64,000 nucleotides of DNA from NCBI GenBank assembly GCA_017656135.1, contig JACDOJ010000001.1:62001-126000 (forward strand). Reading direction: 5' to 3'. Shown piece by piece: positions 1 through 64,000 of this stretch. Both the position numbers and the translations under genes were made by a program. Positions within the stretch are counted from its first letter, which is position 1. Every line of letters begins with the position of its first letter. This stretch comes from Bacillota bacterium (GTDB lineage Bacteria; Bacillota; UBA5301). A model generated the notes under the pieces. It was not told the DNA's origin. It was given only the letters and a program-made list of their open reading frames with translations, and made no database searches.

Positions 1-180
1 CACAGGCTGAGGATTCACAGAAAACCCACAAGCAAAACCAGGTTATCCCCAGAGTTATCCACAATCTCCACTGAAATCATTTCACTTTCTGCTAAAACCA
101 CTATACCAAAGGGATCCAAGAATAAAACACAGCTATCCAAAGAATTATCCCCAAGGTTATCCACAATGTGTGGATATCCA
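1..180. promoter_or_regulatory. oriC-like region, DnaA-box cluster upstream of rpmH
   Basis: TTATCCACA at 55-63 and 157-165, TTATCCCCA at 43-51 and 145-153, reverse-strand ATATCCACA at 169-177; located directly upstream of rpmH as in the dnaA-rpmH intergenic region. Confidence 0.8.
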
Positions 181-250
181 CTTGTCCTTGACTTTGCCCT
201 TTTGGTTGGCTATAATTTTAATGATTGTCTATATAGGGGGTGGGTGCAGC

Positions 251-385
251 GTGAAAAGAACTTTTCAGCCTAACAACCGTAGGCGGAAAAAGGTTCACGG
301 TTTTCGTCAACGGATGCGCACCCGCGCAGGTAGGCGGGTTCTGCAGCGCCGCCGTCAGCGTGGGCGTAAACGGCTGTCAGCTTAA
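251..385 (+). CDS. rpmH: 50S ribosomal protein L34
   Basis: [47 protein letters not shown] start inside the 170..385 ORF. Confidence 0.97.
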
Positions 386-451
386 ATGCAGGGTAGGAGG
401 TCCAAGAGGGGCCTCTTTTTTATGTAGAAGGGTATTGAAATAGGTGCGGTA

Positions 452-805
452 ATGAAAACTAACAAGTTAACCACTCTTTCCAAACAAAAGCAAATCTCCA
501 AAGTTTTTGAAGAGGGCAGCTCTTACTCCAACCGGTTTTTTGTGGTTCGGGCTCTGCCTAATGGAGGAGATGGACCGAGGTTTGTCTTTGCGGTGGGGAA
601 AAGGTACGGCAAGGCTGTAGAGCGTAACCGGATAAAGCGGCGAGCCCGGGAAATACTGAGACAAAATCTGGATATAATTCCTACTGGATACGATTACGCC
701 ATAATTCCCCGGCTGCCTTGTCAAACTGGGGAGTTTGCAGAGCTGGAGACGCACTTGCTTCAGGCCCTTGCCGGTGCAGCCAGCCGAAAGGGGAATCAAC
801 AGTGA
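452..805 (+). CDS. rnpA: ribonuclease P protein component
   Basis: RNase P family motif ([12 protein letters not shown]); position between rpmH and yidD. Confidence 0.95.
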
Positions 806-1014
806 TGCAACAATTGGTGATTAGGGCTATCCAAGCCTATCAGCGATACATATCGCCTTGTAAACCTCCGTCTTGCCGGTTCTACCCAACTTGTTCCCAG
901 TATACTTTGGAAGCCGTCCAGAAGTACGGTTGGTTGAAAGGTACTTGGTTGGGTTTGAAACGGATTTTGCGGTGCCATCCCTACCACAAAGGTGGGTATG
1001 ACCCGGTTCCGTAA
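805..1014 (+). CDS. yidD: membrane protein insertion efficiency factor YidD
   Basis: [31 protein letters not shown] signature; ATG at 805 overlaps the rnpA stop. Confidence 0.95.
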
Positions 1015-1088
1015 GGTTTTATTTGCCATTAGGCAGGATTTTAAGCCCTTGGAAACAAAATTCATTTTGTTAACTTTTCTTAGACAAA

Positions 1089-1742
1089 GTGAAAGTGGGG
1101 ATGAAGCATTTGAGCTTTCTAACAGGCATTATTAGCTCTTCCCTGGAGTTTTTTCATTCTTTTACCGGAAGCTGGGGATTAGCTATTATTTTATTAACAG
1201 TTGCGATAAGATTACTGCTTTATCCGTTGACTGCCAGCCAAACCAAGAGCATGGCTGCTATGCGGGACTTGCAGCCGAAGATGAAAGAATTACAGGCTAA
1301 ATACAAGGACAAACCGGAAGAATACCAGAAACGAATGTTGGAGCTATATAAAGAGCATAAAGTTAACCCTTTAGGCGGTTGTTTGCCGGTTTTACTCCAA
1401 ATGCCCATTCTTTTCGCCCTTTTTTACGTACTTAGGGAATTTGATTTTGGCTCGCAATCCGGCTTTCTGTGGATCCAGTCCCTGAGCCAGCCTGATTCTA
1501 CCTATTTAATGCCGATTTTAACTGCGGTTACTACTTATATGCAGATGATGCTGACTCCAACGGATTCCTCTCAAAAGACGATGATGTACATCATGCCTGC
1601 CTTCATCGGTATCATCAGCATGCAATTCCCGGCAGGCCTTACTCTGTACTGGGTAGTGAGTAACATCATCGCTTACCTCCAGCAGATGGTAATCAATAAA
1701 CGTCTTTTAGGAAGCGAAGAAGAGGGGAGCGTCGCAAATTGA
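1089..1742 (+). CDS. yidC: YidC/Oxa1 membrane protein insertase
   Basis: NPLGGCLPVLLQMPILFALFYVL and C-terminal TM pattern; synteny. Confidence 0.95.
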   Translation: MKVGMKHLSFLTGIISSSLEFFHSFTGSWGLAIILLTVAIRLLLYPLTASQTKSMAAMRDLQPKMKELQAKYKDKPEEYQKRMLELYKEHKVNPLGGCLPVLLQMPILFALFYVLREFDFGSQSGFLWIQSLSQPDSTYLMPILTAVTTYMQMMLTPTDSSQKTMMYIMPAFIGIISMQFPAGLTLYWVVSNIIAYLQQMVINKRLLGSEEEGSVAN

Positions 1743-2425
1743 GATCAGTTGAAGCCGTAGGCAGAACCGTCGAAGAAGCTATTGCCGAGGCTCTGGACCA
1801 ACTGAAGATTCAGCGGGACCAGGCCCAGATAGAAGTCATTGACGAGGGAACCAAAGGTATTTTTGGACTAATTGGCACGAAACTGGCCCGGGTCAGAGTT
1901 ACCATCAAGGACCAGACCGTTCCGGAGCCGGGGGATACGGCGCTGAAGCCAGAAACCGAAGAGGCTGAAGGTCTCCAAGCTAAAGCTGAGTGGGGTAAGA
2001 ACTTTTTGACTCTGTTGGTCGCTCATATGGGGGTACAGGCAGAGGTAACCATCGTCAATATTGGTGACTACATTCTCCTGGAGCTTTCCGGGGAGAATAT
2101 GGGGCTTCTAATCGGCCGCCGAGGCCAGACTTTAGATGCCATCCAGTACCTGGTCAATTTGGCCGCGGCCAAAGCAGGTTTCCAAGGTGCCAAATTCATG
2201 GTCGATGCCGAAGATTATCGGAAACGGCGTCAGCAGGCCTTAGAGCAGCTAGCTGAGCGCTTGGCTTCCAAGGTGATTTCCCGTCGCCGGAAAGCGGTTC
2301 TCGACCCGATGTCACCGATGGAGCGGCGAATCATCCACCTATCCCTGCGGGACAATCCTAAAGTTTGTACCTACAGTGAAGGAAAAGAGCCTTACCGCCG
2401 GGTGGTCATTGATCTGAAAAAGTAG
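1739..2425 (+). CDS. jag: Jag/KhpB, Jag-N + KH + R3H protein
   Basis: N-terminal Jag motif, GLLIGRRGQTLDAIQYLVNL KH motif, R3H-like C-terminus. Confidence 0.93.
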   Translation: MRSVEAVGRTVEEAIAEALDQLKIQRDQAQIEVIDEGTKGIFGLIGTKLARVRVTIKDQTVPEPGDTALKPETEEAEGLQAKAEWGKNFLTLLVAHMGVQAEVTIVNIGDYILLELSGENMGLLIGRRGQTLDAIQYLVNLAAAKAGFQGAKFMVDAEDYRKRRQQALEQLAERLASKVISRRRKAVLDPMSPMERRIIHLSLRDNPKVCTYSEGKEPYRRVVIDLKK

Positions 2426-2535
2426 TTTCTTAATTTTTTCCTTCTTTGCGAGCAGTCGTTGGAGATCAGAGTTTCTGGCGGCTGCTTTTATGGTATTGAG
2501 ACGGAAAAGGTAAACTAACCGGTAGAGGTGGTAGA

Positions 2536-3924
2536 GTGCCTGCTATATCCCTGATTGATACGATCGCGGCGATTTCCACCCCCCTTGGAGAAGGTGGTAT
2601 AGGCGTTATTCGGGTAAGCGGACCGGATGCTGTGGAGATCGTGGACAAAGTCTTCGTTCCCGCCGGAAAAGGGGCTGGTTATCTTAAAACGGTGCCTTCT
2701 CACACTGTTCATTATGGGCATATCATCACAGACCAGGGTGATTACATCGACGAAGTTTTAGTCACGGTGATGCGGGCTCCTAGGACCTACACCCGAGAGG
2801 ATACCGTGGAGATCAGCTGTCATGGAGGGATAACCCCAGTTCGGGCGGTTTTGGAACGGGTGCTCGAAGCTGGGGCTCGTCTGGCTGAGCCTGGGGAGTT
2901 TACCAAACGGGCCTTTTTGAATGGCCGTATTGACCTGGCTCAGGCTGAGGCAGTGATCGACATCATTCGCTCCAAAACCCGGGCCAGCCAAGAGATAGCT
3001 CTCAGGAACCTACACGGCGAGCTCTCCCAGAGAGTTACTGAGATCCGGGAATCTTTGCTTCAGGCCCTAATGTATCTGGAGGCATCCATCGACTTTCCGG
3101 AAGACGAGATCCCCCCTTTGGAGGAAGACTTGGGGGTTATCTTAAAAACAATAAAACAGCGGCTGGAAGAGTTGATAGATACCGCCAGGACCGGCCGGGT
3201 TTACCGAGAAGGACTGGCCACTGTAATTGCCGGCAAGCCCAATGTGGGCAAATCCAGTTTGTTAAATGCCCTGGTGCAGGAGGAACGGGCCATAGTCACC
3301 AATATTCCTGGTACTACTCGGGATCTCTTGGAGGTCGAGGTCAATCTCAACGGGTTGCCTTTGAGGATCATAGATACAGCCGGGATCCGGTTGACTCATG
3401 ATGAGGTTGAGAAAATCGGTGTTGCCAGGAGCAAACAGGCTCTGGAGCGAGCAGATATCATTTTGTTTTTGGTGGATGTTGCTGAAGGTACCAATGAGGA
3501 AGATTTTCACATTGCTGAAGTACTGCCTCCTGAGAAAACCATCCTGGTGGGTAATAAAATTGATGAGGGTAAAAATGTCGATTTATCCGCTCTATTTCGG
3601 CGTTTTGGAGCGCCTGTTTTCATCTCGGCCCAGGAAAAGACAGGCCTTGATAAGCTGAAAGAAGCAATTATCAGCAAAGCGGCTCTCTTGGAAATCAGTT
3701 CCGCTGAAGTAGTCTTTGTAACCAATGTACGCCATCTAGATGCCTTGCGGCGGGCCAAGGAGGCCGTAGAGGCGGCTACCCACAGTCACCAAGAGGGCTT
3801 GGCTGCAGATTTCATCACCATTGACTTGCACGCTGCTGTGGACGCCTTGGGGGAGATCACCGGAGATAGCGCTTCCGACGACTTGGTAAACCGGATTTTC
3901 GCCTCTTTCTGCATCGGCAAGTGA
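2536..3924 (+). CDS. mnmE: tRNA modification GTPase MnmE
   Basis: [15 protein letters not shown]-loop, C-terminal CIGK. Confidence 0.97.
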
Positions 3925-5810
3925 GGAGAAAGAATATGGGTTTCGAACAGTTTTATGATGTCATTGTGGTCGGCACAGGACACGCCGGTTGTGAGGCAGC
4001 GGTTGCCGCTGCCAAGATGGGCTGCAGGACCCTTATTCTCACTGTGAACATGGATAATGTGGCCCTAATGCCCTGTAATCCCAGCCTGGGAGGCCCAGCC
4101 AAAGGTCACTTGGTACGGGAGATCGATGCTTTAGGCGGGGTCATGGGCCAGGTTGCCGATGAAACCTATATCCAAATCCGGATGCTCAACACCAGCAAGG
4201 GCCCGGCGGTGCACGCTTTGCGGGCGCAGATTGACAAAAGGGCCTACAGCCGTCGGATGAAGGAGCTTTTGGAAACCACACCCAACTTAGACCTAAAGCA
4301 AGGAATTGTCACTAGGCTGCTGGTGGAGAAGGGCCGGGTCGTTGGGGTCAGACTCAAAACCGACCTGGATGTCAAGGGTAAAGCGGTGATCTTGGCCACT
4401 GGTACCTATTTAAAGGGCCGGGTTTACTACGGGCATGTCAATTACGCTTCCGGGCCTCAAGGAAATCAGCCAGCGGTAGAATTGGCCGATCACCTGGAGG
4501 AGCTGGGCCTGAAGCTCCAGCGCTTTAAGACCGGCACTCCACCTCGCATCCATGGGGACACCGTCGACTTTTCAAGGACTCAAGAGATGCCTGGGCATAA
4601 CCTTCGGCGGGGTTTCTCCTTTTGGAGACTTCTAGAGCCTAAAGAGCAGGTTTCCACCTGGTTGACTTACACTACCGCCAAAACCCACGAAATCATCCAA
4701 AAGAATATGGACAAAGCCCCGATGTATACCGGAGAGATTACCGGTGTTGGCCCGCGCTATTGTCCGTCGATTGAGGCGAAGGTGCACGAGTTTCCTCATA
4801 AGGAGAGCCATCAGATCTTCATCGAACCGGAGGGATTAGGGACCAAAGAAATGTATCTGGCCGGGTTTTCCACCAGCTTGCCGGAGGATGTGCAGATTGA
4901 AATGATTAAGACCATCCCTGGTCTAGAGCATGTGGCGATTATGCGCCCCGGTTATGCCATTGAGTACGAATCCATCGATCCGCTGGAGCTCAAAGCCAAT
5001 TTAGAGACCAAAAAGTATCCAGGACTTTTCTCGGCCGGCCAGATCAACGGAACTTCCGGCTATGAGGAGGCAGCGGCCCAGGGCTTGATTGCCGGTATCA
5101 ACGCTGCTCTGGCTGTTAAAGGGGAGGAACCCTTTCAGCTCAAGCGGTCTGACGCCTACATCGGGGTTCTCATTGATGATTTGGTGACCAAAGGCACGGC
5201 AGAACCCTATCGCTTGTTAACTGCCAAAGCAGAGTACCGGCTGCTTCTCCGTCAAGACAATGCCGATCTGCGCTTGACGGAGAAGGGCTACCGTCTGGGG
5301 CTCATCTCCGAGGAGAAGTATGCCAGGTTTTGCCGCAAGAGGGAAGCTATTGAGAATATGGTTTCGGTCTTGGAGTCTACCACCATTCCTGACAGTCGAG
5401 AGGTCAATGCCAAGTTGGTTGAACTTGGCTTAGAGCCTCTGCAGCGTGCGGTTACCGGGGATGCTTTCCTGAGGCGTCCAGAGGTTAATTACCACATTGT
5501 CAAAGAACTGGTTCCGGGGCTGGACCAAGAAACGGATCCGGATGTGACGGAACAGGTGGAATTGCAGGTCAAATATAAAGGTTACATTCAACGCCAAGAG
5601 GAGCAGGCTAAGCGGTTCTTGAAATTGGAAGAGAAGCGCCTGCCTCCAGATTTGAACTACTCGGAACTGCAGGGTTTGAGCATGGAAGCCCGGGAAAAAC
5701 TGAATAGAGTCAGGCCTGAGTCTTTGGGACAGGCCGCACGCATTTCCGGGGTCTCCCCGGCAGACATCAATTACCTGGCCTTATACTTGGAGCAGCGTCG
5801 TAGGAGATAG
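3921..5810 (+). CDS. mnmG: tRNA uridine-5-carboxymethylaminomethyl synthesis enzyme MnmG
   Basis: FAD-binding [27 protein letters not shown]. Confidence 0.97.
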
Positions 5811-5812
5811 GC

Positions 5813-6535
5813 ATGATATCGTTTAAGAACCAACTTCAAAAAGAGCTAGCAGACTTTGGTTTAGACTATTCAGAGGGAACCTTGGAGAAGCTTTTAGAGT
5901 ATGCTGGCTATGTATTAGAAGAGAACAAGAACCAGAACCTCACTCGGATCGTTGAACCTGAGGCGGTTGTTACTAGGCACCTGGTTGATTCCCTAGTCCT
6001 CCAGAAGTGGTTTCCTAGTTTAGAAGCGGGCTCTTTGCTGATCGATTTAGGTACCGGCGGTGGCTTTCCTGGTGTTCCCCTGGCCATCACCTGGCCTGGA
6101 GTGCAGGTGGTGTTGGTGGACAGTGAGCGGAAGAAGGTGGATTTTCTTCAGCGCGCCGCGAGAGAGTTGGCCCTGGCAAATGTCACTGCAGTGCATGCCC
6201 GGGCCGAGGAGCTAGGGCGCGATGATGATTACCGGGAACAAGCCGATTTAGTAGTGGCCCGATCAGTTGCCAAGCTGCCTGTGCTCTTAGAGTATTCTCT
6301 TCCTCTGGTCAAAATTGGTGGAAGGTTCTGTTCGTATAAGGGTGAAGGAGTGGAGTCTGAGGTTGCAGAGTCGGATAAGGCCTTAAAGGTGTTGGGTGGC
6401 CGGTTAGATTCTCTCCTGGCATACACTTTGTCTTCAGGAGACACCCATCATTTGGTGGTGTTTTTGAAAGCGACTCAAACGCCTCACATTTACCCCCGTA
6501 GGCCTGGAATCCCCCAAAAGAGACCGCTTTCCTAG
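5813..6535 (+). CDS. rsmG: 16S rRNA m7G methyltransferase RsmG
   Basis: LIDLGTGGGFPGVPLAI motif; synteny. Confidence 0.95.
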   Translation: MISFKNQLQKELADFGLDYSEGTLEKLLEYAGYVLEENKNQNLTRIVEPEAVVTRHLVDSLVLQKWFPSLEAGSLLIDLGTGGGFPGVPLAITWPGVQVVLVDSERKKVDFLQRAARELALANVTAVHARAEELGRDDDYREQADLVVARSVAKLPVLLEYSLPLVKIGGRFCSYKGEGVESEVAESDKALKVLGGRLDSLLAYTLSSGDTHHLVVFLKATQTPHIYPRRPGIPQKRPLS

Positions 6536-6584
6536 AGGATATGTATCTCTCGGCGACGAATCTACCCCTTGGATTGTTTCAGGT

Positions 6585-6600
6585 TGTTTCACGTGAAACA
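6585..6600. promoter_or_regulatory. parS centromere site
   Basis: TGTTTCACGTGAAACA, 16-bp perfect palindrome matching the Firmicutes parS consensus, between rsmG and noc. Confidence 0.95.
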
Positions 6601-6619
6601 TTGCGAGGGATATTGTTAC

Positions 6620-7462
6620 ATGGCAGATAAAATATGGGATAGACTGCTCAAAAAGAACCTGCAAAATCAGGCCAACCAGCAGGTTGTTCGCCTTCCAGTG
6701 GATAAAATTAAACCCAATCCACACCAGCCGCGCCAAGCCTTTTTAGAGGAAGATCTAACCAAGCTGGCTGAGTCCATTAAAACCCATGGTTTGTTACAGC
6801 CAGTCATCGTCACCAAGTCTGAATCAGAGGGCTCTGAATATATATTAGTAGTCGGTGAACGCCGGCTCCGGGCATCAATCTTGGCAGGTTTATCGGAGGT
6901 GCCTGCGATCATAGGGACCTACAGTGAGCAGGAGCTGGCTGAGGTGGCTTTAGTAGAGAACCTGCAGCGAAAAGATCTCTCGGCCATAGAAGAGGCCAAG
7001 GCCTACCGGGATCTCTTGGATCGATTCGGCTTAACCCAATCCCAACTAGGCGAAAGAATTGGGAAAAGTCAGAGTGCGATTGCCAATAAATTGCGGCTGT
7101 TATCCCTTCCGGCTGAAGTTCAGGAATATATTTCCCGGGAAATAATCAGTGAGCGGCATGCCAGGGCGTTATTGAAACTCCCGCCGGAGCTGGTTGTAGA
7201 TACAGCTAAGCAGGTGGTCCGGAGGGGGCTCACGGTAAAGCAGACTGAGGCCTTGGTTCAGCGTATGCTTCAGGAGAAAACTAAACAGTCCAAGAAAGTG
7301 ATCAGGGTTTTTAAGGACGCCAGGCTTTTCAGGAATTCGGTCTTAAAGTTGGTCAAGGACTTAAAGGCTGGGGGCCTTAATGTGAAGGTCAGTGAGTCTG
7401 AAGCCGAAGATAGTTATAGTATTACTATCAATATATCTAAGAGCAACAGGGGGCTAAACTGA
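6620..7462 (+). CDS. noc: nucleoid occlusion protein Noc (ParB/Spo0J paralog)
   Basis: ParB-like GERRLRAS...VENLQRKDLSAIEEA; located rsmG-noc-parA-parB; ATG at 6620 downstream of parS. Confidence 0.88.
   Translation: MADKIWDRLLKKNLQNQANQQVVRLPVDKIKPNPHQPRQAFLEEDLTKLAESIKTHGLLQPVIVTKSESEGSEYILVVGERRLRASILAGLSEVPAIIGTYSEQELAEVALVENLQRKDLSAIEEAKAYRDLLDRFGLTQSQLGERIGKSQSAIANKLRLLSLPAEVQEYISREIISERHARALLKLPPELVVDTAKQVVRRGLTVKQTEALVQRMLQEKTKQSKKVIRVFKDARLFRNSVLKLVKDLKAGGLNVKVSESEAEDSYSITINISKSNRGLN
7129..7144. promoter_or_regulatory. Noc-binding site (NBS), exact match
   Basis: TATTTCCCGGGAAATA, 16-bp palindrome inside noc. Confidence 0.8.
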
Positions 7463-8232
7463 TGGGGAGGATTTTGGCTGTTGTCAACCAAAAAGGCGGT
7501 GTCGGAAAGAGCACAACCACTGTTAACCTGGCAGCATGCCTTGGCACCACCGGACGGAGGGTGCTTATGGTCGATACGGATCCCCAAGGCAATGCTACCA
7601 GCGGTATCGGTATCAATAAAAGCCGGGTCAAAAAGTGCATCTATGACGTCTTAATTGACGGAGTAGGAATTGAAGAAGTGGCTTTGCCGGCGCCTTATCC
7701 CGAGCTCAAAGATGTGCGTGTTGTTCCGGCCACCATTCAGCTAGCTGGTGCCGAGGTGGAATTGGTTTCTATGATGAGCCGGGAGTATCGACTGAAGAGC
7801 GCCCTGGATGCGGTGAAAAACGATTATGACTTCGTCATTATGGATTGCCCGCCTTCTCTCGGTCTCTTGACTATCAACGCCTTGACAGCTGCTGATGGAG
7901 TGGTGGTGCCTATCCAGTGTGAGTATTACGCCTTGGAAGGTTTAAGCCAGCTCTTAGATACAATTAATCTGGTTAAGAAGCACCTTAATCGGGAGTTGGA
8001 GATTGCTGGTGTTCTCTTGACCATGTTCGATGCCAGGACTAATCTGGCCCAACAGGTCATCGATGAAGTCAAGGGATACTTTGGAGACAAGGTTTACAAG
8101 ACGGTGATTCCGCGAAATATCAGGCTGAGTGAGGCCCCTGGCTACGGTAAACCTATAAACCTCTATGACCCGAATTCCAGGGGTGCTAAGGCGTACGAGG
8201 CCTTATGCGAAGAGGTGATCAACCGTGGCTAG
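7462..8232 (+). CDS. parA: ParA/Soj chromosome partitioning ATPase
   Basis: NQKGGVGKSTTTVNLA deviant Walker A. Confidence 0.96.
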   Translation: MGRILAVVNQKGGVGKSTTTVNLAACLGTTGRRVLMVDTDPQGNATSGIGINKSRVKKCIYDVLIDGVGIEEVALPAPYPELKDVRVVPATIQLAGAEVELVSMMSREYRLKSALDAVKNDYDFVIMDCPPSLGLLTINALTAADGVVVPIQCEYYALEGLSQLLDTINLVKKHLNRELEIAGVLLTMFDARTNLAQQVIDEVKGYFGDKVYKTVIPRNIRLSEAPGYGKPINLYDPNSRGAKAYEALCEEVINRG

Positions 8233-9097
8233 GCAGGCATTGGGTAGAGGGTTAAAAGCCTTAATTAATACCGATGAATATGATAACCAGGAAGTGCAGG
8301 AGATCAGAATCAGTGCTATTGCACCTAACCCCTACCAGCCCCGTAAAGACTTTGATCAAGAGAAACTGAATGAGCTGGCCCAGTCCATAAAGGAACACGG
8401 GGTTATTCAGCCACTGGTGGTTAAGAAGGTCGGTGAAGGCAACTACGTACTTGTTGCCGGGGAGCGTCGGTTCAGAGCTTCCCAACTCGCTGGGCTGGAT
8501 ACCGTGCCGGTCATTGTTAAAAATCTTGATGAGAACCAGATGATCCAGTGGGCGCTGGTGGAAAACCTACAGCGGGAAGATCTAAACCCCATTGAGGAAG
8601 CGGTGGCTTACCAACGGCTCTCTCAGGAGTTTGGGCTCACCCAAGAGGAAATAGCCAAAGTGGTAGGCAAGAGCCGGCCAGCGGTAGCCAATACCATGCG
8701 GTTGTTAACTTTGCCACAGGAAATTCAAGATGCTGTTTCACGTGGAACTTTAAGTATGGGCCATGCCCGGTGTTTGATCGGCTTATCCTCAGGCGCCCAG
8801 CGTCAGCTGTTCCAAAAAATTATCACCGAAAAACTCAGTGTCCGGCAGACAGAGGAAGCCTGTGAAAAACTAAAAAACAGCAGTAAAAACAAGAAGCAAC
8901 CACGAAAACAGGCTAAAATCGCCAAGGATCCCTATATTCTTGCTGCAGAAGAAGATCTGCGCCAAAGGTTTGGCACCAAGGTTCATATTGAGTGCAAAAA
9001 GACGGGCAAGGGAAAGATACAAATAGATTTTTACAGCAGCGAGGAGCTAAACCGGTTGCTGGATCTATTAGGAACAGGTACTGGTGAGGTAAGATGA
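8225..9097 (+). CDS. parB: ParB/Spo0J partition protein
   Basis: GRGLKALI N-terminus, GERRFRASQLAGL, HTH. Confidence 0.96.
   Translation: MARQALGRGLKALINTDEYDNQEVQEIRISAIAPNPYQPRKDFDQEKLNELAQSIKEHGVIQPLVVKKVGEGNYVLVAGERRFRASQLAGLDTVPVIVKNLDENQMIQWALVENLQREDLNPIEEAVAYQRLSQEFGLTQEEIAKVVGKSRPAVANTMRLLTLPQEIQDAVSRGTLSMGHARCLIGLSSGAQRQLFQKIITEKLSVRQTEEACEKLKNSSKNKKQPRKQAKIAKDPYILAAEEDLRQRFGTKVHIECKKTGKGKIQIDFYSSEELNRLLDLLGTGTGEVR
8734..8749. promoter_or_regulatory. degenerate parS inside parB
   Basis: TGTTTCACGTGGAACT, 14/16 to TGTTTCACGTGAAACA. Confidence 0.6.
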
Positions 9098-10245
9098 TTT
9101 ATCTAGATAACGCGGCGACTTCGTGGCCCAAACCGGAATCAGTCTACCGAGAGGTGGGAGACTTCCTGCGTCGAGCTGGGGCCAACCCTGGCAGAGGGGG
9201 ACATGCTCTGGCCCGGGCTGCCTCTGAGATGGTGGAATCGGTCCGCCAGGAACTGGCCACCTTCTTTCATGTCTCCCGTCCGGAGCAGTTCGTCTTCACC
9301 AGCAACGCCACCGATGCTCTGAACCTGGCCATCAAGGGCACCTTGAACCCGGGAGATCACGTCGTTACCAGCAGTTTGGAACACAACTCGGTCTTGAGGC
9401 CCCTGTACCACTTAAGCCAAGAACGGGATGTCAGCTATACTGTGGTTGAGGCTGGACCCGATGGCCTCATCACGGCCGAGGAGATCATAGCGGCTGTCAC
9501 TCTCCGGACTAAACTAATCGTGTTGACCCATGCCTCTAATGTCACTGGTGGATTGTTGCCGATAGAGGAAGTAGGTAACTATGCCAGGGAAAAAGGCATT
9601 ATCTTTTTGGTGGATGCAGCCCAGACTGCAGGGGAGATCGAGATTGATTTAGAAAAGCTTCCTGTGGATATGCTGGCTCTGGCAGGCCACAAGGCCCTCA
9701 TGGGGCCGACCGGCATCGGGGCCCTGTATATCCGGGAAGGTGTGCTGCTGAAGAGCCTGAAAGAAGGCGGAACTGGCACCAGGTCCGATTTAGAGCATCA
9801 GCCTGAGGAATGGCCGTACAAATACGAAAGTGGAACGCTAAATACTTCCGGAATCGCCGGATTGGGAGCGGCACTGGCCTTCATCAAAGAAGTGGGGCTC
9901 CAGGCAATTTCCCAGCACATCATGGATCTAACCCAATCTTTCCTGGCCGGTTGTACTCAGATACCAGGGGTCAAGGTCTACGGCCCCAAAGAACGGAACC
10001 GGCGGGTTGGGGTTGTCAGTTTAAATGTAGAGAACCTTAATCCCGACGAAGTGGGATTCATTTTAGATCAAATTTACGGGATTGCGGTCCGAGCCGGGTT
10101 GCACTGTGCGCCCTTGGCCCACAGGTCACTGGGGACCTATCCTCAAGGATCCGTGCGCTTCAGTTTTGGCTATTTCAACACCGAAGATGAAGTGAAAGCC
10201 GCGTTACAGGCCCTTCGGGAGATTTCAGAGCAGACAGGAGGTTAA
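9094..10245 (+). CDS. cysteine desulfurase family (class V aminotransferase)
   Basis: MIYLDNAATSWPKP, PLP lysine in LALAGHKALMGPTG, GLHCAPLAHRSLGT near C-terminus. Confidence 0.9.
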   Translation: MIYLDNAATSWPKPESVYREVGDFLRRAGANPGRGGHALARAASEMVESVRQELATFFHVSRPEQFVFTSNATDALNLAIKGTLNPGDHVVTSSLEHNSVLRPLYHLSQERDVSYTVVEAGPDGLITAEEIIAAVTLRTKLIVLTHASNVTGGLLPIEEVGNYAREKGIIFLVDAAQTAGEIEIDLEKLPVDMLALAGHKALMGPTGIGALYIREGVLLKSLKEGGTGTRSDLEHQPEEWPYKYESGTLNTSGIAGLGAALAFIKEVGLQAISQHIMDLTQSFLAGCTQIPGVKVYGPKERNRRVGVVSLNVENLNPDEVGFILDQIYGIAVRAGLHCAPLAHRSLGTYPQGSVRFSFGYFNTEDEVKAALQALREISEQTGG

Positions 10246-10250
10246 AGAGG

Positions 10251-10934
10251 ATGGATTCTGAGCATGGCTTCGTTGACCTCGGATTTGCCAAAATAGACAC
10301 CGATCGCAAAAAGCGCTGCGGTTTCCCGGAGGTCATTTTTTGTGCCGGGAAAACACCTCAGCAGGTGAAGGGGATATTTCAGGAGCTGGCAGCCATGGAG
10401 GAGATTGTGCTGGCTACCAGGGCTACAGAGGAACACTATCAGGCTGTTCGGGAGTCGGTGCCGGAGGCTCAGTATCTATCCGAGGCCCGGATAATCGTCA
10501 AGGGAGAGCCTCCCCGCAATCCGGTAGGGCTGGTGGCGGTGATTACTGGCGGCTCATCCGATATCCCGGTGGCAGAGGAAGCAGCGGTAGTTGCCAGTTA
10601 TTTGGGGTCGAAAGTTGTTCGGTACTACGATGCAGGCGTGGCCGGAATCCACAGGCTCTTAGCTTTCAGAGACCAGATGGCTCAGGCCAATGCGATCATT
10701 GTGGTAGCCGGCATGGATGGGGCTTTGCCCAGTGTGGTAGGCGGGTTGGTGGACAAGCCAATAGTCGCCGTTCCTACCAGTGTCGGCTACGGAGCTAACT
10801 TCCAAGGACTGGCTCCATTGTTGACGATGTTGAACTCGTGTTCCGCCGGAGTCAGTGTGGTTAACATCGATAACGGTTTTGGAGCCGGATACTACGCACA
10901 CCTGATTAACCGAGGAGCCAGTGTCAATGAGTAA
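10251..10934 (+). CDS. larB: nickel pincer cofactor biosynthesis protein LarB
   Basis: VAVITGGSSDIPVAEEAAVVASYLGSKVVRYYDAGVAGIHRLL; PurE-like fold signature, adjacent to larC. Confidence 0.9.
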   Translation: MDSEHGFVDLGFAKIDTDRKKRCGFPEVIFCAGKTPQQVKGIFQELAAMEEIVLATRATEEHYQAVRESVPEAQYLSEARIIVKGEPPRNPVGLVAVITGGSSDIPVAEEAAVVASYLGSKVVRYYDAGVAGIHRLLAFRDQMAQANAIIVVAGMDGALPSVVGGLVDKPIVAVPTSVGYGANFQGLAPLLTMLNSCSAGVSVVNIDNGFGAGYYAHLINRGASVNE

Positions 10935-12141
10935 ACTAATTCACCTCGATGCCACCTTCGGGCTGAGCGGCGACATGCTCTTAGGGGCCGTGTCAGAGCT
11001 GGTCGACTGGGACCGGGTGGTCCGGGAATTAAGGAAGTTGCCGACAGAAGCCTGGAAGGTAGAGAAAAAAGTGGTCAAAAGGTGTTCGATCACTGCCACT
11101 AAGGTTTCATTTTATTTCGAAGAGACCCATGCCCACAGGCATCTTTCTGATATTGAGGTGCTATTTCGAAACTGTCGTTGGCCCGACGCAGTGGTAGAGC
11201 GGGCCTCCGCCATTTTCCGGGTCTTGGCTGAGGCCGAGGCGGCAGTACACGGAATCAGTCCGGCTAAAGTGCACTTCCACGAAGTCGGGGCGCTGGACTC
11301 CATTTTAGATATTGCCGGTTTTGCTTGGGCTTACTACTTGTTGGGCGAGCCTGAGGTGTATGTTTCCACCTTGCCTTTCACCGAAGGAGTGACCTATACT
11401 CAGCACGGTTTGATGCCGGTGCCGGCCCCGGCGACGATCCGGCTCCTGGAAGGTTTTGAGGTGTACAAGCCCCATAAAGCCCCTAGGGGTGAGGTCGTAA
11501 CCCCTACAGGAGCGGCGGTGATCAAAGCTTTAGGAGCCCGACCTGGTTTGCCTAAAGGCAGGTTAATTAAAGCAACCTACGGCGCAGGCACCAGAAATCC
11601 CAGTGATTATCCGAATGTCTTGCGAATCAGCCTGCTGGAGACCGAAACCCCAACTCAGGACACAGAGGCGCGAGAGATTGTTGTTATCGAAGCTACTGTC
11701 GATGACATGGACACCCGGCTCTACCCGGAGGTCATCAGGAAACTCATGGCAAAGGGGGCTCTAGATGCGGCCCTAGTGCCTCTGGTGGTGAAAAAAGGGC
11801 GGCCAGGTTTTCTTATTCGAGTGATGGCCCGGCCTTCAGACCTGGGTCCCCTCGTAGAGGTCCTTTTCCAGGAGACTACCACCTTAGGAGTGGCCTTTTC
11901 CACCAGAGAGCGGATCACCCTGGCTCGGCAGTTTGTCAGTATAGAGGTTGACGGGTTTCCCATCAAGGTCAAAGTGGGCCACTTTCCTGACGGCAGGATA
12001 GCCAACATTTCGCCGGAGTATGAGGACTGCACCAAAGCCGCTGCCGCCCTTGGTGTGCCGGTGAAGACGGTAATAGCTCACGCCCTTTCCCAAGCCTTTG
12101 ACCAATTAAACCCAGCAGGGGCTAGAGACCAGGAGGAATAA
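10921..12141 (+). CDS. larC: nickel insertion protein LarC (full-length single ORF)
   Basis: HLDATFGLSGDMLLGAV, HFHEVGALDSILDIAG, VDDMDTRLYPEVIRKLMAKGALDA. Confidence 0.92.
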   Translation: MSMSKLIHLDATFGLSGDMLLGAVSELVDWDRVVRELRKLPTEAWKVEKKVVKRCSITATKVSFYFEETHAHRHLSDIEVLFRNCRWPDAVVERASAIFRVLAEAEAAVHGISPAKVHFHEVGALDSILDIAGFAWAYYLLGEPEVYVSTLPFTEGVTYTQHGLMPVPAPATIRLLEGFEVYKPHKAPRGEVVTPTGAAVIKALGARPGLPKGRLIKATYGAGTRNPSDYPNVLRISLLETETPTQDTEAREIVVIEATVDDMDTRLYPEVIRKLMAKGALDAALVPLVVKKGRPGFLIRVMARPSDLGPLVEVLFQETTTLGVAFSTRERITLARQFVSIEVDGFPIKVKVGHFPDGRIANISPEYEDCTKAAAALGVPVKTVIAHALSQAFDQLNPAGARDQEE

Positions 12142-12144
12142 TAT

Positions 12145-12636
12145 ATGGAGCAGTTGGTCACTGAATATCTGCCACTGATCTTTGTGGCACTCGTTGTTTT
12201 GATGGTAATAAGCCTAGTGATCTTTTTCAGGGCTTATCTCAAGTTCGCTAAATTAAACAGCCATTTAGAGGAGATGCTAGGCGCTGATGGCCACGACTTG
12301 ACAAGCTTAGTCAATAAGTATCTGGAGACAGTGTCCGAGTTCAAAGAGAAAGCCGCTGACCTAGACACTCGTCTGACGAACCTAGAAAACTGGAAGGCGC
12401 ACGCACTTCAGAAAGTTGCCCTCAAACGGTACAACGCCTTTGACGGGGTGGGAGGAGATCAGAGTTTCTCCCTGGCGTTATTAAAGGGCAACGGGGAAGG
12501 AGTCATACTCAGCGGTCTTTACGGTCGGGATGAAACCAGGGTGTACGCTAAACCGGTCAAAGACGGCACATCTGAGTATCCTCTCTCTGACGAAGAAGTG
12601 GAGACCTTGAAGGCCGCAAGTAAGATGGACGATTAA
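12145..12636 (+). CDS. DUF4446-like membrane-anchored protein
   Basis: N-terminal TM, RYNAFDGVGGDQSFSLALLKGNGEGVILSGLYGRDETRVYAKPV. Confidence 0.8.
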   Translation: MEQLVTEYLPLIFVALVVLMVISLVIFFRAYLKFAKLNSHLEEMLGADGHDLTSLVNKYLETVSEFKEKAADLDTRLTNLENWKAHALQKVALKRYNAFDGVGGDQSFSLALLKGNGEGVILSGLYGRDETRVYAKPVKDGTSEYPLSDEEVETLKAASKMDD

Positions 12637-12654
12637 TGCAAGGGGGAGAAGTAA

Positions 12655-13065
12655 ATGTTTAAGAAGGGAGAGTCCATTCCGGTTTCTCCGGATAAGCTGG
12701 ACAAAATGGGCACTTTAATTGCTAGCGGTGTCTATATTGAAGGAACTCTGAAAGCCAAAGGTATGCTCAGAGTCGATGGAACAGTGTGTGGCGAGATCAT
12801 CTGTGACGGCAGTATGATCATCGGCAAAGAAGGCAAGGTAGAAGCCAAGGTACAAGCCGCTAACCTGACCATCGGCGGTGAGTTGAAGGGCGATGTGAAA
12901 GTGGCTGACCGACTGGAGATCTTGCCCTCCGGGCGTTTAGAGGGCAATGCGGTTACCAATGTCATCGTTATCGAAGACGGCGGCGTATTCTCCGGAAGCT
13001 GTGAGATGCCAATTCCCGAGGGCAAGGTCGTCGCCAGAGCCAAGCCTAAAGAACAGGGGAAATAG
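12655..13065 (+). CDS. bactofilin (polymer-forming cytoskeletal protein)
   Basis: LIASGVYIEGTLKAKGMLRVDGTVCGEI repeat-type beta-helix. Confidence 0.88.
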   Translation: MFKKGESIPVSPDKLDKMGTLIASGVYIEGTLKAKGMLRVDGTVCGEIICDGSMIIGKEGKVEAKVQAANLTIGGELKGDVKVADRLEILPSGRLEGNAVTNVIVIEDGGVFSGSCEMPIPEGKVVARAKPKEQGK

Positions 13066-13081
13066 CTGGGTAGCTAATTGG

Positions 13082-13753
13082 CTAAACATCTTCAGAGACT
13101 GAGGTCTCAGCATATCCTAAATGACTTCTTAGGGCCAGGGAGAGTGCGGAATAAATCACCCTGGCCATATTCATGACTAGACTGAGGCGGGTATTTTGTA
13201 GGACCAAGTACTCCATGAACCCCCCCACATTAACCGTTCCAATTATGTGCATATCCCCGACACTAGGCAGGTTCTTATTGACCCCGGTGCCGGGCCGCAA
13301 GGGTCCACTCTTGGCGGTGATGTATCCGACATTTTCAGCCTTACCCAAACAGGCATCGATAGCGATGATAGTCACACCAGGATGCCGGGCTTCGATCTCT
13401 CCCAGTTTTTCTTCTAAATTGGCTGCATGAACCGGTTCATCCAAGGTTCCATAGACATGAAGGCCCCGGATATTGGTAGCGGCGATTTCCGACCCGATGA
13501 TGGGCCCCAGGGCATCTCCGGTGGAGCGGTCAGTGCCAATGCAGACCAGTGCTACCTCCGAGGGGTTATCCTGCAAAAGTTTTAGGTGTTTTCTGATGGT
13601 GGTGGCCAAAGACTGGACGGCATACGGGCTCTGCCAATAAACCCGGTCTAAGATAGTGGGATTCCTGGCCATGAGCTGCTGGTAGTTGGTCTTATTCAAC
13701 ATCCCCTTTAAACCCCTCCAAAGTTTTGTGAGCACTGTTTTTGGCATATACAT
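13082..13753 (-). CDS. yyaC: YyaC-like spore protein (DUF1256)
   Basis: CIGTDRSTGDALGPIIGSE, IIAIDACLGKAENVGYI. Confidence 0.85.
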   Translation of the reverse strand: MYMPKTVLTKLWRGLKGMLNKTNYQQLMARNPTILDRVYWQSPYAVQSLATTIRKHLKLLQDNPSEVALVCIGTDRSTGDALGPIIGSEIAATNIRGLHVYGTLDEPVHAANLEEKLGEIEARHPGVTIIAIDACLGKAENVGYITAKSGPLRPGTGVNKNLPSVGDMHIIGTVNVGGFMEYLVLQNTRLSLVMNMARVIYSALSLALRSHLGYAETSVSEDV

Positions 13754-13811
13754 AGGCAGTATATGGGAAAATGATGGAAATTATGCATGGGCTGAAAGGA
13801 AGGGGAAAGAG

Positions 13812-14897
13812 GTGCAGGTCTTCCAGGATACTGGTGGCTTGATCGCGATCTATGTGGGGGCGGTGGTTGGAGCTGGATTCGCCACCGGTCAGGAGATCAA
13901 CCAGTTTTTCGTCGGTTTCGGCCGCTGGGGCTTGGCGGGAGTTGCAGTAGCCGGGTTTCTTTTGGTCTTTTTAGGGAGGCTGATCCTGGTTTTTACCTAC
14001 TTCCACGGGCTAGCCGATTACCGTGAAGGGTTAAAGGTGCTTCTGGGGCCGGTAGGATCCAAGGTGGGGGATGCTATGACCAGCTTTTTCCTCTTTGGAG
14101 GGCTGGCTATAATGCTGGCCGGCGGAGGTGAGGTTATCGCTCATCTGGGAGTGGCCAAGGCACTGGCATCATTGGGGTTTGCCGGTCAGGTTTTGGCCGG
14201 TATCTCCGGAGGGCCTCAGAGGTTTACTCAAGTCAATAAGTTGTTAGTGCCTTTTTTGATTGGAATGAGTGTGCTTTTGGTTGCAGCCAGGTGGCTTTCT
14301 TGGTGGGAGGTACCTGTTGTTGCTGAAGGTATCCGACCGCCTTTGTTTACTATGGGGCTAATTACTCCTATGCTCCTACCCAACTGGCTGGTGGCAGCAG
14401 GTTTATACGCCGCCTTCAATCTTGGGATTGTCTTCACGGTGTTCTCTTCTTTAGGGGAAGTGATCTTAGACCGGCGGACAGCGGAGCACGGGGCGGTCAT
14501 TTCCGGGGGCCTGTTAAGCCTGCTCCTCGTCTTTTTCTACCTGGGAATCCTCTCTGTTCCCGGAGCTAAAGATCAAGCCATTCCCATGGCCTATGTGGCG
14601 GCCCAAGGGCCAAAGATTGCGCACCTGGCTTATCTCTTTCTCTTGATGGCGGCCATGTACACATCGGCGGTGGCCAACGGATATGCCCTGAGCCAGCGGT
14701 ATAAAGCCTGGTTCAGGGGTTCGGTTCCCCTGACTGCTGCTCTTTTTTTGTCTGGGGCCTGGCTCCTGGCTCGGGGTGGTTTCGTGACCCTGGTGAGCAC
14801 GATTTACCCTATCTACGGGTATTTGTGGTCGGTGGTGTTAATCATATTACTGCTTAAACGCATGTTTGCAGGTTGTATCTTTATAGGCTGCGAATAA
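13812..14897 (+). CDS. YkvI-like membrane transporter family
   Basis: IAIYVGAVVGAGFATGQEINQFF, multiple TM helices; GTG start at 13812 chosen over the longer ORF. Confidence 0.75.
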   Translation: MQVFQDTGGLIAIYVGAVVGAGFATGQEINQFFVGFGRWGLAGVAVAGFLLVFLGRLILVFTYFHGLADYREGLKVLLGPVGSKVGDAMTSFFLFGGLAIMLAGGGEVIAHLGVAKALASLGFAGQVLAGISGGPQRFTQVNKLLVPFLIGMSVLLVAARWLSWWEVPVVAEGIRPPLFTMGLITPMLLPNWLVAAGLYAAFNLGIVFTVFSSLGEVILDRRTAEHGAVISGGLLSLLLVFFYLGILSVPGAKDQAIPMAYVAAQGPKIAHLAYLFLLMAAMYTSAVANGYALSQRYKAWFRGSVPLTAALFLSGAWLLARGGFVTLVSTIYPIYGYLWSVVLIILLLKRMFAGCIFIGCE

Positions 14898-14904
14898 GTA
14901 GAGC

Positions 14905-15360
14905 ATGAGTACTGAAAAACTCAGATCTGCTCAGGAAAAACTGAATACCGGAAAACAGCTCATGAATCAAGGAGACTTCAAGGAGGCTGAGTCCATCTTC
15001 CAGGAGCTCATCGCCAAAGGGGAGCTAGTGAGCGATGCTTGGAACCAGTTGGGAGTTTTGAGAGTTAGGCAGAATAAGTCGGCTGAAGCCAGAGTATGTT
15101 TTGAAAAGGGGATCTTAGAGAACCCCACCAATCCGGCACCTTATTCCAATCTTGGCGCTCTGGCTCACGAAGAAGGGGATCTGGAAAAGGCCACAGAGTA
15201 TTGTCAAAGGGCCTTGCAACTGGATCCCGATTACCCGCCGGCCCTACACAACCTAGGGGTCATTTTCCGGAAGAAAGGAGACATTTGGAATTCTGTCAAG
15301 TACCTCAAGAGGGCCAATAGAGCGGAACTCCGGCGAAGACGCCAGAAGCGGACCAGGTAA
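14905..15360 (+). CDS. tetratricopeptide repeat protein
   Basis: multiple TPR units (NPAPYSNLGALAHEEGDLEKATEYCQRALQLDPDYPPALHNLG). Confidence 0.88.
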   Translation: MSTEKLRSAQEKLNTGKQLMNQGDFKEAESIFQELIAKGELVSDAWNQLGVLRVRQNKSAEARVCFEKGILENPTNPAPYSNLGALAHEEGDLEKATEYCQRALQLDPDYPPALHNLGVIFRKKGDIWNSVKYLKRANRAELRRRRQKRTR

Positions 15361-15381
15361 ATCAGATTTGGGGTCACAACC

Positions 15382-16758
15382 TTGTTTATTGTGCTTGATC
15401 TCTCCAAACGCAATATCATCCTAGCCATTTTTGTTGTCTTTGCTTGCCTGGTCATCGGTTCTTTGACCGGTTACTTGACCTATGACTTTCTGCGGACCGA
15501 TGTATTCGATGGGGTCTATCTGGATAACTTGCACCTGGGTAGGCTCAGCAAACAGGCTGCTAGGCAAAGAATTGAGGAGTATCTGGCCCCGCGTTTGAAA
15601 GAGCCTATCCATCTCGTGGTGGATGACCAAGTTTACACTTACACCCCACAGGCCTTGGGCCTCTCCTTCAATTACGAGGCGATAACGGAACTAGCCTTCC
15701 AAGCCGGTAGGCGAGGAAACTGGTGGCAGCAGCGGGCAGCCCGGCAGCGTATCCTCAAGAGCGGCCTCCGCATCACCCCTATCTTTCAGTGGAATGACAA
15801 TCAGTTGCAAAAAGCCTTGGTCACCCTGGGCAAGAAAGTTGAACGGCGCCCGGTTTCAGCTCGTTGGGAAGTTAGCTCCGGCAAGCAAGTGAAACTGGTA
15901 CCGGCCTTAAGCGGCCGGAAGATCGCTGTGGACGAGCTGAAGGCCAAATTGGAATCAGTTTTGACAGATGATCCTCCCTATGAAATCGACCTGCCTTTTG
16001 TGATAGTCAAGCCCCAACTGGACACGGAAGAGGCAGCGAATTTAGGAGTGGAGGAAGTGATTTCCTCTTTCCAAACCTACTTCAATCCGGAGAACACCGG
16101 GCGGGTCAAAAACATCACCTTGGCGGCTCAGGCCATCGACGGTAAGATCCTCCTGCCTGGGGAGACCTTCTCTTTCAACCGGTGTGTCGGCCCCCGCATA
16201 CCTGAGTCAGGGTACGAGGAGGCTCCTATTATCGTTAACGGAGAGCTGGTTCCGGGCATTGGTGGCGGTGTCTGTCAGGTCTCCACGACTCTCTATAACG
16301 CTGCTGTTCTGGCTGATCTGGGAATCCTGGAGCGCAATCACCACAGTCTGCCCAGTGCCTATGTGGAGCTAGGTCGGGATGCCACCGTTTTCTACGATTA
16401 TCTGGACCTCAAACTACACAACCAGAGCGCTCAACCGGTGGTTATCGATGCTGAGGTTAAAGATAACTACATCGAAGTCAGGCTTTTAGGTAAGTGGGTC
16501 TACGACTGGCGGGTCCAAGTCGAGGTAGAGAAGCTGGAAACCATTCCACCGGAGTGGAAAGAGGAGCCAGATCCCTCTTTGGAGCCCGGGGATCGAAGAG
16601 TGGTCAAAGAAGCCATGCCTGGGAGCAAGGTGCGGGTTTGGAAAAAATATGTAGGACCCCAGGGCTTAATTTCCCGGGAAATACTAAGTGTAGACACCTA
16701 TCAGCCCATCAACGGAGTGGTGAAAATACCAGCTGATTCCTACTTGGCCACAAATTGA
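15382..16758 (+). CDS. VanW-family / peptidoglycan-binding-like protein (YoaR-like)
   Basis: LPGETFSFNRCVGPR...GGGVCQVSTTLYNAAVLADLGILERNHHS VanW signature; N-terminal TM. Confidence 0.9.
   Translation: MFIVLDLSKRNIILAIFVVFACLVIGSLTGYLTYDFLRTDVFDGVYLDNLHLGRLSKQAARQRIEEYLAPRLKEPIHLVVDDQVYTYTPQALGLSFNYEAITELAFQAGRRGNWWQQRAARQRILKSGLRITPIFQWNDNQLQKALVTLGKKVERRPVSARWEVSSGKQVKLVPALSGRKIAVDELKAKLESVLTDDPPYEIDLPFVIVKPQLDTEEAANLGVEEVISSFQTYFNPENTGRVKNITLAAQAIDGKILLPGETFSFNRCVGPRIPESGYEEAPIIVNGELVPGIGGGVCQVSTTLYNAAVLADLGILERNHHSLPSAYVELGRDATVFYDYLDLKLHNQSAQPVVIDAEVKDNYIEVRLLGKWVYDWRVQVEVEKLETIPPEWKEEPDPSLEPGDRRVVKEAMPGSKVRVWKKYVGPQGLISREILSVDTYQPINGVVKIPADSYLATN
16668..16683. promoter_or_regulatory. 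Noc-binding site (NBS), 15/16 match
   Basis: AATTTCCCGGGAAATA containing full ATTTCCCGGGAAAT core. Confidence 0.7.
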
Positions 16759-16819
16759 CAGTACTAGCTAGCTGGAGTACAATAGAGTACAATCCCAAAA
16801 GAAGTGGAGGAGTGTAGTT

Positions 16820-17734
16820 ATGGGACAGTACTCTTATTTTCGCGGCCAAATTGTGCCTAATGAGGAAGCAAAGATTAGCATCCAAACCCACGCTTTCTTA
16901 TACGGTACCGCTGTCTTTGAGGGCATCCGGGCGTATTGGGTGGAAGAAGAGCAGCAGCTGTACGTCTTCCGGATGTTGGAACACTACCAAAGACTCCACA
17001 ACTCCGGGCGCATTTTTCTCATGAAACCGTCCCTCTCACCAGAGGAGATGTGCACGGTTACAGTGGAGCTGCTCCAGAAGAATCACTTCACAGCCGACAC
17101 CTACATCAGGCCGATTCTCTACAAGAGCGGTGAGGCGGTGGGGATCAAGTGCCACGATATGGCCGATGATTTCCTGATTTTTGCCGTGCCATTCGGCGCC
17201 TATCTTGATACCAGCAAGGGCCTTAAAGTCAAGGTTTCCTCCTGGCGACACCTGGAGGATAATATGATTCCGATGCGGGCCAAGTGTAACGGCGCCTATG
17301 TCAACGCTGTTCTGGCCAAGAATGATGCAGTCATGGACGGCTACGATGAGGCGATTTATCTTACATCAGACGGACATGTCTCTGAGGGCACCGGGGAGAA
17401 TTTGTTTATTGTCAGAAACGGTAGATTAATTACTTCACCATTTACAGCGGATATTTTAGAAGGGATCACTAGGGACTCAGTGGTCACCCTGGCCCGGGAG
17501 GAGCTGGGTTTAGAAATCGAGGAACGGCCAATTGACCGGACCGAATTGTACGTCTGTGATGAGGCCTTCTTCACCGGAACGGCGGCCCAAGTGGCTCCGA
17601 TCACCGAAATCGACCACCGCCCGGTGGCAAACGGAAAGGTCGGACCGATCAGTAAGAAACTGCAGGAGCTCTATTTCGATGTGGTTAAAGGGAAAAACCC
17701 CAAATACCGGAAGTGGTTAACACCTGTATACTAA
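16820..17734 (+). CDS. ilvE: branched-chain amino acid aminotransferase
   Basis: class IV aminotransferase motifs: VFEGIRAY, EGTGENLFIVRNG, EAFFTGTAAQVAPI. Confidence 0.92.
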   Translation: MGQYSYFRGQIVPNEEAKISIQTHAFLYGTAVFEGIRAYWVEEEQQLYVFRMLEHYQRLHNSGRIFLMKPSLSPEEMCTVTVELLQKNHFTADTYIRPILYKSGEAVGIKCHDMADDFLIFAVPFGAYLDTSKGLKVKVSSWRHLEDNMIPMRAKCNGAYVNAVLAKNDAVMDGYDEAIYLTSDGHVSEGTGENLFIVRNGRLITSPFTADILEGITRDSVVTLAREELGLEIEERPIDRTELYVCDEAFFTGTAAQVAPITEIDHRPVANGKVGPISKKLQELYFDVVKGKNPKYRKWLTPVY

Positions 17735-17757
17735 CGTCCAACTAATACCCTCACTGC

Positions 17758-17786
17758 AGCCGGCGAACCAGCCGGCTTTTTCTTTT
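17758..17786 (+). terminator. intrinsic terminator after ilvE
   Basis: AGCCGGC-GAACCA-GCCGGCT followed by TTTTTCTTTT. Confidence 0.85.
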
Positions 17787-17895
17787 GGAATAAAATCCAT
17801 CTTTATACAAATAATACCAACAGAGAAGTCATAATGGGCTTTTCCAGGAACATATATTGTTTCCAGGACTGGCCTGTAGATGGGGGGACAGGTTC

Positions 17896-18912
17896 ATGCC
17901 TAAATGGTTGGCGGGTGTGCTTAGTGTTTTATTGTTTTTTACAATAGGGGTCACCGTTTCAGCGGAGGTCCAGGACCGGTTGGTCTGGCCGCTCCCACCT
18001 CAAGAACCCAAAATCCAGTTTGTTAAGGCAATAAGTACATCAAAGGATATCGGGATGGAGAAACCCTCTTTCCTGCGGAAGTTAGTCTTAGGTAATGAAC
18101 CACCTAAGGTCTTTTTTGTTAAACCATACGGTGTGGCAGCTGATAGCAAAGGAAGGATCTATGTCACTGATACCGGGATACCTAGGGTGGCAGTCTTTGA
18201 TCCTGCCAACAAAAAGGCTTGGTATATCGGTAATGAAGGCAGGGGGCAACTTAGCCTGCCGATTGGCATCACAGTTGACTCCAACGACAACATCTATGTT
18301 GCCGATGCCATGCAACGGCAAGTCTTGGTCTACACACCGGAAGGGGAGGTTATACATTCTATCGGGGATCCTACCTTGTTGACCAACCCAACCGGCGTAG
18401 CTTTAGACCCGGAGGAAAAAGTCATCTATATAGCTGATTCCAAGTCCCACTGCATCTTTGTCTTTTCCAAAGAAACGGGAGAAGTGATTAATAAACTGGG
18501 GAAACCGGGGGTAGGCCCCGGCCAGTTCAATTATCCCACCAACCTATTCGTTGACCGAGAAGGCAACCTGTATGTTACGGACACTATGAACTTCCGGATT
18601 CAGGCCTTTGACCCGGAGGGTAAGTATCTCTGTGAGTTCGGAAAAGCCGGCGACACCGGTGGGTGTTTTGCCCGTCCGAAAGGGGTTGCCGTTGATTCAT
18701 TCGGGCACATCTACGTCATCGATGCCGCTTTCAACAACTTTCAGATTTTCAACGCCCAAAAACAATTGCTACTCTTTGTGGGAACCGGCGGCCAGGGTTT
18801 AGGGCAGTTTCGGTTGCCGGCCGGTATCTTCATCGATGACAACAACTACATCTATGTGGTGGACCAGTTAAACGCCAGGATTCAGATCTTTCGTTTCCTA
18901 GCTGGGGAGTAG
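17896..18912 (+). CDS. secreted NHL-repeat beta-propeller protein
   Basis: signal peptide then repeated PxGVAxDxxGxIYVxDxxxxRIQxFxxxG units. Confidence 0.9.
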   Translation: MPKWLAGVLSVLLFFTIGVTVSAEVQDRLVWPLPPQEPKIQFVKAISTSKDIGMEKPSFLRKLVLGNEPPKVFFVKPYGVAADSKGRIYVTDTGIPRVAVFDPANKKAWYIGNEGRGQLSLPIGITVDSNDNIYVADAMQRQVLVYTPEGEVIHSIGDPTLLTNPTGVALDPEEKVIYIADSKSHCIFVFSKETGEVINKLGKPGVGPGQFNYPTNLFVDREGNLYVTDTMNFRIQAFDPEGKYLCEFGKAGDTGGCFARPKGVAVDSFGHIYVIDAAFNNFQIFNAQKQLLLFVGTGGQGLGQFRLPAGIFIDDNNYIYVVDQLNARIQIFRFLAGE

Positions 18913-18947
18913 GAAAAGCATCTTAGCCGAGAAAGGAGGTGAATTAG

Positions 18948-19667
18948 ATGAGGAAAGTGTTAGTGTTTGCTGTCATTATAATATTTGGGTTGAATTTGGC
19001 TGCCTCTGCAGCTAGCATAGTCGGATCTAAACACGACCTCTCGTCAACAACAGGGATTACTAACGAGAGTCAGGTATGTATATTCTGCCATACACCTCAT
19101 GGCGCATCCAAACAGGGTCCGCTCTGGAATAGAGAGGCATCCACTGCGATCTATACTCCTTACGCCAGCGATAGCTTAAATGCTACTATAGACGAGATTT
19201 ATGGGAGTAAAGATGATGGCTCTGGTGGCACTATATTAAATGATGCTGGTTTGACGACGGGCTCTTCTCCGGATCTCTGTCTGTCCTGTCATGATGGTAC
19301 TGTAGCAGTGAATTCCCTTTTGAACACGTCAACTAATGATACTCTTCCTACAATGACAGCGGGCTTATCTCAGTTTGATGCAAACGGCAAGCTTATCAGG
19401 GAACCGGCACTGCTGGGAACAGATCTCAGCAATGACCACCCTGTGAATTTCATCTATTCTGAGGTGGCTACTGCTGATGCTGGAATTATGGCAGCAGATG
19501 CAAACGGTAAAACGGTTGCAGGCAAGCTACCATTATTTTCTGGTAAAATGCAATGCTCAACCTGTCATAACGTCCATGATCCAGGGACTGATAAGACTGG
19601 ACAGGAACCGTTCTTACGGGACAGCAAGGTTGGGAGTGCTATCTGTCTAGACTGCCACAATAAGTAG
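18948..19667 (+). CDS. tetraheme c-type cytochrome, OmcE-like nanowire-subunit candidate
   Basis: signal peptide; CIFCH, CLSCH, CSTCH, CLDCH; only 8 His in total (4 CxxCH + 4 other). Confidence 0.85.
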   Translation: MRKVLVFAVIIIFGLNLAASAASIVGSKHDLSSTTGITNESQVCIFCHTPHGASKQGPLWNREASTAIYTPYASDSLNATIDEIYGSKDDGSGGTILNDAGLTTGSSPDLCLSCHDGTVAVNSLLNTSTNDTLPTMTAGLSQFDANGKLIREPALLGTDLSNDHPVNFIYSEVATADAGIMAADANGKTVAGKLPLFSGKMQCSTCHNVHDPGTDKTGQEPFLRDSKVGSAICLDCHNK

Positions 19668-19677
19668 AGCAATTTGA

Positions 19678-19710
19678 CTCTAGGCGGGTGGCCCCAGCGC
19701 CCGCCTAGAG
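19678..19710 (+). promoter_or_regulatory. intercistronic hairpin without U-tract
   Basis: CTCTAGGCGGG...CCCGCCTAGAG 11-bp stem between the tetraheme and heptaheme cytochrome genes. Confidence 0.75.
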
Positions 19711-19720
19711 CCTGAAAAGG

Positions 19721-20428
19721 TTGGCGGACATAATGAAAATCTGCATTATACCTTTGACCATATTCTTATGTATTTCCATGGTCGGCTGTATCGACCATGA
19801 TTATCTTCTGGTGGCCAAAAAAGAGTATGAGATTAAGTACGGTCTGGCCTCACCGGAGATACAGAAAACTGAAGAAGCCCAAAAAGAACCACCTAAGCAG
19901 CACCTCCCATATTTAAACCGGGAGTGCACCTCCTGCCATACTGGGGCGGGATCGACAAAACTGGTAGCGAAGGTTATGGACCTGTGTCTAAGGTGTCACG
20001 GGTCGGCCCAAGACTGGCTGGAGTTTACCTGTCCTCATCCGCCTGTTTTAATGGGAGACTGCCTTGGCTGTCACGATGCTCATGAGTCGAGATATCCCTA
20101 CCACTTGACCAAGGCAGAACGGCTCTTATGCCTGGATTGTCACCGAGTGGAGCTTGGCCCGGAAATTGATAAGACAAGCCTAATCGAACACGCCCCTGTA
20201 AAAGAGGGTAAGTGCACCACCTGTCATAATCCTCACGGTTCGGATTTTCATCACTTGCTGTACAAAGATGCCGAAGAACTCTGTCAGGATTGCCATAATA
20301 GTACCAGCCGGGGGAGCCAAGCGCTATCTCTTAAATGTCAACCAGGCTGTCTCAAGTGTCATACTCCTCACGCCTCCAGTTATCAAGGTAGGTTACGAGC
20401 TGAACCACCTGGGGGTTTAAGCTCGTGA
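19721..20428 (+). CDS. heptaheme cytochrome, lipoprotein, doubled CXXCH type
   Basis: lipobox-like SMVGC; CTSCH, CLRCH, CLGCH, CLDCH, CTTCH, CQDCH, CLKCH. Confidence 0.87.
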   Translation: MADIMKICIIPLTIFLCISMVGCIDHDYLLVAKKEYEIKYGLASPEIQKTEEAQKEPPKQHLPYLNRECTSCHTGAGSTKLVAKVMDLCLRCHGSAQDWLEFTCPHPPVLMGDCLGCHDAHESRYPYHLTKAERLLCLDCHRVELGPEIDKTSLIEHAPVKEGKCTTCHNPHGSDFHHLLYKDAEELCQDCHNSTSRGSQALSLKCQPGCLKCHTPHASSYQGRLRAEPPGGLSS

Positions 20429-22368
20429 AAAGGTTGATAGTGATTGCTTTAATATGGATGCTTCTATCCTCAGGCCTGTCGGTACATGCACTGGAGTGGC
20501 GGTTCCTGGGTTTGACCTGGGTTGGAGGTTCCTTAAACTGGGTTATTGAGGTGGAAAAGAGCTCCGAGACCTCTGAACCCAAAACTTCCTTCTTACAGGA
20601 GTTAGAGGTGTTTACCAGGGGCTATGTATATCATCCCTATTTGCTTGATTTTACAGGTCAATTTAACCTTTCCAAGCGAAACGGGTCGGTAAATGAGTTC
20701 AAAATGGACGGCGGCACCGTAGCCATGAATATTCTCCGGACCAAACCCTACTTTGGCCGGTTAAGCCTCGGCAAAAAGGAACTGGAGGTCAATCCCCGGT
20801 ATTATGAGCCATACAACATTGCTCAGAAGTATTTAGAAGCAGGTGTTTTTCACAATACCTCTCATTTCCCGGGATTTTTAAAGTACTGCCGGACTTGGAA
20901 TAACGGTCTGGATTCGGCCAACCTATACAATACCGAAGAAGAATCAGTCAGTTATGAAGTCAGAAACCAGTTTACTAGGGATATGGAAGGGCGTTTGGTC
21001 TATGAAGACTACCAGGTGATCGATTTAAACGCTAACAGGATTCAGAGAAATCAGGATCTAAAAATCACTGCATCCAGCAATTTTGTTTATGAACTGATTC
21101 ATGTGGACACATCCCTATATAAAAGCAGGCGTAGCGGTAGCTTCAATTCAGAAAGCCAGCGAATCACTGCAAAAGGCTCAATCCACCATGATGTTAACCT
21201 TACTACCCATTTCAATACCAGCTATGCCAATACTGATTACCACAATAGTATCAACCAATCCGAAACCCAGGGTAATGTCAAAACAACTTGGAAAGTTACC
21301 CCGTCTGTAGAGGTATTTGTAGGTGCATCTGCTATTAGAGTTGAAGAAGCTGGCACCCTGGAGACCCTCCAAGGGGATTGGGGTTTACGTGGTCAGAAGG
21401 AGTATGGTGATTCGACGGTCTTTGGCAGGTATGAATTTTTTGCCCAGGAAATGAACGCCAGCGGAGAACGACGCTTTCACTTTTCTGAGGAATTGACCTT
21501 TAAAGGCACTGAATTAGTTTCCCTGACAGAACACGGGGTGCTTGTCGACACCATCGAGGCTACAGATAGTAAAACCGGGGAGAGGTACGTTCCTGGTGAG
21601 GACTACGCCTGTATTTGTGTGGGGGACGAGATTTACCTGGTGCGGTTGGCCACTGGTGACATGCCAGATCCAACAACAGCGGTAGTCAGCTATATTTTTC
21701 TTCGGGAACACGAAGCTGAAAGCCTGCAGGGCAATGTTGCTGCTATAGGAATAAAGAGCCCAATTACCAAAGACCTGAACTTCAGAGGAGAATTTGAATT
21801 AACCTCACAGTTGGTGAAACGTACTCTACACATTAATGAAGGTTTCAAACAGACTCTGCGAGTCAGTGCCGGTCTGGACTATGAAAAAGATGGTTTCTAC
21901 GGCGACCTGTTATATTCAGGTACGGCTCAGGAGAACAAGCTCGCTACCAAACTGGGCTGGCAGAGATGCCCCTGGCAGGCGACCTGGGAGCAACAGTATT
22001 TCCAGGGAGAGGAGTTCGTTCAAATCTCTGAACGCCAGTTGACCTATGAGCTCCGCACCTGGGGCAGGAGTCGGGGGCAGTTGACTTTAACCAGCACTGT
22101 TACCAAAAGAGAAGGGGAGCCTCGGGAAGATCTCTTCCAAGCCTACCTACAGTTAGACCAGCATTTTAACAACTACATTCAAGGCAAAGTGCGGGCCGGT
22201 TACCGCTGGTCATCCTTGAAGACACTGCTTAACGACTTCTTTCTCCGTTACGGGCTGGACTACCGGCAAGGACAGCTCAACTTGGAATTCAAGGGTGAGT
22301 ATGACTATAACTTTGCTCAAGATGCCAGTGAACAAAAGTATAGGTTAGGTATCAACAGGTTGTTTTAG
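20425..22368 (+). CDS. putative outer-membrane beta-barrel protein
   Basis: signal peptide, long alternating amphipathic strands, embedded GERYVPGEDYACICVGDEIYL module, C-terminal ...KYRLGINRLF ending in Phe. Confidence 0.65.
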   Translation: MKRLIVIALIWMLLSSGLSVHALEWRFLGLTWVGGSLNWVIEVEKSSETSEPKTSFLQELEVFTRGYVYHPYLLDFTGQFNLSKRNGSVNEFKMDGGTVAMNILRTKPYFGRLSLGKKELEVNPRYYEPYNIAQKYLEAGVFHNTSHFPGFLKYCRTWNNGLDSANLYNTEEESVSYEVRNQFTRDMEGRLVYEDYQVIDLNANRIQRNQDLKITASSNFVYELIHVDTSLYKSRRSGSFNSESQRITAKGSIHHDVNLTTHFNTSYANTDYHNSINQSETQGNVKTTWKVTPSVEVFVGASAIRVEEAGTLETLQGDWGLRGQKEYGDSTVFGRYEFFAQEMNASGERRFHFSEELTFKGTELVSLTEHGVLVDTIEATDSKTGERYVPGEDYACICVGDEIYLVRLATGDMPDPTTAVVSYIFLREHEAESLQGNVAAIGIKSPITKDLNFRGEFELTSQLVKRTLHINEGFKQTLRVSAGLDYEKDGFYGDLLYSGTAQENKLATKLGWQRCPWQATWEQQYFQGEEFVQISERQLTYELRTWGRSRGQLTLTSTVTKREGEPREDLFQAYLQLDQHFNNYIQGKVRAGYRWSSLKTLLNDFFLRYGLDYRQGQLNLEFKGEYDYNFAQDASEQKYRLGINRLF

Positions 22369-22382
22369 AGGGGTGTCAGAGA

Positions 22383-24161
22383 GTGAAGAAATTATCCAAG
22401 TTGGCAGTTGTTTGCATGGTAATCTGCAGTAGCGTTTTTTGGTCTGTTACCTGTTTTGCCACCATTCTTGACACTAAACATAACCTTTCTGTTTCAGGCC
22501 CAGCCACGGTCAAGGCCCAGACTGAGCAGCAGGTCTGCATTTTCTGCCACACTCCCCATAACGCTAACCCTGCAGTACCTCTCTGGAACCATCAAGTAAC
22601 TACCGCTACATACACAATGTACAACAGTGTGACTATGGACGCACCTGAGCCGGCTGGGCCGGGGTCTTCGGCTCTGCTCTGTTTGAGCTGTCACGATGGT
22701 ACTATCGCTGTGGGCTCGGTCCATGCCGGGACCATCACCATGTTGGGGACAAAAACCGACGGAACCATGCCGGACGGATTAAGCAACTTAGGGATCAACT
22801 TAGGGGATGACCACCCCATTAACATCCCTATTTCTCTCTCTGACGGCCAATTGGTTTCCCCCCTGCCCACAGACCCTGTCCACCTGGATGAAGAGGGCAA
22901 AGTTCAATGTATCAGCTGTCATGATGTCCACGATAATACTTATCCACCTTTCCTAGTAAAAAGCGATCTATCTTCTGACCTTCGATACGGCGGTGCTCTT
23001 TGTCTTTCTTGCCACAACATGCGGGGCTGGGAGGGATCAGCGCATCAGGAAGCCACCGAAGCAGAAATTACAGAAGAAGGTACTGTCGCCTCCAAGGCTT
23101 GCCGGGGCTGTCACATGGTCCACGGGTCCCAAGGGTATGGGGAACGCCTATTGTGCTCGGAAGAGCAGGCTTGTATTAACTGCCACAATGGCGTAGTAGC
23201 TCAGGATATCGGGAGCATGTTAAACTATTTTTCAGCCCATCCTATTGATTTGACCGGGCTGCATAATCCCACAGAAACCTGGGACTTGGATACCCAAAGG
23301 CATGCTGAATGCTGGGATTGTCACAACGGGCATGCTGCGGGCAATATAACTTATCACCCATCTGCCCTTGCAGGCCAGTGGGGGATTGAGCCTCAATACT
23401 TTGCTCCCTGGACAGATGCCAGCAGTTTCCAGGTAATATCAGAGGTGACAAAGGAGTATCACCTGTGTTTCAAGTGTCACTCCTCTAGGGCATATGGGGT
23501 TAACCCACCGGTTTCTCCGTCTAGAAGCATGCAGTTTTCCAACAGTGACCAACCACAGACTAATGTAGTCAGGGATTTTAATCCAGGAAATGCAGCAGTT
23601 CATTCCATCTATCAACCCAACCCTCGGGCGGGAACAGTCGGTTTAAATGGCTTGATAAACGGATGGACTTGGAGCTCCATACTAACATGCAGTGATTGTC
23701 ATGGCTCAGCTAATGCCCAAGACCCTGCCGGCCCCCATGGCTCATCATCCAGGTTTATCCTTAAGGGAGATTGGCTGTACCTTCCGGATGAAGACCCGAC
23801 TTTGACAGGAGTTCCTGGCACCGGAGACCACCTCTGTTTCGACTGCCACGACTATAACCTGTATGTATCGGGGATGAGCACGTCAGGAACTCTGTTTATA
23901 AAGAGCAGCGGCAAAAATCTCCATGCCCTTCATATGAACTTTAATAAATCAGTTGAAAGGGGAGTTATCGGGTGTTCCAGCTGTCACTCGGCTGTTCCAC
24001 ATGGATGGAACAAACGGGCATTAATCGTTGAAGATGGAGACCCAGCCCCTTACAGGCAGAGTCAATACCAGCTCAAGATTCTCTATTGGCCCAGTACGCC
24101 AGGCAGCTGGGATACCGACAACTGCAACACTGAATGTCACCGAGGGTATCACTGGGGCTAA
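22383..24161 (+). CDS. multiheme c-type cytochrome, about 12 heme motifs, OmcE-like N-terminal module
   Basis: 11 CxxCH plus one CX3CH (CNTECH); N-terminus TKHNLSVSGPATVKAQTEQQVCIFCHTPHNA...PLWN parallels the 18948 protein. Confidence 0.85.
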   Translation: MKKLSKLAVVCMVICSSVFWSVTCFATILDTKHNLSVSGPATVKAQTEQQVCIFCHTPHNANPAVPLWNHQVTTATYTMYNSVTMDAPEPAGPGSSALLCLSCHDGTIAVGSVHAGTITMLGTKTDGTMPDGLSNLGINLGDDHPINIPISLSDGQLVSPLPTDPVHLDEEGKVQCISCHDVHDNTYPPFLVKSDLSSDLRYGGALCLSCHNMRGWEGSAHQEATEAEITEEGTVASKACRGCHMVHGSQGYGERLLCSEEQACINCHNGVVAQDIGSMLNYFSAHPIDLTGLHNPTETWDLDTQRHAECWDCHNGHAAGNITYHPSALAGQWGIEPQYFAPWTDASSFQVISEVTKEYHLCFKCHSSRAYGVNPPVSPSRSMQFSNSDQPQTNVVRDFNPGNAAVHSIYQPNPRAGTVGLNGLINGWTWSSILTCSDCHGSANAQDPAGPHGSSSRFILKGDWLYLPDEDPTLTGVPGTGDHLCFDCHDYNLYVSGMSTSGTLFIKSSGKNLHALHMNFNKSVERGVIGCSSCHSAVPHGWNKRALIVEDGDPAPYRQSQYQLKILYWPSTPGSWDTDNCNTECHRGYHWG

Positions 24162-24273
24162 GATGATGGAAAATAAAGGAAATTAAGCTTGGGCCCGGAA
24201 TTTAATACTAGGCGTGCTTTTCGAGTCCCCTGTCGCGTAAGAATGTGGAAGAGGTGCGTTTGGGGGGATTAGT

Positions 24274-25242
24274 ATGGCTATTTTTAAAGCCGCCGTGGTT
24301 CAGCTCTCCATTTCCGACCTTAGCAACAAATCCTGGCCTGAGGTGGAGAAAAAGCTGATTTTCCTTTTCTCACAAGGTGTCGAATCCGGTGCCGACCTCG
24401 TGGTTTTCCCAGCTCTAACTGGTTTGTTATTCTCACCTGAATCTCGAAAATCTCTGGAATATGGGTTCGATCACAAAACTGTGCAGCTGGTTTCCAGGCT
24501 CAGCGGTTTTTGGACCAAAGAGTGGTTAGATTTCTTCACTTCCCTGGCCAGAAACTACCGAGTACTGGTCGTCCCAGGGAGCTCTTTGGAGCCAACAAAA
24601 GATGGCATGCTACACCGGGCCTACCTCATAGGCGAAAACGGGGAAGAGCTTTTGGTCCAAGACCAAACTCATTTCACCCTCTCCCAGCAGGGCATCAAGT
24701 TCCAGCCTGGTGATAGTCTGGAGATTGCCGAGACTTCAGTGGGCAAAATCGGCTTGATTCTCTCCGAAGATGTCTGGCTGCCTGAAATTGGCAGGATCCT
24801 GGCCCTTGAAGGGGCCGACCTCTTGATCAATCTACAGGCTGTAAGGAACTTCTACGACTACCGCCGGCAGTTGGCTGGGAGCTGGCAAGTGGCCCAATCC
24901 AACCTGGTCTACGTGATCGAGAGTTGTTTAGTGGGGCGGGGGATAGGCCTTTCTTACCAGGGCCTTTCAGCCATATTTGCTTCCAGATCGGTGCAGCCCA
25001 ATGCGGGCATTCTCGTTCACATCGACCCGCTTTTCACCAAACTGGAGGAAATAGATCTTGGGTACATGATCTCTCCTCAAAAAGAGAAGGAGGGGGTCCT
25101 CATCCGAAACTTGGATCTGGACCTTTTGGCCAAACACCGGCAAGAACGGTCCATGGGCAGACCTCCCTACCTTACTGAGCTAAGTCAGGTCTATACTGAT
25201 CAGGTTGCAGTAAACCGGACATTAGGAGGGGAGGAAAGATGA
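24274..25242 (+). CDS. nitrilase-superfamily protein, probably catalytically inactive
   Basis: fold motifs GADLVVFPA and GKIGLILSEDVWLPEIGRILALEGADLLINL with the E, K and C positions replaced. Confidence 0.78.
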   Translation: MAIFKAAVVQLSISDLSNKSWPEVEKKLIFLFSQGVESGADLVVFPALTGLLFSPESRKSLEYGFDHKTVQLVSRLSGFWTKEWLDFFTSLARNYRVLVVPGSSLEPTKDGMLHRAYLIGENGEELLVQDQTHFTLSQQGIKFQPGDSLEIAETSVGKIGLILSEDVWLPEIGRILALEGADLLINLQAVRNFYDYRRQLAGSWQVAQSNLVYVIESCLVGRGIGLSYQGLSAIFASRSVQPNAGILVHIDPLFTKLEEIDLGYMISPQKEKEGVLIRNLDLDLLAKHRQERSMGRPPYLTELSQVYTDQVAVNRTLGGEER

Positions 25243-26186
25243 AGATTCCAGCCATTTTGCGGGAGAAGATTAATCTGGAGCCCCTGAATGAACTCTATTA
25301 CGAGTTCAAGACCTTCTGGCTCGTCCATCCGGAACGGGTGAAACGCATTGTCTCAATCTCCGGGCCTGGCGGGCCGGAAAACAGCCAACAGGTTAAGGGC
25401 AAAGTCGCCTTTGTGAGGGCCTCGGCCCTGAAAGGAGCTACTTTAGCTGACCTGGCCGCAGTCTGTGGAGAAGTCATCTCTAGGGCCAAGGCCTCCGGAG
25501 CGGGGTTGGTGGTCTTTTCCCCAGAGGCAGGCGACCTGCTGTTGCAGCTGGCCCCCTATAAGTCCCCACGGGTCTTTCGACAGGTGCAGGAGGCCTTCCA
25601 CTCCTTCTGGTCCAGTCTGGCAGCTAAGTATCACCTGTGGCTGATTCCTGGTTATCGGGAACTCCATGCCAAGCGGAGGCATAAGAGGGTGGCTTTCATT
25701 TATGACCCGGAGGGCCAAGGCGACTACCAGACCCAGGTCCAGTACACCAAGGAGGAGTTGGCCCAGGGATTTGAGCCGGCCAGGAGCATCAAGGTATGGC
25801 AGACCGGGGCAGGTCCGATCTCTCTCTCCTTTCCTGGGGAGGAGCAGTTTTTTGAAATCGGCCGGGTAATGGCAGCCAAGGGAGCTAAAATAGTCGTATC
25901 CCTGGCGGCTTGGAACCGGCCTTTTGAGGTCTCGGATGTCTCCGGGGGTTGGGCTAGGGCCCAGGAGAACAACTTCTACTGGTTGACTTCCAGCCTGACT
26001 TTGTCCCCGGTGGGTGCCAGCATTGACGGAAGCGGGGTGCTGGCTCACCCAATTCGTGAGGGAGAGGATCTTGTGCTTGTGCAAGTCAATCTTGATCGCC
26101 TGGCTGAGATGGCCAACGAAGACTCCCGTGGCCAGGTGAAGATGCGCAAAGAGTTCCTGAAACGCTATTTGCCTACTTTATATTGA
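25239..26186 (+). CDS. second divergent nitrilase-superfamily protein, catalytic Cys absent
   Basis: GAGLVVFSPEAG, QYTKEEL, GPISLSFPGEEQFFEIGRVMAAKGAKIVVSLAAW; start overlaps the previous gene (ATGA). Confidence 0.72.
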   Translation: MKIPAILREKINLEPLNELYYEFKTFWLVHPERVKRIVSISGPGGPENSQQVKGKVAFVRASALKGATLADLAAVCGEVISRAKASGAGLVVFSPEAGDLLLQLAPYKSPRVFRQVQEAFHSFWSSLAAKYHLWLIPGYRELHAKRRHKRVAFIYDPEGQGDYQTQVQYTKEELAQGFEPARSIKVWQTGAGPISLSFPGEEQFFEIGRVMAAKGAKIVVSLAAWNRPFEVSDVSGGWARAQENNFYWLTSSLTLSPVGASIDGSGVLAHPIREGEDLVLVQVNLDRLAEMANEDSRGQVKMRKEFLKRYLPTLY

Positions 26187-27517
26187 AAGGAGTGGTCTTG
26201 GTGCCCAGAATTTTCTTAGGCCTTTTGCGGACAAGCCTGGTGCTGGTAGTTTTCCTCCTCTGTCAAAAGAATCCCTGTCTGGCTGCATCTTTGGACTTGG
26301 AGTATGTAGCCGGCCAGGGTGATGATAGCTATGCCCTCATCGACTGGAGTTACCCCTTTTCTCCCGCCCTCAATTGGGAGGCGGAATTAAACCCTGATTT
26401 GCGCTACTACTCCAGTTTTGGGGTAGGGAAGTGGCGGGTTTCCACTGAGGTGAAAGTCACAGGTGACGATAAGTGGGACAAGCTTACTGCCAGATACACC
26501 CACTACCGCTATCCGGAAACCCCCTATCAGCTCTGGAATCTGGGAGTTGAGCACAAAAGCGCACTTCAGGCTTGGTGGAACCAGGGTGCAAAGGGGTCCT
26601 GGCGCCTGAAGGTCAAGGGCGAATACAAAACTTATCCTTCTGCTCGGGACCGGGACTACCTGGCCGGAGAGTGGGAGCTCTATTCTGAGTCCACCGATCC
26701 CTTGATAGCCCCAGGGTACACTGGAGGTGAATTCTGGTCTCAGACCTTTTTCGATTATGCCGTGGGCCGCGCCCTCCAAGGGGATGAGTTTTTTCTGGAT
26801 TCCTGGGTCCTAGGCGAAATGGTGCTGGAGGACGATGCTGATGAGTACACTCCTCCTTGGGCTAGGTCCTCTGACGAACTTTCTTCCAAGCTGATCACCA
26901 AAATCTCCGGTGGTTGGTCAAAGCATTTCCGTAAACCGAATTACACCTGGCAGGCCCAGAACTATGAGCTTCAGTGGCAGCAACGGACGAGCCCCGAGAG
27001 CAGCCTTAAATTCGGCCTGCGGAAGCTGGAGAAAAACTACCCTTATGAATTGCTAAAAACCTACTACAGCCGGGAGCACCTAGTCCGCTGGTTCAAGGCC
27101 GGGAAGAAGGTCTGCTGGGAAGTGGGAGGCTGTTATGAAACCCAGCACTGGCTGGACGGAGACGGCCAGGAGGAATACCAGATCTGGATTGAGGGGGAAA
27201 GGGCCGACCACTCTCTGAAACTCATTGCCGAACTGGAAGATGAAGTCTACAACCAGGAAATGAAGGTGAAGTCCACCTACGGTTATGACTTTGAAAACTG
27301 GTTCGGCCTCTCAGGTTATTGCCGGGTGGGACTTGAAAGGGAGTTCGACCTAATGACTCAGGCGACCGAGACTGAGGTCAGGGCATCCCTCAAACTCAGC
27401 ATGGAAGTAGGCCAAGATTGGGAGGTTTTCACCCGTTTGGAGGCCAGTCGGGAGTGGGAGGAGTTAGCTATAAATGACGATTGGGGTCTGAAAATAGGTG
27501 TTAAAGTAGAGATCTAA
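26183..27517 (+). CDS. secreted beta-strand-rich protein, second putative barrel
   Basis: signal peptide (LVVFLLCQKNPCLAAS), repeated alternating aromatic/charged strands, C-terminal strand WGLKIGVKVEI. Confidence 0.55.
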   Translation: MKGVVLVPRIFLGLLRTSLVLVVFLLCQKNPCLAASLDLEYVAGQGDDSYALIDWSYPFSPALNWEAELNPDLRYYSSFGVGKWRVSTEVKVTGDDKWDKLTARYTHYRYPETPYQLWNLGVEHKSALQAWWNQGAKGSWRLKVKGEYKTYPSARDRDYLAGEWELYSESTDPLIAPGYTGGEFWSQTFFDYAVGRALQGDEFFLDSWVLGEMVLEDDADEYTPPWARSSDELSSKLITKISGGWSKHFRKPNYTWQAQNYELQWQQRTSPESSLKFGLRKLEKNYPYELLKTYYSREHLVRWFKAGKKVCWEVGGCYETQHWLDGDGQEEYQIWIEGERADHSLKLIAELEDEVYNQEMKVKSTYGYDFENWFGLSGYCRVGLEREFDLMTQATETEVRASLKLSMEVGQDWEVFTRLEASREWEELAINDDWGLKIGVKVEI

Positions 27518-27580
27518 GTATCCAGAACAGCATTCCTGGGTATACCAATTCTGTAGTCGGTTTGCCAGGAGGGCGGTTTC

Positions 27581-28558
27581 TTGAAAGCTTATTTAGGTGT
27601 GGATGTAGGTTCTGTTAGTACGAATTTAGCTTTGGTTTCCGAGGAAGAAGAGGTCTTAGATTACATCTATATCCGAACCAAAGGAAACCCAATTCAGGCC
27701 GTCCAGCAAGGCCTAAAAGAACTTAAAGCCAAAGTGCCCGAGTCCTACCAGGTACTTGGAGCCGGGGCTACCGGTAGCGCCAGGCAGTTAACGGGTGTGC
27801 TCATCGGTGCTGATGCCGTCAAGAATGAGATTACGGCTCACGCTGTTGGGGCCTTGCAGCTCTTCCCCGGTGTCCAGACTGTCTTGGAGATTGGGGGTCA
27901 GGACTCAAAAATTATCATCATTCGCAATGGTATTGTAGTCGATTTTGCCATGAATACTGTCTGTGCCGCCGGGACCGGCTCTTTCCTTGATCACCAGGCT
28001 GAGCGGCTTAACATCCCTATTGAGCATTTCGGAGACCTGGCCTTGAGGTCCAAAAATCCGGTGCGAATCGCCGGCCGGTGCGGGGTCTTCGCTGAGTCAG
28101 ATATGATTCACAAGCAGCAGACCGGACACTGCCTCGAGGACATCATCGCCGGGCTTTGCCAAGCCCTGGTGCGCAATTATTTAAATAATGTAGGGAAGGG
28201 CAAAGATATTAAGCCGCCCATTGTCTTTCAAGGAGGTGTGGCCGCCAATAAAGGGATCAGAGCTGCCTTTGAAAAGGTGCTACAAACCGAGATACTGGTC
28301 TCTCCTTATCATGGGGTGATGGGTGCCATCGGTGCAGCCTTGCTGGCCAAAGAGGCCGTGAAAAAGACCGGCCGGACCTGCTTCAAAGGATTCCAGGCCT
28401 CAGATCTCAACTACTACGCCAGAAGCTTTGAGTGTTCTGGCTGTGCCAATCACTGTGAGGTCGTCCAGATTTTCGTTGATGACCAGGTTTTGGCCAGGTG
28501 GGGAGATCGCTGTGGCAAGTGGTCCATGGGCACAGGCTCTAAATTTGTGGCCTCTTAA
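27581..28558 (+). CDS. BcrA/BadF/HgdC-family CoA-dehydratase activase-type ATPase
   Basis: GVDVGSVSTNLALV, GGQDSKIIIIRNG, NTVCAAGTGSFLDHQAERL, GRCGVFAESDMIHKQQ. Confidence 0.88.
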   Translation: MKAYLGVDVGSVSTNLALVSEEEEVLDYIYIRTKGNPIQAVQQGLKELKAKVPESYQVLGAGATGSARQLTGVLIGADAVKNEITAHAVGALQLFPGVQTVLEIGGQDSKIIIIRNGIVVDFAMNTVCAAGTGSFLDHQAERLNIPIEHFGDLALRSKNPVRIAGRCGVFAESDMIHKQQTGHCLEDIIAGLCQALVRNYLNNVGKGKDIKPPIVFQGGVAANKGIRAAFEKVLQTEILVSPYHGVMGAIGAALLAKEAVKKTGRTCFKGFQASDLNYYARSFECSGCANHCEVVQIFVDDQVLARWGDRCGKWSMGTGSKFVAS

Positions 28559-28661
28559 GCTCAAAAGGTCACAACTTTTTAACAACAGGAATTAGGAGAT
28601 CCGCCTAGAATAGTAGTTAAGGTTCAAACTCACCCATCCTTGGAGGAGGATCTTTAATACA

Positions 28662-29597
28662 ATGGATGCACCGTTAAATATCTTTGCCGGCACCTCAGTG
28701 CCGAAGCTTTCCGAAGAAGTGGCGGATCTTCTCGGAATGGAACTGGGCAAAGTCAACATCAAGCGTTTTGCCAACGGCGAGATCTACGTCCGGTTTCATG
28801 AAACAGTGCGGGGCAATGATGTTTTTGTCATTCAGTCCATCTGCTCCCCGGTTAACGATAACCTGATGGAACTGCTCCTGATGGTGGATGCCTTGAAGAG
28901 AGCATCCGTTGGCCGGATTAACGCTATCATCCCTCATTATGGTTACTCGCGCCAGGAACGTAAAGAGGCCCCCAGGGAACCCATCTCGGCCAGGATGGTT
29001 GCGGATGTTTTGACAACTGTCGGTGTGGATAGGGTCATCACCTTGGACCTACACGCCCCAGCCATTCAAGGCTTTTTTAATATTCCTGTGGACCATTTGA
29101 CAGCGCTACCTCTTTTGGCCGAGTATTATCGCCAGAAGAACCTGGAGAATGCCTGCGTTGTAGCTTTGGATGCCGGGGGCATAAAACGCGCTGAGAAGCT
29201 GGCTAAGCGTTTGGACTTGCCGCTGGTGGGCATGTATAAGCGTCATCCTGAACACAATGTTTCCCAGGTTACCCACGTCATGGGCGACATTGAAGGTAAA
29301 GTCCCGCTGATCATCGAGGATATGATCGACACCGGCGGTACCCTCTTGGAAGGGGTAAAAGCCCTTTTGGCCCATGGAGCCCGGCCGGAGATTTACGTCT
29401 GCGCCACCCATCCGGTCTTTTCCGACCCAATCATGGAAAGGCTGGCCCACCCGGCGATTAAAGAGGTGCTGGTGACCAACACCATTCCCGTTGAATTGAA
29501 ATTGGACAAAGTCAAAGTCCTTTCCATTGCTCAACTGGTGGCCTCGGCCATCACCAGGGTCCATGAAGAGTCATCAGTCAGTTCCCTTTTCAATTAA
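28662..29597 (+). CDS. prs: ribose-phosphate pyrophosphokinase
   Basis: GRINAIIPHYGYSRQERKEAPREPISARMVADVL; IIEDMIDTGGTLLEG PRPP motif. Confidence 0.95.
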   Translation: MDAPLNIFAGTSVPKLSEEVADLLGMELGKVNIKRFANGEIYVRFHETVRGNDVFVIQSICSPVNDNLMELLLMVDALKRASVGRINAIIPHYGYSRQERKEAPREPISARMVADVLTTVGVDRVITLDLHAPAIQGFFNIPVDHLTALPLLAEYYRQKNLENACVVALDAGGIKRAEKLAKRLDLPLVGMYKRHPEHNVSQVTHVMGDIEGKVPLIIEDMIDTGGTLLEGVKALLAHGARPEIYVCATHPVFSDPIMERLAHPAIKEVLVTNTIPVELKLDKVKVLSIAQLVASAITRVHEESSVSSLFN

Positions 29598-29613
29598 TAG
29601 CGAGCAGGTGAAA

Positions 29614-29643
29614 GGAAGGGCCTCACAGTCGGGGCCCTTTTCC
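29614..29643 (+). terminator. intrinsic terminator after prs
   Basis: AAGGGCC...GGCCCTT followed by TTCC. Confidence 0.75.
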
Positions 29644-29694
29644 TCATCCTAAAGGAATAGGCCTCAGAGCCCCGAATAAACTAGTAAGGATGAG

Positions 29695-30015
29695 GTGTCC
29701 TGTATGCGTTTTTTGAACAAAGTCAGGAAGTTCTGCAAGTACCTGGGCTGGGGTTCTGCTTTGGCGAGCCTGGTCTGGGGAGTTTTGTTTTACCTGCGGT
29801 TTAACAATCCGGTGGTTGATGCTTTTCATGATATTCCGGCCCAGCTTGCGGCGCTGGAATCGGCGGCTGCCACTTGGAAGACTGCAGGGTCTATTTTGAT
29901 CGCTGTTTCCGTGGTCTCGCTGATCTTCGGTTACCTGCGCATGTTTTCAGGTGAGCTGAAAGAGGAAGAGAAAGAGGCCCACTCAGCGAAGAAAAACGTT
30001 GTTGAGGGAACATGA
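29695..30015 (+). CDS. small membrane protein, two TM segments
   Basis: two hydrophobic segments; stop overlaps downstream PHP gene start. Confidence 0.65.
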   Translation: MSCMRFLNKVRKFCKYLGWGSALASLVWGVLFYLRFNNPVVDAFHDIPAQLAALESAAATWKTAGSILIAVSVVSLIFGYLRMFSGELKEEEKEAHSAKKNVVEGT

Positions 30016-30833
30016 TCGATTTGCATACCCATTCCACTGCTTCTGACGGCCGGGATGCCCCGGATGAGCTGGTCGAAAAAGCCGTGGAGCAGGGACTGAC
30101 CGCATTGAGTTTAACTGATCACGATTCAGTGAACGGGCTGGCCGAGGCTGCTCAAGCAGCTCACACTGCTTTTCTCACCTTTATTCCGGGCATTGAAATC
30201 ACCACTGACTTCGAAGATAATGAACTGCATCTCTTGGGCTATTTCATTGATTATCAAGACCCGGAGATCATTCAGGTTTGTATCGATATCCACCAGGCCC
30301 GTCGTCAGAGAGCCAAGGAGATTCTGGATCGCCTGGCCAAAGAAGGGTTTCCCCTCTCCTGGGAAGAAGTCAACAAGGACTCCGATGGCTTCGTAGGGCG
30401 TAGCCACATCGTCGATGCTCTGGTGGACAAAGGCCTGGTCTCTCCGGTGGGTAGGGATCACTTTTTTGACGTTTACCTTTCCAAGGCCGGAAGAGCCTAC
30501 GTACCCCACTACTACATCTCACCGGATAAGGCCATCAGGCTTATCTGGAAGAGCGGCGGGGTTCCTGTGCTGGCCCATCCAGGTCGGATGAACGGCGACT
30601 GGGACCTCAAAAAACTGGTGGACATGGGTATTGCCGGGATTGAGGCTTGGTATCCCACTCATACCAGACAGGAAACCGCTTTCTATCTGGAACAGGCCCA
30701 GTGTTACGGGCTGGTTCCCACCGGTGGGTCGGATTACCACGGCCGGGGAAAACAGGTGCTGGGTATGCCGGAAGTACCTGATGAGACCATAGAGCTTTTG
30801 AGAGAAGCAGCGGTCAAAGGGGGAGGAAAATGA
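30012..30833 (+). CDS. PHP-domain phosphoesterase
   Basis: DLHTHSTASDG, LTDHDSVNGL, VLAHPGR, PTGGSDYHG. Confidence 0.9.
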   Translation: MIDLHTHSTASDGRDAPDELVEKAVEQGLTALSLTDHDSVNGLAEAAQAAHTAFLTFIPGIEITTDFEDNELHLLGYFIDYQDPEIIQVCIDIHQARRQRAKEILDRLAKEGFPLSWEEVNKDSDGFVGRSHIVDALVDKGLVSPVGRDHFFDVYLSKAGRAYVPHYYISPDKAIRLIWKSGGVPVLAHPGRMNGDWDLKKLVDMGIAGIEAWYPTHTRQETAFYLEQAQCYGLVPTGGSDYHGRGKQVLGMPEVPDETIELLREAAVKGGGK

Positions 30834-31255
30834 AGAAAAAACTGTACCGGTCACGAGATAACGTCATCATCGGGGGAGTAGCCGCCGGTCTTGCTGATTA
30901 CCTGGATATTGACGTATCTCTGGTCCGTCTGTTGTGGGCTTTTGCTGCTGTAATGGGGGGCGCAGGGGTAATCGCCTATATCATCGCTTGGATTGTCATA
31001 CCGCAGGAACCGGTGCTTCCCGAGTATCTGGAGACAGAGGAAGTCGACGGCACTTATGAAGCCATTGTAGGTCAAGCAGAAGAAGGCTCCAGCCCCCAGG
31101 AGCGCCAAAAGACCCTGGGAATCATCCTAATCGCTATCGGCCTAGTTTTTGCAATCAGAAGAATGATTCCCGGGTACGTCTTTTCCTGGATCTGGCCCTT
31201 GGTGCTCATTGCCTTTGGCGTCTATCTCCTTTTCCAAGACCGTAGGAAGGACTAG
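30830..31255 (+). CDS. PspC-domain membrane protein
   Basis: KKLYRSRDNVIIGGVAAGLADYLDIDVSLVRLLWAF. Confidence 0.9.
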   Translation: MKKKLYRSRDNVIIGGVAAGLADYLDIDVSLVRLLWAFAAVMGGAGVIAYIIAWIVIPQEPVLPEYLETEEVDGTYEAIVGQAEEGSSPQERQKTLGIILIAIGLVFAIRRMIPGYVFSWIWPLVLIAFGVYLLFQDRRKD

Positions 31256-31261
31256 ATTCCC

Positions 31262-32113
31262 GTGGCTAATAAGCGGTTTTGGGGTTTGACGGCCATATTT
31301 ATCGGAACGGTGGCCCTCATAGATAAGCTGGAAGCTTTTCCGTACCTTGCTTATTTGATTGAGACCTACTGGCCTTTAGCTTTAATTGTCATTGGTGTCC
31401 TTGTTTTGCTCAACGTACCCAGAAGCCTTATTGTCCTGTTGGCTGTGGTGTTTCTTTCAGCGGTAGTGGGTTTAGATCTGCACTGGTCAACGGGTAGCTG
31501 TTCCCACTTCTTCCGGGGAACCACTGAAGACGTCCAGGCTCTCGAGGCCCACCTGGTGCTGGGGGCAGGGGAGATTAAAGCCAGGGGCTTCACCGAAGGA
31601 CTTTACGAAGCAGATGTAACAGGGGTGGGTTTCAGAGCACCTATCAAGACCTACTCAATCCGAGACGGTGTAGCGAGGCTCGAGATCTCCCAGGGAGAGC
31701 GCTATCTGGCTAACCCGAAATCCCACTGGAACTTGCGCTTTTCCGAGTTGGTTCCCTTGAGGCTAAAGGTGACCGGTGGAGCCGGCAAGCTGGACTTCGA
31801 TTTTTCCGATGTTCCCCTGGAAAGGTTGGAGCTCAAGGCTGGAGCAGGGCAGATTTCAGTGCAGCTAGGAGGGAGGCTGCCCCACTCCAGTCTCAGTTTC
31901 AGCACGGCGGCAGCTGACATCAGAGTGAAACTGCCAAAGGAGGCTCGGGTTCAGCTTATTGCGGTTTCTCCCCTTTTGGCCAAGGACCTGGACCGGCAGT
32001 CGGAGTGGTCAAACCAGGATGGGCTTTTGGTTTACACAGGATCGCAAAACGGGCCTTTTTTTGAAATTACTGTAAACTCGTCTGCAGCCCGGTTGAACGT
32101 GGATTTCACCTAA
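31262..32113 (+). CDS. LiaF/DUF5668-like membrane protein
   Basis: N-terminal TM helices, WPLALIVIGVLVLL, C-terminal adhesin/toast-rack-like region. Confidence 0.7.
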   Translation: MANKRFWGLTAIFIGTVALIDKLEAFPYLAYLIETYWPLALIVIGVLVLLNVPRSLIVLLAVVFLSAVVGLDLHWSTGSCSHFFRGTTEDVQALEAHLVLGAGEIKARGFTEGLYEADVTGVGFRAPIKTYSIRDGVARLEISQGERYLANPKSHWNLRFSELVPLRLKVTGGAGKLDFDFSDVPLERLELKAGAGQISVQLGGRLPHSSLSFSTAAADIRVKLPKEARVQLIAVSPLLAKDLDRQSEWSNQDGLLVYTGSQNGPFFEITVNSSAARLNVDFT

Positions 32114-32232
32114 TATTGCTAACCTTTCCAGGCCTCTTAAATAAAGGAATTGCCGTCAATCGGTAGAAGTATATGGATGGATAACGGCAGTCCAGTAGCG
32201 AGTAGCCAAAAATTAATTGAGGGGGAGATACG

Positions 32233-33195
32233 TTGAAGCGGTTCAGTATCGTCTTGCTGTCTTTATTGGTTTTAGGGGCTTTCAGCGGTTTGGCAGGGGC
32301 CAAAACCATTAAGCTGGGTATTGTTTTTGATACCGGCGGGCTCGGTGACGGTTCCTTCAACGACGCTGCCTACCGCGGTATGGTTAGGGCCCAGAAAGAG
32401 CTGGGTGTTGAGGCTACCTACGTAGAGTCCCATTCCATGGACGACTACGAGCCAAATGTTCGGATGCTGGCTGAGCAGGGATATGACTTGATTTTCGGTA
32501 TCGGTTTCATGCTGACCGATGCCATCGACCGGGTGGCTCAGGAGTATCCTGACACCAAGTTCGGTATCATCGACAGCGTGGTCGATCAGCCCAATGTGGT
32601 TTCCGTCCTCTTCAAGGAAAACGAGGGTTCCTTCTTGCAGGGTGTTATCGCCGGCATGATGACTAAAACTGATGTCGTTGGTTTTGTCGGCGGTATGGAA
32701 TCTCCGGTTATCACCAGGTTTGAAGTCGGTTTCGTTGAAGGCGTCAAGGCCGTCAATCCTGATGCCGAAATCCTGATCGGTTACACCGGCAAGTTTGATG
32801 ATCCCGGCAAGGGCAAAGAGCTGGCTCTGGCTCAGATCGCCAAGGGGGCGGACGTGATCTATCATGCCTCCGGTGCTTGTGGCCACGGTGTCATCGAAGC
32901 CGCTAAAGAGAAAGGTGTTTATGCCATCGGTGTTGATTCCGACCAGAGCGGAGAGGCTCCGAACCACGTCATCAGCAGCATGTTGAAGAGGGTGGACGTA
33001 GCAGTCTTCGACGGTGCTAAGATGCTGGTTGAGGGCAACTTCAAACCCGGAGTGCTTAACCTCGGCCTGGCCGAAAGCGGTGTGGACACTGCCTGGTCAC
33101 CGGGTGTGAATGTCCCCGCAGAGGTCAAGGAGAAAGTGGCCGATTACGCCGAGAAGATTATCTCCGGTGAAATCACTGTGCCTGCTACAAAGTAA
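32233..33195 (+). CDS. BMP-family ABC transporter substrate-binding protein
   Basis: GIVFDTGGLGDGSFNDAAYRGMVRAQKELG; Sec signal peptide with no lipobox Cys. Confidence 0.92.
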   Translation: MKRFSIVLLSLLVLGAFSGLAGAKTIKLGIVFDTGGLGDGSFNDAAYRGMVRAQKELGVEATYVESHSMDDYEPNVRMLAEQGYDLIFGIGFMLTDAIDRVAQEYPDTKFGIIDSVVDQPNVVSVLFKENEGSFLQGVIAGMMTKTDVVGFVGGMESPVITRFEVGFVEGVKAVNPDAEILIGYTGKFDDPGKGKELALAQIAKGADVIYHASGACGHGVIEAAKEKGVYAIGVDSDQSGEAPNHVISSMLKRVDVAVFDGAKMLVEGNFKPGVLNLGLAESGVDTAWSPGVNVPAEVKEKVADYAEKIISGEITVPATK

Positions 33196-33235
33196 AAAGG
33201 TAGAGATGGGCACCTTTATGGCGAGCTATGGAGGG

Positions 33236-33269
33236 GGCCAGGTGCAACGGTTTGCACCTGGCCTCTTTT
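33236..33269 (+). terminator. strong hairpin between BMP SBP and ATPase genes
   Basis: GGCCAGGTGCAA-CGG-TTGCACCTGGCC then CTCTTTT. Confidence 0.75.
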
Positions 33270-33306
33270 GCCGAGCAAGGTAAAGGTGTTGGTTGGAGGT
33301 GAACTT

Positions 33307-34842
33307 ATGGTACCGGTTGTGCAAATGAAGGGCATAGTCAAGGAGTTCCCGGGGGTAAGGGCCAATGACCACGTCGACCTGGAGGTCATGCCCGGTGAAA
33401 TCCATGCCCTTTTAGGTGAAAATGGCGCCGGCAAAAGTACCTTGATGAACATTCTCTATGGCCTGTATCAACCTGATGCGGGGCAGATCTTCGTCAAAGG
33501 CGAAGAAGTGAAGATGACCGACCCTAACGTGGCAATCAATAAGGGAATCGGCATGGTGCACCAGCACTTCATGTTGATCCCGCCTTTCACTGTGGCTGAG
33601 AACATCGTCTTAGGGACTGAACCCCGGAAGGGTCTGTTTTTGGACATGAACCAGGCAATCAAACAAGTCGAAGAAATCTCCGAGCGCTATGGGCTGAAGA
33701 TCGATCCCCATGCCAAAGTTGAGGATATTTCCGTGGGGATGCAGCAGAGGGTGGAGATCATCAAAGCCCTCTTCCGCGGGGCGGATATCCTCATATTGGA
33801 TGAGCCCACAGCTGTCTTAACTCCTCATGAAATTGAAGAATTGGAAAAAATCATTCGGAGTCTGGTTCAGGAAGGTAAGTCGGTCATCCTGATCACTCAT
33901 AAGCTCAAAGAGGTTATGAGTATGAGTGACCGGGTCACGGTCATTAGGCGCGGCAAGGTTGTGGCCAATCTGGAAACCCGCGAAACCAGCGAAGAGGAGC
34001 TGGCCAGGACCATGGTGGGTAGGCCTGTGCTCTTGGAGGTCGCTAAGAAAGAACAGGAACCCGGAGAAGTGGTTTTGGAGATAAAGGACCTGCACGCCAA
34101 AGATGCCAGAGGCCTGCCGGCCCTGAAGGGGATCAATTTGGAGGTCCGCTCGGGAGAGATTCTGGGTCTGGCGGGGGTCGACGGGAACGGCCAGACCGAG
34201 CTCATCGAGACCCTGACCGGCCTACGCCAACCCACCCAGGGCACCATCCTTTTGAAGGGCCAAGACATCACCAAGTTATCGCCCCGGAAGAAGAGTTTGG
34301 CAGGAATTGGCCATATTCCTGAAGACCGGCAAAAACGGGGCTTGATCTTGGACTTTTCCATCGCGGAGAACCTGGTACTCCAGTCCTACTTCCGGAAACC
34401 CTTTGCTTCCGGAGTCAGGCTGAAGTGGAAAGAAATCCAAGCCTATGCTGATCGTTTGATACAGGAATTTGACATTCGCACGCCCAGTCAAGAGGTTCTG
34501 GCCGGTCACCTTTCCGGCGGTAACCAGCAGAAAGTCATCGTGGCCAGGGAGATCGACCGGGATCCGGAACTGTTGATAGCCGCTCAGCCCACCCGTGGGT
34601 TAGACGTAGGTGCGATTGAGTTTGTTCACAACAAACTTGTCGAGGAACGGGATAATGGCAAGGCCGTTCTCCTGATTTCCCTGGAGTTGGATGAGATTCT
34701 CTCCCTCAGCGACCGTATAGCTGTGATCTACGAAGGTAAAATTGTGGCAGTCCTCGACGCCAAAGAGGCCACTGAAGAGAAACTCGGCCTCTTGATGAGC
34801 GGAGCAGCAGCAGGTGAGGAGGTGGAGGCAGATTATGCGTAA
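33307..34842 (+). CDS. nucleoside-type ABC transporter ATP-binding protein (two ATPase domains)
   Basis: GENGAGKSTLMNILYGL, second domain GVDGNGQTELIETLTGL, LSGGNQQKVIVARE. Confidence 0.93.
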   Translation: MVPVVQMKGIVKEFPGVRANDHVDLEVMPGEIHALLGENGAGKSTLMNILYGLYQPDAGQIFVKGEEVKMTDPNVAINKGIGMVHQHFMLIPPFTVAENIVLGTEPRKGLFLDMNQAIKQVEEISERYGLKIDPHAKVEDISVGMQQRVEIIKALFRGADILILDEPTAVLTPHEIEELEKIIRSLVQEGKSVILITHKLKEVMSMSDRVTVIRRGKVVANLETRETSEEELARTMVGRPVLLEVAKKEQEPGEVVLEIKDLHAKDARGLPALKGINLEVRSGEILGLAGVDGNGQTELIETLTGLRQPTQGTILLKGQDITKLSPRKKSLAGIGHIPEDRQKRGLILDFSIAENLVLQSYFRKPFASGVRLKWKEIQAYADRLIQEFDIRTPSQEVLAGHLSGGNQQKVIVAREIDRDPELLIAAQPTRGLDVGAIEFVHNKLVEERDNGKAVLLISLELDEILSLSDRIAVIYEGKIVAVLDAKEATEEKLGLLMSGAAAGEEVEADYA

Positions 34843-35899
34843 ATCCTGGAAGCAGTTGGACCGGCTTGGGGTTGCTCTAGCTTCCATTGTATTGGGGCTG
34901 GTCGTCGGGATTATCTTCATTCTGGTGGCCGGTAAGAGCCCCATTCTTGGGTACCACGCCCTCTGGAACGCCTCTTTTGGGAGCCTCAGAGGGTTCACTG
35001 AGCTTCTGATCAACACCACCCCGTTGATCTTCACCGGCTTATCAGTGGCTTTTGCCTTCCGGACCGGCCTTTTCAATATCGGTGCTGAAGGCCAGTACAT
35101 CGTGGGACAGCTCGGCGCGGCCTGGGCAGGGTACTTTTTCACCGGTCTACCGATGATTATCCACGTGCCCCTGGCTCTGGGTTTCGGAATTTTAGCCGGG
35201 GCTTTATGGGGGGCTCTGCCCGGTTATCTGAAAGCCAAGGCCGGCGCCCACGAGGTCATCAATACTATTATGATGAACCACATCGCCCTTTATGCCACCC
35301 ACTACCTGGTTAACGGCCCCTTGAAAGGGCACGCCTTTTTGCCGGTGACCAAAGAAATTTTGGACTCCGCCAAGCTCTTTAGGTTCATTCCTGGAACCCG
35401 AGCTAACATCGGAATTTTTATAGCCTTGGCCGCGGCGGTCTTCGTTTACTGGTTCCTCTGGAAGACTACCAAAGGGTACGAGCTTAGAGCCGTCGGATTT
35501 AACCCCCTGGCAGCTGAGTATGGTGGGGTGAACGTCTCCCGCAATATCGTCTACTCTATGATGATCGCCGGGGCCCTAGCCGGTTTAGGTGGCGCGGTTC
35601 AGGTCTTGAGCATTCAGTATAAGTTTTACGATGTCACCGCCTTCATCGGTTACGGCTTTGATGGGATTGCGGTGGCTCTGATCGGCAATAATCATCCGCT
35701 GGGGGTAGTCCTCGGTGCCTTCCTCTTCGGATTCCTGGCTCGGGGCGCCATGCCTATGCAGTCTATCGCCCAGATCCCGAAAGAGGTCATCAGCATCGTC
35801 AGCGCTTCCATCATCATCTTCATTTCAGCCGAGGCCTTGGTAAGGCGGGTCATTCCCCGCTTCAGCAAGAAGGGAGGGGTGAAAGATGCAAATCTCTGA
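34835..35899 (+). CDS. BMP-type ABC transporter permease
   Basis: multi-[22 protein letters not shown]. Confidence 0.9.
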
Positions 35900-36815
35900 T
35901 TTCTTCAGTGCAGCTCTCTTTGTCTCTACTCTGAGATTGGCCACTCCCTTGATTTTCGCTGCTTTAGGCGGCGTCTTCTCTGAGCGTTCCGGTGTGGTCA
36001 ACATCGCCTTGGAAGGCATCATGCTCATCGGGGCTTTCATGGCGGTGATGGTCTCCTACTTCACCCACTTGCCGTGGCTGGGAGTTTTGGTAGCTATGCT
36101 CGCCGGTGGGCTTACCGCCATGATTTTAGGTGTAATGAGCATCAAGTACAAAGCCGACCAAGTGGTTATCGGCGTGGCAATCAACCTTTTTGCTGCCGGC
36201 TTAACCGGATACATGCTCCGGTGGATTTGGAATCAGCCCGGCCAGTCTCCGATCGTCGAGAAACTGGTCGACTGGAGCATCCCGATTATCAAGGATATCC
36301 CGTACATCGGCGATATCATCGGGACTCAGACTCCTCCGGTGTACCTGGCTTTTTTGGCGGTGATTCTTTCCCACATCGTCCTCTTCAAGACTCCTTTGGG
36401 CTTGAGGATTCGCTCGGTGGGTGAACACCCCCTCGCTGCTGATACCGTGGGGATCAACGTTTATAAAATCCGGTATCTCTCTGTTTTCATCAGCGGGTTG
36501 TTAGGTGGTCTGGGTGGAGCTACTCTCTCTGTGGGCTTGTTGAGCTCCTTCACCCATAACATGACTGCCGGACGAGGCTTCATTGCCTTGGCTGCCATGA
36601 TCTTTGGCCGGTGGACACCGGTAGGAGCCCTGGGGGCCTGTCTCCTCTTTGGCTTTGCCGATGCCCTGCAGATGCTGGCCCAGACCCTGGGTATGATCTC
36701 AGTGCCACGGGAGTTCATGGTAATGCTGCCTTATATCCTGACCATGCTGGTGGGCGCCGTCCGACGCTCGGTACCTCCTGCTGCTGACGGTAAGCCCTAC
36801 GAAAAAGGGGCCTAA
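35886..36815 (+). CDS. BMP-type ABC transporter permease
   Basis: multi-[21 protein letters not shown]. Confidence 0.9.
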
Positions 36816-36870
36816 TCTCGGCAGGATAAAGACCGTCTTCCACGAACTGGTAATAAGAGGGGAGCTGGCT

Positions 36871-38616
36871 ATGGTCTGGCTAACTAATTACCGGCGTGGA
36901 CGCAAGAAAAGACAGGCTTTAAAGGCTATTGCCAAAGCTCAGGAGGCCGGCCGACTTTCTCAGGCGGTCGGCCTCCTGGAGGAGTTTATCACCGCTTTTC
37001 CTTCGGAAAGAGGGCCGTATCAACAGTATCTAATGCACTCCCGAAGTTTATCCCGGCTGGAAGCGGCCGAGACTTTTCTCTCTGAGGTGTCAGCTGCTAA
37101 CCCTACCCTACCGACACCTGCCAATTACCTGGCAGCCGCTTATTACTTCCAGGGTAAAATCATAGAGGCCAAAAGCCTTTGGGAACAAATCATTCAAAGT
37201 CACCCTCACTTTGCTCCGGCCTATTCCAACTTAGGGGCCATTTACCTGCACCAGGGCAAGTATGAGCAGGCCACCCTCCAGTTTCAGGTTGCCATTCAAC
37301 TGGAGCCCAAGACTTCCCTGAGCGCCTACAACAATCTCGCCGAGATTAACATGGCTAAAGGCGAGTACAGCACGGCTCTGGATTATTTTGAGAAGGCGCT
37401 AAAGATGCCTGGGGGTTTGGAGACGGTTTATGCCAATATGGGCCACTGTTATCTGGCTTTGGGTCGGGATGATGAGGCTATAGAGATGTATGAGTCTTGT
37501 CTGTCCGCTGAAAAATCTTTTGCGGTCAACGACTCCAAGGCCGAGGTCTATCTGAACCTGGTTCGCCTCTACTCCCAGAAGCACCAGGACAAGCGGGCTC
37601 TGGAAAGGTGTTTGGAAGGAATCGGCGAGATCCCCAAAAACGCAGCTCTCTGGGTCGAGTTGGGACTCTTGTACCTGGACCAGAAGAAGTACAATGATGC
37701 CATCAGCGCTTTGCGGAAATCTCTTTCCTTAAGTCCCATGAGCCCCCGCAACCTTCTGGTCCACCGGAGTTTGGCTCTGGCCTATTTTCAACTGGGTAAG
37801 TTCGGTAGGGCCACCGCCGAATATCGACGGGCGATGGCTTGGCACCCTGACCTCATTCAGGGCGGGGCAGAACCAGAGAGTTCCTCAGCAGAAGAGGAAC
37901 TGCACAAATGCAAGCAGCTGCTCAGCCACGGACCGGACAGCAGCGTTTACCGACGCATGGCCAAGGCCTATTTCAACTTGGGGAATTTTGCAGAAGCCAT
38001 CTCCTGTTACCAGGAGGCCTTGGCGTTAGACCCGGATAATCTCGAAGATTACATCGGACTGGGTTCAGTCTATTTCTCTTTAGACCAGCATATTCAGGCC
38101 ATTAAATACTTTTCTAAGGCTTTGGAGGTGGATCCCGATTGTGTAGAGGGTCATTTAGGGCTGGGCTTAACTTATCTCAGCCAGGGCTCCACTGCCATGG
38201 CCATCATTAAGCTGAAGTGGGCAGCCTCCCTTGCCCCGGATAACCCCAAGGCCTACAATTTCTTGGGCCGGGCCTACGAGATTCAAGGGGATCTGGAGGA
38301 GGCTGAAGCGGCCTACCGCAGGGCCCTTTCCCTTTCACCCGGTTATGCCCAAGCCCATAACAACCTTGGAGTTCTCCTGCTTTCTTTGAAGAGGTACCAG
38401 GAAGCAGCCGACGAGTTTAGAAGAGCCTTGCAAATCTATCCTGATTACGTGCCGGCTCTCTGTAACTTAGGCCAGGCCTACCTTGGCTTGGGTCAGGAAA
38501 ATGAGGCCATCAGGACCTGGAAGGAAGCTCTCAAAATCAATCCCAATAACCCCTTGGCCGAAGCCTACTTGGCAGAGGCTGGCGGAAGGGAAACCCCATT
38601 CGTTGAAGAACTTTAA
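36871..38616 (+). CDS. large tetratricopeptide repeat protein
   Basis: many TPR units across 581 aa. Confidence 0.92.
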   Translation: MVWLTNYRRGRKKRQALKAIAKAQEAGRLSQAVGLLEEFITAFPSERGPYQQYLMHSRSLSRLEAAETFLSEVSAANPTLPTPANYLAAAYYFQGKIIEAKSLWEQIIQSHPHFAPAYSNLGAIYLHQGKYEQATLQFQVAIQLEPKTSLSAYNNLAEINMAKGEYSTALDYFEKALKMPGGLETVYANMGHCYLALGRDDEAIEMYESCLSAEKSFAVNDSKAEVYLNLVRLYSQKHQDKRALERCLEGIGEIPKNAALWVELGLLYLDQKKYNDAISALRKSLSLSPMSPRNLLVHRSLALAYFQLGKFGRATAEYRRAMAWHPDLIQGGAEPESSSAEEELHKCKQLLSHGPDSSVYRRMAKAYFNLGNFAEAISCYQEALALDPDNLEDYIGLGSVYFSLDQHIQAIKYFSKALEVDPDCVEGHLGLGLTYLSQGSTAMAIIKLKWAASLAPDNPKAYNFLGRAYEIQGDLEEAEAAYRRALSLSPGYAQAHNNLGVLLLSLKRYQEAADEFRRALQIYPDYVPALCNLGQAYLGLGQENEAIRTWKEALKINPNNPLAEAYLAEAGGRETPFVEEL

Positions 38617-38623
38617 CAAATAA

Positions 38624-39817
38624 TTGGAAGAGATGGCCGAACATGGAGAGATGAGCATGGGTGTTTGGCTAGTAGTTGGTGCGGCAGCAGCCGGGTTCTT
38701 GGTCGGAACCGGCCTGACGTATCTATACATTAACTTCAAAGAGGCTTCCTTAGAGGCGGCGACCGCAGATCGCAGGGTGGCGGAATTAGAGACGGAGGTA
38801 GAGAGGCTCAAAAAAGAGGTGGACAAGGGCATCTTTGATATCCTGGCCCTCTACGAGTTCACTACTGTTTTGGGCAGCATTTCTAACCTTGAAGAGCTCT
38901 ATAAGATGATGGTTGATACCATGCTGCGGATCATCCGCTATGATGCCTGTGCTCTGTTTTTGGTGAGGACGGGGGAGTCCCGGTTGGATCTGGTGGTGGC
39001 GCGGGGGTTCACCGCTGAGCAGATGGGTAGGTTAAAGGAGCTCTCTTCAGAAACCGGGATAGTGGGAAGAGTGGTAGCCAGCGCCCAACCCCTGATCATC
39101 GACGACCTAACATTTTCCGAGTTAAAGGATGAGATTCACCGGAGTTTCCCGTTTAGATCCATCCTCAGCATTCCCTTTGTGGTCCATGGAGAAGTACTGG
39201 GCGTTCTTAACCTGTACCTGCGTGGCCCTGAGGGTTTCAACCAGGATGACTTGCGGATCCTCTTCATTGTTGCCGATCAGGCCGCTTTCGCCATCAAGAA
39301 CGGCCAGCTCTATGAGAAAGTGGCTGAGCAGGCCACCCGAGACGGACTCACCGGCCTCTATAACTACCGGTTCTTCCGAGCCAAGATTGAGGAGGCGGTA
39401 GCCGAAGCCAAGGCTACTGGCGGTTATGTTTCGATGATCATGGCCGATGTCGACGAATTCAAAGCCGTCAATGACGGTTACGGTCACCAAAGAGGCGATG
39501 AAATTCTTAAGGAGATGGCCCGGTTATTGAAGGAAAGCGTCCGGGAGACTGATATTGTAGCCCGGTACGGCGGTGAGGAGTTTGCGGTGATCATGCCAAG
39601 TACGCCCAAGAGAGAGGCCTTGGCTGTGGCCAGGCGCATCCACAACTCTGTTAGCACTCATGATTTTAACGGGCTGCGGATTACCGTCAGTATCGGGTTA
39701 GCCACTTATCCTTCTCCCGGGGTGAACTCAACTGACGAGCTCATCTCGGCGGCAGATAAGAGGGCTTACGAAGCCAAAGCCCGGGGTAAGAACCAAATCT
39801 GTTATCAAGCAAGTTAG
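38624..39817 (+). CDS. membrane-anchored GAF-GGDEF diguanylate cyclase
   Basis: N-terminal TM, GAF region, RETDIVARYGGEEFAVIMP with I-site RETD. Confidence 0.92.
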   Translation: MEEMAEHGEMSMGVWLVVGAAAAGFLVGTGLTYLYINFKEASLEAATADRRVAELETEVERLKKEVDKGIFDILALYEFTTVLGSISNLEELYKMMVDTMLRIIRYDACALFLVRTGESRLDLVVARGFTAEQMGRLKELSSETGIVGRVVASAQPLIIDDLTFSELKDEIHRSFPFRSILSIPFVVHGEVLGVLNLYLRGPEGFNQDDLRILFIVADQAAFAIKNGQLYEKVAEQATRDGLTGLYNYRFFRAKIEEAVAEAKATGGYVSMIMADVDEFKAVNDGYGHQRGDEILKEMARLLKESVRETDIVARYGGEEFAVIMPSTPKREALAVARRIHNSVSTHDFNGLRITVSIGLATYPSPGVNSTDELISAADKRAYEAKARGKNQICYQAS

Positions 39818-39818
39818 G

Positions 39819-40583
39819 ATGGATACAATGTCAATCGTTTTTAACCTGGAGTACTCGGGGTCAGGCCGCATCTCTCTCACGGTTTACCCCGAATTGTTAT
39901 CAGTCTATTACCCCCAGATTGGCAAAGAGGGGGTAATTTTGTGGCTCTTCATGGCCTTCAAGGCCAAACAGGGGCAGGCCATCGAGGCTGAGGCTCTGGC
40001 CCAGGAGACTAGACTCAGCCCTAGCGAATTTGATGAGGCCTTTGCCAAGCTGATCCAACACGGTTTGGTCTCGGTAGCTGAAACCGCCAGTGGCGAGCAG
40101 TGCATCCTAGTACACGATCCGGAGCCAAAGGAGGGTGAGTCTGTCTCTTTGGAGGAGGTCAAAGAAGAGGTGGCAGCAGCCGGTGCCCATCCTAGCGGCC
40201 CTCCCGCTGCTGCACCCAGCAGCCAGGACCCCTTCGGCGATCTGCTCCAGTATTACGAGGCCAAAGTGGGCTGGGTGACCCCCAAGATCTGTACCGATTT
40301 GGCCAAATGGGTGGATGACGGGATGGAGCCGGCTGTGATCAAGGAAGCCGTGGATGAGATGATACAGAAGGCAGACAGCCCCCGTTACCCGTATTTAAAC
40401 GCCATCCTGGTTTCCTGGCACCAAAACGGCTGGCGGACTATGGAAGACCTGCAAAAGGCCAGGCGAAAGAAGCAGTCCATGGAAGGCGTACCCAATGCCG
40501 CAGCCTACAAAGAGGTTTCCTCAGCCGATGTAGAACGAATTCGTCGTTGGAAGGAGTTGTACCCGGATGAGTATGATGCCTAG
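39819..40583 (+). CDS. DnaD-domain protein
   Basis: C-terminal DPFGDLLQYYEAKVGWVTPKICTDLAKWVDDGMEPAVIKEAVDEMIQKADSPRYPYLNAILVSWHQNGW. Confidence 0.85.
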   Translation: MDTMSIVFNLEYSGSGRISLTVYPELLSVYYPQIGKEGVILWLFMAFKAKQGQAIEAEALAQETRLSPSEFDEAFAKLIQHGLVSVAETASGEQCILVHDPEPKEGESVSLEEVKEEVAAAGAHPSGPPAAAPSSQDPFGDLLQYYEAKVGWVTPKICTDLAKWVDDGMEPAVIKEAVDEMIQKADSPRYPYLNAILVSWHQNGWRTMEDLQKARRKKQSMEGVPNAAAYKEVSSADVERIRRWKELYPDEYDA

Positions 40584-41967
40584 GCCGCAACTAGACTACG
40601 AGTACAAATATCCTTGTGATATCCAGGCTGAGCAGCGAATTCTTGGCATTTTGATTCGCTACCCCCACCTGGTCGATGGGGTTGTTGACCACTTGAAGAG
40701 CGAGTACTTTTACGACGCTCAGAACCGGTTGGTTTTTGAAACTATTATAGAGATTTACCGGTCCAAAGGTACTGTTTCTTACACCCAGGTGTACAATAAA
40801 CTGCGGAAAAACCCAGAGATGCCCGCTCCCGACCAGGTGCTTTTGAGCCTGACCGAATCTTTCGTGAGTAAAACGGAGTTGGAGCCCAGCATTGAGGCGG
40901 TCAAAACTGCTTACGGCAAACGTAAACTTCTTTCAGCTGTGGAGGAAATCGAGAAGATGGTGGCCACAGATGACGGTGACCTGGTTCAGCTGCAGGAAAG
41001 AGCTCAGGAGCTGATCTTTGCCGCTACCAGCCCAGAATCTGGTGGGTCTGATGACGTCAAAGGGCTGAAAGAGATTCTGAGCGACTGCTATACCCATCTT
41101 TTAGAGCGGACCGAGGGAAATCAACCCTACGGGTTGTTTGTACGGTATCCGGCTATCGACAGTTTGACCACCGGTTTCAAGAAGAAAGACTTAATCATCC
41201 TAGCCGGCCGGCCCAGCATGGGCAAGACAGCTTTGGTCCTGAACTTTGCGGTCAATGTGGCCAAAAGGAATATTCCGGTTCTCATCTTCAGTTTGGAAAT
41301 GGACAATGAACAAATCGGTGATCGAATCGTCATCGGGGAGCTGTTCAAACTTCGGGACCGTGATGGGCAGCCGGTAATCACCAGTTACGAGTATAATACC
41401 AAACTCACTGATGAGAGTAAGATTTCTCAGGCTTTGGCGGTCTTCAACTCCCTGAATGAATTGCCTATCCACGTGGTGGATAAACGAGGCCTAACTACAG
41501 TGGAGATCAGGGCCAAAGCCAGAAAGGTGAAAGCACAGTACCCGAATTTGGGGCTAATCATCATCGACTACCTCCAACTGATCAAACCTCCGGCTAATAC
41601 TAATAAGAGCTGGACTTTGGTGGTGGGTGATGCTGTCCGGGAGCTCAGGGACTTGGCTGGCGAACTGGATGTGCCGATCATTCTCCTTTCCCAGTTGAAC
41701 CGGGGTGTGGAGAACCGGGATAATAAACGGCCGGTTATGAGCGACTTGCGAGACAGCGGTAACATCGAAGAGTTCGCAGATATGGTCATGTTCGTTTACC
41801 GGGATGAGTATTATTATCCTGATCAAGCTGAAGCCCGGGGAACCAAGGGAAAAGCTGAGGTCATCATCGGTAAAAACCGGAAAGGCCAGACCGGGAAGGC
41901 CGAACTCCTGTTTATCCCGGAATTTGCCAAGTTCATCGATGTTACCGACCGTAGACCGGATCACTGA
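40567..41967 (+). CDS. DnaB-like replicative helicase
   Basis: AEQRILGILIRYP, LIILAGRPSMGKTALVLNFAVNVA, SLEM, LIIIDYLQLI, LLSQLNRGVENR. Confidence 0.9.
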   Translation: MSMMPRPQLDYEYKYPCDIQAEQRILGILIRYPHLVDGVVDHLKSEYFYDAQNRLVFETIIEIYRSKGTVSYTQVYNKLRKNPEMPAPDQVLLSLTESFVSKTELEPSIEAVKTAYGKRKLLSAVEEIEKMVATDDGDLVQLQERAQELIFAATSPESGGSDDVKGLKEILSDCYTHLLERTEGNQPYGLFVRYPAIDSLTTGFKKKDLIILAGRPSMGKTALVLNFAVNVAKRNIPVLIFSLEMDNEQIGDRIVIGELFKLRDRDGQPVITSYEYNTKLTDESKISQALAVFNSLNELPIHVVDKRGLTTVEIRAKARKVKAQYPNLGLIIIDYLQLIKPPANTNKSWTLVVGDAVRELRDLAGELDVPIILLSQLNRGVENRDNKRPVMSDLRDSGNIEEFADMVMFVYRDEYYYPDQAEARGTKGKAEVIIGKNRKGQTGKAELLFIPEFAKFIDVTDRRPDH

Positions 41968-41979
41968 TAAAGGACGTAG

Positions 41980-42183
41980 GTGAAATTCATGGCCGATCTA
42001 TACCAGGATCTGGAGAAGTTGAAGATACTGTTTATCAGCTCTTATGAGGAGCTCTTAAAGAACGGAAAAATAACGGAAGGGCAGTTTGAAGCTGTGCTTG
42101 CCCTATTGGATTCGGTAGATTATCGGGATGTAGATCAGCTAAAGGCGGAACTTGCCGAGATTTTTGGACCCTTAGAGAGGTGA
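41980..42183 (+). CDS. small conserved-looking protein
   Basis: 67 aa ORF between dnaB-like and next ORF, tight spacing. Confidence 0.5.
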   Translation: MKFMADLYQDLEKLKILFISSYEELLKNGKITEGQFEAVLALLDSVDYRDVDQLKAELAEIFGPLER

Positions 42184-42188
42184 ACAGC

Positions 42189-42380
42189 ATGGACGGCCGG
42201 TTTGAACTGGAGAAACTCCTTGAGGGCAAGATCATCAAGAAGGCAGACTTGACCAACGGCACGGTTAAACTGGATTTTACCGACGGAACCCGCTTTGAAC
42301 GGGAAAAAACCTTTGAGGGTATGATCCACGCCACTTTGTACGATCCCAACGGGAAACCTATCCTCAGCACCAGGATCTGA
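42189..42380 (+). CDS. small hypothetical protein
   Basis: MDGRFELEKLLEGKIIKKADLTNGTVKLDFTDGTRFEREKTFEG; tight spacing. Confidence 0.5.
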   Translation: MDGRFELEKLLEGKIIKKADLTNGTVKLDFTDGTRFEREKTFEGMIHATLYDPNGKPILSTRI

Positions 42381-42450
42381 TTAACCCCTAAAAGATTTGG
42401 ATACAATATCACCGAAGTAGGAAAATTTCCCTGTCATGGGGTGAGCTAAG

Positions 42451-43350
42451 GTGGACCAGAATTCCACGCTTGTGGAAGAGAGACGGTTCTCTTTTGTTTG
42501 GACCGCTTTTACAGGATTACTGTTGGGGGTCGTCCTGGCGGTGGGAGCCTATTACCTGCAGGTCAAAGAGGTCACTCTGACTGTCGACGGTGTCTCTTTC
42601 GCTCATCGGACCAGGGCCAAAAGGGTGGTCGGGGTCCTGGCTGAGCTGCAGATCCCCTTGACCGGCCAGATGAGGGTGGAGCCGGCTTTAACCGAGCGGC
42701 TTCAGAAAGGAACCCAGATTCGGATCTCGAAAACCCAGGTTCCCCCCAAAACTCAGGCCGAACCAGTTGCCCAAGAGCCTAAATTCAAGGTTGAGTACAT
42801 TACAGAAGAAATTGTTCTGCCTTATGAGGTGATCAAGAAACCCTCTTCCGATCTCTTGCGGGGAACCGAGAAGATTGTAACCCAGGGAAAAGAGGGAAAG
42901 TTCCAACGAACTAGAAAATTAGTATATCACCAAGACGAGCTGGTGGCCGAGTACCTGGTGGTGGAGAAGGTTGTGGCTGAGCCGCAAGACCAGGTGGTTC
43001 TAGTTGGGACCCGGGAGCCGGTAAAGACGGTTGCCACCTCTTCCGGCACCTACCGCTATCAAGAAGTCAAAGATATGCTGGCCACAGCCTATTATCCTGG
43101 CCCTGAAAGCACTGCCCCTTATGACGACGGATACACTGCCATCGGTCTTAAGGCAGGTTATGGCATCGTTGCGGTCGACCCCCGGGTCATCCCCTTGCGC
43201 TCCAAGCTCTACATTCCAGGGTACGGGATGGCCATAGCAGGAGATGTGGGGGCTGCTATTAAGGGTAACAGGGTGGATCTTTGCTATGAAACCAGGGAGG
43301 AGGCCCTTCAGTTCGGGCGCAGGTGGGTGAAGGTGTACATTTTGGAGTGA
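42451..43350 (+). CDS. YabE-like protein with DUF348, G5 and 3D domains
   Basis: TLTVDGVSFAHRTRAKRVVGVL, G5-like EEIVLPYEVIKKPS...TQGKEG, C-terminal AYYPGPES...TAIGLKAGYGIVAVDPRVIPLRSKLYIPGYG. Confidence 0.88.
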   Translation: MDQNSTLVEERRFSFVWTAFTGLLLGVVLAVGAYYLQVKEVTLTVDGVSFAHRTRAKRVVGVLAELQIPLTGQMRVEPALTERLQKGTQIRISKTQVPPKTQAEPVAQEPKFKVEYITEEIVLPYEVIKKPSSDLLRGTEKIVTQGKEGKFQRTRKLVYHQDELVAEYLVVEKVVAEPQDQVVLVGTREPVKTVATSSGTYRYQEVKDMLATAYYPGPESTAPYDDGYTAIGLKAGYGIVAVDPRVIPLRSKLYIPGYGMAIAGDVGAAIKGNRVDLCYETREEALQFGRRWVKVYILE

Positions 43351-43363
43351 TAGGGTAGTTAGT

Positions 43364-44221
43364 ATGGAACTATACAAACCATCGGTGGTTAAGGAAATTC
43401 TTGGTCGGCACAACTTGAGCGCTAAGAAAGCCTTTGGCCAGAATTTTCTGATCGACCGAAATATCCTCGAGAAAATCGGTGCGGCCGCCGGCTTCGAGTC
43501 AGGGGACACCGTTTTAGAAGTTGGCCCAGGTTTAGGTACCCTGGGCGCTTTCTTTGCCCCTTTGGTCGGCAAATGGCTGGCCGTGGAGATAGATCGGGAG
43601 CTCTCCTCTCAGCTGGCTGCGGTAGAGGAGGCTGTGCCCAATTTTACCGTGGTCTATGGAGACTTCTTGAAACTTTCTCTCCCGGACTTGGTGGGAGAAG
43701 CAAGCTACAAGTTTGTGGCCAACTTGCCATACTACATCACCACCCCTATTATTCAGAAAATCTTAACCTCCCGCACTTCTTGGACCACGATGGTGATGAT
43801 GGTTCAGTGGGAGGTGGCTAAGCGGCTTTCTGCAGCCCCCGGCAGCAAAGACTACGGAGCTCTGACGGTTTTTGTGCAGTATTACGGCTCAGTGGAAGTA
43901 GTCACCAGGGTTTCCCGAAATTCTTTTTACCCGGCTCCGGATGTGGACTCAGCCGTGGTGGCCATCAGGCGGCACTTGAAGCCTCCAGTAGTAACGGCGA
44001 GTGAAGAGCACCTTTTTAAAGTTATCAGGGCCGCTTTTCACCAGAGGCGTAAGACCTTGGCAAACTCCCTTTCCAAAGCCCCCTATCTCGAGATCTCCGG
44101 AGAGCAGGCCCGCCAGGCTTTAAATTTGGCCGGTATAGACCTTAAGGCCCGGGCGGAGACCCTGAGCTTGGAGCAATTTGCCCACCTGGCCGAGGTGCTG
44201 TATAATGTAGAATGTAGATAG
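43364..44221 (+). CDS. rsmA: 16S rRNA dimethyladenosine transferase
   Basis: KKAFGQNFLIDRNILEKI, VLEVGPGLGTLG, ANLPYYITTPI. Confidence 0.95.
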   Translation: MELYKPSVVKEILGRHNLSAKKAFGQNFLIDRNILEKIGAAAGFESGDTVLEVGPGLGTLGAFFAPLVGKWLAVEIDRELSSQLAAVEEAVPNFTVVYGDFLKLSLPDLVGEASYKFVANLPYYITTPIIQKILTSRTSWTTMVMMVQWEVAKRLSAAPGSKDYGALTVFVQYYGSVEVVTRVSRNSFYPAPDVDSAVVAIRRHLKPPVVTASEEHLFKVIRAAFHQRRKTLANSLSKAPYLEISGEQARQALNLAGIDLKARAETLSLEQFAHLAEVLYNVECR

Positions 44222-44253
44222 TAACTACTGAAAAAAAAAGGGGGGTCAGTGCC

Positions 44254-44742
44254 GTGCCGCAAGATAGATTCATCAGTCCGTCCAAGGGTATTCTTTCTTT
44301 TGACGAGACCTTCCGTGACATCATCGACTACATAAGTATGATGCCTGATGTCAAACACAAGCTCATTATAGGCACTGATTCCCAATATAGAGAAGATAAG
44401 GGTACTTGTTTTGTGACGGCCATTATTGTCCATAGAGAGGGCAAGGGTGGCCGTTATTATTATCGCAAGTACATTGAACCCAATGTGGCCCGAAACCTCA
44501 AACAGCGCCTCTTCTTTGAGGCCTCCCAGAGCCTGGGCTTGGCCAGTAGGCTGGCGGAGAAGCTGGCTGAGAACGGGTACGCCGATTTGAATGTTGAAAT
44601 CCACTTGGATGTAGGCGAAGCTGGGCCAAGCCGTGAAATTCTCAAGGAAGTGGTGGGAATGATTATCGGCAGCGGGTTCGGGGCTCAAATTAAACCTAAT
44701 TCCTTCGGTGCCTCCTCGGTAGCAGACAGGTATACAAAATAG
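44254..44742 (+). CDS. YkuK-like RNase H-fold protein
   Basis: KLIIGTDSQYREDKGTCFVTAIIVHREGKGGRYYYRKY. Confidence 0.8.
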   Translation: MPQDRFISPSKGILSFDETFRDIIDYISMMPDVKHKLIIGTDSQYREDKGTCFVTAIIVHREGKGGRYYYRKYIEPNVARNLKQRLFFEASQSLGLASRLAEKLAENGYADLNVEIHLDVGEAGPSREILKEVVGMIIGSGFGAQIKPNSFGASSVADRYTK

Positions 44743-44800
44743 CACTATACCTCCCTCATTCCCATAGGATAAAAGGAGCAGTCTCGAGGGAGGGATCCCT

Positions 44801-45745
44801 GTGGTTGAGGAAGCTGAGCTAAATATTAACGGACGGTTTTTGGACTCCCGGCATAAGGCCAAAAAGGGCAACACAGGCTACCTGGTTCCCCTGCGCTTGG
44901 TGGGGGAGAACATGGGGGCGGAGGTCATCTGGCGGCCAGAACGAGGTGTGATAGTCCTCAAAAAGCGGGGCTCAGTTTATGAATTCAATGCCGGCAGCAG
45001 CCGGGTAGTAGTTAACGGCCGGAGGCAGAGACTGCCTGAGCTGGTGCGAACCTACCACGGTCACGCTTTTGCCCCGGCCGAGTTTCTGGCAGAGGCGCTG
45101 GAGGCCAAAGTATACTTCAGTCAGGACACCGGGACCTTGGCTCTGTTAAGAAAGGAACCGGCTCTCACCGGGAGGCGGATTGTCTTAGACCCGGCCCACG
45201 GCGGAACAGAGTACGGAGCAGTGGTTAATGATCTCCTGGAGAAAGAGCTGGTTCTGGACATCGTAGCTCGGACCAATTACCTGCTCTCCGCGGCCGGGAG
45301 CAGCGTCTATCAGACCAGGGAGATCGATGAAAACCTGGACCAGCGTGAGCGAGGGCTGATAGCCAAAAATTTGGAGGCTAATCTCTTAGTGACGGTGCAC
45401 ATCAATTCCTCAGTCAGCGAACACCTGGAAGGAATTGAGGTCTATTACTATGCCAATTGGCGTAGTCAGCGCCTGGCCGGAGAGGTGCTGGCTGAGGTGG
45501 TTAGTGAGACCAAGGCGGTGAACCGCGGAGTCAAGGAAGCCTCTTTCTTCTTGCTGCGGCATGCCCTCTGTCCGGCAGTTCACCTGGAATGCGGTTTTCT
45601 GACCAATCCTGGGGAGTACGCCAAATTGGCCAGTCCTGCCTATCGGGAGAGGATCGCTTTTGGCATTTTTCGCGGTATTAGAACATATCTGGAGACAGCC
45701 TCACCTGCAAAAATTGTTGACAAAGCTGCCACCGATAGATTATAA
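44801..45745 (+). CDS. N-acetylmuramoyl-L-alanine amidase with copper-amine-oxidase-N-like domain
   Basis: VPLRLVGENMGAEVIW; RIVLDPAHGGTEYG; CGFLTNPGEYAKL. Confidence 0.9.
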   Translation: MVEEAELNINGRFLDSRHKAKKGNTGYLVPLRLVGENMGAEVIWRPERGVIVLKKRGSVYEFNAGSSRVVVNGRRQRLPELVRTYHGHAFAPAEFLAEALEAKVYFSQDTGTLALLRKEPALTGRRIVLDPAHGGTEYGAVVNDLLEKELVLDIVARTNYLLSAAGSSVYQTREIDENLDQRERGLIAKNLEANLLVTVHINSSVSEHLEGIEVYYYANWRSQRLAGEVLAEVVSETKAVNRGVKEASFFLLRHALCPAVHLECGFLTNPGEYAKLASPAYRERIAFGIFRGIRTYLETASPAKIVDKAATDRL

Positions 45746-45746
45746 T
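45717..45746 (+). promoter_or_regulatory. consensus sigma-A promoter upstream of veg
   Basis: TTGACA (45717-45722), 18-nt spacer, TATAAT (45741-45746). Confidence 0.8.
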
Positions 45747-45806
45747 AGTATTTTTCTTGAATAATTACGTTTTTTGTGTTAAAATAGACGTGTATATCAA
45801 AGAGAG

Positions 45807-46103
45807 GTGATATTGGTGGCGAAAGCTTTGCCGCGGCGGAACAACGTACTCAAGGCAATCAAGGAAAGCATGGATAAGCTAGTCGGACAACAGGTTATGA
45901 TCAGAGCCAACCGCGGACGTAAAAAGGTTTTGGAAGTCGAAGGTGTTTTGGAACAGACCTATCCCAAGATTTTCGTGGTGAAATTGGAAGAAGACCACTT
46001 AGCTAAAAGGCTCTCCTATACTTACACCGATATTTTGACCAAGACAGTGGAGGTCCAGGTGAACGGCAGACCCATTGGCCAACAACTGAAAGCGAATGCT
46101 TAG
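45807..46103 (+). CDS. veg: Veg family protein
   Basis: LVGQQVMIRANRGRKKVLEVEGVLEQTYPKIFVVKL; synteny rsmA...veg. Confidence 0.88.
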   Translation: MILVAKALPRRNNVLKAIKESMDKLVGQQVMIRANRGRKKVLEVEGVLEQTYPKIFVVKLEEDHLAKRLSYTYTDILTKTVEVQVNGRPIGQQLKANA

Positions 46104-46112
46104 TCGGTAAAG

Positions 46113-46140
46113 GGCTCCTTAGGTCGGAGCCCAATTTTAT
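46113..46140 (+). terminator. terminator after veg
   Basis: GGGCTCC-TTAGGTC-GGAGCCC then AATTTTA. Confidence 0.75.
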
Positions 46141-46144
46141 TGCA

Positions 46145-46174
46145 TAAAAAACAGACCTGGTTTCAGGTCTGTTT
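46145..46174 (-). terminator. terminator of atp (Fo) operon
   Basis: AAACAGACCTG-GTTT-CAGGTCTGTTT, T-rich on the minus strand after the stem. Confidence 0.8.
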
Positions 46175-46202
46175 AAGCTTTCTGGGGCACGTAATAGGTG
46201 AA

Positions 46203-46694
46203 TTAGTTCAATTGGCTGACTTCTTCGACACACTCGCGGACGATGCGTTCATGGTCAGCTATGGTAAGTACCCGCCCAATCAACTTACCGGCAGCATGAA
46301 CAGCAAGGTCTGCGATTTCATCCCTGATGTCAGCCAGCGCCTTCTCTTTCTCTCGCTTGATCTGTTCTTTGGCTTCGTTGATCATTTGCTCATATTTGAG
46401 TTCAGCTTCAGCCGTGCGCTCCTTAACGATGGCCTCAGCCTTTTTATTAGCCTCAGCGATGATGTTTGCAGCTTTCTGATCAGCACCTTCCATCATCCGC
46501 CTGTATTTGGCCAGAATCTCTTCAGCCTCCTGCTTGGTAGCGGCGGCATCAGCCAGGGAGTTCTCTACGAATTCCTCCCGTTTTTGCAGCACGTCAAGTA
46601 AGGGCTTATACATGGCTTTCTTTAATAACAAGAAAATAATGAGCAAGTTTACCATCTGGAAAATCAGTGACCAGATGTTAAAGTTTTCAAGCAT
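46203..46694 (-). CDS. atpF: ATP synthase Fo subunit b
   Basis: N-terminal TM plus long charged coiled coil. Confidence 0.93.
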   Translation of the reverse strand: MLENFNIWSLIFQMVNLLIIFLLLKKAMYKPLLDVLQKREEFVENSLADAAATKQEAEEILAKYRRMMEGADQKAANIIAEANKKAEAIVKERTAEAELKYEQMINEAKEQIKREKEKALADIRDEIADLAVHAAGKLIGRVLTIADHERIVRECVEEVSQLN

Positions 46695-46776
46695 TATAAT
46701 CTCTCCTCTTGGGCAGGAATTTCAGGGTACAGGAGAGCTGCCTTAGGCACCTCTCCTGTACCAGTACTACATACGA

Positions 46777-47001
46777 CTAGATCTTGGTCCACATCAGGAT
46801 GGCCATAACAAAAGTGAACAGAGTAAGAGCCTCCATCATAGCCAAGGCCAGGATAAGAGTGGTCCTAATGTCGCCGGCGATCTCCGGCTGACGTGCCATG
46901 CTCTCCAATGCCTTACCGGAAGCGAAAGCCTGACCGATAGCAGAGAACATTGCCACAAATGCTAAGGTAAAACCAACAGCAAACAGACTGGACATGTACA
47001 T
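46777..47001 (-). CDS. atpE: ATP synthase Fo subunit c
   Basis: two-helix hairpin, [18 protein letters not shown] loop, [14 protein letters not shown]. Confidence 0.95.
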
Positions 47002-47037
47002 TTTCCCCCCTTTCGCAAGGCAACAAGCTAAGAATTG

Positions 47038-47823
47038 TTAGTGCCCCAAAACAAATTCAGATATATAGGTAATTGTCAGCAAAGTGAAAACAAAGGCCTG
47101 AATGATTCCCATGATGATACCCAGAAGTTGAACCGGGAGCGGGAAAATTAGTGGGGCTAAGATGGTCAGCACTGTGACGACCATCTTTTCTCCAAACATG
47201 TTACCAAACAAACGAATACCAAGTGAAAAAGCATGGGTAAACTGTTCCATGAAGGTCAACGGTGCCATAATCGGGTTGGGCTCCAAGTAGTGCTGCAGGT
47301 AGTGCTTTAACCCTTTTTCCCTGATTCCAATGAAGTTAACGGCCAGGATAGTGGCAATACTCAAGCCAAAGGTGGTATTAAAGTCAGTTGTAGGCGGTAT
47401 CATGCCTGGAATGAACCAGCTGAGGTTCAAAGCCAGGATGAAGAGAAAGACCGTGCCAACAAATGGAATGAATTTGCGGCCCTTCTTACCCATAACGGTT
47501 TCCAGGAGACCACCGATGAATTCGATGTACATCTCCAGGATTTTTTGGCCAGCGCTTCTTGGTTTGTACTCCACTTTTCGAGTAATGAAGAAGACAATTG
47601 CCGTGAGTACTACCATCACGATCCAGGTGTTGACGATGGTGCTGGTCACCGGGATCGGGCCAATATGAAACTTAACATGTGGAGTCAAGTGACCTAGAAC
47701 GTGGTTAAGTTCTTCGAATTTCGCAGCCATTCCCGTAAGTTCTTCCGCGCCATGGGCTCCATGGGCTGCAGCTTCAGTGGCATGCTCTGCAGCCTTAACA
47801 ATAGTGGCGGGTAGGGAAAACAA
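47038..47823 (-). CDS. atpB: ATP synthase Fo subunit a
   Basis: SLGIRLFGNMFGEKMVV motif. Confidence 0.95.
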   Translation of the reverse strand: MFSLPATIVKAAEHATEAAAHGAHGAEELTGMAAKFEELNHVLGHLTPHVKFHIGPIPVTSTIVNTWIVMVVLTAIVFFITRKVEYKPRSAGQKILEMYIEFIGGLLETVMGKKGRKFIPFVGTVFLFILALNLSWFIPGMIPPTTDFNTTFGLSIATILAVNFIGIREKGLKHYLQHYLEPNPIMAPLTFMEQFTHAFSLGIRLFGNMFGEKMVVTVLTILAPLIFPLPVQLLGIIMGIIQAFVFTLLTITYISEFVLGH

Positions 47824-47865
47824 AGCACATCCCCTTCTTTCCTTTAATTTTCCACTTATAACACG

Positions 47866-48303
47866 TTAATACTTCTTAATTTTATCTCGTTTATCTACTG
47901 CGGGGTCTTCTTCTTTTTCCCCGCGTATCCTGCGTAGGGCCTGACGTTCTTTTTCGCTGATCATTTCTTCGAAATCTACCAGGATGCTTTTGGCTTGCTC
48001 CAGAGATTTTCTGGCTTCTTCGACTTTGCGCTTGTGTAGTTCTTCTTTGTCGATTCGCTCTTTTCTCAGACCCTCTTCCACACGCTGAGACTGTTCCAAC
48101 ACCTTCAACATCTCATTAAAGGCTCTATAAATCAGGACAGAGGCCAAAAGCAGGCCCACAATCAGAAAAACCGGCGTGGTCTGGAGTTTATTGTCCACCC
48201 AGACTCCAATAAAGTAGCCAAAAAGCAGGTAGGCGATGACCGATAACCCAAAAGACAACCCCATGTTGATGTGCTTTAGACTGGTCCAACTATCTTTTCT
48301 CAC
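47866..48303 (-). CDS. AtpZ/AtpI-family protein with C-terminal charged extension
   Basis: two TM helices, GYFIGVWVDNKLQTTPVFLIVGLLLG-like pattern, upstream of atpB. Confidence 0.75.
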   Translation of the reverse strand: MRKDSWTSLKHINMGLSFGLSVIAYLLFGYFIGVWVDNKLQTTPVFLIVGLLLASVLIYRAFNEMLKVLEQSQRVEEGLRKERIDKEELHKRKVEEARKSLEQAKSILVDFEEMISEKERQALRRIRGEKEEDPAVDKRDKIKKY

Positions 48304-48483
48304 AGAAGAACCTCCTAAGGCTTATTAAATGGGGTTGGTGTAGCTTTTTGGCTGTGAAGATTATACCGTTTTTAGCTGAAATTTGGCACGCACTGTTCAT
48401 ATATTCTCTCTAGCGTATTAAATTCCTTTTATCCTTTTAAATTTACCAGTGAACAGCCGGAATTCTTGACGTGGATGCTTTAA

Positions 48484-49818
<1,335 letters not shown>

Positions 49819-50094
49819 GACCGAATGGGTTTTTGCGCTGAATTCACCAAGTACTTATGATGCCATCTTTTCGGTTGCAGTTTGCCTGCTGGGGTCTTGA
49901 GGTTACAATATGAATACCATAATGTTGTAATCTTAAACCCCTTGCGCAGAGAGGTACTAGACGTTATACTATATGAGTGTGGATTCACCGAGCGGACTTA
50001 TCTCGGTGATTTCCGAGGGAACAAGCACAGTGTTGAGTTACCGGCCCTGGTGGCAATAGCCAGAAATCCGGGACAAAATACCAGCTAGATTCCC

Positions 50095-50123
50095 TTGACA
50101 GCAAAACTGAAATATAGTATTAT
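50095..50123 (+). promoter_or_regulatory. tRNA operon promoter
   Basis: TTGACA-17 nt-TATTAT upstream of tRNA-Lys. Confidence 0.75.
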
Positions 50124-50139
50124 GTTAAAGCATTTAGAT

Positions 50140-50215
50140 GAGCCATTAGCTCAGTTGGTAGAGCACCGGACTTTTAATCCGGGTGTCCCGCGTTCGAGTC
50201 GCGGATGGCTCACCA
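50140..50215 (+). tRNA. tRNA-Lys (anticodon TTT), CCA encoded
   Basis: GAGCCAT...ACTTTTAAT...GTTCGAGTC...TGGCTCACCA cloverleaf. Confidence 0.95.
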
Positions 50216-50222
50216 TTTAAGT

Positions 50223-50298
50223 GCCCCCATCGTCTAGAGGCCTAGGACACCGCCCTTTCACGGCGGCGGCAGCGGTTCGAATCCGCTTGGGGGTACCA
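50223..50298 (+). tRNA. tRNA-Glu (anticodon TTC), CCA encoded
   Basis: GCCCCCATCGTCTAGAGGCCTAGGACACCGCCCTTTCACGGCGG...GTTCGAATC...TGGGGGTACCA. Confidence 0.93.
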
Positions 50299-50357
50299 TT
50301 TTTTATTCCCTTTCCTTGAATTTTTTCGCGATATAGTTATAATATAATTAGAAATGT

Positions 50358-50434
50358 GGGTGAGTAGCTCAGTTGGTTAGAGCGCCTGCCTCACATGCAG
50401 GAGGTCGTGGGTTCGAGTCCCGCTTCGCCCACCA
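50358..50434 (+). tRNA. tRNA-Val (anticodon CAC), CCA encoded
   Basis: GGGTGAGTAGCTCAGTTGGTTAGAGCGCCTGCCTCACATGCAGG...GTTCGAGTCC...CGCCCACCA. Confidence 0.93.
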
Positions 50435-50554
50435 AATTTGTTTAAAACTGAAGAGCCAATCCGCAAGGATTCAGGCTTTTTTATTTTTGAAACCAAAGGA
50501 GCCGTCTCTATGTGAGAGACGGCCTTCTTAGTGCTTTCCCTTGGTTTGAGGACG

Positions 50555-51157
50555 CTATTTTCCCCTCTTGGGTTTGCTCCAGTCTCGATCCCAGATCATG
50601 TACTTCAGCTTCTCTAGGTCTTCGCTGAGGACCAGGTACAAGTGGGCGGCGGTGGTGATGGTGAAGAGAATCGCCACCAGGTAGTGGAAGGTCCTCAGGG
50701 TATTCAGGCTTAGTAGCCAGTCTGAAAGCCAAATTGGTTGAAACCTAGTGACATCGTAAAGGAGCCAACCGGAAATTGCCTGGACCAACAGGAGAGGCTG
50801 CCAAGCCAGGTACATCAGTTTCTGCCCAGGGTTGAAAACGGCATAAGTAGGCTCTTCATCGGTCAGAAACAGGTAGTATTTCAGGAGGCGAGGCATTTCC
50901 CGTAGATCGGCTTTGGTGAACAGGTAGTTCTTGTAGGTTTTTTCAGCTATATTGTAGTACAGCCTGGCGATGAAGACAGCTGTTATTATGTAGGCGGCGA
51001 TGAAGTGCCAGAGCCTGGCTGAGCGCATATTGGGGAAGAGAAAGGCCCTGCAGGCATAGGTGATATAGAAACCGCTAAAAATTAAGACCAGCATGGAAAC
51101 GGTATGGAGCCAGTGTAGTATCCGAGCCCATCTTGGATGCCGGTAGATTTCAGACAA
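50555..51157 (-). CDS. Ni/Fe-hydrogenase b-type cytochrome subunit
   Basis: HPRWARILHWLHTVSMLVLIFSG, WHFIAAYIIT, FHYLVAILFTITTAAHLYL; next to hydrogenase large subunit. Confidence 0.9.
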   Translation of the reverse strand: MSEIYRHPRWARILHWLHTVSMLVLIFSGFYITYACRAFLFPNMRSARLWHFIAAYIITAVFIARLYYNIAEKTYKNYLFTKADLREMPRLLKYYLFLTDEEPTYAVFNPGQKLMYLAWQPLLLVQAISGWLLYDVTRFQPIWLSDWLLSLNTLRTFHYLVAILFTITTAAHLYLVLSEDLEKLKYMIWDRDWSKPKRGK

Positions 51158-51175
51158 GGTTTAAACCTCCTTTTA

Positions 51176-52597
51176 CTAATACACCCGGAATTTTTTCAAG
51201 GGCCCCTTTGGTGTTATGACCTGAACTGCGCAGGCGTTACAGGGGTCGAAAGAGTGTATGGTGCGGACTACTTCTATAGGGTGTTCCGGATTCTCCACAG
51301 GTATGCCGATCAGGGATTCTTCCATGGGTCCCCGCTGTCCGTTTTTGTCTCGGGGAGAGCCATTCCAAACAGTGGGCGTTATGACCTGGTATTTGGCCAC
51401 CTTACCACCTTCAATCTTGATCCAGTGCCCTAATGTGCCTCTGACCGCTTCCACCAATCCGGCTCCATAGCCTTCATCAGGAACCTCCCAGCGAGCGATA
51501 TGGGGTTCGCCGGGTTTCAATTCTGTTGCCCAGGTGGAGCAGTATTCGGCTATCTTGAGGGTTTCCACCACCCTGGCAAAGAGACGGTCCATGGTGGAGA
51601 TGCCGTTGCGGTAATCGCCGGTTATCCACATTCTGGCCAAGGGACCGGTCTCCATGGGCTTGCCGTTCAAACGGGGAGCCTTCACCCAGGTGTAGGCGCC
51701 TTCTTTTCCGTAGGCGGGATCGACTGTGGAATTGATAGGTTTGGTGTCCTCAGGTCCTTCCTCATACCAGGCGTGGCTGATATCCTCGGTGACTCCTTCC
51801 CGCAGAGACCTGATATCGAAATTACGAATCTCTCCATCGACCATGATCCCAGGTTTAATCACCCGGTCCTGTAGGTTCTCACTCTGTTGGAAGAGGCCGA
51901 CAGAGAGGAAGTTTTCGTAGCCTTTGCCAAACTCAAAGTGATCAGGATAGTACTTGGCAAAGGCCTCCATATCGGGAACCATTCTGGTTCTGATGAACTC
52001 AACCAGTTCCAAGGCGTGGGAGCGGTATTTAATCACTCTGTAGGTATGGGGCGGCATAGAGGTGCCACCGGGGAAAATCCCGTGAATGTGCGGGGCCTTG
52101 CCGGCGAAGGTGGCAACCATGGTGTCGCTGCGCCGCTGCACATCCAGGGCTTCCAGGTAATGTTCGACAATTTTGGCATTGACGTCCGGTGGAAGTCGGT
52201 AGTCCTTGGTGGGGTAGGGGATATAGGGACTAACCTCGGGCATCTTGGTAAAATCCGGTACCACTAGAAAGTAGAAGTGTCGGATGTGGTCCATGAGGTA
52301 GTCTGCTGCTAGGATCATGTTGGTCAGTTTCCGTCCATTGTAGGGTACTTCTACAGGGTTGGCATCTCTTAAGGCAGCTGAGGAGGCTACCGAATGAGGA
52401 ACCGGACAAAAGCCGCAGATCCGCTGGGTATAGTAGGGCATATCCCGAGGGTCGCGCCCTTCAAAGATTTTTTCCAGTCCTCTAAAGAGGGTTGAGCTGA
52501 CTTTGGCGTCAACGACCTCGCCGTTTTCCACGTATATTTCGGCACTCATGTGGCCTTCTACCCGGGTAATCGGATCAATCATCACTCTTTGCGCCAT
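51176..52597 (-). CDS. [NiFe] hydrogenase large subunit, group 1-like
   Basis: RVEGHMSAEIYVENGEV, RICGFCPVPHS (L1), DPCNACAVQV (L2, atypical). Confidence 0.95.
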   Translation of the reverse strand: MAQRVMIDPITRVEGHMSAEIYVENGEVVDAKVSSTLFRGLEKIFEGRDPRDMPYYTQRICGFCPVPHSVASSAALRDANPVEVPYNGRKLTNMILAADYLMDHIRHFYFLVVPDFTKMPEVSPYIPYPTKDYRLPPDVNAKIVEHYLEALDVQRRSDTMVATFAGKAPHIHGIFPGGTSMPPHTYRVIKYRSHALELVEFIRTRMVPDMEAFAKYYPDHFEFGKGYENFLSVGLFQQSENLQDRVIKPGIMVDGEIRNFDIRSLREGVTEDISHAWYEEGPEDTKPINSTVDPAYGKEGAYTWVKAPRLNGKPMETGPLARMWITGDYRNGISTMDRLFARVVETLKIAEYCSTWATELKPGEPHIARWEVPDEGYGAGLVEAVRGTLGHWIKIEGGKVAKYQVITPTVWNGSPRDKNGQRGPMEESLIGIPVENPEHPIEVVRTIHSFDPCNACAVQVITPKGPLKKFRVY

Positions 52598-53706
52598 TAT
52601 TTATCCCTCTCTTCATTTTCAAGTTTGCCCTCACGCTCACCGGTATCGTCTTTGTCAGGTGTGTGGGGGGTTCCACCTAAAGGTCTACCCTTGATGATGT
52701 TTCCGACAAGGTGGGCACCGATAGCGCCGACAGTCACTGCTGCAGTTGCAACACCGACGGTATTGGCGGTGACGGTAATATTAGGTACTCTGATGCTGGG
52801 CAGGTGTTCAAAGAAGGGAGATGAGGCGTCAGGGAATCCGGGGTTGGCACACCCGATGCAGGGAGCGTTATCCTCCACTGGCCAATTAACATATTCGTTC
52901 CACTTGCGCACCGGACAGTCGGCGTAGGTTATTGGGCCTTTGCAGCCAATTTTGTACATGCAGCCGAAATCACCGGGGTATTCCGCGAAGATGCCGTTTT
53001 CGAAATAGGAGCGGCGGTCACAGAGGTCGTGAATCGGGCGGCCGTAGAACATCACCGGCCTGTTGAAATCGTCAAGTTTCGGATTCTCTTTGTATAAAAG
53101 GAGATGGGCTAAGGTTCCCACAAACCAGTCTGGGTGACAGGGGCAGCCGGGGCAGTTAATGACTGGTTTGTCAATTACCTCATGAACCCCTACACACCCG
53201 GTGGGGTTGGGATGCCCGGCGAAGGGTCCACCGCTGACGGCGCAAACGCCGATGGCAATGACATAGGTGGCCCGGGAGGCGGCGTACCTCACCAGATCAA
53301 TCGCTTTCCAGGGCTGACCATTACGTTCACCGGAGGTGGCGTAGATGCCGCCGTCTTTGGTGGGGATGGCTCCTTCCACTATCAGAATGTAGTCTCCTTT
53401 TTCCACTGTATCTTCAATTACTTTCGTGGATTGTTCACCAAAGGCGTTGATCAATTCCAGGTGATACTTAAGGTCAATGACATTTAGGACTACATCTGAT
53501 AGGTAAGGGTTGACGGTGTTGGCAAAGGAGAGGGTATTGCCGGAACAGGTGGCGGCTTGCAACCACAGGGCCCGCGGTTTTTCCGGGTGAACGACCTGTG
53601 CCTTGACCAGTTCTTCGAAGAGAATATTGGTCAGAGGGACAGATAAAGTTGACGACATACAAAGTTTCACAAACTCGCGCCTGCTGAGCATGGTTCTACC
53701 TCCCAA
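52597..53706 (-). CDS. [NiFe] hydrogenase small subunit with Tat signal
   Basis: SRREFVK Tat motif, GVCAVSGGPFAGHPNPTG, CPGCPCHPDW, HDLC, CMYKIGCKGP, APCIGCANPGFPD, C-terminal TM. Confidence 0.94.
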   Translation of the reverse strand: MGGRTMLSRREFVKLCMSSTLSVPLTNILFEELVKAQVVHPEKPRALWLQAATCSGNTLSFANTVNPYLSDVVLNVIDLKYHLELINAFGEQSTKVIEDTVEKGDYILIVEGAIPTKDGGIYATSGERNGQPWKAIDLVRYAASRATYVIAIGVCAVSGGPFAGHPNPTGCVGVHEVIDKPVINCPGCPCHPDWFVGTLAHLLLYKENPKLDDFNRPVMFYGRPIHDLCDRRSYFENGIFAEYPGDFGCMYKIGCKGPITYADCPVRKWNEYVNWPVEDNAPCIGCANPGFPDASSPFFEHLPSIRVPNITVTANTVGVATAAVTVGAIGAHLVGNIIKGRPLGGTPHTPDKDDTGEREGKLENEERDK

Positions 53707-53784
53707 TTTAGGGTCTTTGTTATTATGGGAGGTTTTTTGGAAAAATATCCATGCTAACTAGGTTGTTCCACCTTTTAGAGCACC

Positions 53785-53813
53785 TTGACGTCGCGGAGGG
53801 GGTGTCGTATACT
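53785..53813 (+). promoter_or_regulatory. tRNA-Thr promoter
   Basis: TTGACG-17 nt-TATACT. Confidence 0.65.
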
Positions 53814-53828
53814 AGATAGCGCAAGCAG

Positions 53829-53904
53829 GCCGATGTAGCTCAGTTGGTAGAGCAGCTCACTCGTAATGAGCAGGTCACCGGTTCGAGCCCGGTCATCGGC
53901 TCCA
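53829..53904 (+). tRNA. tRNA-Thr (anticodon CGT), CCA encoded
   Basis: GCCGATGTAGCTCAGTTGGTAGAGCAGCTCACTCGTAATGAGCAGG...CATCGGCTCCA. Confidence 0.93.
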
Positions 53905-54199
53905 TAGTTCTTTTTGAGCAGCGGTTAAAAGCCCCTGCTTTTTTTATTACCCTTCCATGTGCGGTAACTCACCTGATTTTATAGTGGATTATTTCACAAT
54001 TATTTCACCACATATCATGGTCGATAGTGCTGCGTTCTATCTCTAAAGAATCCGAGAAACGGCAAAATATTACAAAAGGATAAGCTAATTTCAGCTTGAT
54101 TACCTATTTCAAGTGAGACCCCCCAAGGATAGGGCTCAAGATAATTTGTGAAATATATCACAATATAGTAGACTATAGCCAAGAAAGAAAAGGAGGTCG

Positions 54200-54337
54200 A
54201 TGGCAATGCTGGAATTTGGATTGGCCTTCATAACCGGTGCTTCCATGGCCTTGGATTACTTCTTTGCAGAATCGTGCGGTGATATCCTAATGTCGTTTAT
54301 CAGAACAAGTGCTAAGGATAAATCCGGGCTGATTTGA
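54200..54337 (+). CDS. 45-aa hydrophobic small protein
   Basis: strong SD AAGGAGGTCG immediately upstream; MAMLEFGLAFITGASMALDYFFAESCGDILMSFIRTSAKDKSGLI; below the ORF-track cutoff. Confidence 0.5.
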   Translation: MAMLEFGLAFITGASMALDYFFAESCGDILMSFIRTSAKDKSGLI

Positions 54338-54434
54338 GAGACTAATCCTGAGGTAAATTAAATGTCTAATAATACTTTAACAGCGTTATCTATTGGCCAA
54401 AGACGAAGTTGCCCCATAGAAACTAGAGGCATAC

Positions 54435-55340
54435 CTACTTGGTGCCCCTGGCTAGGGGATTTCTTTTGGCCTTAATTTGAGTGGCAGAGTTGTTCAGGTA
54501 GACCCCGCTGATTACTAAGAGTCCTCCGATCAGGGTGAGGAGGGTGATTTTTTCACCGATGAGAAGCTGGGAGCCAACTAAAGCAAAGAGGGGAACCAGG
54601 TAAAGGTAGACGGCTACACCGGCTGCCCCTTTTGCCTCCATCCCCTTATACCAGAAGGTATAAGCCATCATAGTTGAAAAGACCCCTAGGAACAAGATGC
54701 TGCCCCAGGTGGGTAGGGACAGCCCCAAGGCCAGCCTAGCGGTTGAGGCTCCCAAGGGCAAGAGCAGAACTAAAGCAGCGAAGAAAAGGTTGTAGGCGGT
54801 GACAGTGAGAGCACCGTACTTTTCCACCACCTCTTTACCGAAGATGGTGTAAAAGACGAAACAGAGGGCGGAGCCGCAGACCGCTAAAGTTCCTAAGAGG
54901 TTTTCTGGGGATAAGATGACCGAATCCGGTCCGGTGAGAACGATGGTGAAGAGTCCTGCGAAAGCTATAGCTATTCCCAGCCCCTGCCGAGAGGTGATTT
55001 TTTCTCGGAGAAGCAGGCCTGCCGCCAGCGCAATGAAGATGGGGTCACTGGCGATGATCAAACTGGCGGTTCCGGCGTTGACGTACTGTTCGCCGTAGTT
55101 TAGGCTGAGGTGATAACAGGCGATCCCGATACTGCCTAAAAGAAAGAGGCGGGGCAGGTCCTTTTTTTCCACTTTCGGAAACCCGCCTTTGATAAGAAAG
55201 TAGACAATGAAAGCTAAGAGAGCCGTGACCATGCGCATGAGGGTCAATTCAGCCGGCGGCAGCTCCAGTAAGGCGGTCTTGATGAAGGGGAAAGCCAGTC
55301 CCCAGGCAACAGCAGTGAGTAAAAGCAAAAAGGCCGTCAT
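54435..55340 (-). CDS. EamA/DMT-superfamily transporter
   Basis: ten-TM pattern, two EamA repeats. Confidence 0.9.
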   Translation of the reverse strand: MTAFLLLLTAVAWGLAFPFIKTALLELPPAELTLMRMVTALLAFIVYFLIKGGFPKVEKKDLPRLFLLGSIGIACYHLSLNYGEQYVNAGTASLIIASDPIFIALAAGLLLREKITSRQGLGIAIAFAGLFTIVLTGPDSVILSPENLLGTLAVCGSALCFVFYTIFGKEVVEKYGALTVTAYNLFFAALVLLLPLGASTARLALGLSLPTWGSILFLGVFSTMMAYTFWYKGMEAKGAAGVAVYLYLVPLFALVGSQLLIGEKITLLTLIGGLLVISGVYLNNSATQIKAKRNPLARGTK

Positions 55341-55358
55341 TTCGCTTCGCCTCCTTGG

Positions 55359-55616
55359 TTATACCAGCAATTGTACCACTGGTGAGAGCCTGTGGCAAAG
55401 GGAACAACGGCCGAATTTATGAGTCACGTTAAACTCGACTATGAGTTCCTCTATTTTGGCTGTGGAAATGAGGTCCAAGGCCGAACTTTTTAAGCGGTCC
55501 TTAACTTCGTCCTAGAGAGCGGCTTGGCGCAGACTCCGCTCGGCCCCGATTACCAGGGCTAGGAGAACAAAATAGGCGAAGGTCAATCTTTGGAGTAAGG
55601 CGCGCAGGAGAATCAT
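55359..55616 (-). pseudogene. truncated PhoR-like sensor kinase remnant with in-frame TAG
   Basis: conceptual MILLRALLQRLTFAYFVLLALVIGAERSLRQAAL*DEVKDRLKSSALDLISTAKIEELIVEF; no kinase domain follows. Confidence 0.6.
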
Positions 55617-55881
55617 TACGGACGCTCCTTGAACCGGTAGCCGATACCGTGAACAGTTTCAATGTAATTTATCTTTCCCAGCTTTGCCCGGAGACGCCGG
55701 ATGTGGACATCGACAGTTCTGGTGTCACCGGCGGTGAGCATGATGGTGGGAACGTTATTTTGTTCCTGCCTGAGGCGGCGGTCAGGGTGGAGTAGCCGTT
55801 TTTATCCAAGTGAAAGCGGATTAACTCCAGAATCGAATCTTCATCATCGACTATTAAGATCAGAGGTTTTTTTGCTTCCAC
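55616..55881 (-). pseudogene. decayed PhoB/OmpR-type response regulator
   Basis: frame 1 [32 protein letters not shown]; frame 2 [46 protein letters not shown]; middle of receiver and most of the DNA-binding domain missing. Confidence 0.85.
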
Positions 55882-55900
55882 GTTTACACCTCAAAACTAC

Positions 55901-57844
55901 TCACATGCTTCTATCTACTGTAGCTAATTCGATGTGGACCTGAGTTCCCCTACCGATTTCCGACTCAATCCAGATTCTGCCGCCGTGGTTCTCGGTGATA
56001 ATCCTCTTGGTTATGGCTAAGCCCAGCCCGGTACCGTTGTCCCCTTTGGTGGTATAGAAGGGGGTGAAGAGCCGTTCCAACTGTTCTGGGGTGATACCGG
56101 GGCCTGTGTCTTTGATGATTAACTCCTGGAGGTTGTCTTTAGGATGATCGATGATCTCTAGTGTTAACTGGCCTCCTTCTTTCATGGCATCGAAGGCGTT
56201 GTTGATGACATTTAAGAGGGCTTGCTCTAGGAGCTTGGCATTAGCCTTGACTGGACTTAGTTTTTCCTTTTGGTAGTTCTTGATTACGGTAACATTGTTG
56301 AAAACACTTTTTGCTTTGACCAACTTCAGCACGGTATCGAGGATATCTCCCAAGTTCTCCGGGCGGAAGGTGGCACTGGTCGGCTTGGCCAAGAGGAGGA
56401 TATTGCTGACGAACTCGTTTATCTTGTCTATCTCTTTGATAATCTGGCGTAAGGTGGCATCTTTTTCCTCATCATCCAGGACCAAAGCCAGTTGGGCAGA
56501 AGCCCGCATGGCTGCCAAGGGGTTGCGCAGTTCGTGTATGGTTTGAGTGGCCAGCTCGCCGATGGTGGAAAGACGCTCAAAGTGGACCAGCTGGTTCTTG
56601 AGCTCGTGTTTCTCGGTGATATCTTTGCGGATTCCCACCACACCAACTACTGATCCGTCGAGATCCCGTAAGAGGCGGATATGGGTTTGCCGGATCAAGC
56701 CGCTGGGAGTCTGGTAAACCTTGTTGATCTCATCCTGGCCGGTCTCTAAGGCTTGGATGAGCAGAGAGTTGTGTTCCCCGTTAGGCTGGTATTTCTGGCC
56801 GTTGAAGACTACATCCAGGTAGTGTTGGCCGGTGTGTTCAGGATCAAAGCGATTACCGAAGACGATACGCCCGTGCTTGTCCAGGACAACCACGTCATCA
56901 TCCAGGTGGGTGAGGGCCTGGAAGGTGGCTGCCGTCTGGTGAAAAATGGTTTGGCCCAAATCGTAAACCACCAGCATAGTGCCGATTACTGAGTCAACAC
57001 TGGGGTTGCAAAGGGGCTGGACGTTGATGATCACAGGGGTGCTCAGTCCGGTGAGGCTGGGGGGTAGTTCCACAAAGCAAGGTTCATTGGCTTTCAGGCA
57101 TTTGGCGCAGAGTTTCAGGATGGAGTCCTCCAATGAGGAAGCCTGGGCGGACAAGATCTCGCCGGGCTTTTTTTTCAGCAGGGTCTGGGCTTTGGCATTC
57201 ATTTCAATGATCTTGTTGTCGGTATCCACCAGGAGGATGCCCAGCTCCGAATCTTCCTCGTTAGAGGCGGCGATGAGGCGCATGTTTTCTTCTAGGGGCA
57301 TACTCTGAGCCCTGTTTCGGGAGCCTTGGGAGGAGGCCAGACGGCGGTTGATTTTTTCCCAAACCTTGCTGAAAGAGGCATTGACTTCAGCGGCGTAAGT
57401 GGAGAGCCTCCCCACCAGCAGCATGCCTCCTAGGAGCCGGCCATCGATGACGAAGGGAATGCCGGTGGTGTAGTAGTTTTTTAATTCTGGTAGCAGGTGC
57501 TCTTCACCAAAAACAGTGACTGTCTCATGGGTTTTCAGGGCTAAAGCTAAACCGTTGGTACCGATTCTCTCTTCGGACCACCAGGCCCCCTTTTTCAGTA
57601 GATCAGAGAGGGGGGGGTCAGAGGGTTCACTACTTACAAAGCGGATACAGCCCCGGGGGTCGCTGACAGCCAAGATAGAGTCTTCAGGTAAAAGAGAGTG
57701 GTCCAGTTTGCGGAGGACTGACCTGGCAGTGATTTGGAAGTCTAGTTCGGCTTGGTCTTTCAGTTCTGAGGTAGGAGGAGCTGGAGAGGATTTGCCAGTC
57801 TCTAGCATTTGTCGGCATCTCTGGTGAGAAAGCAAAACCAGTTC
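55901..57844 (-). CDS. PAS-containing sensor histidine kinase (NtrB/AtoS-like) with GAF-like N-terminus
   Basis: HELRNPLAAMRASAQLAL H-box, NVINNAFDAMKEGG, DTGPGITPEQLERLFTPFYTTKGDNGTGLGLAI; RRIGTNG-type AcoR-like N-terminus. Confidence 0.92.
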   Translation of the reverse strand, partial: ELVLLSHQRCRQMLETGKSSPAPPTSELKDQAELDFQITARSVLRKLDHSLLPEDSILAVSDPRGCIRFVSSEPSDPPLSDLLKKGAWWSEERIGTNGLALALKTHETVTVFGEEHLLPELKNYYTTGIPFVIDGRLLGGMLLVGRLSTYAAEVNASFSKVWEKINRRLASSQGSRNRAQSMPLEENMRLIAASNEEDSELGILLVDTDNKIIEMNAKAQTLLKKKPGEILSAQASSLEDSILKLCAKCLKANEPCFVELPPSLTGLSTPVIINVQPLCNPSVDSVIGTMLVVYDLGQTIFHQTAATFQALTHLDDDVVVLDKHGRIVFGNRFDPEHTGQHYLDVVFNGQKYQPNGEHNSLLIQALETGQDEINKVYQTPSGLIRQTHIRLLRDLDGSVVGVVGIRKDITEKHELKNQLVHFERLSTIGELATQTIHELRNPLAAMRASAQLALVLDDEEKDATLRQIIKEIDKINEFVSNILLLAKPTSATFRPENLGDILDTVLKLVKAKSVFNNVTVIKNYQKEKLSPVKANAKLLEQALLNVINNAFDAMKEGGQLTLEIIDHPKDNLQELIIKDTGPGITPEQLERLFTPFYTTKGDNGTGLGLAITKRIITENHGGRIWIESEIGRGTQVHIELATVDRSM

Positions 57845-57985
57845 TTCTCTTTTCATAGGATCCCCCCCATACCATTTAACATTATGGAAAGATTTAGTCC
57901 TCAGCCGGAGCATTCCTTTGTTTTTATTGGAATAAAAGTGTAAACTATAGAGAGAAAGCTTTTAGTTTTTGCGTAAGGTGTCAGC

Positions 57986-58891
57986 ATGAAAAGCCCATTT
58001 CTCATGGTAGTGCTCATTCTAATTGCCGTCGGCCCGACAGCCCAGGGAGCCTGGCCCCACGGCGGCCCTGGGGAAAACGCCTACTGTTTGGCCTGCCACA
58101 GTGTGCATAAGGCTTCCGCCAGCCACCTCCTGCGAGGCGGAACGGTTATGTGCGCCAGCTGTCACGCCTTTCAGGATCCGAAGGGGCTCTGGCCGGGTCT
58201 AGAGGCTTTTGAAGCCTCGGCTCACAACGGGCTCTGCACTGACTGCCACAATCCTCACGGGGCCCGGGATGGCCAGGGGCAAATCCCTCACTTGGCGGTG
58301 GAGCGAGGTGAGAGACTCTGCTTTGGCTGTCACCTAGAAGTGGCGGAGGAGTTCGCTGCGGCCAAAGAATTGGAAGCCGCGACAGGGGTGCCCTCCAGAC
58401 ACCATGTGGGCCGGCCGGGCACTCAGGTTTCCTGTATAGACTGCCACAACCCACACCTGGTGGAGAAGATGGTCACCGGGTATGAAGCCCGGGTGACCAA
58501 TCCCAACAACCCTCTGCAAAAAGTGCCTTTCCGGGGCAATATGACCGTGAACAAATACTGCCTGGTCTGCCACAACGGCAGCCGAAACCAGGCCCCTGAC
58601 ATTTTAGCGGAGATTAAAGGCGAAGGGGAGGTCACAGAGTTTTTCGCCCTCACTACTGGGGACCCCCTACACCAAGTGCACTTGAACCGAACTCATAGGC
58701 AGAACTGTCTCCTCTGCCACAATCCCCACGCCAGCAGAGGAGCTCTTGGGGTCAACCGGGGCCGCCTCCTTTACGACCTAAAAGTAGAGTATTTTGATCA
58801 GGGTTATCCGGGGTACAACTCCTGTGAAACCCAGTGCCATGGCGAGAGGTGTGGTTCCTGTCACCAGGCTCCTCCCTTCGACCATGATTAA
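57986..58891 (+). CDS. nine-heme-motif c-type cytochrome
   Basis: signal peptide; CLACH, CASCH, CTDCH, CFGCH, CIDCH, CLVCH, CLLCH, CGSCH plus CX3CH (CETQCH). Confidence 0.88.
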   Translation: MKSPFLMVVLILIAVGPTAQGAWPHGGPGENAYCLACHSVHKASASHLLRGGTVMCASCHAFQDPKGLWPGLEAFEASAHNGLCTDCHNPHGARDGQGQIPHLAVERGERLCFGCHLEVAEEFAAAKELEAATGVPSRHHVGRPGTQVSCIDCHNPHLVEKMVTGYEARVTNPNNPLQKVPFRGNMTVNKYCLVCHNGSRNQAPDILAEIKGEGEVTEFFALTTGDPLHQVHLNRTHRQNCLLCHNPHASRGALGVNRGRLLYDLKVEYFDQGYPGYNSCETQCHGERCGSCHQAPPFDHD

Positions 58892-58978
58892 CATGCGGTT
58901 GACCTGGCACAGGTCTATTAGTATAATTAATTGTGATTCTTTGTACTAAAGATTGGGCGTTAAAAGTAGGTGATATAC

Positions 58979-59140
58979 GTGGCAGATTTGGCCATTCGTT
59001 ACGACGACCGGAAAGAACCTGACGCAGAGAAAAAAGATTCCGTCGCAACCGGCGAAGAGGATGTCAAGATCATCTGGAAAGGTAAGAAAATCGCCAAAGT
59101 TGTTTTTTCTTCAGGGAAAGAAGTGGTTTTCGAGGAATAA
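58979..59140 (+). CDS. 53-aa hypothetical protein
   Basis: GTG start, MADLAIRYDDRKEPDAEKKDSVATGEEDVKIIWKGKKIAKVVFSSGKEVVFEE; below ORF-track cutoff. Confidence 0.5.
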   Translation: MADLAIRYDDRKEPDAEKKDSVATGEEDVKIIWKGKKIAKVVFSSGKEVVFEE

Positions 59141-59237
59141 GCGGCCAAGACTAAGATGATTATCCATTCTCGGCCAGATTTGGCCGAAAATCCGTGAGTT
59201 GTCTAGCAGGAGAATAGTGAAAGAGTTGTGGCTTAAA

Positions 59238-59266
59238 AGACCCTCTGATGAGGGTCTTTATGCTTT
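59238..59266 (+). terminator. intrinsic terminator
   Basis: AAGACCCTC-TGAT-GAGGGTCTT then ATGCTTTTTG. Confidence 0.75.
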
Positions 59267-59360
59267 TTGCCTCTAAATCTTCCTCCCTCTATAATTAGTG
59301 CTAGTCAAGACAGTTTCTCACTAGCCGAGACAGTTCTCTTAAGAAAAGGGAGGAACAGGA

Positions 59361-60173
59361 ATGAACAACAGAACCAGAAAGATGATCAGAACAGGTCTGC
59401 TAACCTTGGCCCTCTTAGCCCTGGTCCTGACCCCGGTAATGGCAGCGACCTTCTACTTCTCGAGCAACTCCTACTCTAGCAGCAATTGGTATTCCACTAA
59501 AACCTACTCAACTAAATACTACTCTACAACCTACAGCAGCCCAACCTACAGCAGCAGTCCATCCTACAGCTCGGGCAGCACCTATGTCTGGAGCGGCAGC
59601 GGCAACACCTACTCAACCAAGTACGGTTCTTCCGGAAGCAACTACTACCCTTGGAAGAAGTACATTTGGTCCTCTGATCCCCAGCCTCAACCGGCTCCCA
59701 ATCCCCAGCCGGCACCCCAGCCGACTCCAGACCCAACTCCGGCTCCGACCCCGGCTCTAACTCCGAACCCCAGTCCGGCTCCGGTAAGCGGTCTCACCGC
59801 TGAAGAACAGCAGATGCTGAACCTCATCAACGAAGAGCGGCAGAAGGCAGGACTCCATACCCTTCAAGCAGATCTGCGTCTGACAGAGCTGGCTCGGAAG
59901 AAAAGCCAGGATATGGCTGTGAACAACTACTTCAGCCATATCTCTCCCACCTATGGTTCCCCCTTTGATATGCTGAGGAGCGCCGGGATCAGCTACACTA
60001 CTGCCGGTGAGAACATCGCCGGAGCCCCCAGCGTAGCTTCTGCTCACCGGGCCTTAATGAACAGCTCAGGCCACCGGGCCAACATCCTGAACCCAGCCTA
60101 TGAAAAAGTAGGTATTGGTATCTACCACGATGGTCCCTACGGAATGATGTTCACCCAGCTGTTCATCAAGTAA
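59361..60173 (+). CDS. secreted CAP/SCP-domain protein with Tyr/Ser-rich and Pro-rich linkers
   Basis: signal peptide; YSSSNWYSTKTYSTKYYSTTYSSPTYSSSPSYSSGS; PQPAPNPQPAPQPTPDPTPAPTP; CAP domain LNLINEERQKAGL...HISPTYGSPFDML...GENIAG...HRANILNP. Confidence 0.92.
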   Translation: MNNRTRKMIRTGLLTLALLALVLTPVMAATFYFSSNSYSSSNWYSTKTYSTKYYSTTYSSPTYSSSPSYSSGSTYVWSGSGNTYSTKYGSSGSNYYPWKKYIWSSDPQPQPAPNPQPAPQPTPDPTPAPTPALTPNPSPAPVSGLTAEEQQMLNLINEERQKAGLHTLQADLRLTELARKKSQDMAVNNYFSHISPTYGSPFDMLRSAGISYTTAGENIAGAPSVASAHRALMNSSGHRANILNPAYEKVGIGIYHDGPYGMMFTQLFIK

Positions 60174-60182
60174 CACAAGATA

Positions 60183-60230
60183 ATACCGGGGCTCATAGTA
60201 TGTACTAGCTCCGGTGTTATATTTTTATCA
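60183..60230 (+). terminator. intrinsic terminator
   Basis: ATACCGGGGCT...AGCTCCGGTGTTATATTTTTA. Confidence 0.7.
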
Positions 60231-60248
60231 CCTGCTATCGGAGTCAAA

Positions 60249-60563
60249 GTGGGGTTTTGGTTTGGAATACGAAAGGCTCAAAAGGGACTGCAGCAGCAAA
60301 GGAGTGAAGGTGTGGTGGGCAACCTAACACCTGGAAACGCCAATCCTTTGCTCGACCTTAGTCCCAGGGAGAAAGAGGTCCTGAACCTGGTAGCACTGGG
60401 AATGGGTAACGAGGAGATCGGTAAGCTTCTCTTCATCAGCCCAAAGACCGTTAAAAACTACGTAACCAGGGTCAGACGCAAACTTGGCCTGGAAAACCGG
60501 ACTCAGGTAGCGCTGTACGCGATTCGCGAAGGATTGGTGGACATAGAAGATACCCAGTTTTAA
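60249..60563 (+). CDS. LuxR/GerE-type HTH regulator
   Basis: LSPREKEVLNLVALGMGNEEIGKLLFISPKTVKNYVTRVRRKLGLENRTQVALYAIREGL. Confidence 0.9.
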   Translation: MGFWFGIRKAQKGLQQQRSEGVVGNLTPGNANPLLDLSPREKEVLNLVALGMGNEEIGKLLFISPKTVKNYVTRVRRKLGLENRTQVALYAIREGLVDIEDTQF

Positions 60564-60575
60564 ATTGAATGAAGA

Positions 60576-60612
60576 GCGTCTGTAAGCCCGGCTTTCAACC
60601 GGGCTTTAAAAT
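60576..60612 (+). terminator. intrinsic terminator
   Basis: AAGCCCGG-CTTTCAA-CCGGGCTT then TAAAATTTT. Confidence 0.75.
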
Positions 60613-60694
60613 TTTCCTATCACCATCCTAGGCAGGAATTCTTCTCCGCGCTGTCCAAAGTATTGAAGGCATATTTCTCAAGGGGGCGGCTTAA

Positions 60695-62143
60695 GTGTAC
60701 AAGGACTTAACCGAGTTCGTTCAGCGCCTGGAGTCCGAAGGTGAGCTGGTCCGGATTACCGCCCAGGTGGATCCGGAGTTAGAGATCACCGAAATAGCTG
60801 ATAGGGTGATGAAAAGCAGAGGTCCGGCCTTACTCTTTGAGAACGTAAAAGGCTCTGAGATGCCGGTCCTCATTAACGCCTTCGGTTCTGAAAAACGGAT
60901 GGCTATGGCTCTAGGCCTTAAGGAACTGGATGAAATAACTGATGAGATCAGAGGTTTCATCAAAATGGCGGTGGAGGGAGATAATGAGTCCCTCCTAGGT
61001 AAGTTGAAAGCCCTGCCAAAACTGGCGGAGTTGGCCAAACTTTTCCCCAAAACCGTCTCCAAGGCTCTGTGCCAAGAGGTGGTCATGTCTGAGCCTGATC
61101 TGACTAAGCTACCGATTCTCAAGTGCTGGCCAGGTGATGGAGGCCGGTATATCACTCTTCCGTTAGTTTTCACCAAAGACCCAACCACCGGCAAGCAGAA
61201 CTGCGGAATGTACCGCTTGCAGATTTTTGATAAAAATACCACCGGAATGCACTGGCACATCCATAAAGACGGTGCCGCCAACTACCGCAAGGCCGAGGCC
61301 ACCCAAGGGCGGTTCCCGGTGGCAGTAGCCATTGGCGGGGATCCGGCTTTGACCTATGCGGCCACAGCCCCCTTGCCTGGCGGTGTGGACGAAATGCTCC
61401 TGGCTGGGTTTTTGCGGAAGAAACCGGTGGAAATGGTGCAGTGCAAGACCGTGGACCTGAAAGTTCCGGCCAGCGCCGACATCATCCTGGAGGGATACGT
61501 AGAGCCAGGTGAACGCAGGGTTGAAGGCCCCTTTGGAGATCACACCGGGTTTTACTCTTTGGCCGATGAGTATCCGGTTTTCCATGTTACCTGCATAACC
61601 CACCGCAAAAATCCGATTTATTTGACGACTATCGTCGGCGTTCCCCCGATGGAAGATGCTTACCTCGCCCTGGCCTCGGAACGGATTTTTTTGCCCCTTT
61701 TCCAGATGCAGCTTCCGGAAGTGGTGGACATGCATCTGCCGGTAGCTGGGGTTCAGCACAACCTGGCGATCATTTCTATCAATAAACAGTATCCAGGGCA
61801 CGCCCAGAAAGTGATGCACGCGGTCTGGGGCATGGGCCAGATGATGTACACCAAAGTGGTTTTGGTGGTGGACGCCGATGTGGACGTCCGTAACTACGCA
61901 CAGGTAGCTTGGAAGACCCTGAATAATGTGGATCCGGGTCGGGATATCACCATCGTTAAAGGCCCGGTGGAAACCTTGGATCATGCCTCACCTCTGCCCA
62001 AGTTTGGAACCAAAATGGGCATCGATGCCACCAGGAAGTGGGAGAGTGAGGGGTTCACCCGCGATTGGCCGGAAGAGGTTACCATGGATCCTGAAATCAA
62101 GGCGCTGGTTGACAAGAGATGGAAGGAGTACGGTATAGAGTGA
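60695..62143 (+). CDS. ubiD: UbiD-family decarboxylase (menaquinone biosynthesis type)
   Basis: FVQRLESEGELVRI, GMYRLQIFDKNTTGMHWHIHKDGA, EGPFGDHTGFYS. Confidence 0.92.
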   Translation: MYKDLTEFVQRLESEGELVRITAQVDPELEITEIADRVMKSRGPALLFENVKGSEMPVLINAFGSEKRMAMALGLKELDEITDEIRGFIKMAVEGDNESLLGKLKALPKLAELAKLFPKTVSKALCQEVVMSEPDLTKLPILKCWPGDGGRYITLPLVFTKDPTTGKQNCGMYRLQIFDKNTTGMHWHIHKDGAANYRKAEATQGRFPVAVAIGGDPALTYAATAPLPGGVDEMLLAGFLRKKPVEMVQCKTVDLKVPASADIILEGYVEPGERRVEGPFGDHTGFYSLADEYPVFHVTCITHRKNPIYLTTIVGVPPMEDAYLALASERIFLPLFQMQLPEVVDMHLPVAGVQHNLAIISINKQYPGHAQKVMHAVWGMGQMMYTKVVLVVDADVDVRNYAQVAWKTLNNVDPGRDITIVKGPVETLDHASPLPKFGTKMGIDATRKWESEGFTRDWPEEVTMDPEIKALVDKRWKEYGIE

Positions 62144-62988
62144 GGAAAGTCAAGCTATTCTTAAAGATGATTGACTTTCACGAGAGCATCTTTGCCCTGC
62201 CCTTTGCCTATATCAGCGCCTTGTTGGCTACCGGCGGCCAGATGACTTGGAGTCAAGCCGCCTGGCTTCTGGTGGCTATGGTCAGCGGCCGAAGCCTGGC
62301 GATGGCCTTTAACCGGATGATTGATGTGGAGTTCGATGCCCGCAATCCCCGGACGGCGGATCACATCATGCCTAAAGGGCTGCTCTCCAAGAAGGAAGTC
62401 ACCGGGGCGATCATCCTGTGCGCAATAATCTTTGTCATTGCTGCCGCCCAGTTCAACCTGTTAACTCTGATGCTTTCGCCGGTAGCCATCTTCATCATGA
62501 CTTTTTACTCCTTTACCAAGCGCTTTACCTGGGCAACCCATCTTATTCTCGGAGTCGCCCTAGGGCAGGTGCCGATAGCAGCTTGGCTGGCGCTTACCGG
62601 TGGGGTAGAGATGCCGGCGTGGTTGTTAGGGGCGGCTGTGGCTTGCTGGGTTGCTGGGTTTGACATCATCTTCGCCTTGCAAGACATGGAGGCCGACGCC
62701 AAAGAGGGCCTCTACTCCATTCCGGTTCGCTTTGGTCTAGAGAAGTCACTCTGGTGGTCCAGAGGCCTACATCTTTTAGCTTTGGTCTTTTTTGCCCTGA
62801 CCGGTTACGCTGTAGGGGCAGACTTCTTCTATTGGATCGGCTTTGCTCTGGTGGCTATTCTGCTGGCGGTGGAGCAGGGTGCCATGGCAACTTTGGACTT
62901 GAGCCGGCTCAACTTTGCCTATTTCAAGGTCAACGGCTTTATTTCCATAGCTTTTTTCGTTTTCACCTGGTTGTCCTTGGTTTTTTGA
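62119..62988 (+). CDS. ubiA: UbiA-family 4-hydroxybenzoate-type polyprenyltransferase (MqnP-like)
   Basis: AMAFNRMIDVEFDARNPRTADHIMPKG; multi-TM; downstream DIIFALQDMEADAKEGLYSIPVRFG. Confidence 0.92.
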   Translation: MEGVRYRVRKVKLFLKMIDFHESIFALPFAYISALLATGGQMTWSQAAWLLVAMVSGRSLAMAFNRMIDVEFDARNPRTADHIMPKGLLSKKEVTGAIILCAIIFVIAAAQFNLLTLMLSPVAIFIMTFYSFTKRFTWATHLILGVALGQVPIAAWLALTGGVEMPAWLLGAAVACWVAGFDIIFALQDMEADAKEGLYSIPVRFGLEKSLWWSRGLHLLALVFFALTGYAVGADFFYWIGFALVAILLAVEQGAMATLDLSRLNFAYFKVNGFISIAFFVFTWLSLVF

Positions 62989-62989
62989 G

Positions 62990-63583
62990 GTGGATTCAGT
63001 GTACACAGTTGGTATAACTGGGGCCAGTGGTATGCCATATGCCTATCGCCTTCTAAAATACTTGGCTGGGCGTCGGATTCCGGTGGAGTTGGTGATCTCC
63101 GATCCTGCCTGGGATGTCATCAGGCAGGAGCTGCCCGCTGAGGCTCAGGAGATCGAAGATAGAGAGAAATGGGTGAGAAGGCACTTTGGCTCCACCACTC
63201 GGCTCTGGGCCAACACTAACTGGTCTTCTCCCATTGCCAGCGGTTCGGCGCCATCAGCGGGCATGGTCATTATCCCCTGTTCTATGGGGACTCTAGGGCG
63301 GATCGCAGCCGGCATCTCCAGTTCCCTCCTGGAGAGAGGCGCTGATGTCTGTCTCAAAGAGGGGCGCCGCCTGGTTTTGGTTACTAGAGAAACACCTCTT
63401 AACCTCATCCACCTGGAAAACATGGCCAGGCTAGTAAAGGCAGGAGCCACGGTCCTGCCGGCTGCCCCGGCCTTTTACCATAATCCACAGAGCATTTCGG
63501 ATTTGGTGGATTTCATCGTCGGCCGGGTCTTATACCAGCTGGGAATTGAAAATGACCTGGTTAAGTCCTGGGGAAGTAAGTAA
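62990..63583 (+). CDS. ubiX: UbiX-family flavin prenyltransferase
   Basis: VGITGASGMPYAYRLLKYL, IIPCSMGTLGRIAAGISSSLLERGADVCLKEGRRLVLVTRETPLNLIHLENMARL. Confidence 0.94.
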   Translation: MDSVYTVGITGASGMPYAYRLLKYLAGRRIPVELVISDPAWDVIRQELPAEAQEIEDREKWVRRHFGSTTRLWANTNWSSPIASGSAPSAGMVIIPCSMGTLGRIAAGISSSLLERGADVCLKEGRRLVLVTRETPLNLIHLENMARLVKAGATVLPAAPAFYHNPQSISDLVDFIVGRVLYQLGIENDLVKSWGSK

Positions 63584-63608
63584 TTTTTGCTATAAGGGAG
63601 TGGTTAAC

Positions 63609-64000
63609 ATGAAGAAAAAGTTTACCAAGCTCGGTATCATCACAGCACTGGCGGTGATTCTTGTCTGGGGGACGGCGGCGGTTGCCAAGAATGAGACACC
63701 GTTCACTCTCAAAATCGGTTTTATCCCGGCCGAAGATGAGCTGCCGCTCTTCGTCGGCAAAGAGCGGGGCGATTTTGCCCATGCCGGAGTCGACCTACGC
63801 TTGGTCCCCTTCGCCAGCGCGGTGGAGCGAGACACCGCTTTTCGAGCTGGACAGTTAGATGGGATTGTCTGCGATCTGGTGGCTGTAGGCCTCTTTGGTA
63901 AAGGTGGGATGGATGTCAAGGTCGCCTCCATTACGTTAGGTGCCAAACCGGAAGAGGGACGGTTCGCTCTCTTGGCCGCACCGGGCTCCGGAATCACTTC
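63609..64000 (+). CDS. ABC transporter substrate-binding protein, NitT/TauT-like (partial, runs off window)
   Basis: Sec signal without lipobox, FTLKIGFIPAEDELPLFVGKERGDFAHAGVDLRLVPFASAVERDTAFRAGQLDGIVCD. Confidence 0.75.
   Translation, partial: MKKKFTKLGIITALAVILVWGTAAVAKNETPFTLKIGFIPAEDELPLFVGKERGDFAHAGVDLRLVPFASAVERDTAFRAGQLDGIVCDLVAVGLFGKGGMDVKVASITLGAKPEEGRFALLAAPGSGIT

Follow-up and report, generated by a model that had tools for sequence, protein, structure and literature searches.

The window analysed here, a stretch of 64,000 nucleotides belonging to a 1.9 Mb genome (G000) in a class represented by seven genomes, very probably encodes at 17857-24161 an extracellular electron conduit of the Uet/OmcE type in a diderm Firmicute, with an independent neighbour module at 24274-27517. 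An initial annotation had described both parts as a single operon of eight co-directional genes behind a clear terminator. Its layout is confirmed at the coordinates: the eight ORFs are intact on the + strand (17857-27517), with exact stop/start overlaps at 20425, 25239 and 26183, a largest intergenic gap of 112 bp (24162-24273), and a terminator-like hairpin with a T-run that a consensus scan located at 17758-17777. The + strand, however, carries nearly all genes between 0.4 and 42 kb of the window, so that the common direction of the eight genes is uninformative. The features are as follows.

17758..17786, + strand: terminator-like hairpin and T-run that ends the aminotransferase gene upstream and bounds the cytochrome block on the left (consensus scan)
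17857..18912, + strand: secreted NHL beta-propeller, predicted UetH/I-like role (Pfam NHL, 1.5e-34)
18948..19667, + strand: OmcE-family tetraheme cytochrome, predicted filament subunit (7TFS, E 1.1e-29; eight invariant His)
19721..20428, + strand: 7-heme MtrA/DmsE-like lipoprotein cytochrome, predicted transmembrane wire within the barrel (TIGR03508, 5.9e-21; 6R2Q chain A, 9.4e-13; lipobox SMVGC)
20425..22368, + strand: predicted outer-membrane barrel 1, MtrB-like fold (pLDDT 81; 6R2Q chain B, E 2.2e-9)
22383..24161, + strand: undecaheme cytochrome with N-terminal OmcE domain, UetJ-like (7TFS, E 1.1e-27; motif count)
24162..24273, no strand: seam gap between the modules, 112 bp (GC 48.5% before, 53.5% after)
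24274..25242, + strand: NitA, nitrilase-fold pseudoenzyme (Cys to Ser), separate module (Pfam CN_hydrolase, 2.6e-16; motif LSEDVWLPE)
25239..26186, + strand: NitB, degenerate nitrilase-fold protein, separate module (Pfam CN_hydrolase, 1.1e-7; Cys and Lys positions lost)
26183..27517, + strand: secreted strand-rich protein, possible barrel 2, separate module (pLDDT 34; porin matches at E 0.01-0.05; 3/399 phylum genomes)

Two of the starts may lie further downstream: that of the NHL gene at an in-frame ATG at 17896, 13 codons after the listed TTG, and that of the lipoprotein gene at an in-frame ATG four codons after its listed TTG.

Cytochromes and barrel of module 1

The tetraheme (18948-19667) is, as judged from its sequence, an OmcE-family cytochrome, and its first description as a nanowire-type protein holds: residues 15-239 give a full-length match to the OmcE filament 7TFS with four CXXCH motifs, and a second solved cytochrome, 9YUQ, is also matched. 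All of its eight His, four in the CXXCH motifs and four others, are invariant in nine homologues, indicating that bis-His ligands are conserved for all tetraheme hemes. The large cytochrome had been called a 12-heme fusion. The fusion is real, with residues 23-212 matching 7TFS as an N-terminal OmcE domain and a further multiheme part C-terminal to it, while the count of 12 is not borne out by 11 CXXCH motifs and one CX3CH; the orthologue in another genome of the set (G001) has 11 motifs. In the alignment, the OmcE domain of the undecaheme keeps the same eight His as the tetraheme.

MtrA has 10 hemes, and the lipoprotein of this locus has seven, in line with the heptaheme lipoprotein of the initial annotation. 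It is MtrA/DmsE-like by TIGR03508, its best sequence match in the PDB is chain A of the Mtr complex (6R2Q), and its gene overlaps that of barrel 1 by 4 bp. Barrel 1 has no Pfam family, and neither Pfam nor NCBIfam models recognize it. The structure prediction that had been proposed as a check gives, with 40 homologues, a large barrel (pLDDT 81) whose best fold match in the PDB is MtrB, chain B of the same 6R2Q complex, at E 2.2e-9 and with a TM-score of only 0.44; on this model, barrel 1 is an outer-membrane barrel with an MtrB-like fold.

Family identities, conserved heme ligands, the barrel fold, the gene order and the outer membrane of the host are the sequence- and structure-based part of the picture, and module 1 is well formed and probably functional. 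In the proposed scheme, the MtrA-like lipoprotein would thread the MtrB-like barrel and carry electrons across the outer membrane, the undecaheme outside the cell would take them and hand them to a filament polymerized from the OmcE-like tetraheme, and the NHL propeller would probably aid secretion, assembly or docking. The direction of electron flow in this scheme is one that we infer, and an inward conduit, by which the cell would draw electrons from Fe(II), minerals, partners or cathodes, is somewhat unlikely but has a precedent in the Uet pathway, which is named for cathode-oxidizing Tenderiales (PMC10734462). Against it, Geobacter uses OmcE for reducing Fe(III) oxides (PMC12307469), and no feature of the locus decides the direction.

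It is rather improbable that the tetraheme and undecaheme form no filament and act as soluble or surface-bound carriers or as extracellular reductases. Polymer formation is not readable from sequence, and what cytochrome filaments do physiologically is a matter of dispute even for Geobacter (PMC11077965); the tetraheme is nevertheless homologous to the OmcE filament over its full length with every His ligand kept, and neighbouring OmcE subunits share a heme ligand at their interface (PMC12307469). If the filament reading is followed, the undecaheme may be a cap or an anchor of the filament, as its conserved fusion to an OmcE domain suggests. Tentatively, the undecaheme may be a dedicated adaptor, whose OmcE domain stands in for a subunit at the base of the filament and whose C-terminal heme part docks on the conduit of barrel and lipoprotein. 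Such an adaptor, if true, would account for the joint occurrence of OmcE-type wires, NHL proteins, barrels and the fusion in many phyla, and for the connection of a cytochrome filament to the outer membrane; in any case, the conserved OmcE-domain/undecaheme fusion makes the question of wire-to-cell attachment testable.

Distribution and the seam between the modules

The genes of both modules were sought at 78 named loci that surround OmcE homologues and come from many phyla. An NHL homologue is found at 69 of them, in agreement with the remark in the initial annotation that NHL proteins lie near such clusters, a barrel 1 homologue at 57 (never more than one each), the C-terminal part of the undecaheme at 54, and an MtrA-like gene at 36. 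The barrel 1 family was obtained by iterated profile search among the ORFs of these same loci, and its E-values refer to this small, enriched set. Exactly 11 CXXCH motifs are present in 48 of the 54 large cytochromes, and a multiheme gene, most frequently with five motifs, lies within 500 bp upstream of the barrel at 32 of the 57 barrel loci. No OmcE-type genes were found on plasmids. By contrast, nit and barrel 2 genes occur at none of the 78 loci; genes 1-5, unlike genes 6-8, show conserved co-occurrence.

The eight genes constitute two modules, 17857-24161 and 24274-27517. In a sister genus (G002), genes 6-8 are found at the same site without cytochromes, in the order aminotransferase, NitA, NitB, barrel 2, BadF and prs; aminotransferase and NitA are separated there by about 137 bp, and the OmcE/NHL/barrel cluster of that genome is on another contig. 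Module 1 has a GC content of 48.5%, against 53.5% for module 2 and 52.6-52.8% for the flanking DNA, and the GC step together with the largest gap marks 24162-24273 as the seam. The low GC is in line with insertion of the cytochrome block; alternatively, the arrangement in G002 may reflect loss of the block from that genome.

A single eight-gene system is very unlikely; in it, the pseudo-nitrilases would act in the cytosol to regulate or chaperone the conduit, and barrel 2 would serve as a second conduit or a secretion pore. The genes are tightly packed, with two overlaps inside genes 6-8, and the order of all eight is identical in G001, but adjacency of the nitrilase module within a long co-directional run is weak evidence. 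Genes 6-8 stand without cytochromes in G002 and are absent from the OmcE-type loci; another genome (G004), with a fused NitA-NitB, has no doubled-CXXCH match; and nitrilase pairs are widespread in the phylum, whereas the tetraheme is found in 8/399 phylum genomes, Frackibacter among them. Under the two-module reading, the envelope-spanning conduit plus filament originally proposed for a Firmicute is retained as a porin-cytochrome conduit with a nanowire-type cytochrome, and loses the nitrilases and barrel 2 as members.

The Glu-Lys-Cys triad of the active nitrilase superfamily is incomplete in both NitA and NitB: the catalytic Cys is replaced by Ser in NitA and is absent in NitB, where the Lys position is lost too. 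Active enzymes are thereby ruled out, and with no signal peptide visible in either protein, the labels "pseudo" and "cytosolic" given to them at first are upheld. The product of 26183-27517 had been taken for a second barrel; a strand-rich model agrees with this, and its pLDDT of 34 and best matches to porins at E 0.01-0.05, with none below E 1e-3, leave it a possible barrel. It was found in 3/399 phylum genomes, in three genera only, with about 40% identity among them. This conservation, in the least known of the eight products, rules out chance ORFs.

Tandem CN-hydrolase pairs are known in other places in the phylum. A NitB-like gene with an adjacent NitA-like gene is present in about 40 of 300 phylum genomes (counted from a listing), and the host genome itself carries another pair on contig C17. 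These pairs (L029:7918-12895 on C17, L026:8604-11854 and L216-L227) consist of a pseudo-nitrilase, its Cys replaced by Gly or Ser, and a nitrilase that keeps the Cys, are conserved through the phylum, and often lie directly behind a GH125-like gene (assigned by Pfam for L029 and by eye for the others) and near a sugar-type MFS transporter. The pair in the window resembles those of L029 and L216-L227 in having NitA and NitB side by side, and differs in the loss of the catalytic Cys from both and in being followed by barrel 2 instead of the transporter; it is a degenerate second copy of the phylum tandem. In G004, a class member without doubled-CXXCH cytochromes, the pair is fused into one 814-aa protein (L028:9576-12017). 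The same locus encodes, at 14748-16727, a protein that combines starch-binding domains (AMPK1_CBM/CBM48/CBM20) with a barrel-like C terminus ending GINF, possibly a starch-binding outer-membrane protein.

Outer membrane and other cytochromes of the host

Omp85/BamA is encoded in all seven genomes of the class, which rules out a monoderm host without use for barrels. The BamA locus of the host also encodes TamB, OmpH/Skp, LpxD, LptF/G, LptC and LptA-like proteins, and by this gene content the host is a diderm Firmicute of the LPS type, with a genuine outer membrane. The LptD Pfam was unmatched across the class, which is uninformative because the model matches only two proteobacterial controls.

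Doubled-CXXCH cytochromes are present in six of the seven class genomes. ResB and CcsA-type cytochrome maturation genes are found elsewhere in the host genome, in which the NrfB-like Pfam has no match. A NapC/NirT-type cytochrome also lies elsewhere in it, beside another tetraheme and NHL gene; in this row (L113:3964-6201, contig C51), a NapC/NirT-type pentaheme, a small tetraheme and an NHL protein possibly connect the inner membrane with the periplasm. Two genera (L111:1650-8279 on G000:C7 and L116:1878-8691 on G002:C30) carry a second fusion with an OmcE domain and 11 CXXCH motifs, which has no barrel beside it and adjoins ResB, CcsA-type assembly and B12-radical-SAM genes. The window contains a second multiheme cytochrome gene at 57986-58891, for a secreted Paired_CXXCH/MtrC-domain-like protein with eight CXXCH motifs.

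Comparison with known systems

The gene set of module 1 is not undescribed, contrary to what had been proposed, for it is found again across many phyla and agrees with the published Uet pathway and with OmcE-type nanowire clusters; OmcE homologues are already known to be widespread (PMC12307469). A literature search, with subscription papers mostly outside its reach, brought up no account of this set from diderm Firmicutes. Most work on cytochrome nanowires and porin conduits concerns Geobacter and Shewanella, and the compact set in this class and in Frackibacter, a member of Halanaerobiales with the order cytochrome, NHL, tetraheme, barrel, tetraheme, NHL and large fusion, allows distant comparisons among lineages that have retained the outer membrane.

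The closest likeness in composition is to the Uet pathway (undecaheme electron transfer) of Tenderiales and Gallionellaceae, in which an undecaheme, an extracellular tetraheme, an outer-membrane barrel and NHL proteins are encoded together (PMC10734462). Genes of the UetJ, UetA, UetC and UetHI types are present here by composition alone, with one NHL gene and with the 7-heme lipoprotein in the block. No PPIase (UetB) and no periplasmic trihemes (UetDEG) are encoded at 17857-27517, and the locus is therefore filed as Uet-like and not as Uet proper. Like MtrAB of the Mtr complex (6R2Q), an MtrA-like multiheme is directly followed by an MtrB-like barrel, whereas here the former is a lipoprotein with seven hemes, and the undecaheme stands in place of an MtrC homologue. 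The tetraheme shares with OmcE of Geobacter sulfurreducens (7TFS) its full length, four CXXCH motifs and all eight His, but has a diderm Firmicute as its host, where a further copy of the domain is joined to a multiheme part. A locus of Geoalkalibacter ferrihydriticus (Ga0056053_02426-02431) similarly combines MtoA-like and OmcE-like cytochromes with two NHL proteins, and differs in its order, its extra cytochromes and the lack of a barrel named there (PMC12016550). Module 1 thus appears to be a porin-cytochrome conduit of a Uet-like kind that includes an OmcE-type filament protein, and neither Uet nor MtrCAB in the strict sense; its likeness to the Tenderia pathway is judged by composition.
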